A stretch of 47,001 bases of DNA from positions 55,245 to 102,245 of the forward strand of contig PBFG01000006.1 of the NCBI GenBank assembly GCA_002718585.1, given 5' to 3'. Each line of letters begins with the position of its first letter. Positions within the stretch are counted from its first letter, which is position 1. The stretch is from Fidelibacterota bacterium (GTDB taxonomy: Bacteria; Fidelibacterota; Marinisomatia; SCGC-AAA003-L08; D37C17). This document shows, one piece after another, positions 1 through 47,001 of the stretch. The notes below the pieces were generated by a model. That model was not told the DNA's origin, searched no databases, and saw nothing but the letters and a program-made list of their open reading frames with translations. Both the position numbers and the translations under genes were made by a program.

Positions 1-92
1 AGCTTTTTCATTTTATCAATCATTTTTAAAAATGATTCATAATATAATTTTGACTTTTCCTTAAATTCTAAATCTGTTCCTATTTTACTCAT
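1..92 (-). CDS. Partial CDS, unidentified (N-terminus only)
   Basis: A minus-strand frame opens with ATG at 92-90 and runs off the left edge of the window. Only about 30 residues are visible, beginning MSKIGTDLEFKEKSK and rich in lysine and charged residues. Its start overlaps the accA stop as ATGAGTAA, the kind of overlap expected of a translationally coupled next gene in the same operon. No family can be assigned from this fragment. It is probably cytoplasmic because it has no hydrophobic signal segment. Confidence 0.6.
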   Translation of the reverse strand, partial: MSKIGTDLEFKEKSKLYYESFLKMIDKMKK

Positions 93-1050
93 TTTCGATT
101 AACCACTCTCCCATTTTGTCATACTTTTCAATTCTTTTATTAATTAATTCATCTTTAGAAAAAGACTTTAACTCATCAAGAGTATCTAAAAACTTTTCTT
201 TTAAGTAATTTGCCGAACTATCGTAATCATTATTTGCACCACCAAGTGGTTCTTTTATAATATCATCTGCAATACCCATTCCCAGCAAATCTTCTGAAGA
301 TACCTTCATAGCATCTGCGGCTATTTGAGATTTTGATGAATCTCTAAATAAGATTGAAGCACAGCCTTCTGGTGAAATTACAGAAAACCAAGTATTTTCT
401 AAACAAATTAATCTATCCGATACACCAATTGCTAATGCACCTCCAGATGCACCCTCTCCAATAACAATCGATATAATAGGTGTTTTTAATACAGACATCT
501 CAAATATATTAGTAGCAATAGCTTCAGCTTGTCCTCTCTCTTCTGCACCTATACCTGGATAAGCACCTGGCGTATCTATTAATGTTAAAACTGGTATATC
601 AAATTTTTCAGCTAATTTCATAAGTCTAAGAGCTTTTCTATATCCCTCAGGTCTAGTCATTCCGAAATTTCTTTTTACTTTTTCTTTTGTTCCTCTGCCT
701 TTTTCCTGTGCAATTATCATGACACTATTTGAACCTATTTCTCCAATACCGCATATAATTGATAAATCATCTGAAAAATTTCGATCACCATGTAGCTCAA
801 TCCAATTATCCGTAATCCTACTTATATAATCACTGCTGTAAGGTCTATTAGGGTGTCTAGCAAGTTGAACCTTTTGCCATCTAGATAGATTTGAATAAAT
901 TTCTACTTTTTTGCTATTAAGCTGCTTTTCTAACTGGGAAATACTTTGAGCAACATCAATTCCAGTAGAAATAGATGATTTCTTTAGTGATTCAATTTTA
1001 TCAACTATTTTCTTAAGGGGTTCCTCAAAATCTAATAAAAATTCATTCAT
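85..1050 (-). CDS. accA: Acetyl-CoA carboxylase carboxyltransferase subunit alpha
   Basis: AccA with AccD transfers the carboxyl group from carboxybiotin to acetyl-CoA, making malonyl-CoA for fatty acid synthesis in the cytoplasm. The 321-residue length is normal for the family. The N-terminal helical segment (residues 1-60, opening MNEFLLDFEEPLKK) and the crotonase-like core are typical: MTRPEGYRKALRLMKLAEKF at 131-150, TLIDTPGAYPGIGAEERGQ at 156-174 and GEGASGGALAIG at 198-209. The start ATG overlaps the stop of the upstream glycosyltransferase (ATGAATGA), suggesting coupling. No accD or biotin carboxylase gene is present in the window, so the complex is encoded at several loci. Confidence 0.96.
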   Translation of the reverse strand: MNEFLLDFEEPLKKIVDKIESLKKSSISTGIDVAQSISQLEKQLNSKKVEIYSNLSRWQKVQLARHPNRPYSSDYISRITDNWIELHGDRNFSDDLSIICGIGEIGSNSVMIIAQEKGRGTKEKVKRNFGMTRPEGYRKALRLMKLAEKFDIPVLTLIDTPGAYPGIGAEERGQAEAIATNIFEMSVLKTPIISIVIGEGASGGALAIGVSDRLICLENTWFSVISPEGCASILFRDSSKSQIAADAMKVSSEDLLGMGIADDIIKEPLGGANNDYDSSANYLKEKFLDTLDELKSFSKDELINKRIEKYDKMGEWLIENE

Positions 1051-1900
1051 ATGAAGTATTAGGGTTCATTATTTTCAATAGAAAAATATTAGTTTTAATT
1101 AAAATTTTAAACAATTTTTTTACAAAATAATAATTTTTATAATATTTGTCATATTTATCAAAAAAGATATAAAACGATTTAAAAAACTCTAAGTTTTTAT
1201 TAACATTAGAGTTTATAAAACTCCTACTCTTAAAATGAATAATTTTGGTTTCAGGGACATAGACTATTTTATATCCTTTATCTTTTACTCTCAAACAAAA
1301 ATCAGTATCTTCAAAATACAAAAAAAATCTTTCATCAAAAATTCCTACCTTAGATATAATATTTTTTCTAAACATCATGCAACAACCACTAACTGAATCC
1401 ACATAAGCAACTTTATCTGTTTTCATATAGGTATAGTTATACTTACCAAAAATTTTAGTTTTATAAAAAATCTTATCCAATCTAAAAAACTTTGTACATA
1501 GTATGTCGTAAGTAGGGAAATGTCTTTTAGAAGAGACTTGATACGTATGATTTTTGTTTAAAACTTTACAGCCTACAACACCATAATCAGGATTGTTATC
1601 TAAAGATGAGGATAAAATATCAATAGTTTTATTTTCAATTATAACATCTGGGTTTAAAAGTAAGATTTTATCACCTTGAGCATGAGAAATACCTTTGTTG
1701 ACAGCATTTGCAAAACCAATATTAGAATTATTATAAATTAATCTTATTCTTTTGTCTGGTTTTAGATTAAAAGGAACATCTGAATTATTATCTATAACTA
1801 TTAATTCATACCTAACTTTAATTTCTAAAGTTAATATACTATTAATTAATCTCTTTAAATAATCACTTGAATTGAAATTTACAATTACGATAGATATCAT
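1043..1900 (-). CDS. GT2 glycosyltransferase, rhamnosyltransferase-like
   Basis: This is an inverting GT-A glycosyltransferase of family 2, 285 residues. The N-terminal SIVIVNFNSSDYLKRLINS, the nucleotide-binding IDNNSD around residue 36 and LLNPDV at 81-86 are GT2 hallmarks. A FEDTDFCLRV block near residue 196 matches the ED-x-D/LR acceptor and metal region of WbbL-like rhamnosyltransferases. It lies beside an rmlD-like reductase, which fits assembly of a surface polysaccharide from nucleotide sugars at the inner membrane face. The C-terminal 70 residues are lysine- and aromatic-rich, possibly membrane-associating. The gene overlaps both neighbours. The acceptor and donor sugars cannot be told from sequence. 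Confidence 0.85.
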   Translation of the reverse strand: MISIVIVNFNSSDYLKRLINSILTLEIKVRYELIVIDNNSDVPFNLKPDKRIRLIYNNSNIGFANAVNKGISHAQGDKILLLNPDVIIENKTIDILSSSLDNNPDYGVVGCKVLNKNHTYQVSSKRHFPTYDILCTKFFRLDKIFYKTKIFGKYNYTYMKTDKVAYVDSVSGCCMMFRKNIISKVGIFDERFFLYFEDTDFCLRVKDKGYKIVYVPETKIIHFKSRSFINSNVNKNLEFFKSFYIFFDKYDKYYKNYYFVKKLFKILIKTNIFLLKIMNPNTSYE

Positions 1901-2613
1901 TTTATTGAACCAAAAAACTTTTTAAGTCTTAGAAATGGGACCATATAGATAGCTTCAAAAATAATTTTTTTTGACATTTTTGATTCCCCTACGGTTCTAT
2001 CACAAAAAATAATTGGTATTTCAGATATTTTAAATTTCTTGCACCATGTAATGAAATTCATTTCAATTTGAAATGAGTAACCTGAAGATTTTATTTTATC
2101 AAGATTTATAGATTTCAGAACCTCTATATTATAACACTTGAAACCACCGGTAGAATCTTTGATAGGTAAGCCAGTTATTAACCTTGAATAAACATTAGCA
2201 AAGTAACTCAAAAAGAGACGACTTAACGGCCAATTAACAACATTTATTCCTGATTTATATCTACTACCAATAACTAAATCATATTTTGAAGATTCATTTA
2301 ATAATTTAGGAATATCATTGGGATTATGAGATAAGTCTGCATCAATTTGAATAACTTTATTATATCCTTCGTCAATTGCCCATTTAAAACCTGAACAATA
2401 TGCAACTCCCAGTCCTTCTTTTTTTGATCTATTCAATATGAACAAGTTTCTATAATTTGATTGTAATTCTTCAACTATTTTCCTAGTACCGTCAGGGGAT
2501 GAATCATCAACAACTAGTATACTATATTCTTTATCAATAATAAATATTTTTTTAACAATTTTTTTTATTGTCTTAGATTCGTTATACGTTGGTATGATAA
2601 CTAGTACTTTCAT
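1897..2613 (-). CDS. Polyprenol monophosphomannose synthase-like GT2
   Basis: This 238-residue GT2 protein resembles dolichyl/polyprenyl-phosphate sugar synthases (Dpm1/Ppm1 type), which move mannose or glucose from a nucleotide sugar to a polyprenyl phosphate carrier. Evidence is the N-terminal VLVIIPTYNESKTIKKIV, VVDDSSPDGT at 34-43, the IQIDADLSHNP metal motif around 89-99, VIGSRYKSG, and STGGFKCY in the acceptor region, all in family order. No C-terminal transmembrane pair is seen, so it is the soluble short form. Its ATG shares one base with the rmlD stop (TAATG). It probably supplies a lipid-linked sugar for glycan or glycoprotein synthesis. Confidence 0.88.
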   Translation of the reverse strand: MKVLVIIPTYNESKTIKKIVKKIFIIDKEYSILVVDDSSPDGTRKIVEELQSNYRNLFILNRSKKEGLGVAYCSGFKWAIDEGYNKVIQIDADLSHNPNDIPKLLNESSKYDLVIGSRYKSGINVVNWPLSRLFLSYFANVYSRLITGLPIKDSTGGFKCYNIEVLKSINLDKIKSSGYSFQIEMNFITWCKKFKISEIPIIFCDRTVGESKMSKKIIFEAIYMVPFLRLKKFFGSIK

Positions 2614-3464
2614 TATGAATTATATATTCTCATCAAACTATATTCACTAGAATACAAATCAATTTTTAAATCGTTAACGATTTTATTACAATTTAAAAAA
2701 GACTTCTTAGGCCTCTTAGCAACTTGTTTTAAACTAGAGGTTTTGATTGGATTTATTAGATTTCTATCTAATCTAAATATCCTTGAAATCAATAATGCAA
2801 AATCATACCTACTAATAACATCTTCACTACCAAAATGATAAACTCCATTGTATTCAACAAACAAAGAAGATAAAATTACCTCAACAAGATCTGTAACATA
2901 TACAGGATTACTGATTTGGTCGTTAACTACATTTATTTCATTTTTTTCTTTTAGAGAATTTACAACCCATGACAAGAAGTGATTTTCATTTAAATTTGAC
3001 GAATATAAAACATTTGGTCTTATTATTAGATAATTTGAGTTAGAACCCATAAGTAAATTATCAGCTTCAAGCTTTGTTTTACCATAATAATTGATAGGTT
3101 CTTTCATATCATTTTCTTTATAATTACCATTTTTTCCATCAAAAACATAATCTGAAGAAATATGAATCATTTTAGAATTTTTAGACATACACTTTAGTAA
3201 ATTCATCAATCCTTTAACATTCACATTTCTTGCTATTTGCTTATTTGATTCACATGAATCTACATTGGTAAATGCTGCACAATTTATAACAAAATCAGGC
3301 TCAAAATTTTTAAATATACTATACATCATATCAAAATCAGTAATATCTAAAAAATTATTTCTACTGGATTTAGGTAGAGCTAACACATCAAATAATTCAT
3401 TGAGTCGATTTGATAGCTCTGAACCTAATATTCCACCACTTCCTGTTATAAGAACTTTTTTCAT
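2613..3464 (-). CDS. rfbD: dTDP-4-dehydrorhamnose reductase-like (RmlD) SDR protein
   Basis: This is an extended short-chain dehydrogenase of 283 residues. The Rossmann motif GSGGILG lies at 8-14, the catalytic serine region HISSDYVFDG at 101-110, and the Tyr-Lys pair in YYGKTKLEA (Y127, K131). Full-length resemblance to RmlD includes PDFVINCAAFTNVDSCE and the late GVYHFGSED. RmlD reduces dTDP-4-keto-L-rhamnose to dTDP-L-rhamnose. No rmlA, rmlB or rmlC gene is adjacent, so the substrate could be another 4-keto sugar. It sits just after purE and before two glycosyltransferases, supporting an envelope-polysaccharide role. Confidence 0.82.
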   Translation of the reverse strand: MKKVLITGSGGILGSELSNRLNELFDVLALPKSSRNNFLDITDFDMMYSIFKNFEPDFVINCAAFTNVDSCESNKQIARNVNVKGLMNLLKCMSKNSKMIHISSDYVFDGKNGNYKENDMKEPINYYGKTKLEADNLLMGSNSNYLIIRPNVLYSSNLNENHFLSWVVNSLKEKNEINVVNDQISNPVYVTDLVEVILSSLFVEYNGVYHFGSEDVISRYDFALLISRIFRLDRNLINPIKTSSLKQVAKRPKKSFLNCNKIVNDLKIDLYSSEYSLMRIYNS

Positions 3465-3468
3465 TTAC

Positions 3469-3930
3469 TTAAAGCATACATCCATTATTTTTAAAATCTG
3501 TGAGCTTTTTCACCATTTCATCATCATTTAATGAAAAAATTTCTGCACATAAAACAGCTGCATTTATAGCACCAGCTTTACCCATTGAAACAGTAGCAAC
3601 GGGTACGCCCTTAGGCATATTAACTGTTGACATCAATGAATCTAGACCATCCATCATTCCTCCAGGCAAAGGTATACCTATTACTGGTAATGTTGAATGA
3701 GCTTTTAGAGCCCCAGCCAGATGAGCTGACATTCCAGCCGAACCAACTAAAATACTGTATCCATTTTCTCTTGCTTCTGATGCAAATTTGCCAACTTCTT
3801 TAGGATTTCTATGAGCTGACATCACATGTATCTTAGCATTAATGGCAAAATGCTCATAGTACTGCATGGATGGTTCTATTAATGGTAAATCAGTTTTACT
3901 ACCCAAAAGTATTGCAACTTTATTATTCAT
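3469..3930 (-). CDS. purE: N5-carboxyaminoimidazole ribonucleotide mutase
   Basis: PurE moves the carboxyl group of N5-CAIR to C4, giving CAIR in purine biosynthesis. The 153-residue protein is slightly short of the usual 160 or so. It shows AILLGSKTDLPLIEPSM at the N-terminus, the phosphate/substrate signature VMSAHRNPKEV, GSAGMSAHLAGALKAHS and GIPLPGGMMDGLDSLMSTV. GSKTD replaces the commoner GSxSD. A strong AAGGAG ribosome-binding site lies 6 bases before the ATG. It is downstream of a lipoprotein gene and upstream of rmlD with short spacers, so it appears to be embedded in an operon with unrelated envelope genes. Confidence 0.95.
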   Translation of the reverse strand: MNNKVAILLGSKTDLPLIEPSMQYYEHFAINAKIHVMSAHRNPKEVGKFASEARENGYSILVGSAGMSAHLAGALKAHSTLPVIGIPLPGGMMDGLDSLMSTVNMPKGVPVATVSMGKAGAINAAVLCAEIFSLNDDEMVKKLTDFKNNGCML

Positions 3931-3948
3931 TTTTTCTCCTTTTTAAGT

Positions 3949-4899
3949 TTATTTAATTGATTTTAATATTTGTATCTCAAGCTCTTTTAACAATCTTATT
4001 TTTGGCTTACCTGGATTATTAACAAACCCACTAATTAATAACATGGTATTGTCCATTTCATTAAATTTAGCAAAAGCTATAAAAGGTCCACCAGTATCCG
4101 ATTGTTTTTCTTCATATAAACCCTGTATTTTAATAATATCATCAGATATGTATGAAATATTTTTATAATAATCCGTGATAATAACATTTTTCATGTTTTC
4201 CGAAACAGATAAATTAAATGCATCCCATAATTCAACTTCTGTCACATTAGTAATTTTATCAAAACATATCCATCTATACGGATAACCTCTTCCAATCCAA
4301 AGAAAATCATTAATTTCTAGTTTATCTTTAATCACCAAAAAATCTTTTTGAATAGACGAATTAATATTAAAATGATTATTTACTAATAATTCCAATTCTT
4401 CATTTGTACCATTTCTATAAATATAATTTTCTAAACTTAGGTTGATCTTTTCATTTACATTATTAATTATCCAATCACTACTTGAAAGAACATCATTTTT
4501 AAATTTAATTGAATCACTTAGTGAAACTATAAACAGGTTTTGATTTTTTGCATAAACATCTGAAAGACTAAATAAATTTTGCTCGTAATTAATTTTAAAT
4601 TTACCAACAAGTCTATCAATTGTTGAATCAGGAGGATTATCGAGACTTAAAAATAATATATTTTTATAACCAAGGTAGTATTTAAATTTGTTAGGCTCTA
4701 CCCATTTAACAGAATAAATAGGTTCTTCTGATGGAGTATTTATGACCTCACCAAATATTTCATTTACATCATAATATATAATATCCTTATCCTTTTCGGA
4801 AGTAATGATGATAATTTCATTAAATTCACCCTTTGATTCAGGTAACCTTCCACAAGAAAATAAAAAAATAAGTAGTGTATATATTAAATTCTTTTGCAT
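3949..4899 (-). CDS. DUF4837-like lipoprotein
   Basis: A 316-residue exported lipoprotein. The N-terminus has a hydrophobic stretch ending in the lipobox IFLFSC, so Cys16 would be lipidated after cleavage by LspA. The start of the mature region, GRLPESKGEFNEIIIITSE, matches my recollection of the DUF4837 family of Bacteroidota lipoproteins (LPxSKGxxNE-type opening). The body has a central WIGRGYPYRWI segment and a late DTGGPFIAFA block. No function is known for the family. The start overlaps the end of the upstream methyltransferase gene by 16 bases. The protein probably faces the periplasm or the outer membrane. Confidence 0.7.
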   Translation of the reverse strand: MQKNLIYTLLIFLFSCGRLPESKGEFNEIIIITSEKDKDIIYYDVNEIFGEVINTPSEEPIYSVKWVEPNKFKYYLGYKNILFLSLDNPPDSTIDRLVGKFKINYEQNLFSLSDVYAKNQNLFIVSLSDSIKFKNDVLSSSDWIINNVNEKINLSLENYIYRNGTNEELELLVNNHFNINSSIQKDFLVIKDKLEINDFLWIGRGYPYRWICFDKITNVTEVELWDAFNLSVSENMKNVIITDYYKNISYISDDIIKIQGLYEEKQSDTGGPFIAFAKFNEMDNTMLLISGFVNNPGKPKIRLLKELEIQILKSIK

Positions 4900-5705
4900 A
4901 CGTATAAAATTGATGAAGATTTCTCTTTTTTTAAAAAAATCACTGTTAGTGATTTAAGTAAGATATATATCTTTTTTAAAAAATTATTATCTTTTGATAC
5001 TAAAACATTGAAAAATGTATCCTGGATCATCGTGTAGTATTTTACTACTTCGAAATTTTGTTTTTCAAGCAATCTTTTGATAGAATCAGGGGTAAAATGA
5101 TATAAATGTCTAGGTATATCATAAGCAGGCCAATTATACTTCATATATTTTCGTTCATAAGCTAAAAAATTTGGAATGGCTATATAAAGCATACCGTTCT
5201 TATCTAAATGTTTATTGATAGTTTCAAAAACCTGATTAACATTATGCATATGCTCTAGTGAATGCCAAAGCGTAATGACATCATATTTTTCATTCAAATC
5301 ACTAATTGACAATGTATCACTTTCTGAAAAATATGGATCATAATTAAATGCATTCTTGCCTTTATTTTTTAAAAATTCACAAAACGCCCCGGAGCCTCCA
5401 CCAATATCTAAAACTGAATTAATTTTTCTAGAATTTTTTTCAATAATTTTTAATTTCCATTTAAATGTAAATTTTTGAACAAATTTATATAAGCTATAAA
5501 AGAAAGATTTAGATTCAATTAAATGAGGAACATACTTATTGTTATAATACTTTGAAATTTCTTTACTATCAGGCCTAGGATTCAAATAAATAAAATCACA
5601 TTCACACTTTACAAGATTGAATATATCATCTGAATTAGATTTTTGGAAAGATATATGGTCAACAAATTTATCTTTATTGCAAATAATGCAATTAATTATT
5701 TCCAT
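4884..5705 (-). CDS. Class I SAM-dependent methyltransferase with N-terminal Cys motif
   Basis: A 273-residue protein of the Methyltransf_23 type. A four-cysteine N-terminal region (CIICNKDKF followed about 25 residues on by CECDFIYLNPRP) looks like a small zinc site. SAM motif I is VLDIGGGSGAFCEFL, followed by DVITLWHSLEHMHN (motif II/post-motif) and IAIPNF. This layout is common in methyltransferases of polysaccharide loci that modify sugars or lipids. Upstream is lgt, six bases away; downstream is the DUF4837 lipoprotein. The substrate is unknown. Confidence 0.82.
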   Translation of the reverse strand: MEIINCIICNKDKFVDHISFQKSNSDDIFNLVKCECDFIYLNPRPDSKEISKYYNNKYVPHLIESKSFFYSLYKFVQKFTFKWKLKIIEKNSRKINSVLDIGGGSGAFCEFLKNKGKNAFNYDPYFSESDTLSISDLNEKYDVITLWHSLEHMHNVNQVFETINKHLDKNGMLYIAIPNFLAYERKYMKYNWPAYDIPRHLYHFTPDSIKRLLEKQNFEVVKYYTMIQDTFFNVLVSKDNNFLKKIYILLKSLTVIFLKKEKSSSILYVCKRI

Positions 5706-5710
5706 GAGCT

Positions 5711-6595
5711 TTAATTTATCTTCTTTCTAAATATATACATAAAATATGAAGATGATAAAATCATGAATAAAGATATGAATTGAGCTCCTGATAGACCCAT
5801 TGCATATTCTGGATTTAATCTTAAAAATTCTATTATAAATCTTGCTAAACCAGCCAAAAATAAATATTCCAACATGACATATCCTTTTATGGAATTTGAC
5901 CTTCTTATTTTAGTCAAATAAAAGAAAAGAACTAAATAAATTAATGATTCATAAATTTGTGTTGGATGTACATTTATAATATCTCCAGAATTGTATAACA
6001 ATTGAAATTCTTCAGAATTAAATACACTTGGATAATTATATCTAAAACTTTCATAAGTTGTAGGTGGTAGACCATTCTTAAAGCTTACTGACCAAGGTAG
6101 TGAACAATGGGTTCCATAACAATCACCTACTAAAAAGCAACCAACTCTTCCAATTGAATGGCCTAGCGCAAGGTAAGGTGCTACCCAATCAGATACCGTT
6201 AACCACTTTAAATTATTTTTTTTAATATAATAGGTAACAGAAATCATACCACCAATTAAACCGCCTAGAAAAACCAAACCGGCACCAAATTGATTAAATC
6301 CTGATAATGTAAGGGATAAATCAAAAGTAAAAATCCCTCTAAAAATATTAAACATGCCATTTAGATTTGAAAAATCAGAATGAAAGATAGCTCTTTCTAA
6401 AAGATAATATGTTTTTGATCCTACTATACCACCAAAAGCCGCATAAAATATAATATCTTCACCGATACTTGGATCTTCGTTAATTGATTGCAAATACTTC
6501 TTAAGTAAATGATTACATATTAAAAATGCAAGCATTAACATCAATCCATATGATGTTATTTGTAAGGATTCATATTCAAATAATATTGGATACAT
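5711..6595 (-). CDS. lgt: Prolipoprotein diacylglyceryl transferase
   Basis: Lgt transfers diacylglycerol from phosphatidylglycerol to the lipobox cysteine of prolipoproteins in the inner membrane. The protein has 294 residues and about seven hydrophobic segments. The signature region is present at 145-161 as GHSIGRVGCFLVGDCYG, with the essential Arg at R150. The cysteine-containing form of this loop, in place of GNFxNGE, is the variant I associate with Bacteroidota-type Lgt. HPTQIYESLIYL and a final FARFIIEFLR-like block (ARFIIEFLRLNP) complete the family pattern. It follows the CPBP protease gene by two bases. Confidence 0.95.
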   Translation of the reverse strand: MYPILFEYESLQITSYGLMLMLAFLICNHLLKKYLQSINEDPSIGEDIIFYAAFGGIVGSKTYYLLERAIFHSDFSNLNGMFNIFRGIFTFDLSLTLSGFNQFGAGLVFLGGLIGGMISVTYYIKKNNLKWLTVSDWVAPYLALGHSIGRVGCFLVGDCYGTHCSLPWSVSFKNGLPPTTYESFRYNYPSVFNSEEFQLLYNSGDIINVHPTQIYESLIYLVLFFYLTKIRRSNSIKGYVMLEYLFLAGLARFIIEFLRLNPEYAMGLSGAQFISLFMILSSSYFMYIFRKKIN

Positions 6596-6597
6596 AA

Positions 6598-7332
6598 TTA
6601 AGTGTTATAAATTAATGGTAATGAAACTAAAATAAAATCATAACTTATATGTGTCATAACAGAAATTCCAAATCCTCTATATATATATATAACACCTAAA
6701 ACAAATCCTCCAATAAATCTAATAATAAATGTATTAAGCTGAAAGATGTCAGCATTGTTTCCTATATAGTGAAATAATGAAAATAGTAGAGAGGAAACAA
6801 TTAAAGATATAAAAATTTGTATAAGTGCTTTGTCCTTTAAAATTGAACCTAATAAAGTAAATAAAATGGAAAAAATAAATAATCTAAATAATATCTCCTC
6901 CCAAATTCCTGCTCCGATGCAAAGATATAAATTTAAGAGCAAATTATCTTGATATAAATATTTTGGAGTATTAAAAATACTTGAATTATTTAATAAAATA
7001 AGCATTAAAAAACCTAATAAAATACCTTCAATAAGCATTATTATTAAAAAATTATATTTAATTGGAAATTTATTTTTTTCAGACTTATTAACAAAAAAAA
7101 TAAAAAACAAAACTGCCACTAATGTTAATGCATAGAATTGATCAGCAACAGATCCAAAGATATTGAAAAAATCACGAATAATAACATCAGCTGAATTTCT
7201 TATTTGGTAATTTTCACCAACAAAATAAAAAAAACAAATCAATTCATATAAAACTAAAAAAGGAATTATAAATACTAGGCTAACTATTACATTTTTTGAA
7301 TTATTGAAGTAGTTATTTTTATTAGTTGTCAT
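6598..7332 (-). CDS. CPBP (Abi/CAAX-like) family intramembrane metalloprotease
   Basis: A polytopic membrane protein of 244 residues with about seven hydrophobic segments. The glutamate pair in EEILFR (about residues 145-150) and the later FHYIGN and THISYDF histidine motifs are the metal-binding signature of the CPBP/Rce1 superfamily. I prefer ATG at 7332 over the GTG two codons earlier; either overlaps the lepA stop. Members process prenylated or small peptides or confer immunity, but no peptide substrate is visible nearby. It lies between lepA and lgt, an arrangement that suggests simple co-transcription. Confidence 0.8.
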   Translation of the reverse strand: MTTNKNNYFNNSKNVIVSLVFIIPFLVLYELICFFYFVGENYQIRNSADVIIRDFFNIFGSVADQFYALTLVAVLFFIFFVNKSEKNKFPIKYNFLIIMLIEGILLGFLMLILLNNSSIFNTPKYLYQDNLLLNLYLCIGAGIWEEILFRLFIFSILFTLLGSILKDKALIQIFISLIVSSLLFSLFHYIGNNADIFQLNTFIIRFIGGFVLGVIYIYRGFGISVMTHISYDFILVSLPLIYNT

Positions 7333-9130
7333 TATCACTTTTTAGAATTGCAAGAAATGCTGATTGTGGAATTTCAACATTTCCAATCTGCTTCATTCTT
7401 TTCTTACCTTTCTTCTGTTTTTCAAGAAGTTTTCTTTTTCGTGATATATCACCACCATAGCATTTAGCTGTAACATTTTTTCTTACCGCCTTAACGGTTT
7501 CTCTTGCAATTACTTTATTACCAATAACGGCTTGTATAGGAATTTCAAATTGTTGCCTATGGATTTCTTTTTTTAACCTTTTACACAATTTTGAACCTTG
7601 GGAATAAGCATGTTCAAAGTGGACGATGATACTTAATGCATCAACAATCTCTCCAGAAACTTTCATATCAAGTTTTAATAATTTTGCAATTCTTTCTTCA
7701 ATAATTTCATAGTCCAGCGATGCATACCCTTTAGTAATTGATTTTAAACTTTCAAAAAACTCAAAAATAATTTCCGCTAAAGGTAACTCAAAAATCATTT
7801 GAACTTTTTCAGTTGATAAATAGTTTGTTGATAAATATATTCCTCTATGAGAATTACATAAATTCATTAATGGGCCAATATAGGTTTTTGGTGTTATAAT
7901 TTCAGCTTTTATATATGGCTCATATATGGATTCAATGTACTGAGATTCAGGCATATCAGAAGGATTGCTAACCCTTACTTTTTCACCGTTTTTTAAAATA
8001 ATATTGTAAATTACATTAGGTGATGTAGATATTAAATTTAAGTTAAATTCTCTCTCAAGTCTTTCCTGTATAATTTCCATATGAAGTGGTCCCAAAAATC
8101 CACACCTAAAACCAAAACCTAGAGCTAATGATGTATTAGGTTCGTATGATAAGGAAGAATCATTGAGTTTTAGCTTATCTAAACTTACTCTTAATTCTTC
8201 AAAATCTTTAGACTCAACAGGGTATAATCCACTAAAAACCATTGGTTTAATAGGTTTATATCCAGATAAAGGTTTAGAAATTGGATTTGACTTATCTGTA
8301 ATTGTGTCACCGACTTTAATTTTAGATACATCCTTAATATTAAGAATAACATAACCTACATCGCCAGATTTTAAGAATTTTGTTGATTTTTTCTTTAATT
8401 CCAATACTCCGACATCAATAACATCACAAAAATTATCATACTTAAAGAACTTTATAATACTTCCTTTTTTAATTTCACCGCTGATTATTTTTACGTATAT
8501 AACTACGCCTCTATATTGATCAAAATAGGAATCAAAAATCAAACCGCTTAATTTATTTGTACTGGGCTCTGATGGAGAAGGTATTTTTTCAATGATTTTT
8601 GAGAAAATACTTTTAACCCCTTCACCTGATTTAGCACTGATGGCTAAAATTTCATTTTCATCTACTCCTAAAAGTTCTTTTACTTGTGACTTTGTCTCAT
8701 TGATATTAGAATTTGGCATATCTATTTTGTTAAGAATAGGAATAATTTCTAAGTTTGAATCAATTGCCAAATATGTATTTGATACTGTTTGCGCTTCTAC
8801 ACCTTGAGTTGCATCGATTAAAAGCAATGCACCCTCACATGCAGCCATACTCCTAGATACTTCATAAGTAAAATCAACATGGCCAGGGGTGTCTATAAGA
8901 TTAAAAATATAATTTTCATTTGAATTTACTACTTCCATCTGAATTGGATGAGATTTAATTGTAATTCCTCTTTCTTTTTCTAAATCCATATCATCTAAAA
9001 CCTGGGCATCTAAACCTTTTGTATCAATTGTACCTGTTATCTCTAGCATTCTATCAGCTAGTGTAGATTTGCCGTGATCAATATGTGCTATAATACAAAA
9101 GTTTCTTATTTTTTTAACATCTCTATGCAT
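7322..9130 (-). CDS. lepA: Elongation factor 4 (LepA)
   Basis: A translational GTPase that acts on stalled or back-translocating ribosomes. The 602 residues match the family length. The G1 P-loop is in IAHIDHGKSTLADRM (around 13-27), G2 in RGITIKSHP, G3 in DTPGHVDF, G4 in NKID and G5 in SAKSGEG. The LepA-specific C-terminal domain is present with GGDISRKRKLLEKQKKGKKR near residue 565. The gene starts at ATG 9130, five bases after the enoyl-CoA hydratase stop. Nothing is unusual. Confidence 0.98.
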   Translation of the reverse strand: MHRDVKKIRNFCIIAHIDHGKSTLADRMLEITGTIDTKGLDAQVLDDMDLEKERGITIKSHPIQMEVVNSNENYIFNLIDTPGHVDFTYEVSRSMAACEGALLLIDATQGVEAQTVSNTYLAIDSNLEIIPILNKIDMPNSNINETKSQVKELLGVDENEILAISAKSGEGVKSIFSKIIEKIPSPSEPSTNKLSGLIFDSYFDQYRGVVIYVKIISGEIKKGSIIKFFKYDNFCDVIDVGVLELKKKSTKFLKSGDVGYVILNIKDVSKIKVGDTITDKSNPISKPLSGYKPIKPMVFSGLYPVESKDFEELRVSLDKLKLNDSSLSYEPNTSLALGFGFRCGFLGPLHMEIIQERLEREFNLNLISTSPNVIYNIILKNGEKVRVSNPSDMPESQYIESIYEPYIKAEIITPKTYIGPLMNLCNSHRGIYLSTNYLSTEKVQMIFELPLAEIIFEFFESLKSITKGYASLDYEIIEERIAKLLKLDMKVSGEIVDALSIIVHFEHAYSQGSKLCKRLKKEIHRQQFEIPIQAVIGNKVIARETVKAVRKNVTAKCYGGDISRKRKLLEKQKKGKKRMKQIGNVEIPQSAFLAILKSDNDN

Positions 9131-9135
9131 AGTAG

Positions 9136-9954
9136 TTATTTGAATTTAGGTTTCTCCCTTTTTAAAAAAGCTGATAAACCAGCACTTGAATCTTCGTGCT
9201 TAAAAGAATCACGAAATAAATCTGATTCTATTGTATAAGACTCACCATTATCAGAACTATTAATTGAAAATAATGTATTTTTTATTGCATTAGGAGAATT
9301 TTGACAAAAACTTTTTACCTCTTTGATGACTGATAGCAGAAAATTTTGCAATGGAAAAACCATATTAACTAAACCTATTCTATAAGCTTCATCACTATTG
9401 ATAGTGTTACCTGAAATTAAAAGTTTAGTTGCATTACCCAATCCAATTAACTTTTTAAGATTTACGGTTCCTCCCCATCCTGCAATTATTCCAAGTTTTA
9501 CCTCTGGCTGTCCAAAAATTGAATTTTCTGATGCATATCTTAAGTGACAAGCAGATGCTATTTCACATCCACCACCTAGTGCATAACCATTTATAGCCGC
9601 AATTATTGGTTTTTCAAAAGAATTTATTAATTTTACTAAATCTTGTCCCAAAACCGAATAGTTATATGCTTCTTCAGGACTATAAGTGCTCATTGATTTA
9701 ATATCGGCTCCTGCAATAAAAGCTTTATTTCCTGCTCCTGTTAAAATAATAGATAAAATATTACTATCATTTTTAACATGATTTAAGATATTTGTAAGTG
9801 ATTTCAATATATCAATATTAACAGCATTTAAAGATTTTTCTCTGTTAATGGTAATAATTAATATTTGTTTTTTTTCAATACCTAGATTAAAGGTTTCCAA
9901 TAAAAGGTTATCATTTTTAAGTGAAAATTTATAGTTATTTAAATCTTCAGTCAT
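9136..9954 (-). CDS. Enoyl-CoA hydratase/isomerase family protein
   Basis: A crotonase-fold protein of 272 residues. The oxyanion-hole regions AFIAGADIKSM (79-89) and GGGCEIASACHLRYA (127-141) are clear. Both catalytic glutamates of true hydratases are present, E131 in GGGCEIA and E151 in FGQPEVKLGI, so hydration of 2-enoyl-CoA is likely. The N-terminal 30 residues form a lead-in slightly longer than usual. The gene lies four bases after trkH, an unrelated neighbour. It could serve fatty acid beta-oxidation or short-chain acyl-CoA metabolism. Confidence 0.88.
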   Translation of the reverse strand: MTEDLNNYKFSLKNDNLLLETFNLGIEKKQILIITINREKSLNAVNIDILKSLTNILNHVKNDSNILSIILTGAGNKAFIAGADIKSMSTYSPEEAYNYSVLGQDLVKLINSFEKPIIAAINGYALGGGCEIASACHLRYASENSIFGQPEVKLGIIAGWGGTVNLKKLIGLGNATKLLISGNTINSDEAYRIGLVNMVFPLQNFLLSVIKEVKSFCQNSPNAIKNTLFSINSSDNGESYTIESDLFRDSFKHEDSSAGLSAFLKREKPKFK

Positions 9955-9958
9955 GGTT

Positions 9959-11461
9959 CTATGCCCTCCAAAAGGTTTTACTAAATAATATCATTACAGT
10001 AAATATTTCTAACCTACCCAATAACATACAAAATGTTGACATCCACTTAGCTAATGGTGGAAGATGGCCCCAGCTATCAGTAGGTCCAATATCTCCCAAT
10101 CCTGGACCAATATTTCCTATTGAGGATGCTGCAATACTTAAAGATGTAATCATATCAAATTCAAAAAAAGAAAAAATTATCGCGGTACCGACAAAAATAA
10201 AAATATAAAATAAATAAAAACCTAACGTATTTTTTAAAACTTCATCTGAAACAACAGATTTGCCAATCTTAATAGAATAAACACCTTGGGGATGTATTAA
10301 TTTTTTTAATTCATAGGATAGATACTTGAATATTAGCATCGTTCTTATAATTTTAATTGCACCAGTAGTAGAGCCTGCTGTGCCCCCAAGAAAAAATAAA
10401 AAGAAAATACACATTTTTGAAAGGCTTGGAAAAGATTCAAAATCTGCTGTGGAAAAACCTGTAGTTGTAACAAGCGATGTTGTAGTAAAAATTGCATCTT
10501 TCATGGAATTTAGCGACCAATTATAAGAACCATTTAAATTAATATCTAAAAAAAGTGTTAGGCTAATAAAAATAATTATATAAAAGTATATTTTAAATTC
10601 TTCATCTTTAAAATAATCAAATTTGCCTTTAGCTAAAAATAAATAATGTAAAGAAAAATTTGTCGCGGCTATTATCATAAATATTATAATAGTTAATTCA
10701 ATGGTTGTTGAATTAAATGCTGCAATACTAGCATTTTTGGTAGAAAATCCAGCAGTTGCAATGGTTGTAAATGAATGACAAAGAGAATCAAATAAAGTCA
10801 TGCCCTCAAATTTTAATATCAATGTTTGAAATAATACTAATCCAACATAAATTCCCCATAGTAGCTTTGCTGTCTGTTTTACCCTAGGTGTGATTTTCTC
10901 TGCAACTGGACCAGCAACTTCAGCTCTGAAAAGCTGAACTCCTCCAATCCCTAAAATTGGTAAAATTGCTATACTAAATACTATAATACCCATTCCACCA
11001 ATAAATTGTGTAAAGCTACGCCAAAATAGTATTCCAATAGATAATTCTTCGATCTGAAAAGTAGAACTGTCTCCTAAAACTGTAGCACCAGTTGTAGTTA
11101 AACCTGACATCGATTCAAAAAATGAATTTGTAAATGAAAGAGGTGTGCTAGAAAAATAATAAGGAAGTGAAGAAAATAGTACGCATAATAGCCACCCTAT
11201 AGTAACAATTATAAAACCATCCTTTTCCTTTAAATCGTTTTTTTTATTTTTTCCCAAAAAACGAGTTATTAAATATAAAAGAATTCCTGAAACACAAGTA
11301 ATAGAAGATGATTTTATAATAGCCATAAAATCAAAGAAATTTCTATCTGAGTAATTAAAAAAGGAAGCAGAAGATAAAGACCATAGCGAGCTAGGTAACA
11401 TTGAAAGACCCAAAAAAAATATAAGGAAGCTTATTATATTTAAATTTTTGGCTTTAAGCAT
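9959..11461 (-). CDS. trkH: Trk-type potassium uptake protein, membrane subunit
   Basis: A 500-residue integral membrane protein of the TrkH/TrkG family that conducts K+ inward together with cytoplasmic TrkA. Four pore-loop repeats can be read, including GLTTTGATVLGDSS, TTIATAGFSTK, VTTTGFSTADF and SSIGNIGPGLGDIGP, each carrying the selectivity-filter glycine. GGTAGSTTGAIKIIR precedes the fourth repeat. It directly abuts trkA with no spacer. A marine organism would use this for osmotic balance. Confidence 0.96.
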   Translation of the reverse strand: MLKAKNLNIISFLIFFLGLSMLPSSLWSLSSASFFNYSDRNFFDFMAIIKSSSITCVSGILLYLITRFLGKNKKNDLKEKDGFIIVTIGWLLCVLFSSLPYYFSSTPLSFTNSFFESMSGLTTTGATVLGDSSTFQIEELSIGILFWRSFTQFIGGMGIIVFSIAILPILGIGGVQLFRAEVAGPVAEKITPRVKQTAKLLWGIYVGLVLFQTLILKFEGMTLFDSLCHSFTTIATAGFSTKNASIAAFNSTTIELTIIIFMIIAATNFSLHYLFLAKGKFDYFKDEEFKIYFYIIIFISLTLFLDINLNGSYNWSLNSMKDAIFTTTSLVTTTGFSTADFESFPSLSKMCIFFLFFLGGTAGSTTGAIKIIRTMLIFKYLSYELKKLIHPQGVYSIKIGKSVVSDEVLKNTLGFYLFYIFIFVGTAIIFSFFEFDMITSLSIAASSIGNIGPGLGDIGPTDSWGHLPPLAKWMSTFCMLLGRLEIFTVMILFSKTFWRA

Positions 11462-12811
11462 CTAATGAAAAATATTTTCTACCTTGGAAATGTATTTGGG
11501 TTTTAAAAAAACTAAAATTTTATCATTTTCTAAAATTTTTGACTGTGAATTTGGAATAATAACTTTTGAATCCCTTATAACTGCTCCAAGGCAAATTGAA
11601 TCAGGTATATCATTAATAGTATATTTTCTTCTTAAATATTTACAATTGGGCATTACGTTTAGCTCAATTGAGTCTATATCAATATCTTCAAAACGTGAAA
11701 TTTCTATTTCTTGTTGATCTGTATGAATGAACTTAAAAACTTCGTTAACTGCAGAGACATTTTTACTTACTATTGCATCTATACCCATTCTTCTAATTGG
11801 TTTTATATAGTTTGTTGTAGAAATATGAACAACTACTTGCTTTACACCATAATCTTTGGCTAGTAAGCATGACATAATATTTGTTTGCTCATCTTCAGTA
11901 GCAGCAATAAAACAATCCATTTCAAAAATATTCTCAGACTCTAATAATTCTGGGTCTAGCGCATTTCCTACTAGCATTAATGTGTTCGATAAAGAAGCGT
12001 TATATTTTTCAGCTTTATTTTTTGACTTTTCAATTAATCTTATATTATAATCATATTCAAGGGATTTAGATAGTAGTCTGCCAAGTTTGCCTGCACCAAC
12101 TATCATTATATTATTGACGTCAAAGGATGGCTTACCTGATAATTGTTGTATTAGTTCAACATCTTCTGTCCTGGTAACAAAATAAACAACATCATCCTTG
12201 TTGTAAATTGTATCTGAATGAGGTACAAAGCTTTCATCATTCCTAAATATTACTGCAGTTTGGTGATTAATAAATGGATTTGCTAACTTCACATTTGATA
12301 CAGAGCGCCCAACTAATGGAGAAGAGTTTTCTAACTTAATTCCTAATAAAGTGATTTTATCATTATGGAAGTTAACCACTTCAACCGCAGAAGTTCTCCT
12401 GATTAGTTTTTCTATTTCTTCATGCGCTGCTTTTTCTGGATGACATACGTGATCAATAAGGAAGTCTTCTGGGCTTAAAATAGAATTTTTATGGCTAAAT
12501 TCAGTACTACGTAATCTGGCTATAACTTTTTTTGCTCCTAAAGATTTTGCTGTTTTGGATGCAATTAAATTAATTTCATCTAATGAGGTTAATGCTAAAA
12601 AATAATCAACATCGGTCATATCAATTTTTTGAAGAGTTCTTTGCGAAGCACCATTACCTAAAACAACCTTTGCATCGATTGCATTTTTAACTTTTAGACA
12701 TTTATTTTCATTATTATCAACAACAGTTAAAGAATAATCTTCTTTTGCTAAGGATTTAGATAAATTGTAGCCAACTTGGCCTGCTCCAACGATAACAATT
12801 CTTAATGACAT
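11462..12811 (-). CDS. trkA: Trk system potassium uptake regulatory protein TrkA
   Basis: A cytoplasmic NAD(H)-binding gating subunit of 449 residues with two RCK_N/RCK_C pairs. The first Rossmann motif is IVGAGQVGYNLSKSL at the N-terminus; the second is IVGAGKLGRLLSKSL near residue 237. NNENKCLKVK and IEKSKNKAEKYN follow the two nucleotide loops. The two-domain form is normal for TrkA. It is the first gene after the terminator at 12836-12860 and has an AAGG-type ribosome-binding site, so it probably opens the trkA-trkH-ech-lepA-CPBP-lgt unit. Confidence 0.97.
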   Translation of the reverse strand: MSLRIVIVGAGQVGYNLSKSLAKEDYSLTVVDNNENKCLKVKNAIDAKVVLGNGASQRTLQKIDMTDVDYFLALTSLDEINLIASKTAKSLGAKKVIARLRSTEFSHKNSILSPEDFLIDHVCHPEKAAHEEIEKLIRRTSAVEVVNFHNDKITLLGIKLENSSPLVGRSVSNVKLANPFINHQTAVIFRNDESFVPHSDTIYNKDDVVYFVTRTEDVELIQQLSGKPSFDVNNIMIVGAGKLGRLLSKSLEYDYNIRLIEKSKNKAEKYNASLSNTLMLVGNALDPELLESENIFEMDCFIAATEDEQTNIMSCLLAKDYGVKQVVVHISTTNYIKPIRRMGIDAIVSKNVSAVNEVFKFIHTDQQEIEISRFEDIDIDSIELNVMPNCKYLRRKYTINDIPDSICLGAVIRDSKVIIPNSQSKILENDKILVFLKPKYISKVENIFH

Positions 12812-12830
12812 TTTTTAACCTTTAAGTATA

Positions 12831-12860
12831 AAAAAAGCCCCTGTTTAGAAAACAGGGGCT
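12831..12860 (-). terminator. Rho-independent terminator for the secreted-protein gene upstream
   Basis: On the minus strand an 11-bp stem AGCCCCTGTTT/AAACAGGGGCT (12836-12860, 3-base loop) is followed by a run of six T (12831-12836). The plus strand lacks a T tract after the hairpin, so it acts only on minus-strand transcripts. It lies 30 bases past the stop of the gene at 12890 and before trkA, separating the two units. Confidence 0.9.
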
Positions 12861-12889
12861 CTGTTAAAGAAGTACTAATTCAAAACTGA

Positions 12890-13600
12890 CTATTTAATTA
12901 GAGTCATATTGACTGTATCAGTAAAACCATTTGGAGCAGATATTACTGCAAAATATTTACCACTGGCAACTGTACTTGCATCCCAAGAAAATTCATAACC
13001 AGAACCTGCGTCTAACCATCCATTATGTAAAACATCTACTTTTCTACCTTGGATGTCATAAACAGCAATTTCAACGTTTCCAGCATTAAGCTCAGCTAAA
13101 TCAAAAACTATATTTGTTACTGGATTAAAAGGATTTGGATAATTCCCTTTAATCTTACTCTGCTGAGGTAATTCAGTGATAGAAGTTGTGCTTGTAGATT
13201 GTAGTGAAACACCATGCTCTCCAGCAACAACAATATTATCACATACACAATTGTCACCTTTAACTTTAATATTTAAAACTTCTTCAACATTATTTGAAGA
13301 AACTATTGGCTGACCTGATAAATCGAACATGATAACTCTGACTGAACCATCAGCTCTGAGTCTACTGTACACACTCATGTTAGATCTTACATCATTACTT
13401 GAAAAAGAATGGCTAACAGACTCTTCAGTAATTTTGTTATCACATACTAAATCGAACTGTAAACCAAAAACATCTTTCTTTGAATCTAAAGCAACACTGA
13501 AATCACTGCTACTTTGTTTAGCTAGTTTTAACACAGCATCAGAAGCAGTCACGAGTGAAAGCATTAATGCACTTGATAATAAAACAATTACTTTTTTCAT
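12890..13600 (-). CDS. Secreted protein with cohesin-like domain and C-terminal sorting domain
   Basis: I start this 236-residue protein at ATG 13600 (MKKVIVLLSSALMLSLVTAS) because it gives a clean Sec signal peptide and an AAGGAG site eight bases upstream; a longer in-frame reading lacks this. Residues about 20-135 look like a beta-sandwich of the cohesin type (VFGLQFDLVCD, VRVIMFDLSGQP, VLNIKVKG). Two cysteines form CVCDN. The C-terminal 80 residues are a FlgD-Ig/Por-type sorting domain (NYPNPFNPVTNIVFDL, VYDIQGRKV, FSWDAS, ASGKYF), expected to direct secretion and attachment through a type IX-like system. Its own terminator and strong ribosome-binding site suggest good expression. Confidence 0.8.
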   Translation of the reverse strand: MKKVIVLLSSALMLSLVTASDAVLKLAKQSSSDFSVALDSKKDVFGLQFDLVCDNKITEESVSHSFSSNDVRSNMSVYSRLRADGSVRVIMFDLSGQPIVSSNNVEEVLNIKVKGDNCVCDNIVVAGEHGVSLQSTSTTSITELPQQSKIKGNYPNPFNPVTNIVFDLAELNAGNVEIAVYDIQGRKVDVLHNGWLDAGSGYEFSWDASTVASGKYFAVISAPNGFTDTVNMTLIK

Positions 13601-13711
13601 TTTTGTACTCCTTTTTTTTATAGTCAAATAACTCAATAATAAGTTATGAGAATTTTTTATTAATTACAAATAAATTATATATCATATTTGTAACAAAATA
13701 TTTCAAATGAC

Positions 13712-14971
13712 TTAAGAAGAAATGCGACAAATTTCCACACCTAAACTTCTTAATTTACTTTCAAAATTTTCATAACCTCTATCAACATGATAAACTCTAC
13801 TAACATTTGTTGTCCCTTCAGATGCAAGAGCAGCTAATATTAAAGCAGCTCCAGCCCTTAGGTCAGTACACATTACATCTGCAGCTTTTAGTTTATCTAC
13901 ACCATATATAGTTACTACATTATTCTTTAGTTTAATATTTGCACCTAGCCTTATTAGTTCTGGTATATGTGAAAATCTATCATGATATATTCTATCTTCC
14001 ACAATAGATTCTACATTTGATAAACACATTACAGAAGTCCATTGTGGCTGCATATCGGTTGGGAAACCAGGAAAAACATCTGTACTTATATTTAATTTTT
14101 TAATTTCACCAGAAAAATCAATAGTAATTGAGGTTTCTGATGATTCTAATATTTTTAATCCAATGTAAATAAAACTATCCAAAACATTTTTAATATCAGA
14201 AATAATTATATTTTTTATGGTTAACTGACTTTTAGTAATTACAGCAGCAGCAATAAAAGTTCCAGCTTCTATTCTATCTGGGATTATCTTATGTTTTATA
14301 TTTATTGATGACTTGCTATCATTTGGATAAACAGTGAGGTTTTTAGTACCAATTCCATCAATTTTTAAACCCATTTTTACCAAAAAGTGACATAAGTCTG
14401 TTATTTCTGGCTCCATTGAAGCGTTTTTTATTGTTAGCTGAGAATTTAAATTAAAGCATCCCATAAGCACATTTCCTGTTGCTCCAACACTAGAAACTTT
14501 AAAAATTATATCTGCTCCAGATAATTTTCCAGAAGCCTGAATATATCCATTCTCAAGAATAACATCTGCTCCCATTTGTTCAAATGCCTTTAAATGAAAA
14601 TCGACAGGTCTAGGTCCCCAGGCGCATCCACCAGGCAATGAAACTGAAGCTTTTTGAAACCTTGATAAAAGTGGACCCAATACATAAAATGATGCTCTCA
14701 TAGTTTTCACCAAATCATATGGAGCATTTGGATTATTACAATACCTGGTATCAATTTTTAAAGTGTTATTAGATGATGAAATACTTCCACCAATTATTTC
14801 TATAAGCTTAATCATTGTCCTTGTATCTCTCAAATCTGGAACATTAGAAATCTCATATAAACCAGGCCTGGCTATTGTAGCAACCATTATAGGTAGCGCA
14901 GCATTTTTAGATCCGCTTATTTCAACAGTTCCATTAATTTTTGATGGGCCTTTTATTTTAAAACTATCCAT
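13712..14971 (-). CDS. murA: UDP-N-acetylglucosamine 1-carboxyvinyltransferase
   Basis: MurA adds enolpyruvate from PEP to UDP-GlcNAc, the first committed step of peptidoglycan synthesis. The 419-residue length is typical. SKNAALP at 21-27 carries the conserved Lys-Asn pair. The catalytic cysteine is C116 in GGCAWGPRPVDFH, the form sensitive to fosfomycin. VFPGFPTDMQPQ and DLRAGAALILAALA are also conserved. The start overlaps the upstream VanZ-like gene by eight bases. Confidence 0.97.
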   Translation of the reverse strand: MDSFKIKGPSKINGTVEISGSKNAALPIMVATIARPGLYEISNVPDLRDTRTMIKLIEIIGGSISSSNNTLKIDTRYCNNPNAPYDLVKTMRASFYVLGPLLSRFQKASVSLPGGCAWGPRPVDFHLKAFEQMGADVILENGYIQASGKLSGADIIFKVSSVGATGNVLMGCFNLNSQLTIKNASMEPEITDLCHFLVKMGLKIDGIGTKNLTVYPNDSKSSINIKHKIIPDRIEAGTFIAAAVITKSQLTIKNIIISDIKNVLDSFIYIGLKILESSETSITIDFSGEIKKLNISTDVFPGFPTDMQPQWTSVMCLSNVESIVEDRIYHDRFSHIPELIRLGANIKLKNNVVTIYGVDKLKAADVMCTDLRAGAALILAALASEGTTNVSRVYHVDRGYENFESKLRSLGVEICRISS

Positions 14972-15323
14972 TTTTAATTTTCTTGTAAATATAAATTATA
15001 ATTAATGATGTAAATCCACCTAATATGTTAATACTAAAGTCATTTAAAGTCAAAGTCCTAGTAGCTGAAAATACTTGTATGCCTTCATCGAAAACAGATA
15101 AGACAATTAAACAAAAAAAAATTATAAAAAAAAATAACGAATCAAGTTTTTCATAAAAATAAAGAGATAATAAAAATCCTAATATTAGAAATTCTAAAAA
15201 ATGTACATATTTAGAGTAAACCCATAAATGTGGACTGAAAGACAGTTCAGCAAGTGATGTAAATATCATTATTAAGAAATATAAAAATAATAAAATAAAA
15301 TTATTTTTTTTAGATATTTTCAT
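14964..15323 (-). CDS. VanZ-like small membrane protein
   Basis: A 119-residue protein with four hydrophobic segments. KYVHFLEFLILGFLL in the second segment, DEGIQVF in the loop and the later LNDFSINILGGFTSL match the VanZ pattern (KxxHF...DExxQ...DxxxNxxG). The best-known member confers low-level teicoplanin resistance, but most bacterial copies are uncharacterised. Placement between acpS and murA with an eight-base overlap into murA is consistent with a cell-envelope role. A resistance function is not implied. Confidence 0.75.
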   Translation of the reverse strand: MKISKKNNFILLFLYFLIMIFTSLAELSFSPHLWVYSKYVHFLEFLILGFLLSLYFYEKLDSLFFFIIFFCLIVLSVFDEGIQVFSATRTLTLNDFSINILGGFTSLIIIYIYKKIKNG

Positions 15324-15326
15324 ATA

Positions 15327-15686
15327 CTATATATGTTTTATATCAGCATGAACAAAAGCAATAGCATAATTCTTTTCGTGCGATACGGAAATAGAAAAAT
15401 CAATATTTTGATAAAAATCAATTTCTACGAAAGGAGAAAAATCTTTCTTATTTAGTATTTTTATACACTTAAAAGTGGGAACATGATTGATTCTATCAGA
15501 GGAATATAAAGCCTTTTTGACAGCTTCTTTACCAGCAAATTTTCCGCTAAATGAAAGCTCAGGATAAGGTCGTGATAAACAATATTCGATTTCTTTTTTT
15601 GAAAAAATCTTATGGATAAATCTTTTATTATTGAGTAATTTTTTTATTCTGGAAACTTGCACAATATCTGTTCCTATAGAAATCAT
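15327..15686 (-). CDS. acpS: Holo-[acyl-carrier-protein] synthase
   Basis: AcpS transfers 4'-phosphopantetheine from CoA to acyl carrier protein. The protein is 119 residues, the usual size. The Mg-binding aspartate is in GTDIVQVSRI (D7), and the second acid is E54 in FSGKFAGKEAVKKAL. SVSHEKNYAIAFV near the C-terminus is the third conserved block. The ATG overlaps the stop of the HAD gene upstream by four bases. Confidence 0.95.
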   Translation of the reverse strand: MISIGTDIVQVSRIKKLLNNKRFIHKIFSKKEIEYCLSRPYPELSFSGKFAGKEAVKKALYSSDRINHVPTFKCIKILNKKDFSPFVEIDFYQNIDFSISVSHEKNYAIAFVHADIKHI

Positions 15687-16369
15687 AAAATATTATTCTC
15701 ACTTTTAACTATTTCAATTATTTCATGAATAGTATCTAATTCATAATCTGCTCCAGAATTTTCAATAATTTCTGTTGAACCATATTTTGCATATGCAGTT
15801 TTCATTCCTAATTGATTTGCACCTTTAATATCTCTCTCAGGCCAATCTCCAACCATAAGACAATCTGAAAAATCAATATTTAATAATTTTTTTATTTTTT
15901 TGAATGGTTCTTTTGCAGGTTTATGAAAGCCTGTATCATCAAAAGTGACAACTTCGTCAAACATTTTATGAATTTTTAGTATATATAATCTTATCCATGC
16001 TTCTCTACTTGGTGCATCTGATAAAATACCTAGCTTTAATCCGAAATTTGATAAGTTAACTAATGTATCTTTAACTCCAGGATATAAAGATAAAGATGCT
16101 TCTTTGGCAATTTTATACTCAACAATACCAGAAGCAAGCATTTTATAATCAATTTTTCCTAATTCATTAAAAATAAATTCATTTAAAACTTTTTGATGTT
16201 CGTAGCCTTTAGAATTATAAATATTAAAGATTTTTTCAATGGCTTCATCTTTTTCTAAATTTAGCCCATTCTTCTTCATGCCATCAACTGCAGCAGAAAT
16301 TGCGTTTGATTTCATAGTCATGAAATCCAGCAGAGTGTTATCAATATCAAATATTATAGCCTTAATCAT
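15683..16369 (-). CDS. HAD-superfamily hydrolase, YjjG-like phosphatase
   Basis: A 228-residue HAD subfamily IA phosphatase. Motif I is FDIDNTLLDF with nucleophile D8 and acid D10. Motif II is GILSDAPSREAW, Lys in HKPAKEPF, and motif IV is MVGDWPERDIKGA. A helical cap lies at about 15-85. Possible substrates include nucleoside monophosphates or small sugar phosphates; sequence does not decide. It is coupled to acpS by a four-base overlap and follows the TPR gene. Confidence 0.85.
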   Translation of the reverse strand: MIKAIIFDIDNTLLDFMTMKSNAISAAVDGMKKNGLNLEKDEAIEKIFNIYNSKGYEHQKVLNEFIFNELGKIDYKMLASGIVEYKIAKEASLSLYPGVKDTLVNLSNFGLKLGILSDAPSREAWIRLYILKIHKMFDEVVTFDDTGFHKPAKEPFKKIKKLLNIDFSDCLMVGDWPERDIKGANQLGMKTAYAKYGSTEIIENSGADYELDTIHEIIEIVKSENNIL

Positions 16370-16379
16370 TCAGAGATAT

Positions 16380-17708
16380 CTAATTACAAGCAGGAGATTT
16401 ATAATGTTGAGCAGCCCAATCCTGTAACTGCTTAACTTGTCTTCTGTCGTATCTTTTAGCTTTTTTAAAGGCATCATCTGCAGCAATTTTATTACAAAGA
16501 TATACATTTGCAGTAGCTAGTGCAATCAAAGCAGGACCATAATTTCTCTTTAAAGATAGAGCTTGATTTGAATTATCTATCGCAGATTCAAACTTTTGTT
16601 CTTCATTGTCAAGAAAAGCTAATTGGGAATAAAGGAAAAAAGATTTTGGATCAACTAATATCCCATCATTTGCATATTTTCTTGCACTATCGTAATCTTT
16701 TTCATCTAGGTATATATTTACAAGCAATTCATAAGCTTTGATGTAAGATGAATCAATTTTCAACAAATCAAAAATTTCAGTTTTAGATTTTGGAAATTTT
16801 TGTTTCTTGTAAAATAAGTTTGCTAAAGCAAATCTTGCTTTTGTATACGTTGGTTCATTATTAATTGATAGATTAAAGAATTTCTCAGCATCATCAAATG
16901 AATTATTTTTTTGATAACAACTAGCAAGTAAATATAAAATTTTATAATTACCTTTTTCAAAATCATTACCTAAACCAAGTTTAAAACTTTCTATTGCAAG
17001 ATCATAGTCTTGGATTTTCATATACAACTGGCCTAAATAAAAATGTGCTACATTATAATTGTTATCATATTCTGTAGCTTTTTTATAATAAGATAAAGCA
17101 TTACTTAACTCATCATTAGATGCGCTAGTTTTGCCCAGATTTGTTAAATATTTAGCTATATTGTTAATTTCAGAATCATATTTATTACGTAATTCATTTG
17201 CTGCAATGTAACTGGATACAGATAGATCTAGTAAAGTAAAATCTAAAGAATCAAGAGGTGAAGAATTCATATATTTTTTTTTATAAGCGAGACCTAGGCC
17301 ACCGTGAAACAAAGATATTTTACTAAGATCATCATCTTCTAATATTTTTTTGTATTCTGATATTGCTTCGTCAACGTCTATTTTTTCTAATGTATATTTA
17401 GCAGATTTATAGTTTTGTAAAACTTTGGTAAGACTAGCTGATAAATTTTGATAGGTATCTGCACTATCAATTTGTAAAAGTTTATCAAGATAATTTTTGG
17501 CTTCATTAAAATTTTCTAGTTTAAATAAAATATTGTAAGATAATAAAAGACATTCCTCTGAAGATAATTCAATACCACCTATACTTAGAATTTCTAATAT
17601 TGCATCATCATATAATTTATCATTAAAAAGTGAATTTGCTTTTGAACAATCTTCAGCTGAAGAAAAACCTAAAAATGATAAAGTAATTAATAATTTAACT
17701 AGTAGCAT
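16380..17708 (-). CDS. Exported tetratricopeptide-repeat protein
   Basis: A 442-residue protein with an N-terminal hydrophobic signal (MLLVKLLITLSFLGFSSAED) and then tandem TPR units across most of its length. Units can be read around SYYKKATEYDNNYNVAHFYL, YDLAIESFKLGLG, FDDAEKFFNLSINNEPTYTK, FPKSKTEIFDLLKIDSSY, YDSARKYANDGILVDPKSF and FESAIDNSNQALSLKRNY. The tail has KAKRYDRRQVKQLQDWAAQH and a final SPACN. It is likely periplasmic and scaffolds protein complexes; the partner is unknown. The AAGGA site lies between the tRNA gene and the ATG, so the gene reads on from the tRNA-containing transcript. Confidence 0.82.
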   Translation of the reverse strand: MLLVKLLITLSFLGFSSAEDCSKANSLFNDKLYDDAILEILSIGGIELSSEECLLLSYNILFKLENFNEAKNYLDKLLQIDSADTYQNLSASLTKVLQNYKSAKYTLEKIDVDEAISEYKKILEDDDLSKISLFHGGLGLAYKKKYMNSSPLDSLDFTLLDLSVSSYIAANELRNKYDSEINNIAKYLTNLGKTSASNDELSNALSYYKKATEYDNNYNVAHFYLGQLYMKIQDYDLAIESFKLGLGNDFEKGNYKILYLLASCYQKNNSFDDAEKFFNLSINNEPTYTKARFALANLFYKKQKFPKSKTEIFDLLKIDSSYIKAYELLVNIYLDEKDYDSARKYANDGILVDPKSFFLYSQLAFLDNEEQKFESAIDNSNQALSLKRNYGPALIALATANVYLCNKIAADDAFKKAKRYDRRQVKQLQDWAAQHYKSPACN

Positions 17709-17735
17709 ATTTATATCCTTTCTGATTTACTTTAG

Positions 17736-17819
17736 TGCTGAAGGCGGGATTTGAACCCGCACGGGATTAATCCCACTGCCCCCTCAAGACAGCGTGTATA
17801 CCAATTCCACCACTTCAGC
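17736..17819 (-). tRNA. tRNA-Leu (anticodon GAG)
   Basis: An 84-nt class II tRNA folds completely on the minus strand. The acceptor arms GCTGAAG and CTTCAGC pair over seven bases with discriminator A. The anticodon stem CTGTC/GGCAG encloses loop TTGAGGG, giving anticodon GAG (reads CUC and CUU). The variable arm GTGGGATTAATCCC-like hairpin is long as in tRNA-Leu, and the T loop GTTCAAATC is canonical. CCA is not encoded. It lies directly after secG (7 bases) and before the TPR gene, so it is probably processed from the operon transcript. Confidence 0.97.
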
Positions 17820-17826
17820 TAAATCT

Positions 17827-18156
17827 TTATTTGATCGTATCTTGAACAGAAGATTCAAATGATTCGACTTCTCCTTGAATAACTGAATTACTTGAGACCG
17901 AAGAGCTTGTTTCGTTTGGTCGGGACATTACATTCAATATAATAGCCATAACCATAAACAAAGTTGCTAAAACAGTTGTCACTTTTACTAATAGTTTATC
18001 AGCTCCTTCACCTCCGAACGCAGCATCTAGACCAGCGTTCCCTGCAATACCTGACCCCATCCCTCCAGTTTTACTTGATTGCATCAAAATAATTCCAACT
18101 AGTAATAAACAAATTAAAACAAAAATAAAAATAACTATATAGTATAAATATCCCAA
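17827..18156 (-). CDS. secG: Preprotein translocase subunit SecG
   Basis: A 109-residue inner-membrane subunit that assists SecYE-dependent export. It has two hydrophobic segments (about 5-22 and 55-75). Between them lies the conserved LMQSSKTGGMGSGIAG and the AAFGGEGADKLL loop. The acidic, serine-rich C-tail is typical of longer SecG proteins. It follows tpiA by ten bases and is followed by tRNA-Leu(GAG), an order seen elsewhere in bacteria. The ribosome-binding site AAGGAG precedes the ATG. Confidence 0.95.
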   Translation of the reverse strand: MGYLYYIVIFIFVLICLLLVGIILMQSSKTGGMGSGIAGNAGLDAAFGGEGADKLLVKVTTVLATLFMVMAIILNVMSRPNETSSSVSSNSVIQGEVESFESSVQDTIK

Positions 18157-18166
18157 ATTTTTCTCC

Positions 18167-18910
18167 TTAAAGTTGTTTAAATATTTTATAAAAAGAATCT
18201 ACTTTTAAAGAAGCACTTCCAATTAGAAAACCATCAACATTATCAATATTTATGATTTGTGAAGCATTGTTTTCATTAACACTTCCTCCATACAATAAGT
18301 ATATATTACAATTATTTGTATAAATATTATTAATAATTTTTTTTATTAATTTCATATTTTGTTTAATTTCATTGTATCCTGCTGCTTGACCTGTACCTAT
18401 TGCCCAAACTGGTTCATATGCTATCAAAATATCTTTTTGTGATTTAAAATCGATTTTAGAAAATGCTTTTTTAATTTGCTTGTCTAATATTTCATCAGTT
18501 AGCTTAGCCAGCTTTTCATCTAATGTCTCACCTATACATAAAATTGGAATCATTTCTGAGTTATAAACCTCTTTCATTTTTAATGAAACAGATTCATTTG
18601 TCTCATTCAGTAACTCTCTTCTTTCAGAATGACCAATAATTACATATTTACAATTATGTGAGGTTAACATGTCAACTGATATTTCTCCTGTCAATGAGGG
18701 ATTGTTTAAATATGAAACATCTTGAGCACCGAAACTCAATTGAGAATTAAATCTATCAAATAAAAATAACGAATCATATGATGGACATATTACTAATTCA
18801 CAGCTATTAGGTGATAAATCTTTTTGTGTGATTTTTTTTAAGAAATCATTTGATTCAACAAAATTTTTGTTCATCTTCCAATTTGCAACACATATTTTTT
18901 TTCTAATCAT
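18167..18910 (-). CDS. tpiA: Triose-phosphate isomerase
   Basis: TpiA interconverts dihydroxyacetone phosphate and glyceraldehyde 3-phosphate. I choose ATG 18910 (MIRKKICVANWKMNKN, 247 residues): it places catalytic Lys at position 12 as in the family and overlaps the pgk stop in the coupled form ATGATTAG. An upstream reading adds 13 non-conserved residues. VIIGHSERR holds the catalytic histidine and AYEPVWAIGTG the catalytic glutamate. YLLYGGSVNENNA and DGFLIGSASLK form the phosphate-binding end. Confidence 0.96.
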   Translation of the reverse strand: MIRKKICVANWKMNKNFVESNDFLKKITQKDLSPNSCELVICPSYDSLFLFDRFNSQLSFGAQDVSYLNNPSLTGEISVDMLTSHNCKYVIIGHSERRELLNETNESVSLKMKEVYNSEMIPILCIGETLDEKLAKLTDEILDKQIKKAFSKIDFKSQKDILIAYEPVWAIGTGQAAGYNEIKQNMKLIKKIINNIYTNNCNIYLLYGGSVNENNASQIINIDNVDGFLIGSASLKVDSFYKIFKQL

Positions 18911-20099
18911 TGTTTCCCCATGATTGTACAAGTTCAAGTTTTTCTCCACTAAGAAGTTTTAAAGAAGCTCCTCCACCTGTTGAAATATGTGTAAAATTAT
19001 TACTCAACCCAAGTTCAATTATTGCACTCACAGTGTCACCACCTCCAATAATAGAAGTTAATTTATTGTTTGAAGATAAATTTGATATAAACTCAGCTAA
19101 TTTAGCAGTACCATTTTTATATAAATCTATTTCAAAAAAACCCATTGGACCATTCCAAATTATTTTTTCTAAAGATTTAATTTCATTTAAAAATAAATCT
19201 ATTGTTTTACTACCAATATCAAGACCAATATCATCTTGAGCAAAATCATTTATACTTTTTTCCTCAATATTAGATGAACTACTAATTTCTTTTGAGCAAA
19301 CAAAATCTTCAGGAAGAAAAATTTTTGTTTTTGAACTTATTGATTTTTCAAGTGTGTCTTTTGCAATACCTAACATTTTTTTTTCAAATAAACTATTTCC
19401 AATTTTCTTATTCATTGATTTAAGAAAAGTAAAAGACATACCTCCACCAATAAAAATAGAATCAGCTTTATCTATGAAATGATTTATCATACCTAGTTTT
19501 GTAGAAACTTTAGCACCACCTAAAATAATACCAAATTTTTTATTTAATTTCAAATTCGTCAGACAATTGAATTCTTTATCCATAAGGAAACCAAAACATT
19601 TTTTTTTAAAAAAATTAAGAATTGATGAATTAGAAGCGTGAGATCTATGTGAAGTTCCAAAAGCATCATTTATATAAATTTCAGCATGTTGAGATAATTT
19701 AAATGCAAAAGTCTCTGAATTATTTAATTCTCCTGAATGAAATCTTAAATTTTCTAATAGATGTATTTCTGTAGGATTTAGGTTTTTTGAAATATTTATT
19801 GATTTTTTTGAAATACAATCTTTTGAAAAAATTACGTTATTCTTATCAAAATATTTTTTTAAATAAAGATAAATTGGATGTAGAGATAGATTACTTTCAT
19901 TAGATTTAGGCCTACCTAAATGAGACATAATTATAATTTTTGATTTTTCTTTAATGCAGTACTTTATTGTTTTCATTGATGCCTTCAATCTAAAATCGCT
20001 TGAAATTTCATTTCCGTTAATTGGAACATTGAAATCTACTCTAATAAGTACCCTTTTTCCTCTTAGATCTATTTGATTTATTTTTTTTATTTTATTCAA
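18903..20099 (-). CDS. pgk: Phosphoglycerate kinase
   Basis: Pgk makes ATP from 1,3-bisphosphoglycerate and ADP. The 398-residue length is normal. VLIRVDFNVPINGN (17-30), MSHLGRPKSNE (58-68), ENLRFHSGE, GGAKVSTKLG and STGGGASLKLLSGEKL are the family signatures. The only start that gives the full N-terminus is TTG at 20099-20097, whose bases are shared with the TGA of the small membrane ORF just upstream (ATTGATTGAATAAA). Translation is therefore probably coupled to that ORF. Downstream tpiA overlaps by eight bases. Confidence 0.96.
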   Translation of the reverse strand: MNKIKKINQIDLRGKRVLIRVDFNVPINGNEISSDFRLKASMKTIKYCIKEKSKIIIMSHLGRPKSNESNLSLHPIYLYLKKYFDKNNVIFSKDCISKKSINISKNLNPTEIHLLENLRFHSGELNNSETFAFKLSQHAEIYINDAFGTSHRSHASNSSILNFFKKKCFGFLMDKEFNCLTNLKLNKKFGIILGGAKVSTKLGMINHFIDKADSIFIGGGMSFTFLKSMNKKIGNSLFEKKMLGIAKDTLEKSISSKTKIFLPEDFVCSKEISSSSNIEEKSINDFAQDDIGLDIGSKTIDLFLNEIKSLEKIIWNGPMGFFEIDLYKNGTAKLAEFISNLSSNNKLTSIIGGGDTVSAIIELGLSNNFTHISTGGGASLKLLSGEKLELVQSWGNND

Positions 20100-20239
20100 T
20101 CAATTTCCTCATAATCAACATCTATGATATCACTATTTTTTTTATTATTAGATTTGTTTTTAAAATATGGTAAAATAAAAATATTTATGAAAGATCTTAA
20201 TACCAAAAAAATAAAAACTAATAGTAAAAATTTAAACAT
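20096..20239 (-). CDS. 47-aa single-span membrane peptide, DUF4834-like
   Basis: A short frame begins at ATG 20239, directly after the TAA of the kinase gene, and ends at TGA 20098-20096. It encodes one strongly hydrophobic helix (about residues 2-24, starting MFKFLLLVFIFLVLRSF), a basic Asn/Lys linker and an acidic tail ending DVDYEEID. The tail resembles what I recall of the small Bacteroidota DUF4834 proteins, which end near a conserved DYEEI. The stop overlaps the pgk TTG start, a good sign that it is translated and couples pgk. Function is unknown; conservation of the tail across relatives would confirm it. Confidence 0.65.
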   Translation of the reverse strand: MFKFLLLVFIFLVLRSFINIFILPYFKNKSNNKKNSDIIDVDYEEID

Positions 20240-20887
20240 TTATAATTTTAAACTTTTATTAGGATTATAGTATTTAGTACCATTAATGGGTTTTTGAATA
20301 ATATTTAAAATTTCGTTCAAATCATTTTTATCATTAACAAAATCTATATCATTTGTATTTATAATTAGTAAGGGTGATTTGTCATATCTGAAAAAAAATT
20401 CATTATAAATTTGATTTAAGGCATCAATATAATTCCAATCCATATTTGACTCATAATTCCTACCTCTACTTTTGATATTCCTCATAAGCCTATCTGTATC
20501 TGATTGAAGAAAAATAATTAAATCAGGATTAATCATATTTTTTTCTAAAATAAGTGCAACATTATCATATAAATTCATCTCCTTTTCACTTAAGTTTAAT
20601 GAAGCAAAGATTCTATCTTTCATAAACATATAATCAGAAACAATTGATTTAGTAAATATATCTATTTGTTGAAAGTCTAATTGCTGCTTATATCTCGAAA
20701 GTAGAAAAAAAAGCTGAGTTTGAAAAGCATACCTTTCAGGATCTTTATAAAATTCTGAAAGAAATGGATTATCTTCAAACTCCTCTAAGATAAGCTTGCA
20801 CTGAAGTTTTGCAGCGAGAATTTTAGATAAACTTGTTTTTCCAACTCCAATACTTCCTTCAACTGCTATATGGTATGCTTTCTTCAT
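20240..20887 (-). CDS. Deoxynucleoside kinase
   Basis: A 215-residue dNK-family kinase that phosphorylates deoxynucleosides for salvage. The P-loop is EGSIGVGKTSL (10-20). VSDYMFMKDRIFASLNL holds the substrate-binding and ERS/DR-like region, and FLQSDTDRLMRNIKSRGR the lid with arginines. It is close in layout to bacterial deoxyguanosine/deoxyadenosine kinases; the base preference cannot be read. The start overlaps folK by four bases, as in many Bacteroidota where folK and dNK are adjacent. Confidence 0.88.
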   Translation of the reverse strand: MKKAYHIAVEGSIGVGKTSLSKILAAKLQCKLILEEFEDNPFLSEFYKDPERYAFQTQLFFLLSRYKQQLDFQQIDIFTKSIVSDYMFMKDRIFASLNLSEKEMNLYDNVALILEKNMINPDLIIFLQSDTDRLMRNIKSRGRNYESNMDWNYIDALNQIYNEFFFRYDKSPLLIINTNDIDFVNDKNDLNEILNIIQKPINGTKYYNPNKSLKL

Positions 20888-21384
20888 ATATTTTTTTTAT
20901 ATAGTTTAATATCATCTTTATTGATTTCTAATAGTGATAACAATGATGAAATTGTTTTTTGAGTACCTGGTAATTTATAATTAGGCTGTATATCTGTCCA
21001 AGGTTTTAATACAAAAACCCTTTCGATGGATTTAGGATGCGGAATTTCTAATTCATCAAATGATATAATTTGATTTCCATAAGACAAAATATCAATATCT
21101 ATTACCCTTGGATTGTTATGTGAATTTTTGAGAGATCTTCCAAAATAAGATTCAATTTTTTTTAAATCTTTTAAAAGTTGAAGAGGTTTAATATTTGTCT
21201 CTATTAAAACTACTGCATTTAGAAAATTTGGCTGATTTGTATTATACATTGGCTTAGTTTCATAAATACTAGATGTATCAATTAAAATTAATTTTGAATG
21301 TTTTTTTATTAAGTTAATACATTCTATAATATTATTTAACCTAGAGCCTAAGTTCGAACCTAATGATAAAAAAATATGCTTCAA
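20884..21384 (-). CDS. folK: 2-amino-4-hydroxy-6-hydroxymethyldihydropteridine pyrophosphokinase
   Basis: FolK transfers pyrophosphate from ATP to 6-hydroxymethyl-7,8-dihydropterin in folate synthesis. The 166-residue protein shows IFLSLGSNLGSRLNNI at the N-terminus, FLNAVVLIET, and the PPPK signature NPRVIDIDIL (91-100), whose two aspartates bind Mg. LEIPHPKSIERVFVLKPW follows. folB lies immediately upstream, giving two consecutive steps of the same pathway. Confidence 0.96.
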   Translation of the reverse strand: MKHIFLSLGSNLGSRLNNIIECINLIKKHSKLILIDTSSIYETKPMYNTNQPNFLNAVVLIETNIKPLQLLKDLKKIESYFGRSLKNSHNNPRVIDIDILSYGNQIISFDELEIPHPKSIERVFVLKPWTDIQPNYKLPGTQKTISSLLSLLEINKDDIKLYKKNI

Positions 21385-21762
21385 TTAAAATATTTTCTCT
21401 ACATTAATTTTTTGTTTTCTGCCATCAACATTAACAATTTTTGTAATTGATAAAAGTCTACACTTAAAATCGTAATCCTTAAATTCTAAAATTAAATAAG
21501 AATGTAAATCTTCAACTAACTTTTCAAGTAAAAAGTACTTTTTGAAACCACTATCTTTTGCCTCGATAAATTTTCTTATAATTTTTATTACATCCATATA
21601 ATCTAAAACATAATTAATACTATCTGAAGATGGTTCAATGAATTTATTTTTTTTGCAAGTATATGATAAGTCTATAAAAAAATTTTGTCCAAATTTTCTT
21701 TCTTTTTCGTAAACACCATGATATCCAAAAGCTTTAATATCTTTTAAGTTAATTTTTATCAT
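21385..21762 (-). CDS. folB: Dihydroneopterin aldolase
   Basis: FolB cleaves 7,8-dihydroneopterin to hydroxymethyldihydropterin and glycolaldehyde, feeding FolK. The protein is 125 residues. IKAFGYHGVYEKERKFGQNF (residues 9-28) contains the conserved catalytic region with Glu and the pterin-binding fold start; DYMDVIKIIRKFIEA and YFLLEKLVEDL complete the tunnel-fold pattern. It is coupled to the upstream methyltransferase by a four-base overlap and abuts folK. Confidence 0.93.
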   Translation of the reverse strand: MIKINLKDIKAFGYHGVYEKERKFGQNFFIDLSYTCKKNKFIEPSSDSINYVLDYMDVIKIIRKFIEAKDSGFKKYFLLEKLVEDLHSYLILEFKDYDFKCRLLSITKIVNVDGRKQKINVEKIF

Positions 21763-22370
21763 TTTTTTTTCATTAAAACAAATACTTCATTATCTACTCT
21801 AGGTTTTATACTTAGGCTTGATTTTTCACATTTTATTATGTCATAATATTTTTCAAAATCTCTTAGAGTTTTAGGCAGATTTACTCCGAACGGAGGGCCA
21901 TCGTCGTTTAAAATCTTGTTTATTGGAAGTAAAATAGCAACAAATAGTCCATCAGTTTTTAAAAGCTCTGATGATTTCTGAATATATTTTAATCTTTTAT
22001 TAGGATTAATAGCACAAAAAAAAGTGTATTCAAGGATGATATCAATTTTACCATTGAGATTTTTTAATTTAAAAAAATCTTCGCATATTAAATTTAGTGA
22101 AGTATTTAAATCCAATGCTTTATTCTTTATATGAGATATTGCTTTCATAGAAAAATCAACAGCAAATACATTATGATTTTTTTTTGATAAAAACAAAGCA
22201 TCGTGGCCTTTTCCTGCCCCAGGAATTAAAATATTTTTTTTAGACTTAAACTTTTTAAAAAAATTTACAAAAATAGGTGTAGGCATTCCAATATCCCATC
22301 CTATTTCATTTTTGCTATACTTATTATCCCAATAGCATGGATTCTCAGAATTATCTTTTATTGGTTTCAA
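21759..22370 (-). CDS. TPMT-family SAM-dependent methyltransferase
   Basis: A 203-residue methyltransferase of the thiopurine methyltransferase-like family. The family N-terminus is present: CYWDNKYSKNEIGWDIGMP (12-30), with W14 and W25, followed by SAM motif I NILIPGAGKGHDALFL (46-61) and the acidic VFAVDFS (68-74). FVAILLPI and FGVNLP follow. Bacterial relatives methylate chalcogen or halide ions or thiols; the actual substrate here is unknown. It overlaps folB by four bases but no pathway link is evident. Confidence 0.82.
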   Translation of the reverse strand: MKPIKDNSENPCYWDNKYSKNEIGWDIGMPTPIFVNFFKKFKSKKNILIPGAGKGHDALFLSKKNHNVFAVDFSMKAISHIKNKALDLNTSLNLICEDFFKLKNLNGKIDIILEYTFFCAINPNKRLKYIQKSSELLKTDGLFVAILLPINKILNDDGPPFGVNLPKTLRDFEKYYDIIKCEKSSLSIKPRVDNEVFVLMKKK

Positions 22371-22376
22371 TTCTAT

Positions 22377-22571
22377 TTAAATAAGACTAACATTTTCTGC
22401 TTCGTCACCTCTTTGAGTATGAGTAATATCAAACTTTACTCTCGATCCAACACTAACTTTAATGCCTTTTCTTAAATTAGAAATATTCAGAAAATAATCG
22501 TAACCATCATCACCTTCTATGAATCCCCAACCTCCATTAGAATTCCAATTTTTAATTGTGCCAAAGTTCAT
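22377..22571 (-). CDS. Cold-shock domain protein
   Basis: A 64-residue single OB-fold protein. GTIKNWNSNGGWGFIEGDDG carries RNP1 (GWGFIE in place of KGFGFI), and YDYFLNIS is a diverged RNP2. The end, QRGDEAENVSLI, matches Csp proteins. It probably binds single-stranded RNA. The divergence of both RNP motifs suggests it is not the main cold-shock protein. A GGGAAAC stretch precedes the ATG. Confidence 0.85.
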   Translation of the reverse strand: MNFGTIKNWNSNGGWGFIEGDDGYDYFLNISNLRKGIKVSVGSRVKFDITHTQRGDEAENVSLI

Positions 22572-22580
22572 TGTTTCCCT

Positions 22581-22916
22581 TTATTTTTTAAAACCAATAT
22601 CTAAATCAAATTCTGATGGAAAATCAAAGCCTTCTCTATCTGGATAATGCATAATTGAAATTATATACTCCCATCTCAATAAAAAATTAGCATCAACTTT
22701 TTCTCTTTTAATTTTGTTTTCTGGGAGAGGCTTACCATTTTTGTCTTCAGTCTTAGAAAGAATTATTCCAGGATGCTTTAACCATAGTCCTAATCTATCA
22801 ATACCTATTATCAAAAAGTGGCCTATGGTATCTTTAATTCCTAATTCTTCAAGTTGATTTGAGCTTTTGAAAGATATTAATACGATATCACCTATAGCAT
22901 CTTCAATTTTAAACAT
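22581..22916 (-). CDS. Uncharacterised 111-aa protein
   Basis: I do not recognise this 111-residue protein. The N-terminal half alternates hydrophobic and charged residues (DAIGDIVLISFKSS, HFLIIGIDRLGLWLKHPGI) and reads like a small beta-barrel; the second half has FLLRWEYIISIMHYPDREGF and an acidic end. There is no signal peptide or membrane segment, so it is probably cytoplasmic. It lies nine bases before the cold-shock gene and six bases after a coiled-coil protein gene, indicating joint transcription. Confidence 0.6.
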   Translation of the reverse strand: MFKIEDAIGDIVLISFKSSNQLEELGIKDTIGHFLIIGIDRLGLWLKHPGIILSKTEDKNGKPLPENKIKREKVDANFLLRWEYIISIMHYPDREGFDFPSEFDLDIGFKK

Positions 22917-22922
22917 ATTAAG

Positions 22923-23405
22923 CTATTCTAGCTGCTCATTAATTTCTTTAATTGCATCTTTTATATCAGAAATTTCTTTTTTAATAGCTCTAGAATCTCT
23001 TTTGGTCTGAGTTTTCACTCCACTGATTTCGTCTTCTAGTTCTTCAAGCTGGTCTTGTACTTCTGAAAATTTGTCTTTCATGTCTCTAATAATTTTATTA
23101 ATTGATAAATCTACTTTTGTAAAAGCATTATTTACCGAATCAACTTTTGAGTCATATGCTTTTAAATGAGAATCAAATTCGTCTCTCAAAATTTGTAAAT
23201 GTTTTTTTGTACCAATTAATTTCTTATCAATCCTATCAATTAATTCATTAGTTTCTGTAACATCAGCTATTCTTTCATCATCTCTCTCAACAATATTATC
23301 CATTTTATCAACTCTACTAGGATCTACTATAACCATGTACATAGCACCAGCAATAAACATAACGACAACAACAATCCATATAGCTCTATCTTTTAAAATA
23401 TCCAT
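22923..23405 (-). CDS. Membrane-anchored coiled-coil protein
   Basis: A 160-residue protein of unknown family. Residues about 8-27 form one transmembrane helix (WIVVVVMFIAGAMYMVIV). The remainder is almost all heptad-like and charged, with long runs such as LIDRIDKKLIGTKKHLQIL and FSEVQDQLEELEDEISGVK, so a continuous coiled coil is expected from about 45 to 160. The topology is N-in with the coil outside, or the reverse. It could be a spacer or scaffold at the envelope. An AAGGAA site precedes the ATG. Confidence 0.65.
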   Translation of the reverse strand: MDILKDRAIWIVVVVMFIAGAMYMVIVDPSRVDKMDNIVERDDERIADVTETNELIDRIDKKLIGTKKHLQILRDEFDSHLKAYDSKVDSVNNAFTKVDLSINKIIRDMKDKFSEVQDQLEELEDEISGVKTQTKRDSRAIKKEISDIKDAIKEINEQLE

Positions 23406-23417
23406 ATTAAATTCCTT

Positions 23418-23732
23418 TTATTTTTGAGATTCTACTTCTTCAATTTTCTTTTGCCAAATTGAATCATCAAGTTCAATTTGAGATTCTTTAGGGGGTATGC
23501 TCCCTTCTTTTATCATTGAATACATTTTTTGACGATTATTTTCTTTATTTTTTAATTCATCAAAAGCAGCAACCATTTCTGCATTAAATTCCTCAATAGT
23601 TCTTTTAATTCTAGAATTTAATTCATCCATTAATATTGGACCATAAGAATTGTTTATACCTTCTAATAACCCAGATAAGGATTCTTCAATAAATTTATTT
23701 TGTCCATCTTTAGTTTTTAAGTCAATATCCAT
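23418..23732 (-). CDS. Uncharacterised 104-aa helical protein
   Basis: I do not recognise this 104-residue protein. It is acidic and predicted mostly helical from its composition (NKFIEESLSGLLEGINNSYG, LNSRIKRTIEEFNAEMVAAF), with a short Pro-containing linker SIPPKESQIEL before a final helix. There is no signal peptide. It is 12 bases upstream of the coiled-coil gene and may act with it. Confidence 0.6.
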   Translation of the reverse strand: MDIDLKTKDGQNKFIEESLSGLLEGINNSYGPILMDELNSRIKRTIEEFNAEMVAAFDELKNKENNRQKMYSMIKEGSIPPKESQIELDDSIWQKKIEEVESQK

Positions 23733-23759
23733 AATAAATAGTAATAATTTTTTATTAAT

Positions 23760-24203
23760 TTACATTTCTTCATCATTTAAATCTAACTCATTTTTATATT
23801 CATCTTCATTTTTACTGTTTGAAGATGTAATTAAATCAGAAATTATATCATAATTATTAATAATGTAGCTAAAAAGCAAAGTTATTAAAATAGCATGAAA
23901 AATAAAACCTAAACCTATTAGCAAACCACATATTGATGAAAAAATTAATTTAAACTTATCCAAAATAGAATCATTAAAAAAATTCGCTAGCAATGTATGA
24001 TTTATACCAAGAAAAATTATTGCTGGAACAATATTATTATCCTCGTACGAGAATATAGCAATTACAGATGCCATAAGTAAGGAATTAACCGAAGTATAAA
24101 ACTGAAGAGAGGATGTTGATTCCTTATCAGAATTATATCCTATAACATAACCAGCACCAAGTGAAATAATTATTTTAAATATATATGATATTAATGCGAA
24201 CAT
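23760..24203 (-). CDS. Uncharacterised four-helix membrane protein
   Basis: A 147-residue protein with about four hydrophobic segments (residues about 5-22, 37-52, 58-75 and 90-118) and a charged cytoplasmic-type tail rich in Asn, Asp and Glu. The opening IISLGAGYVIGYNSDKES is vaguely like the MgtC/SapB start, but the conserved family acids are not clear, so I do not assign it. It lies 36 bases after the signal peptidase gene and 27 before the next. Confidence 0.6.
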   Translation of the reverse strand: MFALISYIFKIIISLGAGYVIGYNSDKESTSSLQFYTSVNSLLMASVIAIFSYEDNNIVPAIIFLGINHTLLANFFNDSILDKFKLIFSSICGLLIGLGFIFHAILITLLFSYIINNYDIISDLITSSNSKNEDEYKNELDLNDEEM

Positions 24204-24239
24204 AATATAATCTAATTTATTTTGACTTTAATAATATAA

Positions 24240-25460
24240 CTATTTTACAGTTTTCAATCTTAAACTTAATTTTGAAATATTTATTAACGCATACGCTGGA
24301 GTACCTAAAACATTATAATCAGGTACAAAGCCCCAAAACCTAGAATCATAGCTATTGTTACGATTATCTCCAACCATAAAATAGAAATCGTTATTTAATA
24401 CAATAAATTCATCATCATTAATTTTCTTTCCATTTAATAATAAATTTTGCTTAATAAAATCTTTATTTCTAGATAATTCATCTTCAATATCTTTTGACCA
24501 TGGGTTCACTAAATTATTTCTTTTTCTTTCAGCTTCAAGTTTTCTTTTATAAACAAGTTGTTCTTTTTCCTGCTTATCCGGTATACGATTGCCATTTAAA
24601 TCCTCATATGGTATGATAGAACCTAAAATTTTATATTTAATTAATCCTTTTAATCTGCTGATTTGAAGTGGATCATTTAAATCAATTTTATATTTACCAA
24701 TTCTAAGTTCATAACCATCCATCAGTAATAATGTCAAGAAAGACTCCCAATTTGTAATTTTACTCAAATCAATTTTCATACCTTCAAAAGGAACAATAAA
24801 TTCATTAATATTATCAGAATTTCCATAATCCCATTTTCCGTTACTGTTAACATCGTGAATATTTTCAAATTTATCAATAAGTTGGTCATATTCTAAATTT
24901 CTATTTACATCAATAAATTCTTCAGACCTAAAATCTGGATAAATAGTTGATGAAAACCATGTTTGATTAGATTTATAAATTTTAATCGTATCTGCTTGTG
25001 GAGGAAAATTATTTTGTCTCAAAAAATCATACGAAAAATCGCCAAACTTTTCAGTAAACTGTCCTTCATCAGGCATGGTATTTAATTCTCCATTGATATA
25101 AATTAATCCTTCATTAATATTAATTTTATCGCCTGGAAGACCAATGCATCTTTTAACATATTTTTGCCAAGGGTCTCTCGGAAATTCGAAAATAACAACA
25201 TCATTATTATTAATTTCTTTAAATTTTGGTAATCTATAATGTGGTATAAAAAATCCAATCCTTGTATAAGGTATACCAATCCAGTTTGGAGTTCTCATTC
25301 CATAAATAAACTTATTACCTATTAGCATATCACCAATAAGAATAGTTTTTTCCATTGAACCTGTAGGAACAACATAAACTTCTATTAAGCATGTCTTAAT
25401 AGTCAAAGCAATAATAATCAAAGTTATAAGTTCTTTAAATTCTTTAATTTTCTTTTTCAT
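24240..25460 (-). CDS. lepB: Signal peptidase I with large calcium-loop-like insert
   Basis: Signal peptidase I removes signal peptides from exported proteins at the inner membrane. At 406 residues it is much longer than the 200-320 usual for the family. After one N-terminal membrane helix come Ser35 in VPTGSMEKTI, Lys103 in YVKRCIGLPGD and box E GDNRNNSYDSRFWGFVP at 364-380, so the catalytic dyad is intact. Residues about 130-345 are an insert between the Lys region and box E. It contains three D-x-N-x-N-x-x-x-D loops: 184-192, 203-211 and 287-295, resembling EF-hand or dockerin Ca loops. The ggt gene lies two bases upstream. Confidence 0.93.
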   Translation of the reverse strand: MKKKIKEFKELITLIIIALTIKTCLIEVYVVPTGSMEKTILIGDMLIGNKFIYGMRTPNWIGIPYTRIGFFIPHYRLPKFKEINNNDVVIFEFPRDPWQKYVKRCIGLPGDKININEGLIYINGELNTMPDEGQFTEKFGDFSYDFLRQNNFPPQADTIKIYKSNQTWFSSTIYPDFRSEEFIDVNRNLEYDQLIDKFENIHDVNSNGKWDYGNSDNINEFIVPFEGMKIDLSKITNWESFLTLLLMDGYELRIGKYKIDLNDPLQISRLKGLIKYKILGSIIPYEDLNGNRIPDKQEKEQLVYKRKLEAERKRNNLVNPWSKDIEDELSRNKDFIKQNLLLNGKKINDDEFIVLNNDFYFMVGDNRNNSYDSRFWGFVPDYNVLGTPAYALINISKLSLRLKTVK

Positions 25461-25462
25461 GA

Positions 25463-27151
25463 TTAATAGGCCTTAGAGACTCCTCCTCTTCGGCTATCAG
25501 ATGTGGAATATTTTAGCCCGGTTCCATCTATATATATGCAATTAGCTTCACCTATTGAAGATCTTTCACTAACTTTATGTCCATACTTCTCTAGTCGACT
25601 AATAACTTCAGGTGAGAAATAATTTTTCTCAACCTGTATGACATCCGGTAACCATTGGTGATGGAACCTTTTTCTACTAACCGCTTCCTTAAGCGGCATA
25701 TTAAAATCAATCAAATTAATCAAAATTTGAGCTACTGACGTAATGATTGTTGAACCTCCTGGTGTTCCTAATACATAAATAAGTTCATTATTTTCATTCT
25801 CAACTATTGTAGGAGTCATAGAACTGAGCATTCTCTTATTAGGTTGAATAGAATTTGCCTCATTACCAACAAGGCCATATAAATTTGGATAACCTGGTTT
25901 AATAGAAAAATCATCCATTTCATTGTTTAAAAGGAAACCTGCATTATCAACGGTTATTCCATTTCCAAACCAACCATTTACAGTTGTAGTTAAGCTAACT
26001 GCATTTCCATACTTATCTACAATTGAAAAATGCGTAGTTTCTTCTGACTCATTCCAAAAATCTATATTACCATGACCAATTTTTTTACTGGGAATAGCTT
26101 TTTTCATAGATATTGTAGAGAACCTATCATCTGCATATTCTTTTGAAATAAGTTTTTGTAAAGGTACATTGATAAAATCGGAGTCACCTAAAAATTCTGC
26201 TCTATCAGCATACGACCTTTTCTCAACTTCAGATAATAAATGAATAAATTTTGCACTTCCTACTTCAAATTCAGATAAATTTACATTCTCAATCTGGTTC
26301 AAAATATTTGATAGAGTAATCCCCCCAGATGATGGTAAAGGCATCGAGTAAATAACATGATTTCTATAATTAATTTTTATTGGCTCTCTTTCAATTGCCT
26401 TGTAACTTTTCAAATCCTCATAAGAAATAATTCCTCCGACACGATTCATGCAGTCAACAATATAATCTGCAGTTATTCCGTTATAAAATTCATTATAACC
26501 ATACTTCGCTATCCTTATTAGAGTATGAGCTAAATCACTTTGGATAAAAAGCTCATTTAATTTATAAGGCTCGTTATTTTTTGTAAATATTTTTTTAGAT
26601 TCCGCATCTTGAGATAAAAAATTACTATACCTTGGTGAGTTTAATAATTTAAAATTATGATAATCTAAACTAAAGCCATACTTTGCAAGCTGAATAGATG
26701 GATATAGCAGTGATTCCCAAGACATTGTCCCATATTTTTCATGAGCATATCCTAATCCATAAACAGTGCCAGGAACTCCACAAGCTTTACCAGAATATTT
26801 ACTCATACCCTGAATTACTTCCAACTTGTCATCAAGAAACATATCTCTATTAGATTGTAAAGGAGCTGTTTCTCTAAAATCTATAGATGTAACCTCACCA
26901 TTGGAGAATCTTATTACCATAAATCCTCCACCACCTATATTACCTGCACTTGGATGTACAACAGATAAAGCAAATCCAACAGCCACTGCAGCATCAATTG
27001 CGTTTCCGCCTCTTTGAAGTATTTCTATTCCAATATTGGATGCTTCTTTTTTTGATGATGCAACTGCTCCGTTGTAGCCTATTGCATCTGATATTTCAAA
27101 AGAAACTAAATAATTAAATATAAAAAAAATACTAATACACTTTTTCATCAT
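25463..27151 (-). CDS. ggt: Gamma-glutamyltransferase
   Basis: Ggt hydrolyses or transfers the gamma-glutamyl group of glutathione-like compounds in the periplasm. I start at ATG 27151 (MMKKCISIFFIFNYLVSF), which gives a signal peptide and overlaps the rnhB stop; a TTG 14 codons earlier is less likely. The protein is 562 residues. The self-cleavage site is ETTHFSIVDKYGNAVSLT, with nucleophile Thr at about residue 372 beginning the small subunit. GGGGFMVIRF, PSSGGITL and GTPGGSTIITSV are conserved. It may recover amino acids from glutathione. Confidence 0.95.
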   Translation of the reverse strand: MMKKCISIFFIFNYLVSFEISDAIGYNGAVASSKKEASNIGIEILQRGGNAIDAAVAVGFALSVVHPSAGNIGGGGFMVIRFSNGEVTSIDFRETAPLQSNRDMFLDDKLEVIQGMSKYSGKACGVPGTVYGLGYAHEKYGTMSWESLLYPSIQLAKYGFSLDYHNFKLLNSPRYSNFLSQDAESKKIFTKNNEPYKLNELFIQSDLAHTLIRIAKYGYNEFYNGITADYIVDCMNRVGGIISYEDLKSYKAIEREPIKINYRNHVIYSMPLPSSGGITLSNILNQIENVNLSEFEVGSAKFIHLLSEVEKRSYADRAEFLGDSDFINVPLQKLISKEYADDRFSTISMKKAIPSKKIGHGNIDFWNESEETTHFSIVDKYGNAVSLTTTVNGWFGNGITVDNAGFLLNNEMDDFSIKPGYPNLYGLVGNEANSIQPNKRMLSSMTPTIVENENNELIYVLGTPGGSTIITSVAQILINLIDFNMPLKEAVSRKRFHHQWLPDVIQVEKNYFSPEVISRLEKYGHKVSERSSIGEANCIYIDGTGLKYSTSDSRRGGVSKAY

Positions 27152-28109
27152 ATAAAATTTTAAAAGACGGTTTATTTTTTGGTTTAAATTCAACTAAAAT
27201 TACATTAAAAATAACTTTTTTAGTTAAATCTTTTTCATAGAAAGTACTTTTAATTTCGTTTAAATATAAATTAATGTTTGATATATTTTTTTTGGATTTT
27301 GAAACAATTTTACCAGATTCGATTGAAATGACTTTGACATATAATTTATGTTTATCGTTATAAAGCACATAGTCAATGTAATCCTCTAATTGTTTAAGAA
27401 ATAGATTCTCTTGCTCTAATAAAAACATTTTTTTGATAAATTTAATGACAACTAAATTTTTTCCCAAAATATCAAACATTTTATTTTTTTTATAGTATAG
27501 ATAATTTGGAATATTTTCTTTTACAATTTTGAATGACTTTCTATGAATGGGTGTTGCTTTAAAATCGTTTAATGCATCAATATGAAGTTTTGTACCATAA
27601 CCTTTGTTTTTTATAAAACCATAATTAGGAAATATTTTATCATATTCTTGCATTATATTATCTCTAATCACCTTTGCTATGATAGATGCAGCTGCTATAC
27701 TTATTGATTTACTATCTCCTTTAATAATATTTTTAGTTTTTATTAATTTAAAATTAGAATGTGGTCCATCAACCAATAGAATATTAGGTCTTACTTTAAG
27801 ATTTCCAACTGCTCTTTTCATTGCTAGAAAAGTAGCTTGCAGAATATTTATTTCATCAATTTCATCCTCATTAGCTATACCATAGCTTAAATCAATTGCA
27901 TTTTCTTTAATTTTTCTAAAAAGTTCTATTCTCTTTTTTGGTGAAAGTTTTTTTGAATCATTTATACCTTCTATTGATATATTTTTATCAAATACAACGC
28001 ATGCAGCAACGACTGGTCCACACAAGGGACCTCTTCCAGCTTCATCCAGTCCTGCTATATAATTAATATTTTGATCCCAAAAATATTTCTCATGTTTCAT
28101 TAAATCCAT
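27132..28109 (-). CDS. rnhB: Ribonuclease HII with C-terminal YraN-like domain
   Basis: Residues 1-205 are a complete RNase HII, which cuts RNA at RNA-DNA junctions and removes single ribonucleotides. GLDEAGRGPLCGP carries D22 and E23, LLVDGPHSN D114, and GDSKSISIAAASIIAKVIRD the fourth acid and helix; YGTKLHIDAL is typical. At 325 residues it is about 110 longer than usual. Residues 212-325 align in pattern with UPF0102/YraN (LGKNLVVIKFIKK, DYIDYVLY, LYVKVI, VIFNVILVEF), but the nuclease motif is degenerate. yraN follows rnhB in many genomes, so a fusion is plausible. No clear ribosome-binding site is seen. Confidence 0.93.
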   Translation of the reverse strand: MDLMKHEKYFWDQNINYIAGLDEAGRGPLCGPVVAACVVFDKNISIEGINDSKKLSPKKRIELFRKIKENAIDLSYGIANEDEIDEINILQATFLAMKRAVGNLKVRPNILLVDGPHSNFKLIKTKNIIKGDSKSISIAAASIIAKVIRDNIMQEYDKIFPNYGFIKNKGYGTKLHIDALNDFKATPIHRKSFKIVKENIPNYLYYKKNKMFDILGKNLVVIKFIKKMFLLEQENLFLKQLEDYIDYVLYNDKHKLYVKVISIESGKIVSKSKKNISNINLYLNEIKSTFYEKDLTKKVIFNVILVEFKPKNKPSFKILYDEKVY

Positions 28110-28150
28110 GATTAAATTTAGTTTTTAATAGTATATTTTCCTTAAATTAA

Positions 28151-28230
28151 TTTTGTAATAAAGGGGTGCTAATTGCTGAGAACATACCCTTATAACCTGA
28201 TCTAGATAATGCTAGCGGAGGAAACACAAA
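28151..28230 (+). promoter_or_regulatory. TPP (THI-element) riboswitch
   Basis: The sequence holds every conserved block of the thiamine pyrophosphate riboswitch in order: GGGGTGCT (28163-28170), GCTGAGA (28175-28181), ACCC (28186-28189), ACCTGATCT (28195-28203) and the CTAG-ATAATG-CTAG hairpin with GCGGAGG. The hairpin CTAG/CTAG replaces the commoner CTGG/CCAG, a compensated change. The closing helix can be TTTGT (28152-28156) with ACAAA (28226-28230), whose last base is the A of the receptor start codon, and the Shine-Dalgarno GGAGG (28217-28221) is inside the aptamer. TPP binding should therefore block translation initiation. Confidence 0.95.
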
Positions 28231-30398
28231 TGAATTTTCTAATAATATTTTTAATACTTATAAGTCACTCTTTTTCAAAAACTCAAATAGATTCTTCTAA
28301 AATAGATTTGCCTGAAATCGAAATATATGGTGGAATTGATGAGAATCCTATTACCACAAATATAGATGTTTTGGATGATACTATCTTCACAAAAGATGGG
28401 AATAACAATTTTCAAGATTTGATTCAATCTATTCCTAGTCTACATTATTCAGGTGGTACATCTAGAGCTAAATACTTTCAATTAAGAGGTCTAGGTGAAC
28501 TTAGTCAATTTTCTGGAGAGGGCCCTCCTCATTTCTATGTTGGATATTTAGTAGATAATATAGATTTCTCTGGAATAGGGATGATCGGAAAATTATATGA
28601 CTTTGAACAAATTGAAATATTTAAAGGACCTCAAACAGCTTCTTATGGACCAAATTCAATGGCAGGCTTGATAAATCTTGTATCTAAAAAACCTTCAAAT
28701 GAAAAAACATTTAATTTCAACAGTTCAATCTACAGTAATAATGGACAATCATTTAATTTATCCACTTCAATACCCGTAACGGATAATATTTTGACTAAAA
28801 TCACCTTATCAAGTGATTATTCAGATGGTTTTATTACTAATATTTCTGAACAGAATGATACAAAGTATGATACTAACTCTAAAGATGAAAATTTAGCAAA
28901 ATTTCAAATAGCATACTTTCCAAACTCTAATTTATCTTTGAAATATATTTACTATAATATCAAACTTGATAATAAATATGATGTTTGGGCACCTGATAAT
29001 AATGGATTTACAACTTACAGTGACTATCAAGGTCTTGATGTTCAAAAAACTAAAGCTAATTCTTTAAACATAAACTATCAGCTTAATGATATTAAACTAA
29101 TACTAATTTCAACTTTTTCAAAAAATGATATTATCTATTCCTTCGACGGTGATTGGGGGAACAGTAATTTCTGGTCAAACAATCCATATAATTGGAATCT
29201 TAATAATCCAGATTATTTATTCCCATGGTCTTTTTCTGATTTAACAAACCGTTCAAGAGAATCCTATTCAAACGAATTGAGATTAAAAACAAATATTTAT
29301 TATGGTATTCCATTGACTTTTGGTTTTTATCAATCAAAGGTAAATGAAAATGATTTGAGAAATGGTTTTCTGTTTGGAGGATATGCTAATAATATAGATT
29401 CTAAATTTGATATATATAACTACGCCGTTTATAGTAAAATTTCACCACTCACAACTGATAAAATGAGTCTAACAATTTCTTTAAGGTATGATATAAATGA
29501 AACTAAACAAGATTTAAATTATGAATTTTATGACTATTATAATTATCCATATAATTACTTTTACTATCCCCAATATGGTAATTACAAAAATGAAGTCAAA
29601 GATGATTTAATTGGAGGAAACGTAAGTATTAATTATAAATTAAATCAATATACTTATTTAAACACAAATTTTTCTCGAGGTTATAAAACATCTGGAATTA
29701 ATCAGACCACTAATCCTGCATTACCTGACTCTTTAAAAATATATGAAACTGAGTATTGTAATAATTTCGATGTTGGATTCATTTACAGAAAAGATAAATA
29801 TGACGTTAAAATATCAGCTTTTTATTTAGATAGGATAAACCCTCAACTTAGATTGTCATATCAATTTGGAGGACCTACAAATTTTGATTTTGCAACATTC
29901 AACGCAGATGAGGGATACAATCACGGATTTGAAATAAATTCAAATTATCTTTTTAGTGAAAATCTTTCGCTTGGTTTTTATTATACATATTTAAAAACAT
30001 ATGTATCTGAATTCAAATATTTAGGTCAGTCATATGGAGATAGAAGTTTAGCACACTCTCCTAAAAGAAAATATGGATTTTCATTAGATAAAAATCTTTC
30101 AAAATTTCTTACAGGACTAAGTATATCTATTAATTCTAATTTCGTAAGTAGTTTTTATTTTGAAGAACAGAATAATAATATGTCTGCTTCATACAACCTT
30201 GTTGATCTTTCATTAAATTATAAGTATACAAATATGAACATAAGTTTTTGGAGTAAAAATTTAACTAATGAAAAATATCCTATTAGGGGATATCAATTTT
30301 CACTTGATCCAATTAGCTTCATAAATAATGAAGTAAAAAGTTATCAATCTTTTGGTGATCCAAGAACAATTGGTATTACTATAGATTACAACCTCTAA
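28230..30398 (+). CDS. TPP-controlled TonB-dependent receptor (thiamine or precursor uptake)
   Basis: An outer-membrane beta-barrel receptor of 722 residues. I start at ATG 28230 (MNFLIIFLILISHSFSKTQ, signal peptide); an ATG at 28209 lies inside the riboswitch and is rejected. The plug domain begins near NFQDLIQSIPSLHYSGG and contains FQLRGLGE and IEIFKGPQTASYGPNSMAGLINLVSK. The rest is strand-rich barrel ending in DPRTIGITIDYNL with an aromatic-type end. The TPP riboswitch, plus the symporter downstream, indicates thiamine, its phosphate or HMP as ligand. Rodionov and colleagues earlier predicted TPP-regulated receptors (Omr1) in Bacteroidota. Confidence 0.9.
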   Translation: MNFLIIFLILISHSFSKTQIDSSKIDLPEIEIYGGIDENPITTNIDVLDDTIFTKDGNNNFQDLIQSIPSLHYSGGTSRAKYFQLRGLGELSQFSGEGPPHFYVGYLVDNIDFSGIGMIGKLYDFEQIEIFKGPQTASYGPNSMAGLINLVSKKPSNEKTFNFNSSIYSNNGQSFNLSTSIPVTDNILTKITLSSDYSDGFITNISEQNDTKYDTNSKDENLAKFQIAYFPNSNLSLKYIYYNIKLDNKYDVWAPDNNGFTTYSDYQGLDVQKTKANSLNINYQLNDIKLILISTFSKNDIIYSFDGDWGNSNFWSNNPYNWNLNNPDYLFPWSFSDLTNRSRESYSNELRLKTNIYYGIPLTFGFYQSKVNENDLRNGFLFGGYANNIDSKFDIYNYAVYSKISPLTTDKMSLTISLRYDINETKQDLNYEFYDYYNYPYNYFYYPQYGNYKNEVKDDLIGGNVSINYKLNQYTYLNTNFSRGYKTSGINQTTNPALPDSLKIYETEYCNNFDVGFIYRKDKYDVKISAFYLDRINPQLRLSYQFGGPTNFDFATFNADEGYNHGFEINSNYLFSENLSLGFYYTYLKTYVSEFKYLGQSYGDRSLAHSPKRKYGFSLDKNLSKFLTGLSISINSNFVSSFYFEEQNNNMSASYNLVDLSLNYKYTNMNISFWSKNLTNEKYPIRGYQFSLDPISFINNEVKSYQSFGDPRTIGITIDYNL

Positions 30399-30399
30399 A

Positions 30400-31695
30400 T
30401 TGATTTACACATATTTCATTCTGATATTTATTGTTGGAGTAGTCAATTCTAAAACAAACAATAGAAGTGAGTATTTTTATCTATCAAGAAAGCTTACAAT
30501 TCCTTCATTTGTTGCTACAATTGTAACAACATGGTATGGAGGTATATTAGAAATTGGAAGATTTACCTATATTAATGGATTTGTAACATGGTTAATATTT
30601 GGTTTGTTTTACTATATTGCTGCTTTGATATTTGCTTTTAAAATTGGTCCTAAACTCAATCAAAGTAATATAAAATCTATTCCTGAGTTTTTTGGATTAA
30701 AATATGGAATAATACCAAAAAAAATATCTGCTTTCATACTAATCTTAGTATCATCACCTGCTCCTTATCTAATGATTTTTAGTGTTCTTATCACGCAGAT
30801 TTTTGGAATTAGCTCAATACAATCAATAATATTTGGAATTTTTTTTTCTATATTCTACATATATTTTGGTGGTATGAAATCAATCATCAGAACTGATATT
30901 ATTCAATTTATTTTTATGTATTTAGGATTTTTTGTACTATTATTTTTTTTAATATTCAAGTTTGGTGGATATGAATTTATTTTAAACAACTCTCCTCCAA
31001 ACCATTTAAAATTGACTGGCAATCTTAAAATCGGATATATTTTATCATGGTCACTAATATCATTAATAACTTTTATTGACCCTAGCATTTACCATAGGAC
31101 ATATTCTTCTAAAGATAAAGAAACTGTTAAAAATGGTTTCATTATTTCAGTTATTCTATGGTTTATATTTGATTTTTTAACAATATCTGTTGGACTTTAT
31201 GCTTCTGCAATTATTCCTTCAAGTCTTTTAGGTGATACTAATCCCTATATTTTTTTAGCAGAAGAGTATTTACCTTATTTTCTAAAAAGTCTTTTTTACA
31301 TTGGATTATTATCAATTGTAATGTCCACAATAGATAGTTTCTTCTTTGTTTCTTCTATTATGCTAAGTAATGATTTATTTAATGAAAATAGTAAAATTAA
31401 TAGATATTCTCTACTTATAATTGGTATCGTATCATTTATCATTGCTACAAATTTCAATCATGTAGTAGATGTTTGGTATATATTTGGTTCACTAGCAGCA
31501 TCCTCATTACTAATTCCCTTTTTATTACTAATTTTCAAACCAAATAGAATAATAAAATATCCAATTTTTTCAATGATCTTACCATTAATAACTGGTCTTA
31601 TTTGGTTTTATTTTGAATATCCATTTGGAATTGATATAATGTATCCAGGTTTATTAATTAGTGGAATTTTATGTATGAATAACAATGAAGAATAA
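30400..31695 (+). CDS. thiV: Sodium:solute symporter, ThiV-like thiamine/HMP transporter
   Basis: A 431-residue inner-membrane protein with about 12-13 hydrophobic segments. RSEYFYLSRKL, SFVATIVTTWYGGILEIGRF, the central FGGMKSIIRTDIIQFIFMYL-like helix (GGMKSIIRTDIIQ) and DPSIYHRTYSSKD mark the SSS family. The start is TTG one base after the receptor stop; no ATG precedes the conserved core. An SSS transporter under a TPP riboswitch was named ThiV, and in SAR11 was proposed to import the pyrimidine HMP. The same role is inferred here; other solutes remain possible. Confidence 0.8.
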   Translation: MIYTYFILIFIVGVVNSKTNNRSEYFYLSRKLTIPSFVATIVTTWYGGILEIGRFTYINGFVTWLIFGLFYYIAALIFAFKIGPKLNQSNIKSIPEFFGLKYGIIPKKISAFILILVSSPAPYLMIFSVLITQIFGISSIQSIIFGIFFSIFYIYFGGMKSIIRTDIIQFIFMYLGFFVLLFFLIFKFGGYEFILNNSPPNHLKLTGNLKIGYILSWSLISLITFIDPSIYHRTYSSKDKETVKNGFIISVILWFIFDFLTISVGLYASAIIPSSLLGDTNPYIFLAEEYLPYFLKSLFYIGLLSIVMSTIDSFFFVSSIMLSNDLFNENSKINRYSLLIIGIVSFIIATNFNHVVDVWYIFGSLAASSLLIPFLLLIFKPNRIIKYPIFSMILPLITGLIWFYFEYPFGIDIMYPGLLISGILCMNNNEE

Positions 31696-32032
31696 AGTAA
31701 TATATGATGGTCAGTGTTCATTTTGCACTGATGTTAAAAACATACTAGAATTTTTAGATTTTAATAAAAATTTTGAGTGGATTAAATCAGAATTATATAT
31801 TAAAAATCCAAATAGAATATCCTGCATAAATAATGAGCTTACAGATAAGACGATCATTCTAATAAAACCTAATAATCAATTACTTACTGAATTCAAAGCA
31901 TGTAGATATATCATGAGTAGAATTGTATTTTTTTACCCAATAATAGTATTTATGTATATTCCATACATAAGTAATTTTTTAGGTACGGCTATTTATCGAA
32001 TTGTCTCAAAAAGACGCAAATGTAAAACTTAG
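31685..32032 (+). CDS. DCC-family (DUF393) thiol-disulfide oxidoreductase-like protein
   Basis: A 115-residue protein opening VIYDGQCSFCTD, the DGxCxxC signature of the DCC/DUF393 family, with C11 and C14 as a thioredoxin-like redox pair. A second conserved block is the SxA/G-C-R-Y part (FKACRYIMSRI), followed by a hydrophobic segment and a basic end with SKRRKC. It overlaps the symporter gene by 11 bases and so belongs to the TPP-controlled operon. The role in thiamine use is unknown. Its stop overlaps that of the convergent TonB receptor by four bases. Confidence 0.82.
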   Translation: MKNKVIYDGQCSFCTDVKNILEFLDFNKNFEWIKSELYIKNPNRISCINNELTDKTIILIKPNNQLLTEFKACRYIMSRIVFFYPIIVFMYIPYISNFLGTAIYRIVSKRRKCKT

Positions 32033-34509
32033 AATTCTATTATAAATCCACCAACTGGAATTTGCTTATATTGGTAAGACATTTCATATCTTCCATCATC
32101 ATAATATACTCGCTCCCATTCATTGTCTCTATCAAATACATTTTGAATATCAATAAATGTTGTAATATTTATTTTTTCTAGACTAAATCTCCTCATAAAC
32201 ATTATATCAAACCTTGCATAATAATTTTCTCTTGATGAATTCAACTCTACATTTGGATCTATATACCATCTTCTAACTTCAAAATTATATCTTTTGGGTG
32301 TATATGGGAGACCATCTGATATCCTATACCTAAAACTTATCTCATATTGATCAGAAATCATAAGAGGCATAAATGATAAATATGAAAAAATTTTCTTTTC
32401 CTTTAGGGACTCATACCACTTTCTCCCTTTGAAAAAAAATTTATAACCACCTACAATCGTAAGAGAATTTCTGCTATCAAAATCCCATAAATAAAACTCG
32501 TTAGGGTTCTCATTTTCTCTAAACTTTTTTGCTTTAGACTCAGAAAATGAATAACTAAATGTCCCATGCCAATTGTTAGAGAATTTTTTTTGAATAAATA
32601 ATTCTACACCATTTGAAAAACCTTCTCCAATAGGTAAAAAATTAAAACCTCCATCAAAATCATCTTCAATATCATCTGTAGTAATATCTGATTCTAGTAT
32701 AGATCTTTTATAATATTTTTTATTATAGAACTCTAGGGTTAGGCGTGTATCATCGTTTAAATATTGTTCCAAGCCAACTACATATTGCTCTGTGAATGAA
32801 TTATCTAATATTTGCTCATTATCTGGACTCATCAACTTCCAATAATTAGGAGTTTGGTAATAAACTCCAAATGCAAAATTTATTTTACTTAATGGCGATA
32901 AAGAATAGGACACTCCAAATCTAGGTGAAAATTTAGATGTACGATTTATTTTTATACTATCATATCTGAAACCTAAAGTAAACTCAAATTTATTAAAAAA
33001 ATACTTTAGTTGATTATAAAATGCATATTTCATCAATGAATCATTATTATAATTTCTAAAACCAACAATAGGAAAAATAGATTCGTCATTTTCAATGAAA
33101 TTATTTAAACTGTCTCCATATTCAGGGTATATTTCAATAAATTCATGATAATCATTAAAATCATTTAATGAAATTGAGTCAGGAATTGAGGGATAATCAT
33201 AAAAATATACATCATCATCATCTAGAATTTCATTGAGTTTAAATTCTCCTTTCTTAATATTAATACCAGAGGAAAATTCTATATTTTCTTTTAACTTGTA
33301 AATTATATCCCATTTTAAAAAATAATCAGACTCAATATTATCCCTTGTGAAAAAAATATCCTCTCCTTGATCATCATTTGTAAATACTTCTGCATCCCAT
33401 TTTGTGGAAGATTTTCCAAAAGAAAATAATTGGTACCCTTTTGATGAAAATAAATTTTTATAAGTAATACCATAAGTATATTGATATCCTTCATATCTAA
33501 CGTTTTCAGCACCATACATGTCTGGTCTATTTTCATCTAAAATATCAATTTTATCAATTCCACCTAAAAAATTAAAATAAATTTTATTTTTTTTATTTAT
33601 TAGGTATGATATCTTGTGCTGTGAGTTAGAATATTTCGGCACTGAAGTTAGTCCGGCTGATTCAATTAAATTATCTATGAAAGATTTTCGGTAACTTGAA
33701 ATGAAAGATATTTTATTTTTGATGATGGGTCCCTCAATTAAGAATCCCAAACCAGCCATACTCATTTCTATATCATAATCAGTATTATTAAAATTTCCTT
33801 CTCTTAAGCTCATATTCATGACTGAAGACTGTTTATCACCATATCTAGATGAGAATCCCCCAGCATAAAAATCTATTCGTTCTACGAACTCTGTATTAAT
33901 CAAATTAACAGGTCCACCTCCTTTGCCAACAAATCCAAAATGATTTGGATTTGGTATATCTAAATGATCCATAACAAATAAATTTTCACCAGGTCCCCCA
34001 CCTCTAACTATAATTTCATTATTTTGGTCTGTATCAGTAACCACTGCTGGTAGAGAATGAGTCATCATCTGTATATCGTATGCACCAACAGGATCTGAAC
34101 GAATTTCTGCTCTATCAATAGAATGACTAGAAACAATACCATCCTTAGCTTTATCAAAATATCCATCAGTTACCAAAACTTCACTACTGCTGAGCACAGT
34201 AGATTCTAATAAAAATTTTACATAAGTTTGTCTATCAGAATTAACATTTATATTAACTTTTGAATGGGATTTATAACCAATAACAGAACCTATTATAGTG
34301 TAATTTCCAAATTCAATATTTTTAAGGAAAAATAAACCATTATCATCAGTGTAGGTTCCTTGTTTGGTTTCTTTAATTAATACATTTGCTCCTGAAATTG
34401 GACTATGGGTGACTTTGTCAATAACATATCCTGTAATTATCCCTGATGAGGCTAAATAAAAATTATTAATAAATAATAAAAAAAATATCAATCTAGTATA
34501 AAAATACAT
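32029..34509 (-). CDS. TonB-dependent receptor with N-terminal carboxypeptidase-regulatory-like domain
   Basis: An 826-residue outer-membrane receptor. After a signal peptide (MYFYTRLIFFLLFINNFYLA) residues 22-105 form a CarboxypepD_reg domain (GIITGYVIDKVTHSPISGAN, GTYTDDNGLFFLKNI, YTIIGSVIGYKSH). The plug follows with VVTDTDQNNEIIVRGGGPGE and VERIDFYAGGFSSRYGDKQS. The barrel contains acidic insertions such as EILDDDDVYFYDYPS. The ligand is unknown. It is transcribed away from the carotenoid operon and shares its upstream region with it, hinting at common control. The start overlaps a possible small gene. Confidence 0.9.
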   Translation of the reverse strand: MYFYTRLIFFLLFINNFYLASSGIITGYVIDKVTHSPISGANVLIKETKQGTYTDDNGLFFLKNIEFGNYTIIGSVIGYKSHSKVNINVNSDRQTYVKFLLESTVLSSSEVLVTDGYFDKAKDGIVSSHSIDRAEIRSDPVGAYDIQMMTHSLPAVVTDTDQNNEIIVRGGGPGENLFVMDHLDIPNPNHFGFVGKGGGPVNLINTEFVERIDFYAGGFSSRYGDKQSSVMNMSLREGNFNNTDYDIEMSMAGLGFLIEGPIIKNKISFISSYRKSFIDNLIESAGLTSVPKYSNSQHKISYLINKKNKIYFNFLGGIDKIDILDENRPDMYGAENVRYEGYQYTYGITYKNLFSSKGYQLFSFGKSSTKWDAEVFTNDDQGEDIFFTRDNIESDYFLKWDIIYKLKENIEFSSGINIKKGEFKLNEILDDDDVYFYDYPSIPDSISLNDFNDYHEFIEIYPEYGDSLNNFIENDESIFPIVGFRNYNNDSLMKYAFYNQLKYFFNKFEFTLGFRYDSIKINRTSKFSPRFGVSYSLSPLSKINFAFGVYYQTPNYWKLMSPDNEQILDNSFTEQYVVGLEQYLNDDTRLTLEFYNKKYYKRSILESDITTDDIEDDFDGGFNFLPIGEGFSNGVELFIQKKFSNNWHGTFSYSFSESKAKKFRENENPNEFYLWDFDSRNSLTIVGGYKFFFKGRKWYESLKEKKIFSYLSFMPLMISDQYEISFRYRISDGLPYTPKRYNFEVRRWYIDPNVELNSSRENYYARFDIMFMRRFSLEKINITTFIDIQNVFDRDNEWERVYYDDGRYEMSYQYKQIPVGGFIIEF

Positions 34510-34663
34510 TATTACTTTCTAATCTATCTATTAATTTTTTAAGTTTTTCTATATAAAAAAAATCGGGGTAATCAGTAACAAAATTATCAGTATCTTTCCA
34601 TACTTTAAATATTAGAATATTTTCACCAATTGATTCAGCAACTTGATTAGAATTATATATCAT
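34493..34663 (-). CDS. Possible 56-aa protein upstream of the TonB receptor
   Basis: A short frame from ATG 34663 to TAG 34495-34493 could encode a 56-residue acidic, helical protein (MIYNSNQVAESIGENILIFK, then IEKLKKLIDRLESNNVF). A GTG at 34711 would add 16 residues but lies inside the repeat block, so I prefer the ATG. The frame overlaps the receptor start by 17 bases, which is compatible with translational coupling. No family is recognised and no clear ribosome-binding site is present; it may be an untranslated leader. Confidence 0.35.
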   Translation of the reverse strand: MIYNSNQVAESIGENILIFKVWKDTDNFVTDYPDFFYIEKLKKLIDRLESNNVFLY

Positions 34664-34707
34664 ACATAAAAGTATGGATTTAAAATCTATCACTGCAAGA
34701 ATTATTT

Positions 34708-34758
34708 GCACGATTTGAACGATTTTTTAAAATACTACTTGCACGTTTTGAACGTTTT
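34708..34758. promoter_or_regulatory. Putative operator: four 9-bp direct half-sites in two dimers
   Basis: Two tandem pairs are present: GCACGATTT then GAACGATTT (34708-34725), and GCACGTTTT then GAACGTTTT (34741-34758). Each pair fits G(C/A)ACG(A/T)TTT twice, with the first member GCACG and the second GAACG in both. The copies start exactly 33 bases apart, about three helical turns, so bound proteins would sit on one DNA face. The second pair ends 22 bases before the crtI ATG. The site lies between divergent genes. A regulator bound here is inferred; MerR-type photoreceptors (CarH/LitR) control carotenoid genes elsewhere using direct repeats. The GAAC cores could alternatively be ECF-sigma -35 elements. 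Confidence 0.6.
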
Positions 34759-34779
34759 TAATAAGTTTATCATGACATT

Positions 34780-36255
34780 ATGAAAGAGATTACAATTATA
34801 GGTGGTGGTTTATCAGGATTAGCAGCATCATGCTATCTTGCTAAATCTAATTTTAAAGTAAAAATTATCGATAAAAATGAAACTATGGGCGGAAGATTAT
34901 CCTCTTTTGAGATAGACGGTTTCAAGTTTGACTATGGCCCATCATGGTACTGGATGCCAGATGTGTTTGAAGATTTTTTCAATGAATTCGATAAAGAAGT
35001 ATCAGATTATTATGATTTAAAAAGGTTAAATCCATCTTACAAATTTTTTTTCGAAAAAAGTAACCACATAATACCTTCAAAATTTTCAAACATAAAAAAA
35101 GAATATGAAAAAATAGAAAATAATTCCTCAATTAAGCTTGATGAATTCATTAATAGAGGTGAAAAAAAATATAAAATTTCAATGAATGGTTTCATTGATT
35201 TACCCAATTTGTCATTTAGGGAGTATTTTTCCATAGATGTTCTTAAATATTTTTTTTCATTAGATTTTTTTATATCACTTAGAAAACATATAAAAAAATA
35301 TTTTAGCAATACAAAAATCATTCAGATGCTTGAGTTTCCTTCAATGTTTTTAGGTGGAACACCAAGTAATACGCCAGGTTTATATAGTCTTATGAATTAT
35401 GCTGACTTAAAAGGTGGTACTTGGTATCCAATGGGAGGTATGATTGAAGTAACAAAAGCATTCACAAATTTAAGTTTGGAACTTGGAGTTGAGCATATAA
35501 ATAATATTGAAATTAAAAAATTAATGATTGATAATTCAAGTATAGTTGAAGCAAAAAGCTCTATTGGTAAAAATTTCAAATCTGATTTTTTCCTTTGTTG
35601 CGCTGAATATCCCTTTGTTCAAAATAATTTAATTGAAAAAAAATATCGAACTTATTCCAGAAATTATTGGTCAAAAAGAAAAGTTGCACCTTCTGCACTT
35701 ATATTTTATTTAGGCTTATCAGAAAAAATCAAAAATTTTGAACATCATAATTTATTTTTCGATAATGATTTTGATAAACATTTAGATGAAATTTTTGTTC
35801 AAAAAAAATGGCCTGAGGATCCTTTATTTTACGTTTGTTGCCCAAGCAAGACTGATTCTTCAACAGTTCCATCACCTAAGCATGAAAATCTGTTTATACT
35901 AGTCCCTATTGGTTCAGGATCTTTAGATGAAGAAAAAATACGAAATATTTATTTTAAAAAAATATTAAGAAGAATAGAATCAAAAGTTAAACAAAAAATT
36001 GAAGATAAAATTATATTTAAAAAATCTTTTTGTGTTAATGACTTTAAAAATAGATATAATGCATACAATGGTAATGCATACGGTCTAGCAAATACTCTAT
36101 TCCAAACAGCAATATTTAAACCTAAAATGAAAGATGCTAAAATAAAAAACCTCTATTATTCTGGTCATTTTACAGTACCTGGACCTGGACTTCCTCCAGC
36201 AATAATATCAGGAAAAATTGCATCAAAACAAATAATAAAGGATGCTCAAATATGA
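34780..36255 (+). CDS. crtI: Phytoene desaturase (CrtI type)
   Basis: CrtI converts phytoene to lycopene through successive FAD-dependent desaturations at the membrane. The protein has 491 residues. The FAD-binding site is ITIIGGGLSGLAASCYLAKS (4-23) followed by IIDKNETMGGRLSSF (29-43). The C-terminal signature is YYSGHFTVPGPGLPPAIISG near 456-480. KFDYGPSWYWMP and GTPSNTPGLYSLMNYADLKG are conserved. It is the first gene of the carotenoid operon and overlaps crtB by four bases. Desaturation to four double bonds (lycopene) is inferred from the downstream cyclase. Confidence 0.94.
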   Translation: MKEITIIGGGLSGLAASCYLAKSNFKVKIIDKNETMGGRLSSFEIDGFKFDYGPSWYWMPDVFEDFFNEFDKEVSDYYDLKRLNPSYKFFFEKSNHIIPSKFSNIKKEYEKIENNSSIKLDEFINRGEKKYKISMNGFIDLPNLSFREYFSIDVLKYFFSLDFFISLRKHIKKYFSNTKIIQMLEFPSMFLGGTPSNTPGLYSLMNYADLKGGTWYPMGGMIEVTKAFTNLSLELGVEHINNIEIKKLMIDNSSIVEAKSSIGKNFKSDFFLCCAEYPFVQNNLIEKKYRTYSRNYWSKRKVAPSALIFYLGLSEKIKNFEHHNLFFDNDFDKHLDEIFVQKKWPEDPLFYVCCPSKTDSSTVPSPKHENLFILVPIGSGSLDEEKIRNIYFKKILRRIESKVKQKIEDKIIFKKSFCVNDFKNRYNAYNGNAYGLANTLFQTAIFKPKMKDAKIKNLYYSGHFTVPGPGLPPAIISGKIASKQIIKDAQI

Positions 36256-37088
36256 AATTAATTTTTGACAACTTATCAAGTAAAATTTCAAAACTTACGA
36301 TAAATGAGTATAGTACCTCTTTTTCATTTAGCACTAGACTTTTATCAAAAAAAATTAGATCTGAAATTTATGCTATATATGGATTAGTCAGATTAGCTGA
36401 TGAAATTGTTGATTCTTTTCATCAATACAATCAAAAAGAATTACTTGATAGATTAAAAGCAGATTATGAATTTGCAATTAAACATAAAGTTAGTACAAAC
36501 CCCATACTCAATTCTTTTCAAAGAGTTTATCACAAATATAATTTTGAACCATATCTCATAAAAAAATTTTTTAATAGCATGGAGATGGACTTAGATAAAA
36601 AAAATTATAATGACAAGCTTTATAATGAATATATACATGGTTCTGCTGAAGTAGTTGGCCTCATGTGCTTAAAAGTTTTTGTAAAAGGTGATAATGTAAA
36701 ATATAATACGTTAAAATCTAGTGCAATGAAACTTGGGTCTGCATTTCAAAAAGTTAATTTTTTGAGAGATCTCAAGTATGATAATCACGAATTAGGAAGA
36801 ACTTATTTTCCAAATATTAATTTTAATAATATTAATAATGATGAAAAATTAGCTATAACTAGCGATATTAAAAATGATTTTAATATTGCTTTTCAAGGAT
36901 TAAAAGAGCTTGATAATGATTCCTTTTTAGGTGTCTATGTTGCTTACAGATATTATAGAGAGCTTCTAAAGAAAATTGAAAAACTAAGTATTAAAGAGAT
37001 ACAAAATAAAAGAATAAGAATAAACAATGTCAAGAAACTAAGTTTAATGATTAATTCTGCTATTAAAATAAATTTAAGTCTAATCTAA
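36252..37088 (+). CDS. crtB: Phytoene synthase
   Basis: CrtB condenses two geranylgeranyl diphosphates to phytoene. The 278-residue protein carries both aspartate-rich Mg-binding motifs: RLADEIVDSF with D50 and D54, and LRDLKYDNHELGRTYFP with D173 and D177. YIHGSAEVVGLMCLKVF and GSAFQKVNFLRDL are typical. It overlaps crtI by four bases (ATGA) and the next gene by one. GGPP must come from a synthase encoded outside the window. Confidence 0.95.
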   Translation: MKLIFDNLSSKISKLTINEYSTSFSFSTRLLSKKIRSEIYAIYGLVRLADEIVDSFHQYNQKELLDRLKADYEFAIKHKVSTNPILNSFQRVYHKYNFEPYLIKKFFNSMEMDLDKKNYNDKLYNEYIHGSAEVVGLMCLKVFVKGDNVKYNTLKSSAMKLGSAFQKVNFLRDLKYDNHELGRTYFPNINFNNINNDEKLAITSDIKNDFNIAFQGLKELDNDSFLGVYVAYRYYRELLKKIEKLSIKEIQNKRIRINNVKKLSLMINSAIKINLSLI

Positions 37089-37624
37089 TGAATAAGGTCA
37101 TTTTAGTAAACAGAAAAAACAAGAAAATAGGATTAGAGGATAAGCTTATTGCTCATCAAAAAGGTTTGCTCCACAGAGCATTTTCAATATTAATTTTTAA
37201 TAGCAAAAAAGAATTCTTACTTCAGAGGAGGTCCTATAATAAATATCATACCCCTGGACTTTGGACAAATACTTGCTGCAGCCATCCAAAAGAAAATGAA
37301 TCATATGATGAAGCTATTCATAGAAGATTGCATGAAGAAATGGGAATGCAGTGCAAACTTGAACAAAGTTATAGTTTTATTTATAAATCAAAGCTTAGCA
37401 AAAATTTAATTGAACATGAACACGATTCAGTATTTATTGGTCAAACTAATGATGTGCCTATCATTAATAAAAATGAAGTGAGCGAATTTAGATATATAAA
37501 TTTAGATGAACTAAAGACTGAATTAAAAATTAAACCAAATAGTTTCACTCCTTGGTTTAAAATGATAATTAATAATTTAGACGACACATTTTTTGAATCA
37601 AAAAATTTTAAAATTAATGCATAA
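37088..37624 (+). CDS. idi: Isopentenyl-diphosphate delta-isomerase, type I
   Basis: Type I Idi interconverts IPP and DMAPP, supplying the starter of prenyl chains. The 178-residue Nudix-fold protein has HRAFSILIFNSKKEFLLQRR, the catalytic Cys region TNTCCSHP, the Nudix-like RRLHEEMGMQCKLE, and HEHDSVFIGQ with the metal-binding Glu/His. Its presence inside the carotenoid operon suggests it is expressed to raise precursor supply for carotenoids. It overlaps crtB by one base and crtZ by eight. Confidence 0.95.
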   Translation: MNKVILVNRKNKKIGLEDKLIAHQKGLLHRAFSILIFNSKKEFLLQRRSYNKYHTPGLWTNTCCSHPKENESYDEAIHRRLHEEMGMQCKLEQSYSFIYKSKLSKNLIEHEHDSVFIGQTNDVPIINKNEVSEFRYINLDELKTELKIKPNSFTPWFKMIINNLDDTFFESKNFKINA

Positions 37625-38048
37625 TTTTCTTATGCACTTATTAATCATTTTTTTATCAATTATCGTAATGGAAATAGTTGCTATTTTTGCTCACAAATAT
37701 ATAATGCATGGTCCTGGGTGGTTTTTGCATAAATCTCATCATAAAAAACATAATAACAAATTTGAACTTAATGATTTATATTTCATTTTTTTTTCGATTC
37801 CATCCATTTATTGTATTTATTTTGGATTCTCAAATCAAAATTTTATTTTAACTTCTATAGGTATTGGAACTCTTTGTTACGGACTGATTTATATTATTCT
37901 TCATGATATTGTTGTTCACAAAAGATTTGGAATAAGAATTAAGTCAAAAAATTATTATTTAAGAAAAATTAAAAAGTCCCATCTGATTCATCATTCTAAC
38001 CAAGAAAAAAAAGATGCAAGTAATTTTGGTTTTATTTCATTCTTATGA
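37617..38048 (+). CDS. crtZ: Beta-carotene 3-hydroxylase (CrtZ)
   Basis: A 143-residue diiron membrane hydroxylase that adds hydroxyls to the beta-ionone rings, turning beta-carotene into zeaxanthin. I start at ATG 37617, overlapping the idi stop as ATGCATAA; an earlier TTG adds nothing conserved. All histidine clusters are present: H26 and H31 in AHKYIMHGPGWFLHKSHHKK with H38, H41 and H42; HDIVVH (H96, H101); and SHLIHHS (H122, H125, H126). Four hydrophobic segments are expected. Confidence 0.92.
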   Translation: MHNFLMHLLIIFLSIIVMEIVAIFAHKYIMHGPGWFLHKSHHKKHNNKFELNDLYFIFFSIPSIYCIYFGFSNQNFILTSIGIGTLCYGLIYIILHDIVVHKRFGIRIKSKNYYLRKIKKSHLIHHSNQEKKDASNFGFISFL

Positions 38049-38719
38049 CCTACTACTACAAAATACTTTTCCTTTCTTTTATTATCCCTTTTATATTTTC
38101 TTTTCATAATAAAATAAACTTCCATAAAAACTTTAAATTTATTATTATTTCAATTCCATTATCTTCTATATTTTATATTATTTGGGATATTATTTTTACT
38201 GAAATGGGCGTATGGGGATTTAATAAAGATTATGTATCCACATATATAATTAACCTACCCGTTGAGGAATATTTATTTTTTCTTATTATTCCTTTCTGTT
38301 GTCTATATACTTACTATGTTATAAATAAATATAAAGCATATCTTGTAAAGAATTTTGATTGGAAAAAATTTCAATTTTTATTTATTCTAATTCTATTTGT
38401 AACATTGGTATTAAATCTCTCAAAAATTTACACCTTAGTTTGCTTTTTATCGTGTATTCTTATTATTTTTGTATCCAACAAATTTAATATAAATTATAGC
38501 AAATCATCGTTTCATAATACATTTATCTTAATAACTATTCCATTTTTAATTGTAAATGGTGCTCTTACTGGTTCTTTCTATAACCAAACCGTAGTTTGGT
38601 ATAATAATGACATGATACTTGGACTAAGAGTTTTTACAATACCAATTGAAGACTTTGTTTATTCTTATCAACTTCAACTTTTAAATTTGTTAATATATAG
38701 TAAAATAAAAAGAATATAA
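38045..38719 (+). CDS. crtYcd: Lycopene beta-cyclase, fused CrtYcd type
   Basis: A 224-residue polytopic protein containing both halves of the heterodimeric-type lycopene cyclase. The first half has GVWGFNKDYVSTYIINLPVE (55-74) with PVEE at 72-75. The second has VVWYNNDMILGLRVFTIPIE (183-202) with PIED at 200-203. About seven hydrophobic segments are present. The order crtZ then crtYcd, overlapping by four bases, means lycopene would be cyclised and then hydroxylated. It is unrelated to the flavoprotein CrtY. Confidence 0.88.
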   Translation: MTYYYKILFLSFIIPFIFSFHNKINFHKNFKFIIISIPLSSIFYIIWDIIFTEMGVWGFNKDYVSTYIINLPVEEYLFFLIIPFCCLYTYYVINKYKAYLVKNFDWKKFQFLFILILFVTLVLNLSKIYTLVCFLSCILIIFVSNKFNINYSKSSFHNTFILITIPFLIVNGALTGSFYNQTVVWYNNDMILGLRVFTIPIEDFVYSYQLQLLNLLIYSKIKRI

Positions 38720-39319
38720 ATGAGACTAACTTCTTTATATATATATATTTTATTTTCATTAATTTTATCTATTGATATCTCATATATTGACAATGACGAA
38801 AATTGGAAACAGTTACAAAACAAAGAAATAAAAATTTATCATAAAATAATAAATGACCAGCCATATTGTAAAGCATCAAAAATTTTTAGTTTTAACTCTT
38901 ATGAGATAAAATCTATTCTCGATGATAAGAAAAATTATCCAAAAAACTTTAAAAGAATAATGTTTTGTGATTCAATTAATAAAGATGTTGTTCATATTGG
39001 GGTTAAACTCCCATTTCCTTTTAATCCTAGAGATTACGTAGTTAAATATAAATATATTGAAAAAAATAATAAAGAATACTATATATACTCCAGTATTCAA
39101 GAAACAACTTTTAAAAATACGAGCAGTTTTATAAGACTTCCAAACGCATCAGGTATTTGGTTAATGGAACCAATAAATAAAAAACAAGCAAAACTAACTT
39201 ATATGTGGCAGGGAGAATTATTAGGCAATTTCCCCAGTTGGATTTTACATAGAGTCTGGAAAGCACAAGGAAATGAACTATTAACTGAACTTGAAAAAGC
39301 TTTAAATAATTTAAATTAA
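38720..39319 (+). CDS. Exported START-like lipid-binding protein
   Basis: A 199-residue protein immediately after the crtYcd stop. Residues 1-18 are a likely signal peptide (MRLTSLYIYILFSLILSI). The remainder follows the START fold: ENWKQLQNKEIKIYHKII, LPFPFNPRDYVVKYKYIE at 97-114 (the conserved PxxxRDxV block), SGIWLMEPINKKQAKLTYMW at 144-163 and a long C-terminal helix from LLGNFPSWILHRVWKAQGNE. START domains bind sterols, phospholipids or, in animals, carotenoids. Its place in the carotenoid operon suggests a carotenoid carrier in the periplasm; that is inference. Confidence 0.75.
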   Translation: MRLTSLYIYILFSLILSIDISYIDNDENWKQLQNKEIKIYHKIINDQPYCKASKIFSFNSYEIKSILDDKKNYPKNFKRIMFCDSINKDVVHIGVKLPFPFNPRDYVVKYKYIEKNNKEYYIYSSIQETTFKNTSSFIRLPNASGIWLMEPINKKQAKLTYMWQGELLGNFPSWILHRVWKAQGNELLTELEKALNNLN

Positions 39320-39336
39320 TGTAAATAAAAAATAAA

Positions 39337-40248
39337 ATGAAAATAAAGAATAAATTAAAATTAGCTCTTGATTGGACACCTAATATTAATCATATTGGTT
39401 TCTTCATTGCTTGTGAAAAATTACTTTATGAAAAGTATAATCTTAAGGTTGAAATAGAAGATCCATCTTTTGATAATTACAAATTGACTCCAGCAAAAAA
39501 ACTTGAAAATGGTTTTGTAGATTTTGCTCTTTGCCCCCTAGAGAGTATAATAAGCTATAGATATAAAGAAAATCCAATTAACTTTCTTGCAATTGCTAAA
39601 CTGTTTGATTCAGATTTAAGTGCGATAGCTACGAATACTGATAAAATTAAATCACCAAAAGATTTAGATGGTAAGTCATATGCATCTTACAATGCTAGAT
39701 ATGAAGACAAAATAATTTGTGAAATGGTGAAGAATGATGGAGGAAGAGGAAATATTGATTTTGTTTATCCAGAAAAACTTGGTATTTGGAATACTCTCGA
39801 AAATATGAAATATGACTCTACATGGATCTTCTTAAATTGGGAAGGAGTTCAAGCTGAATCTAACAAACTAAATTTAAAATACTTCAAAATGAAAGATTAT
39901 AATATCCCCTACTCATACTCTCCTGTGATTACAGCTAGGGAAGATTGCATAAGAAATAAATTTTCTATCTATAAAAGGTTTTTATCTGCGACCAAAGAGG
40001 GATTTATCTTTGCAAAAAAAAATAAGCAAGAATCCATAGAAATTTTATCAAAATTCATTCCTTCTCACGAAAGAAATATAGATCTAAAAAAATCATTATC
40101 AATGACAAATGATAATTTTAAAGAGAAAGACTGGGGAATAATGCATAAAAAAAATATTAAAAATTTTACTGATTGGCTTATCAAAATGAAATTAGTTAAT
40201 AAAAATTTGGACTATTCAAAACTTTTCACAAATACCTTAATTTCTTAA
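39337..40248 (+). CDS. NMT1/THI5-like protein without signal peptide
   Basis: A 303-residue protein with the NMT1/ThiY fold: LALDWTPNINHIGFFIACEK at 9-28, a DFALCPLESIISYRYKENP segment, KSPKDLDGKSYASYNARYED and GIWNTL. These match ThiY-type precursor-binding proteins and fungal HMP-P synthase. Unlike binding proteins it has no export signal. It lacks the CCCFC iron site, and by alignment C66 and S70 replace the Lys62 and His66 of yeast Thi5. So neither role fits cleanly. No ABC permease is adjacent. It follows the START gene by 17 bases and ends overlapping the convergent KARI-like gene by 12 bases. Confidence 0.7.
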   Translation: MKIKNKLKLALDWTPNINHIGFFIACEKLLYEKYNLKVEIEDPSFDNYKLTPAKKLENGFVDFALCPLESIISYRYKENPINFLAIAKLFDSDLSAIATNTDKIKSPKDLDGKSYASYNARYEDKIICEMVKNDGGRGNIDFVYPEKLGIWNTLENMKYDSTWIFLNWEGVQAESNKLNLKYFKMKDYNIPYSYSPVITAREDCIRNKFSIYKRFLSATKEGFIFAKKNKQESIEILSKFIPSHERNIDLKKSLSMTNDNFKEKDWGIMHKKNIKNFTDWLIKMKLVNKNLDYSKLFTNTLIS

Positions 40249-41205
40249 TTTTCTTATTATTTTAAAAAAAAATTTTGTTTGTTCATCAATTTTTTTAAAA
40301 CTATTTGGTATTTTTTTATCCTGTTCCTCACTTAATCTTTTATAAAAACTTCCACTTTCTATATCTTCAAGAAGTGATTTCAATTTTTCAACAAAAGAAT
40401 CATCAATTAATTTACTACCTGATAAAATACCACCTATCCTAGCAGTATCACTTATTTTGTCATAAAATTCTTCAAAACCTATATCATGAAATAAATCAAC
40501 AATAGTTTTAATTTCATAATAACAAACAAACCATGCAACTATTGGACTATATCCCTTTTCAACCAAAGTATTAAATGATTGATTAATTAAAAATGGTAAG
40601 CCCCCAGTTAAAATAGCTTGTTCACCAAAAATATCAGTTTCTGTCTCTTCCTTGAAAGTTGACTTAAATATACATACTCTTCCACTTCCAATTGCTTTTG
40701 CATATGCCTTAGCTAACTCAAAAGCAGAACCAGATGCATCATTGTGAACAGCAATTAATGATGGAACACCGTATCCCTTTTTATATTCACTCCTTACAAT
40801 TTTTCCTCCTGCACTAGGAGCTACCATAATCACATCATTTTCATTTGATACTTCTATTTGCTTATAGTGGATATTGAAACCATGTGAAAAAAGAATGGTT
40901 TTATTAGAATTTAAATTTTCTTTAATATATTCTTTAAAAACTTCCGGTATTTTTTTATCTGGTACTAATAAACAAATAATATCTGCCCAAATAACTGACT
41001 CCTGAATTTCTAAATATTTTAAATTATCTTTTTTAACTGCAGGTATTGAATTACTATTAATTCTTAAACCTATACGAATATTTATGCCGGAATCTCTTAA
41101 GTTAAGTGCTTGGGCTCTACCTTGATTTCCATATCCTATTATGGATATTTTTTTTTGCTGTATAATTTTTAAATCTATGTCTTTATCTAAAAAAATTTCG
41201 CTCAT
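40237..41205 (-). CDS. Ketol-acid reductoisomerase homologue with altered active site
   Basis: A 322-residue protein clearly of the class I KARI family: IGYGNQGRAQALNLRDSG (23-40), FSHGFNIHY (106-114), KEETETDIFGEQAILTGG (185-202), and ISDTARIGG (251-259). True KARI makes dihydroxyisovalerate in branched-chain amino acid synthesis using two Mg ions and NADPH. Here APKGPGH is replaced by APSAGGK, so the catalytic Lys is S131, and the metal ligand Glu of YFECxHE is V227 (WFVCYYE). D191, E195, E231 and S252 remain. It is therefore probably a paralogue with different chemistry. No ilvB, ilvN or ilvD is nearby. Its ATG overlaps the yhbY stop by four bases. Confidence 0.85.
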   Translation of the reverse strand: MSEIFLDKDIDLKIIQQKKISIIGYGNQGRAQALNLRDSGINIRIGLRINSNSIPAVKKDNLKYLEIQESVIWADIICLLVPDKKIPEVFKEYIKENLNSNKTILFSHGFNIHYKQIEVSNENDVIMVAPSAGGKIVRSEYKKGYGVPSLIAVHNDASGSAFELAKAYAKAIGSGRVCIFKSTFKEETETDIFGEQAILTGGLPFLINQSFNTLVEKGYSPIVAWFVCYYEIKTIVDLFHDIGFEEFYDKISDTARIGGILSGSKLIDDSFVEKLKSLLEDIESGSFYKRLSEEQDKKIPNSFKKIDEQTKFFFKIIRKLRN

Positions 41206-41489
41206 GGAAGTGATATTTTTGACTCTTCTTTATTTTCATTTTTTTTATATAAAATCAAAATTTTTCCTATAGAGCCAACTATTGTTGAATTTGTCATTTT
41301 CTCAATCTTTGGGCCTAATTCATTTTTTACTCCAACTTTGACTTTAATTTTAATTAGTTCATGATCAGTTAAAGATTTACTGATTGAATTTAAAGCAGAA
41401 TCAGATAGTCCATTCTTTCCAATGATAATATATGGATCTAATGAATGGGCTAGGCCTCTTAAGAACTTTTTTTGCTTTGATGTGATCAC
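41202..41489 (-). CDS. yhbY: YhbY-family RNA-binding protein (CRM domain)
   Basis: A 95-residue single CRM-domain protein that binds pre-50S ribosomal subunits. LTSKQKKFLRGLAHSLDP-type opening (ITSKQKKFLRGLAHSLDPY), IIGKNGLSDSALNSISKSL and HELIKIKVKVG are typical, and the GxxG-like loop is GKNG. The start is GTG 41489-41487, sharing one base with the stop of the upstream secreted-protein gene. Its role is ribosome assembly. The KARI-like gene is coupled downstream. Confidence 0.92.
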   Translation of the reverse strand: MITSKQKKFLRGLAHSLDPYIIIGKNGLSDSALNSISKSLTDHELIKIKVKVGVKNELGPKIEKMTNSTIVGSIGKILILYKKNENKEESKISLP

Positions 41490-43600
41490 TACATATCTCC
41501 TAAAACTGCATTTACCAAACTAACAACATCTAAAATATTCAATATCTGATCAGAATTAAAATCTGCACTATTAAAATAATCATCAGTTAGAACTAAATTT
41601 ACTAAGATAACTATATCTAAGATATCTATGTTACTATCAAAATTTAAATCACCTAACAATGATTCATATCCGATAATTTCAAGTTTAAAATCATCAATTG
41701 CAGCTTCAACTAATGATCCACCGGATCCATTATCTCCTGTGTTAAATAAATCTGAAGCTATAAATCTAAATTGGACTTGATTTGTCAAATCAATAAAATT
41801 AGATAATACAAAAGTTTTCTCATACCACTCATTCAAAGATACAGCTGTGTATTCAAGATTTATCCAATCTAAACCGCCATTAGATGAAACTTGAACATTC
41901 CAAATATCATTTCCTGGATTATTGCCATAATTGTTTGTATACCACCTCCAATAGCTTAACAAAACATCATTATAACTTTCCAAGTCGTAATAGTCTGAAT
42001 ATAAGATTGTGGAACCACCATCAACATCATCTTGACCGGGAGATGTAATTTCGATTTCTGCATTACCTGTTACGAAACAATATTCACCATTTTCAGAATG
42101 ATCTTCATCAGTTTGAACAATAAAATCATTTTCTAAAAAACCTAATCCTTGTGCCACACTTCCATTTGGTATACCAAGTTCCCATAAACCTGCTGAAGCA
42201 TCAGATTCAACATACCAACTAGTTCCATTTTCAAAGTCCTCAAGTACTATATCAAATAAATCACCATAATTAAAAGTGATAAAATCTTCTAACTGTGGGT
42301 ATTTTGATGATTGATTGAGACTATTTGTTGCAGTTATATAATAATATACTATAACATTTGCTTGATCAAAAGTCATTACTGTTTGATATAAATTTTCTCC
42401 TTGAAATGACATATTTATAGTATCCCAATTTTGATTATCTAAACTATAATGCAGAGTTACATTTTCTACTACACCATCAAAACTTTCTACATCAGCACTA
42501 AATAGGACATATGGTGATTCAAGCTCTAAATCAATATCCTGTACATCTTGGTGATCAATGCTAACACCACCTAATTCTAAAACAAATAAACCAAGTTCAA
42601 TATCACTTGATATGATATTTCCACTTGGTAAATCTACATATGTACCCCAATTACTTACATAAAGACCCTCCAAATCACTCATATCATAAAATGCAATTTC
42701 TTCAATATCTAGAGGATTAGATATATCTAATACTCTTGTACCATCTGCATAATATGAAATAAATAATTGGTTTGTTCCCTCCTTAACATAAAGATTATGA
42801 GCACTATGAGTCTCATATTCTGGAGTAAACCATTCATTAACCAGATTTATATTACTATAATTTGAAATATCCCAAACTTTAATATGTCCAGATAAATTTT
42901 CATCTCCGGTAAACAAGTAGTTTTCATCTTCAGTTACAGCAACATCATGAGTACTAATTCCATCTGTTCCAGTGAAATGTGATGTAATAGTTAAAGGGTT
43001 TGATTTATCAGTTACATCGATAATATGGAAATAACCAACATAAATCGCTGCGCAGTATAATTTATTATTATAAACTTCTATATCGTGACAATAACCTTGA
43101 CTAGAAGTTTCACCATTCTGAAGATTCCAAGTACCTACCAATTCAGGATTACCAGGATCTAATAAACTATAAATCCAAATATCATTTATATCAGCACCAA
43201 CTATATATAAATAACCATCTGAATCTACGTGTATATTGTGAGAATTATCAACATCTGTTATGGTATTTACCAAAATTGGATTATCTGGATCATCAACACT
43301 GACAACTTTAATACCATCATCTGCTTCTGTTCCAATATATACATGTCTATTCCAATATTTTAAATCTCTCCAAATGCTAGTACTACCTTCAATTCTATCA
43401 ATTTCAAATGGATTGTAGGGGTCTGTTATATCAACTATAGCAGCAGCATTTTGAAGACCTATTACTGCAAATTCTCTGTCATCTTGATAAAAACCAGTTA
43501 TATCAGCGCAATCTTGTCCAAAAGACATGTATGAGAGTAACTGCATATTATATGATTCAGAACAAAGTACTGAAAAAACTAAAAATAAAAATATCTTCAT
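41489..43600 (-). CDS. Secreted LVIVD-repeat protein with C-terminal dockerin-like domain
   Basis: A 703-residue exported protein (signal MKIFLFLVFSVLCSES). Residues about 25-350 are LVIVD beta-propeller-type repeats of the choice-of-anchor B kind (ITDPYNPFEIDRIEGSTS, SLLDPGNPELVGTW, DVTDKSNPLTITSHFTG, ISNPLDIEEIAFYD). The middle has immunoglobulin-like and MAM/jelly-roll-like strands. The end (about 645-703) has two dockerin-like Ca loops, DLNFDSNIDILDIVILVN and DFNSDQILNILDVVSLVN. Substrate unknown; a surface or extracellular role is likely. No YPNPFNP sorting domain is present, so the dockerin may serve as anchor. Confidence 0.82.
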   Translation of the reverse strand: MKIFLFLVFSVLCSESYNMQLLSYMSFGQDCADITGFYQDDREFAVIGLQNAAAIVDITDPYNPFEIDRIEGSTSIWRDLKYWNRHVYIGTEADDGIKVVSVDDPDNPILVNTITDVDNSHNIHVDSDGYLYIVGADINDIWIYSLLDPGNPELVGTWNLQNGETSSQGYCHDIEVYNNKLYCAAIYVGYFHIIDVTDKSNPLTITSHFTGTDGISTHDVAVTEDENYLFTGDENLSGHIKVWDISNYSNINLVNEWFTPEYETHSAHNLYVKEGTNQLFISYYADGTRVLDISNPLDIEEIAFYDMSDLEGLYVSNWGTYVDLPSGNIISSDIELGLFVLELGGVSIDHQDVQDIDLELESPYVLFSADVESFDGVVENVTLHYSLDNQNWDTINMSFQGENLYQTVMTFDQANVIVYYYITATNSLNQSSKYPQLEDFITFNYGDLFDIVLEDFENGTSWYVESDASAGLWELGIPNGSVAQGLGFLENDFIVQTDEDHSENGEYCFVTGNAEIEITSPGQDDVDGGSTILYSDYYDLESYNDVLLSYWRWYTNNYGNNPGNDIWNVQVSSNGGLDWINLEYTAVSLNEWYEKTFVLSNFIDLTNQVQFRFIASDLFNTGDNGSGGSLVEAAIDDFKLEIIGYESLLGDLNFDSNIDILDIVILVNLVLTDDYFNSADFNSDQILNILDVVSLVNAVLGDM

Positions 43601-43797
43601 ATAAAATAATTATTTAACTGCATGAATTTATGATTTTTTAACCTTAAATAGCAAAAAATCATTCATTAAAAATTGTAACGGAAAAAATGTGATTAAAATC
43701 AAAAAATTAATTTTAGAAATTACCTAATTTTAATAGTCAAAGATTATAATCATATATCCTTTTATCTTTGACTAGCCTTGATGAGCTAAAATAGAAT

Positions 43798-43830
43798 AAA
43801 CCTCTGAACTCCCCAGAGGTTTATTTTATT
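43798..43830 (-). terminator. Probable terminator of the cysteine-rich protein gene
   Basis: On the minus strand AAACCTCTG and CAGAGGTTT form a nine-bp stem (43798-43822) with a seven-base loop, followed by ATTCTATTTT, an imperfect T tract. The hairpin begins at the stop codon of the gene ending at 43821. The weak U run makes termination less certain than for the site at 12836. Confidence 0.6.
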
Positions 43831-45947
43831 AAAGTAACTTTTCTTGATAAAGATTTTTCTTCTGATGAAACTTTAATAAAATAAGTACCAGAAGTTAATG
43901 ATGAAGCATCCCAATTAAAATTATATTTTCCACGATCCAAAAATCCATTATAGATTTCATCTGTAAGCATTCCATTTAAATTATAAACCTTAATACTTAT
44001 ATACTCTAAACTATTGACTTCTAACTCAAAATTTGTTATTGGATTAAATGGATTGGGATAAGCATTTGATATAGTAAAATCATTCGGAAGGTCAATTTGG
44101 TTATAGAATAAATTTATATAATTAATACCCATATCTATCCAACCTAAACTATTATCAGAATACAAATCTATCAAATCTCCATTTATCTTTAAAACTTTAA
44201 AATTTGGTACATCCTCATTTCTACAAAACCCTACAGAATAATCTGAATCATCATATCCCATTACTGGTATATCAATAATATTATAGTTTTTAATTTCTCT
44301 AGAACCTACTAGCACATCATTATTGTAGGCTAAAATAATGTCACCAATATCTAAATTTAAATCAGAAATATTTTCAATTAAATAAAATGACTGCTTAGTA
44401 GATTGAACGTGCATTTTGACACTGTGATAAAAATCATGACTATTGGTTAATGAATTTTCTGATAAGTCATATGAAAAATCTAATTGATTATTCATTACAA
44501 AATAGTAACCTTTATTAGGATCAAAACTTTCTAATGAACCTACCCATAAACCTCCTTGGTTCACTGCAATTAAACTCTCACCTATAATAGCGTTAATATA
44601 TGGCATATCTTCTTCACTTATAGCTTCTTGAAGTAGAAAACTAGCCTGAGAAGGAAAAGATATTAAATTTACACCTATATTTAAATTATAAATCAAATCA
44701 TCAGAAACTTCAAAAGAATTAAAAATAGACAAGCTTGTAGTATTAATTGATTTAAACCAATAGCCATTATTTTTATAAAGAGTATCAAGACTTCCTTGCC
44801 AAATATTATTACCTAAATTAAGAGCTGAATTAGAAATTCCATATATTGAATAAATGAAATCATATGTATTTGAAATTAATAAATTTTGAATCGAATTATC
44901 ATATGGTAGTGAATTGAAACTTACTAAGTTACCTCCAACATTAAGCGATAAATCATAGTCAAAACCTAAACATGGTTCGATTCCTGTACTTCCACCAACG
45001 CAGTTACCGCAATTATCAATATATGATTCTCCTCCCCAATTACCATTACAATCTTGCAAGCAATCATTGAATGGATTAGAATCACAATTTCCACATTCAT
45101 CTAATGTTGAATCTCCTCCACAAATACCATTACAGTCAATTTCAATTAAACAATTACCTGCACAATCAAAATTTACTTCAGGGTAAATACATGAACCATC
45201 ATCAATTATTGAACTTTCATTAAAATTACATGCTGTTTCATCTGGGCAACCTTGACATGAAGAATTGTCTCCATCACAAACACCACAGACATCTGTACTT
45301 CCTGATAAACAACATTCTCCATCAATTAGTATTGCACTTCCTCCACAAACATTATTACAATCGATACTAACAACACAGTTGCCATCACAATCAAAGTTGT
45401 CTTCTGGATATATACAAGATCCATCATTTAAACTCGCATTAAAATCATAATTACAGCCAGTAGGGTCAGTGCATCCATATATATCTGATAAATCACCAGG
45501 TAAAAATGTAAAAATATAAGGTTCAATAACATTTCCTAAAGTCATATTAATTTCAAAAGGAATGGTTTCATTTAAATCATAAACTTGGTTAGATGATAAA
45601 TCATAATACTGAAATGACATTGTTTCACCAGATGTTTGGTTACTGTAAACCATCATAAGATATGCGATTCCCTCTCCTAGAAAAGGAGGAACCTCTTCTG
45701 CTAAACCAACTCCTCTTTGTTCTCCGCTAACAAAAGCTGCAACCATATCCCCTAGTTCTGAGTAATCATTTCCATCAACGTATACCTTAGATGTAATAGA
45801 ACCATTATTTTCATAATCGTTGTAATTATCTAAAACACCATCACCATTTTCATCCCAATTTGGAGGATCGCAAAAAATTAAATTTAAAGGAATAGTTAAA
45901 AGTATTAAGATATTTAAAAATATATTTTTATTTTTTTGTGTCATCAT
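43821..45947 (-). CDS. Secreted cysteine-rich repeat protein with C-terminal sorting domain
   Basis: A 708-residue protein with a signal peptide (MMTQKNKNIFLNILILLTIP). An N-terminal beta domain (about 30-150) is followed by a cysteine-rich region (about 159-326) built of GCTDPTGCNYDFNASLNDGS-type and CDGNCVVSIDCNNVCGG-type units; the first type occurs twice (159-179 and 234-253). The middle (330-600) is Asn/Ser-rich beta sequence. The C-terminus has NAYPNPFNPITNFELEV, FNWDAS and SGTYFIKV, a Por/type IX-like sorting domain. Function is unknown; adhesion or display is inferred. The Cys units probably form disulfides or bind calcium. Confidence 0.82.
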   Translation of the reverse strand: MMTQKNKNIFLNILILLTIPLNLIFCDPPNWDENGDGVLDNYNDYENNGSITSKVYVDGNDYSELGDMVAAFVSGEQRGVGLAEEVPPFLGEGIAYLMMVYSNQTSGETMSFQYYDLSSNQVYDLNETIPFEINMTLGNVIEPYIFTFLPGDLSDIYGCTDPTGCNYDFNASLNDGSCIYPEDNFDCDGNCVVSIDCNNVCGGSAILIDGECCLSGSTDVCGVCDGDNSSCQGCPDETACNFNESSIIDDGSCIYPEVNFDCAGNCLIEIDCNGICGGDSTLDECGNCDSNPFNDCLQDCNGNWGGESYIDNCGNCVGGSTGIEPCLGFDYDLSLNVGGNLVSFNSLPYDNSIQNLLISNTYDFIYSIYGISNSALNLGNNIWQGSLDTLYKNNGYWFKSINTTSLSIFNSFEVSDDLIYNLNIGVNLISFPSQASFLLQEAISEEDMPYINAIIGESLIAVNQGGLWVGSLESFDPNKGYYFVMNNQLDFSYDLSENSLTNSHDFYHSVKMHVQSTKQSFYLIENISDLNLDIGDIILAYNNDVLVGSREIKNYNIIDIPVMGYDDSDYSVGFCRNEDVPNFKVLKINGDLIDLYSDNSLGWIDMGINYINLFYNQIDLPNDFTISNAYPNPFNPITNFELEVNSLEYISIKVYNLNGMLTDEIYNGFLDRGKYNFNWDASSLTSGTYFIKVSSEEKSLSRKVTLIK

Positions 45948-45984
45948 TTACTTTAATCAATCGTTTATATTATGATTTACGAAG

Positions 45985-45990
45985 TATAAT
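45985..45990 (+). promoter_or_regulatory. Possible -10 element for mdh
   Basis: TATAAT lies 35 bases before the mdh ATG in the divergent gap; no good -35 hexamer is seen at 16-18 bases upstream, so this is a weak call. An AAGGAA ribosome-binding site sits shortly before the ATG. Confidence 0.3.
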
Positions 45991-46024
45991 TTAAATTAAT
46001 TTTAAACATTTATAAGGAATTTTT

Positions 46025-46960
46025 ATGAAAAGAAATAAAATAAGTCTAATTGGAGGTGGTCAGATTGGTGGAAATTTAGCTTTACTCGCAGCTCAAAAAG
46101 AACTTGGAGACATATTAATTTACGACATTCCAAATGCAGAAGGAATGATTAAAGGTAAAGCTCTTGATATTTCTCAATTAACACCGATGGATGGATATGA
46201 TTCAAATATAACTGGTTCATCTAATCCAGAAGATCTTAAGGATTCAGATGTAGTAATTATCACTGCAGGTATACCAAGAAAACCAGGAATGAATCGTGAG
46301 GATCTGCTGGATATAAATATTAAAATAATTACTGATGTAGCAAATAATGTTAAAAAATATGCTCCAAATGCATTTGTAATTGTATTATCTAATCCACTTG
46401 ATGCAATTGTATATTCATTTTATAAAGTTTCAGGTTTTTCAAAAAATAAAGTTATCGGCATGGCTGGTGTTTTAGATAGTACAAGATTTAAGACATTTTT
46501 AGCAATGGAAACAGGTTATTCAGTACAAGATGTAAATTGTATGGTACTAGGAGGACATGGTGATACTATGGTACCTGTAACTAGACTTGCAACAATTGGA
46601 GGAATACCTGCTGAAGAGCTTATTTCAAAAGAGAGATTAGATGCAATAGTAGAAAGAACCAGATTTGGTGGAGGTGAACTTGTAAAATTATTTGGTAATG
46701 GATCTGCATATTATGCTCCCGCAGCATCAGCGATAGAAATGGCAGAATCTTATATTAAAGATAAAAAACGTGTTCTTCCATGTGCTGCTTTGTGCGAAGG
46801 TGAATTTGGAATTAATGGTTATTTCATTGGTGTACCTACAGTAATTGGAGCAAAAGGTATTGAAAAAATACTTGATTTCAAATTATTAGATTCTGAACAA
46901 GAAGAACTTAATAAAACACTTGAAGCAGTTAAGAAAACTGTAAAAGAAACAGGATTATAA
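46025..46960 (+). CDS. mdh: Malate dehydrogenase
   Basis: A 311-residue LDH-like malate dehydrogenase that oxidises malate to oxaloacetate in the TCA cycle. The NAD-binding motif is LIGGGQIGGNLA (8-19), the substrate-binding loop is IPRKPGMNREDLL with the two Arg residues, and the catalytic His is in LGGHGDTMVPVTR. The aspartate of the NAD-specific site follows as IYDIPNAEG. It is on the plus strand, divergent from the cysteine-rich gene, with a good ribosome-binding site. Confidence 0.97.
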   Translation: MKRNKISLIGGGQIGGNLALLAAQKELGDILIYDIPNAEGMIKGKALDISQLTPMDGYDSNITGSSNPEDLKDSDVVIITAGIPRKPGMNREDLLDINIKIITDVANNVKKYAPNAFVIVLSNPLDAIVYSFYKVSGFSKNKVIGMAGVLDSTRFKTFLAMETGYSVQDVNCMVLGGHGDTMVPVTRLATIGGIPAEELISKERLDAIVERTRFGGGELVKLFGNGSAYYAPAASAIEMAESYIKDKKRVLPCAALCEGEFGINGYFIGVPTVIGAKGIEKILDFKLLDSEQEELNKTLEAVKKTVKETGL

Positions 46961-46971
46961 AAGGAGATAAA

Positions 46972-47001
46972 ATGTTAAATCAAATAAATGAATTTTTTGG
47001 T
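46972..47001 (+). CDS. Partial CDS after mdh, unidentified
   Basis: An ATG at 46972 starts a frame that leaves the window after ten residues (MLNQINEFFG). An AAGGAG site at 46961-46966, five bases upstream, marks it as a true start. It begins 12 bases after mdh and is probably in the same operon. Too short to identify. Confidence 0.6.
   Translation, partial: MLNQINEFFG

Follow-up and report, generated by a model that had tools for sequence, protein, structure and literature searches.

Results

The crt operon and its START gene

The stretch of DNA analysed here (the window; 47,001 nucleotides) contains a crt operon with the gene order crtI-crtB-idi-crtZ-crtYcd-START. The features on which the analysis draws are the following.

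32029-34509, minus strand: TonB-dependent receptor, divergent neighbour of the crt operon (PF07715, PF13715)
34780-36255, plus strand: crtI, phytoene desaturase, near the CrtID bifunctional desaturase model (TIGR02734 over its cut-off; NF058655, 634.7)
36252-37088, plus strand: crtB, phytoene synthase (PF00494, E 1.3e-40)
37088-37624, plus strand: idi, isopentenyl-diphosphate isomerase type 1 (NF002995 and TIGR02150, over cut-off)
37593-38048, plus strand: crtZ, beta-carotene hydroxylase-like, FA_hydroxylase family (PF04116, E 6.6e-10)
38045-38719, plus strand: crtYcd, fused lycopene cyclase (PF18916, E 1.1e-26; TIGR03462 twice)
38720-39319, plus strand: START-domain protein gene, the subject of this study (PF01852; AlphaFold2 model; fold matches all START)
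38720-38785, plus strand: putative signal peptide or hydrophobic N-terminal segment, about residues 1-22 (hydropathy; outside the START core)
39337-40248, plus strand: NMT1/THI5-like gene, possible read-through seventh gene (PF09084, E 2.1e-33)

The first-pass annotation described the START gene as the sixth member of a tightly spaced crt operon, and this description holds, the first base of the gene lying directly after the crtYcd stop codon. The NMT1/THI5-like gene is located 17 bp downstream of START and runs in the same direction, which makes it uncertain that the operon ends with START; in those relatives that were readable, this downstream gene does not adjoin crt, and it is not regarded as part of the START/crt system. 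Because an unrelated THI5-like gene occupies the same operon tail, the position of START is, when taken alone, weak evidence for a role in carotenoid transport. A promoter scan of the operon returned sites no commoner than in shuffles, and the few terminator-like matches all lay inside coding regions.

The crtZ gene is syntenic in four relatives, with 59-62% identity. With NF058655, the model of the bifunctional phytoene desaturase/3,4-desaturase CrtID, CrtI scored 634.7, just short of the cut-off of 640, and this near match makes zeaxanthin uncertain as the sole end product; the pigment of the operon may differ from plain zeaxanthin, which is the product that we infer.

The START protein and its N-terminus

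The open reading frame at 38720-39319 starts with ATG, encodes 199 amino acids and has exactly the coordinates first noted. The protein matches PF01852 with an E-value of 1.2e-13 (51.3 bits versus a cut-off of 22) and covers profile positions 17-203 of 207. Its AlphaFold2 model, for which an alignment of 43 sequences was the input, reached a pLDDT of 89.5 and a pTM of 0.83 and displays the complete START topology, that is, a helix-grip fold with a curved sheet and a long C-terminal helix at residues 173-198, in keeping with the START helix originally proposed; START domains in the PDB were the best fold matches, with E-values down to 4e-11. All 14 of the 14 family-invariant residues in the family alignment are retained both in this protein and in the second crt-linked START described below, which speaks for both being maintained, working proteins. 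The crt-linked gene is a real, maintained gene within a real crt operon.

The hydrophobic segment that precedes the START core contains one Arg and has an 11-residue hydropathy peak of 2.66 at residues 8-18, comparable to that of other exported proteins of the window, and a peak of at least 1.87 was observed in 36 of 39 START family members. The segment is of low confidence in the model, as a signal peptide would be, and no clean AxA cleavage site was seen when the N-terminus was judged by hydropathy. The proposed signal peptide is therefore putative, an export-type hydrophobic N-terminus in which no clear cleavage site is visible. This family-wide N-terminus fits export, and together with the fold and the family setting it suggests that the gene product is very probably some kind of START-type lipid carrier that is exported.

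The crt operon in related genomes

Within the GTDB family of the window genome (G000), five genomes carry this crt operon (G000, G015, G016, G017 and G237), and START follows crtYcd in two of them, G000 and G016. The latter belongs to a second genus and has the same gene order, with START overlapping crtYcd by 4 bp; START is absent from the crt operon in the other two crt-bearing genomes of that genus. In another family of the phylum, the crtI-crtB-crtZ-crtYcd genes lie near a rhodopsin gene, without START (L115, L123).

The co-occurrence of START and crt genes in related genomes, as raised in the first-pass annotation, was not observed as a genome-wide association: of 237 genomes from the phylum, 55 had START homologues and 19 had CrtYcd, and 4 genomes had both, versus 4.4 expected. 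A more sensitive profile search detected START in 68 of 245 genomes; in the other large family (f16) it revealed no further START among crt-bearing genomes, and no genus there has both the START cluster and CrtYcd. Against the objection that orthologues occur without carotenoid genes, the START family overall does not stand, but the crt-linked lineage does, with both of its two members located in crt operons. The phylum also contains a second, distant START-like class (E 1e-12 to 1e-4; G201, G022:C46, G011:C24, G200, G067 and others).

In each of the five genomes, the TonB-dependent receptor adjoins the crt operon (the window; L030, L054, L055, L211), the window copy being 53-56% identical to its syntenic counterparts, and a MerR/B12-binding (CarH-like) regulator lies between receptor and operon in four of the five, the window being without it. 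The constant presence of this divergent gene would be in keeping with a model in which START takes up external lipids or carotenoids together with the receptor; we nevertheless regard such uptake as highly improbable, since the receptor is present also where START is absent and the carotenoid is made by the operon itself.

On a contig other than that of the crt operon, C21, the window genome carries a proteorhodopsin gene followed by a blh-like gene (L207, 6269-7972); of the relatives with crt genes, G016 and G017 also have both. Judging from this gene pair, part of the beta-carotene of the window genome is probably converted to retinal. The same pair supports the idea that START is a carotenoid chaperone that supplies clients in the inner membrane, such as CrtZ, Blh or proteorhodopsin, with beta-carotene or zeaxanthin and does not deliver these to the outer membrane. 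This idea is improbable, because Blh and the crt enzymes act in or at the inner membrane, where an exported carrier would be unneeded, and because relatives have the pathway without START. Moreover, in the rhodopsin of G000 a Phe aligns with the proteorhodopsin Phe, at what is presumably the carotenoid-fenestration site, and an open carotenoid fenestration would accordingly not be expected; from this residue, a carotenoid antenna on the G000 proteorhodopsin was judged unlikely.

Conserved residues, fold likeness and the ligand

P98, R104 and Y106 of the PxxxRDxV block are invariant across the START family, and the alignments place an equivalent RD motif in PCTP, STARD10, STARD3 and the Xanthomonas START. 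Since the RD motif is common to such varied proteins, PxxxRDxV marks a START domain and not a carotenoid binder; the conserved block reported earlier is real, but as a general START feature it has no carotenoid specificity. The fold matches (TMq 0.64-0.79) comprise StAR, STARD10, ACOT11, STARD4, CERT, PCTP, STARD3 and BmCBP, and zeaxanthin-bound BmCBP (7ZVR, TMq 0.79) is among the top matches by TM-score but not by E-value. Residues D162, S206 and W232 of BmCBP have been probed by mutation in PDB entries. STARTs for sterol, phospholipid, ceramide and carotenoid match about equally, and we therefore rejected fold likeness as evidence for carotenoid binding. In the profile comparison, the nearest sequences to the crt-linked START were 3QSZ, PCTP and STARD10, with STARD3 weaker; kinship to STARD1, STARD3 or BmCBP was no closer than to other STARTs, and BmCBP was absent from the profile matches listed. 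Neither fold nor sequence singles out carotenoid as the ligand.

A pocket too small for a C40 molecule was initially put forward as a refutation of the carotenoid-carrier proposal, which proved unsound. The 20 Å tunnel of STARD3 cannot enclose lutein, which is about 30 Å long (PMC4973302), and BmCBP leaves a portion of its carotenoid outside (PMC10147662). Since the known carotenoid-binding STARTs enclose their ligand incompletely, pocket length cannot decide the matter for a C40 ligand, and on the grounds of this literature it was rejected as a refuting test.

The START family in a sulfotransferase and outer-membrane-barrel cluster

The window genome contains a second START gene on contig C22 (G000:C22:22616-23143), the product of which is 30% identical to the crt-linked START. 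This gene is flanked by a sulfotransferase on one side and on the other by a barrel-like protein, after which comes KASIII (L028, G000:C22:15000-30000), and it belongs to a sulfotransferase-START-OMP cluster from which the window copy, located after crtYcd, is excluded. A contig profile scan with a single START protein found no loci, and the scan repeated with a START alignment found 57. In the survey of START loci, which comprised 54 START rows from named MAGs, nearly all Neomarinimicrobiota, START lies directly after a sulfotransferase in 52; the two exceptions are a contig end and a distant proteobacterial homologue. In 43 rows START is followed at once by the barrel gene; in a further 10, a gene for a secreted arylsulfotransferase-like protein intervenes. 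The conserved cluster, which occurs in many Neomarinimicrobiota (L028, L135-L189), also has a divergent arylsulfotransferase-like secreted protein. The barrel (mean pLDDT 78) is predicted to be an outer-membrane protein of the porin/AlgE-like kind and has Phe as its C-terminal residue. Of the 29 loci for which both flanks were complete, 17 contain MMPL/HAE3-type RND pumps and 17 contain LolA-like proteins. One START of the sulfotransferase cluster (G004:C72:7845-8408, L029) has an in-frame TGA, which reflects either a pseudogene or an assembly error.

Such components would be expected in a system that exports lipids to the outer membrane, and the ancestral neighbourhood of the family fits periplasmic lipid transport to that membrane. 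We found no description of the components together in the open-licence papers searched; the sulfotransferase-START-barrel cluster appears to be a lipid export system that is as yet undescribed.

The two crt-linked STARTs group as a single separate lineage in the protein tree, with a support of 100/99, and a recent duplication of the C22 START was rejected (AU p 0.00026). A single lineage that is not a recent C22 copy indicates that one paralogue was recruited before the two genera split or was passed between them; the crt gene tree gave no resolution between a START that was ancestral and then lost and a START gained between lineages.

The nearest rival of the carotenoid-carrier reading is that the exported START carrier keeps its ancestral ligand, a phospholipid or a product of the sulfotransferase/KASIII cluster, and does not bind carotenoid; its crt position would then reflect co-regulation (for example, by light or membrane remodelling) or chance capture. 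We consider this quite possible. The parent family is tied to a sulfotransferase and an outer-membrane barrel and not to crt, the nearest characterised relatives bind phospholipids, START is patchy in crt operons, and a THI5-like gene also lies in the operon tail. Against this, START has the same position in two genera and is tightly coupled to crtYcd, and the crt pair is altered at otherwise conserved family sites (D96 to K/N, M97 to L, E68 to D, and W190 to E/S). Furthermore, G000 and G016 already hold the ancestral copy, which suggests a new role for the second.

Discussion

Several known systems resemble the window START in part. The STAR-related lipid transfer protein of Xanthomonas axonopodis (3QSZ), a bacterial START, is the best profile match (E 2-4e-8) and matches the model over the whole domain (TMq 0.73; 15% identity in the fold alignment); its crystallised piece begins at residue 25, a starting point compatible with removal of a leader, but unlike the window START it has no carotenoid operon shown. 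PCTP (STARD2) and STARD10 are lipid carriers with a like START block (PFP..RDY in PCTP), but they are eukaryotic and intracellular, with phospholipid ligands. Silkworm BmCBP and human STARD3 share the fold (TMq 0.74-0.79) and bind zeaxanthin or lutein, in line with the initial statement that START domains bind carotenoids in some animals; BmCBP is an animal START that binds zeaxanthin and delivers it to membranes (PMC9952040). Both are, however, animal proteins, and in sequence they are no closer kin of the window START than other STARTs. Finally, the BstABC proteins of Methylococcus capsulatus have been proposed to form a route from the inner membrane through the periplasm to the outer membrane for an isoprenoid lipid, sterols (PMC10942540), but their folds are unrelated to START, BstB being a periplasmic substrate-binding protein.

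We tentatively favor the reading in which START is a periplasmic lipid carrier that came from an envelope-lipid cluster, fell under crt control and helps to move the carotenoid of the operon from the inner to the outer membrane. Under this reading, START would be a soluble periplasmic carrier of a hydrophobic ligand, with an ancestral family role in the envelope-lipid cluster (sulfotransferase, START, barrel and KASIII, in many cases joined by LolA-like carriers and an MMPL/RND pump). A single capture would have placed one paralogue at the end of the crt operon, in the window's family of Neomarinimicrobiota, and would be co-expressed with carotenoid synthesis; xanthophyll would then be picked up at the periplasmic face of the inner membrane, in its outer leaflet, partly shielded in the START cavity and released to the outer membrane. 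The more specific version, in which a carrier evolved from the sulfotransferase/KASIII/MMPL/LolA/barrel cluster shuttles xanthophylls between the two membranes, appears rather unlikely.

A carotenoid carrier is favored by the confident START fold with 7ZVR among its matches, the same place after crtYcd in G016, the single separate lineage of the crt-linked pair, the hydrophobic N-terminus, the retained invariant residues, the envelope-lipid family setting and the animal START precedent. Against it are the presence of START in only two of five operons, the lack of a phylum-wide association and a sequence nearer to phospholipid-binding STARTs. The periplasmic zeaxanthin carrier of the first-pass annotation is thus sustained as an exported-looking START in a crt operon, which recurs in G016 and belongs to an envelope-lipid family, but not in its specific ties to carotenoid. 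Recruitment of START as a pigment carrier from another lipid job is plausible, resting on two genomes and on position.

Carotenoids occur in the outer membranes of several Gram-negative bacteria. We know of no established periplasmic carotenoid carrier, and a limited literature search found none. The crt-linked START is a small, soluble candidate for such a carrier, and the paralogue in the sulfotransferase cluster of the same genome provides a built-in control. The conserved sulfotransferase-START-barrel cluster is a stronger discovery than the carotenoid-carrier idea, and it points to a lipid export route, apparently undescribed, in a widespread marine phylum.
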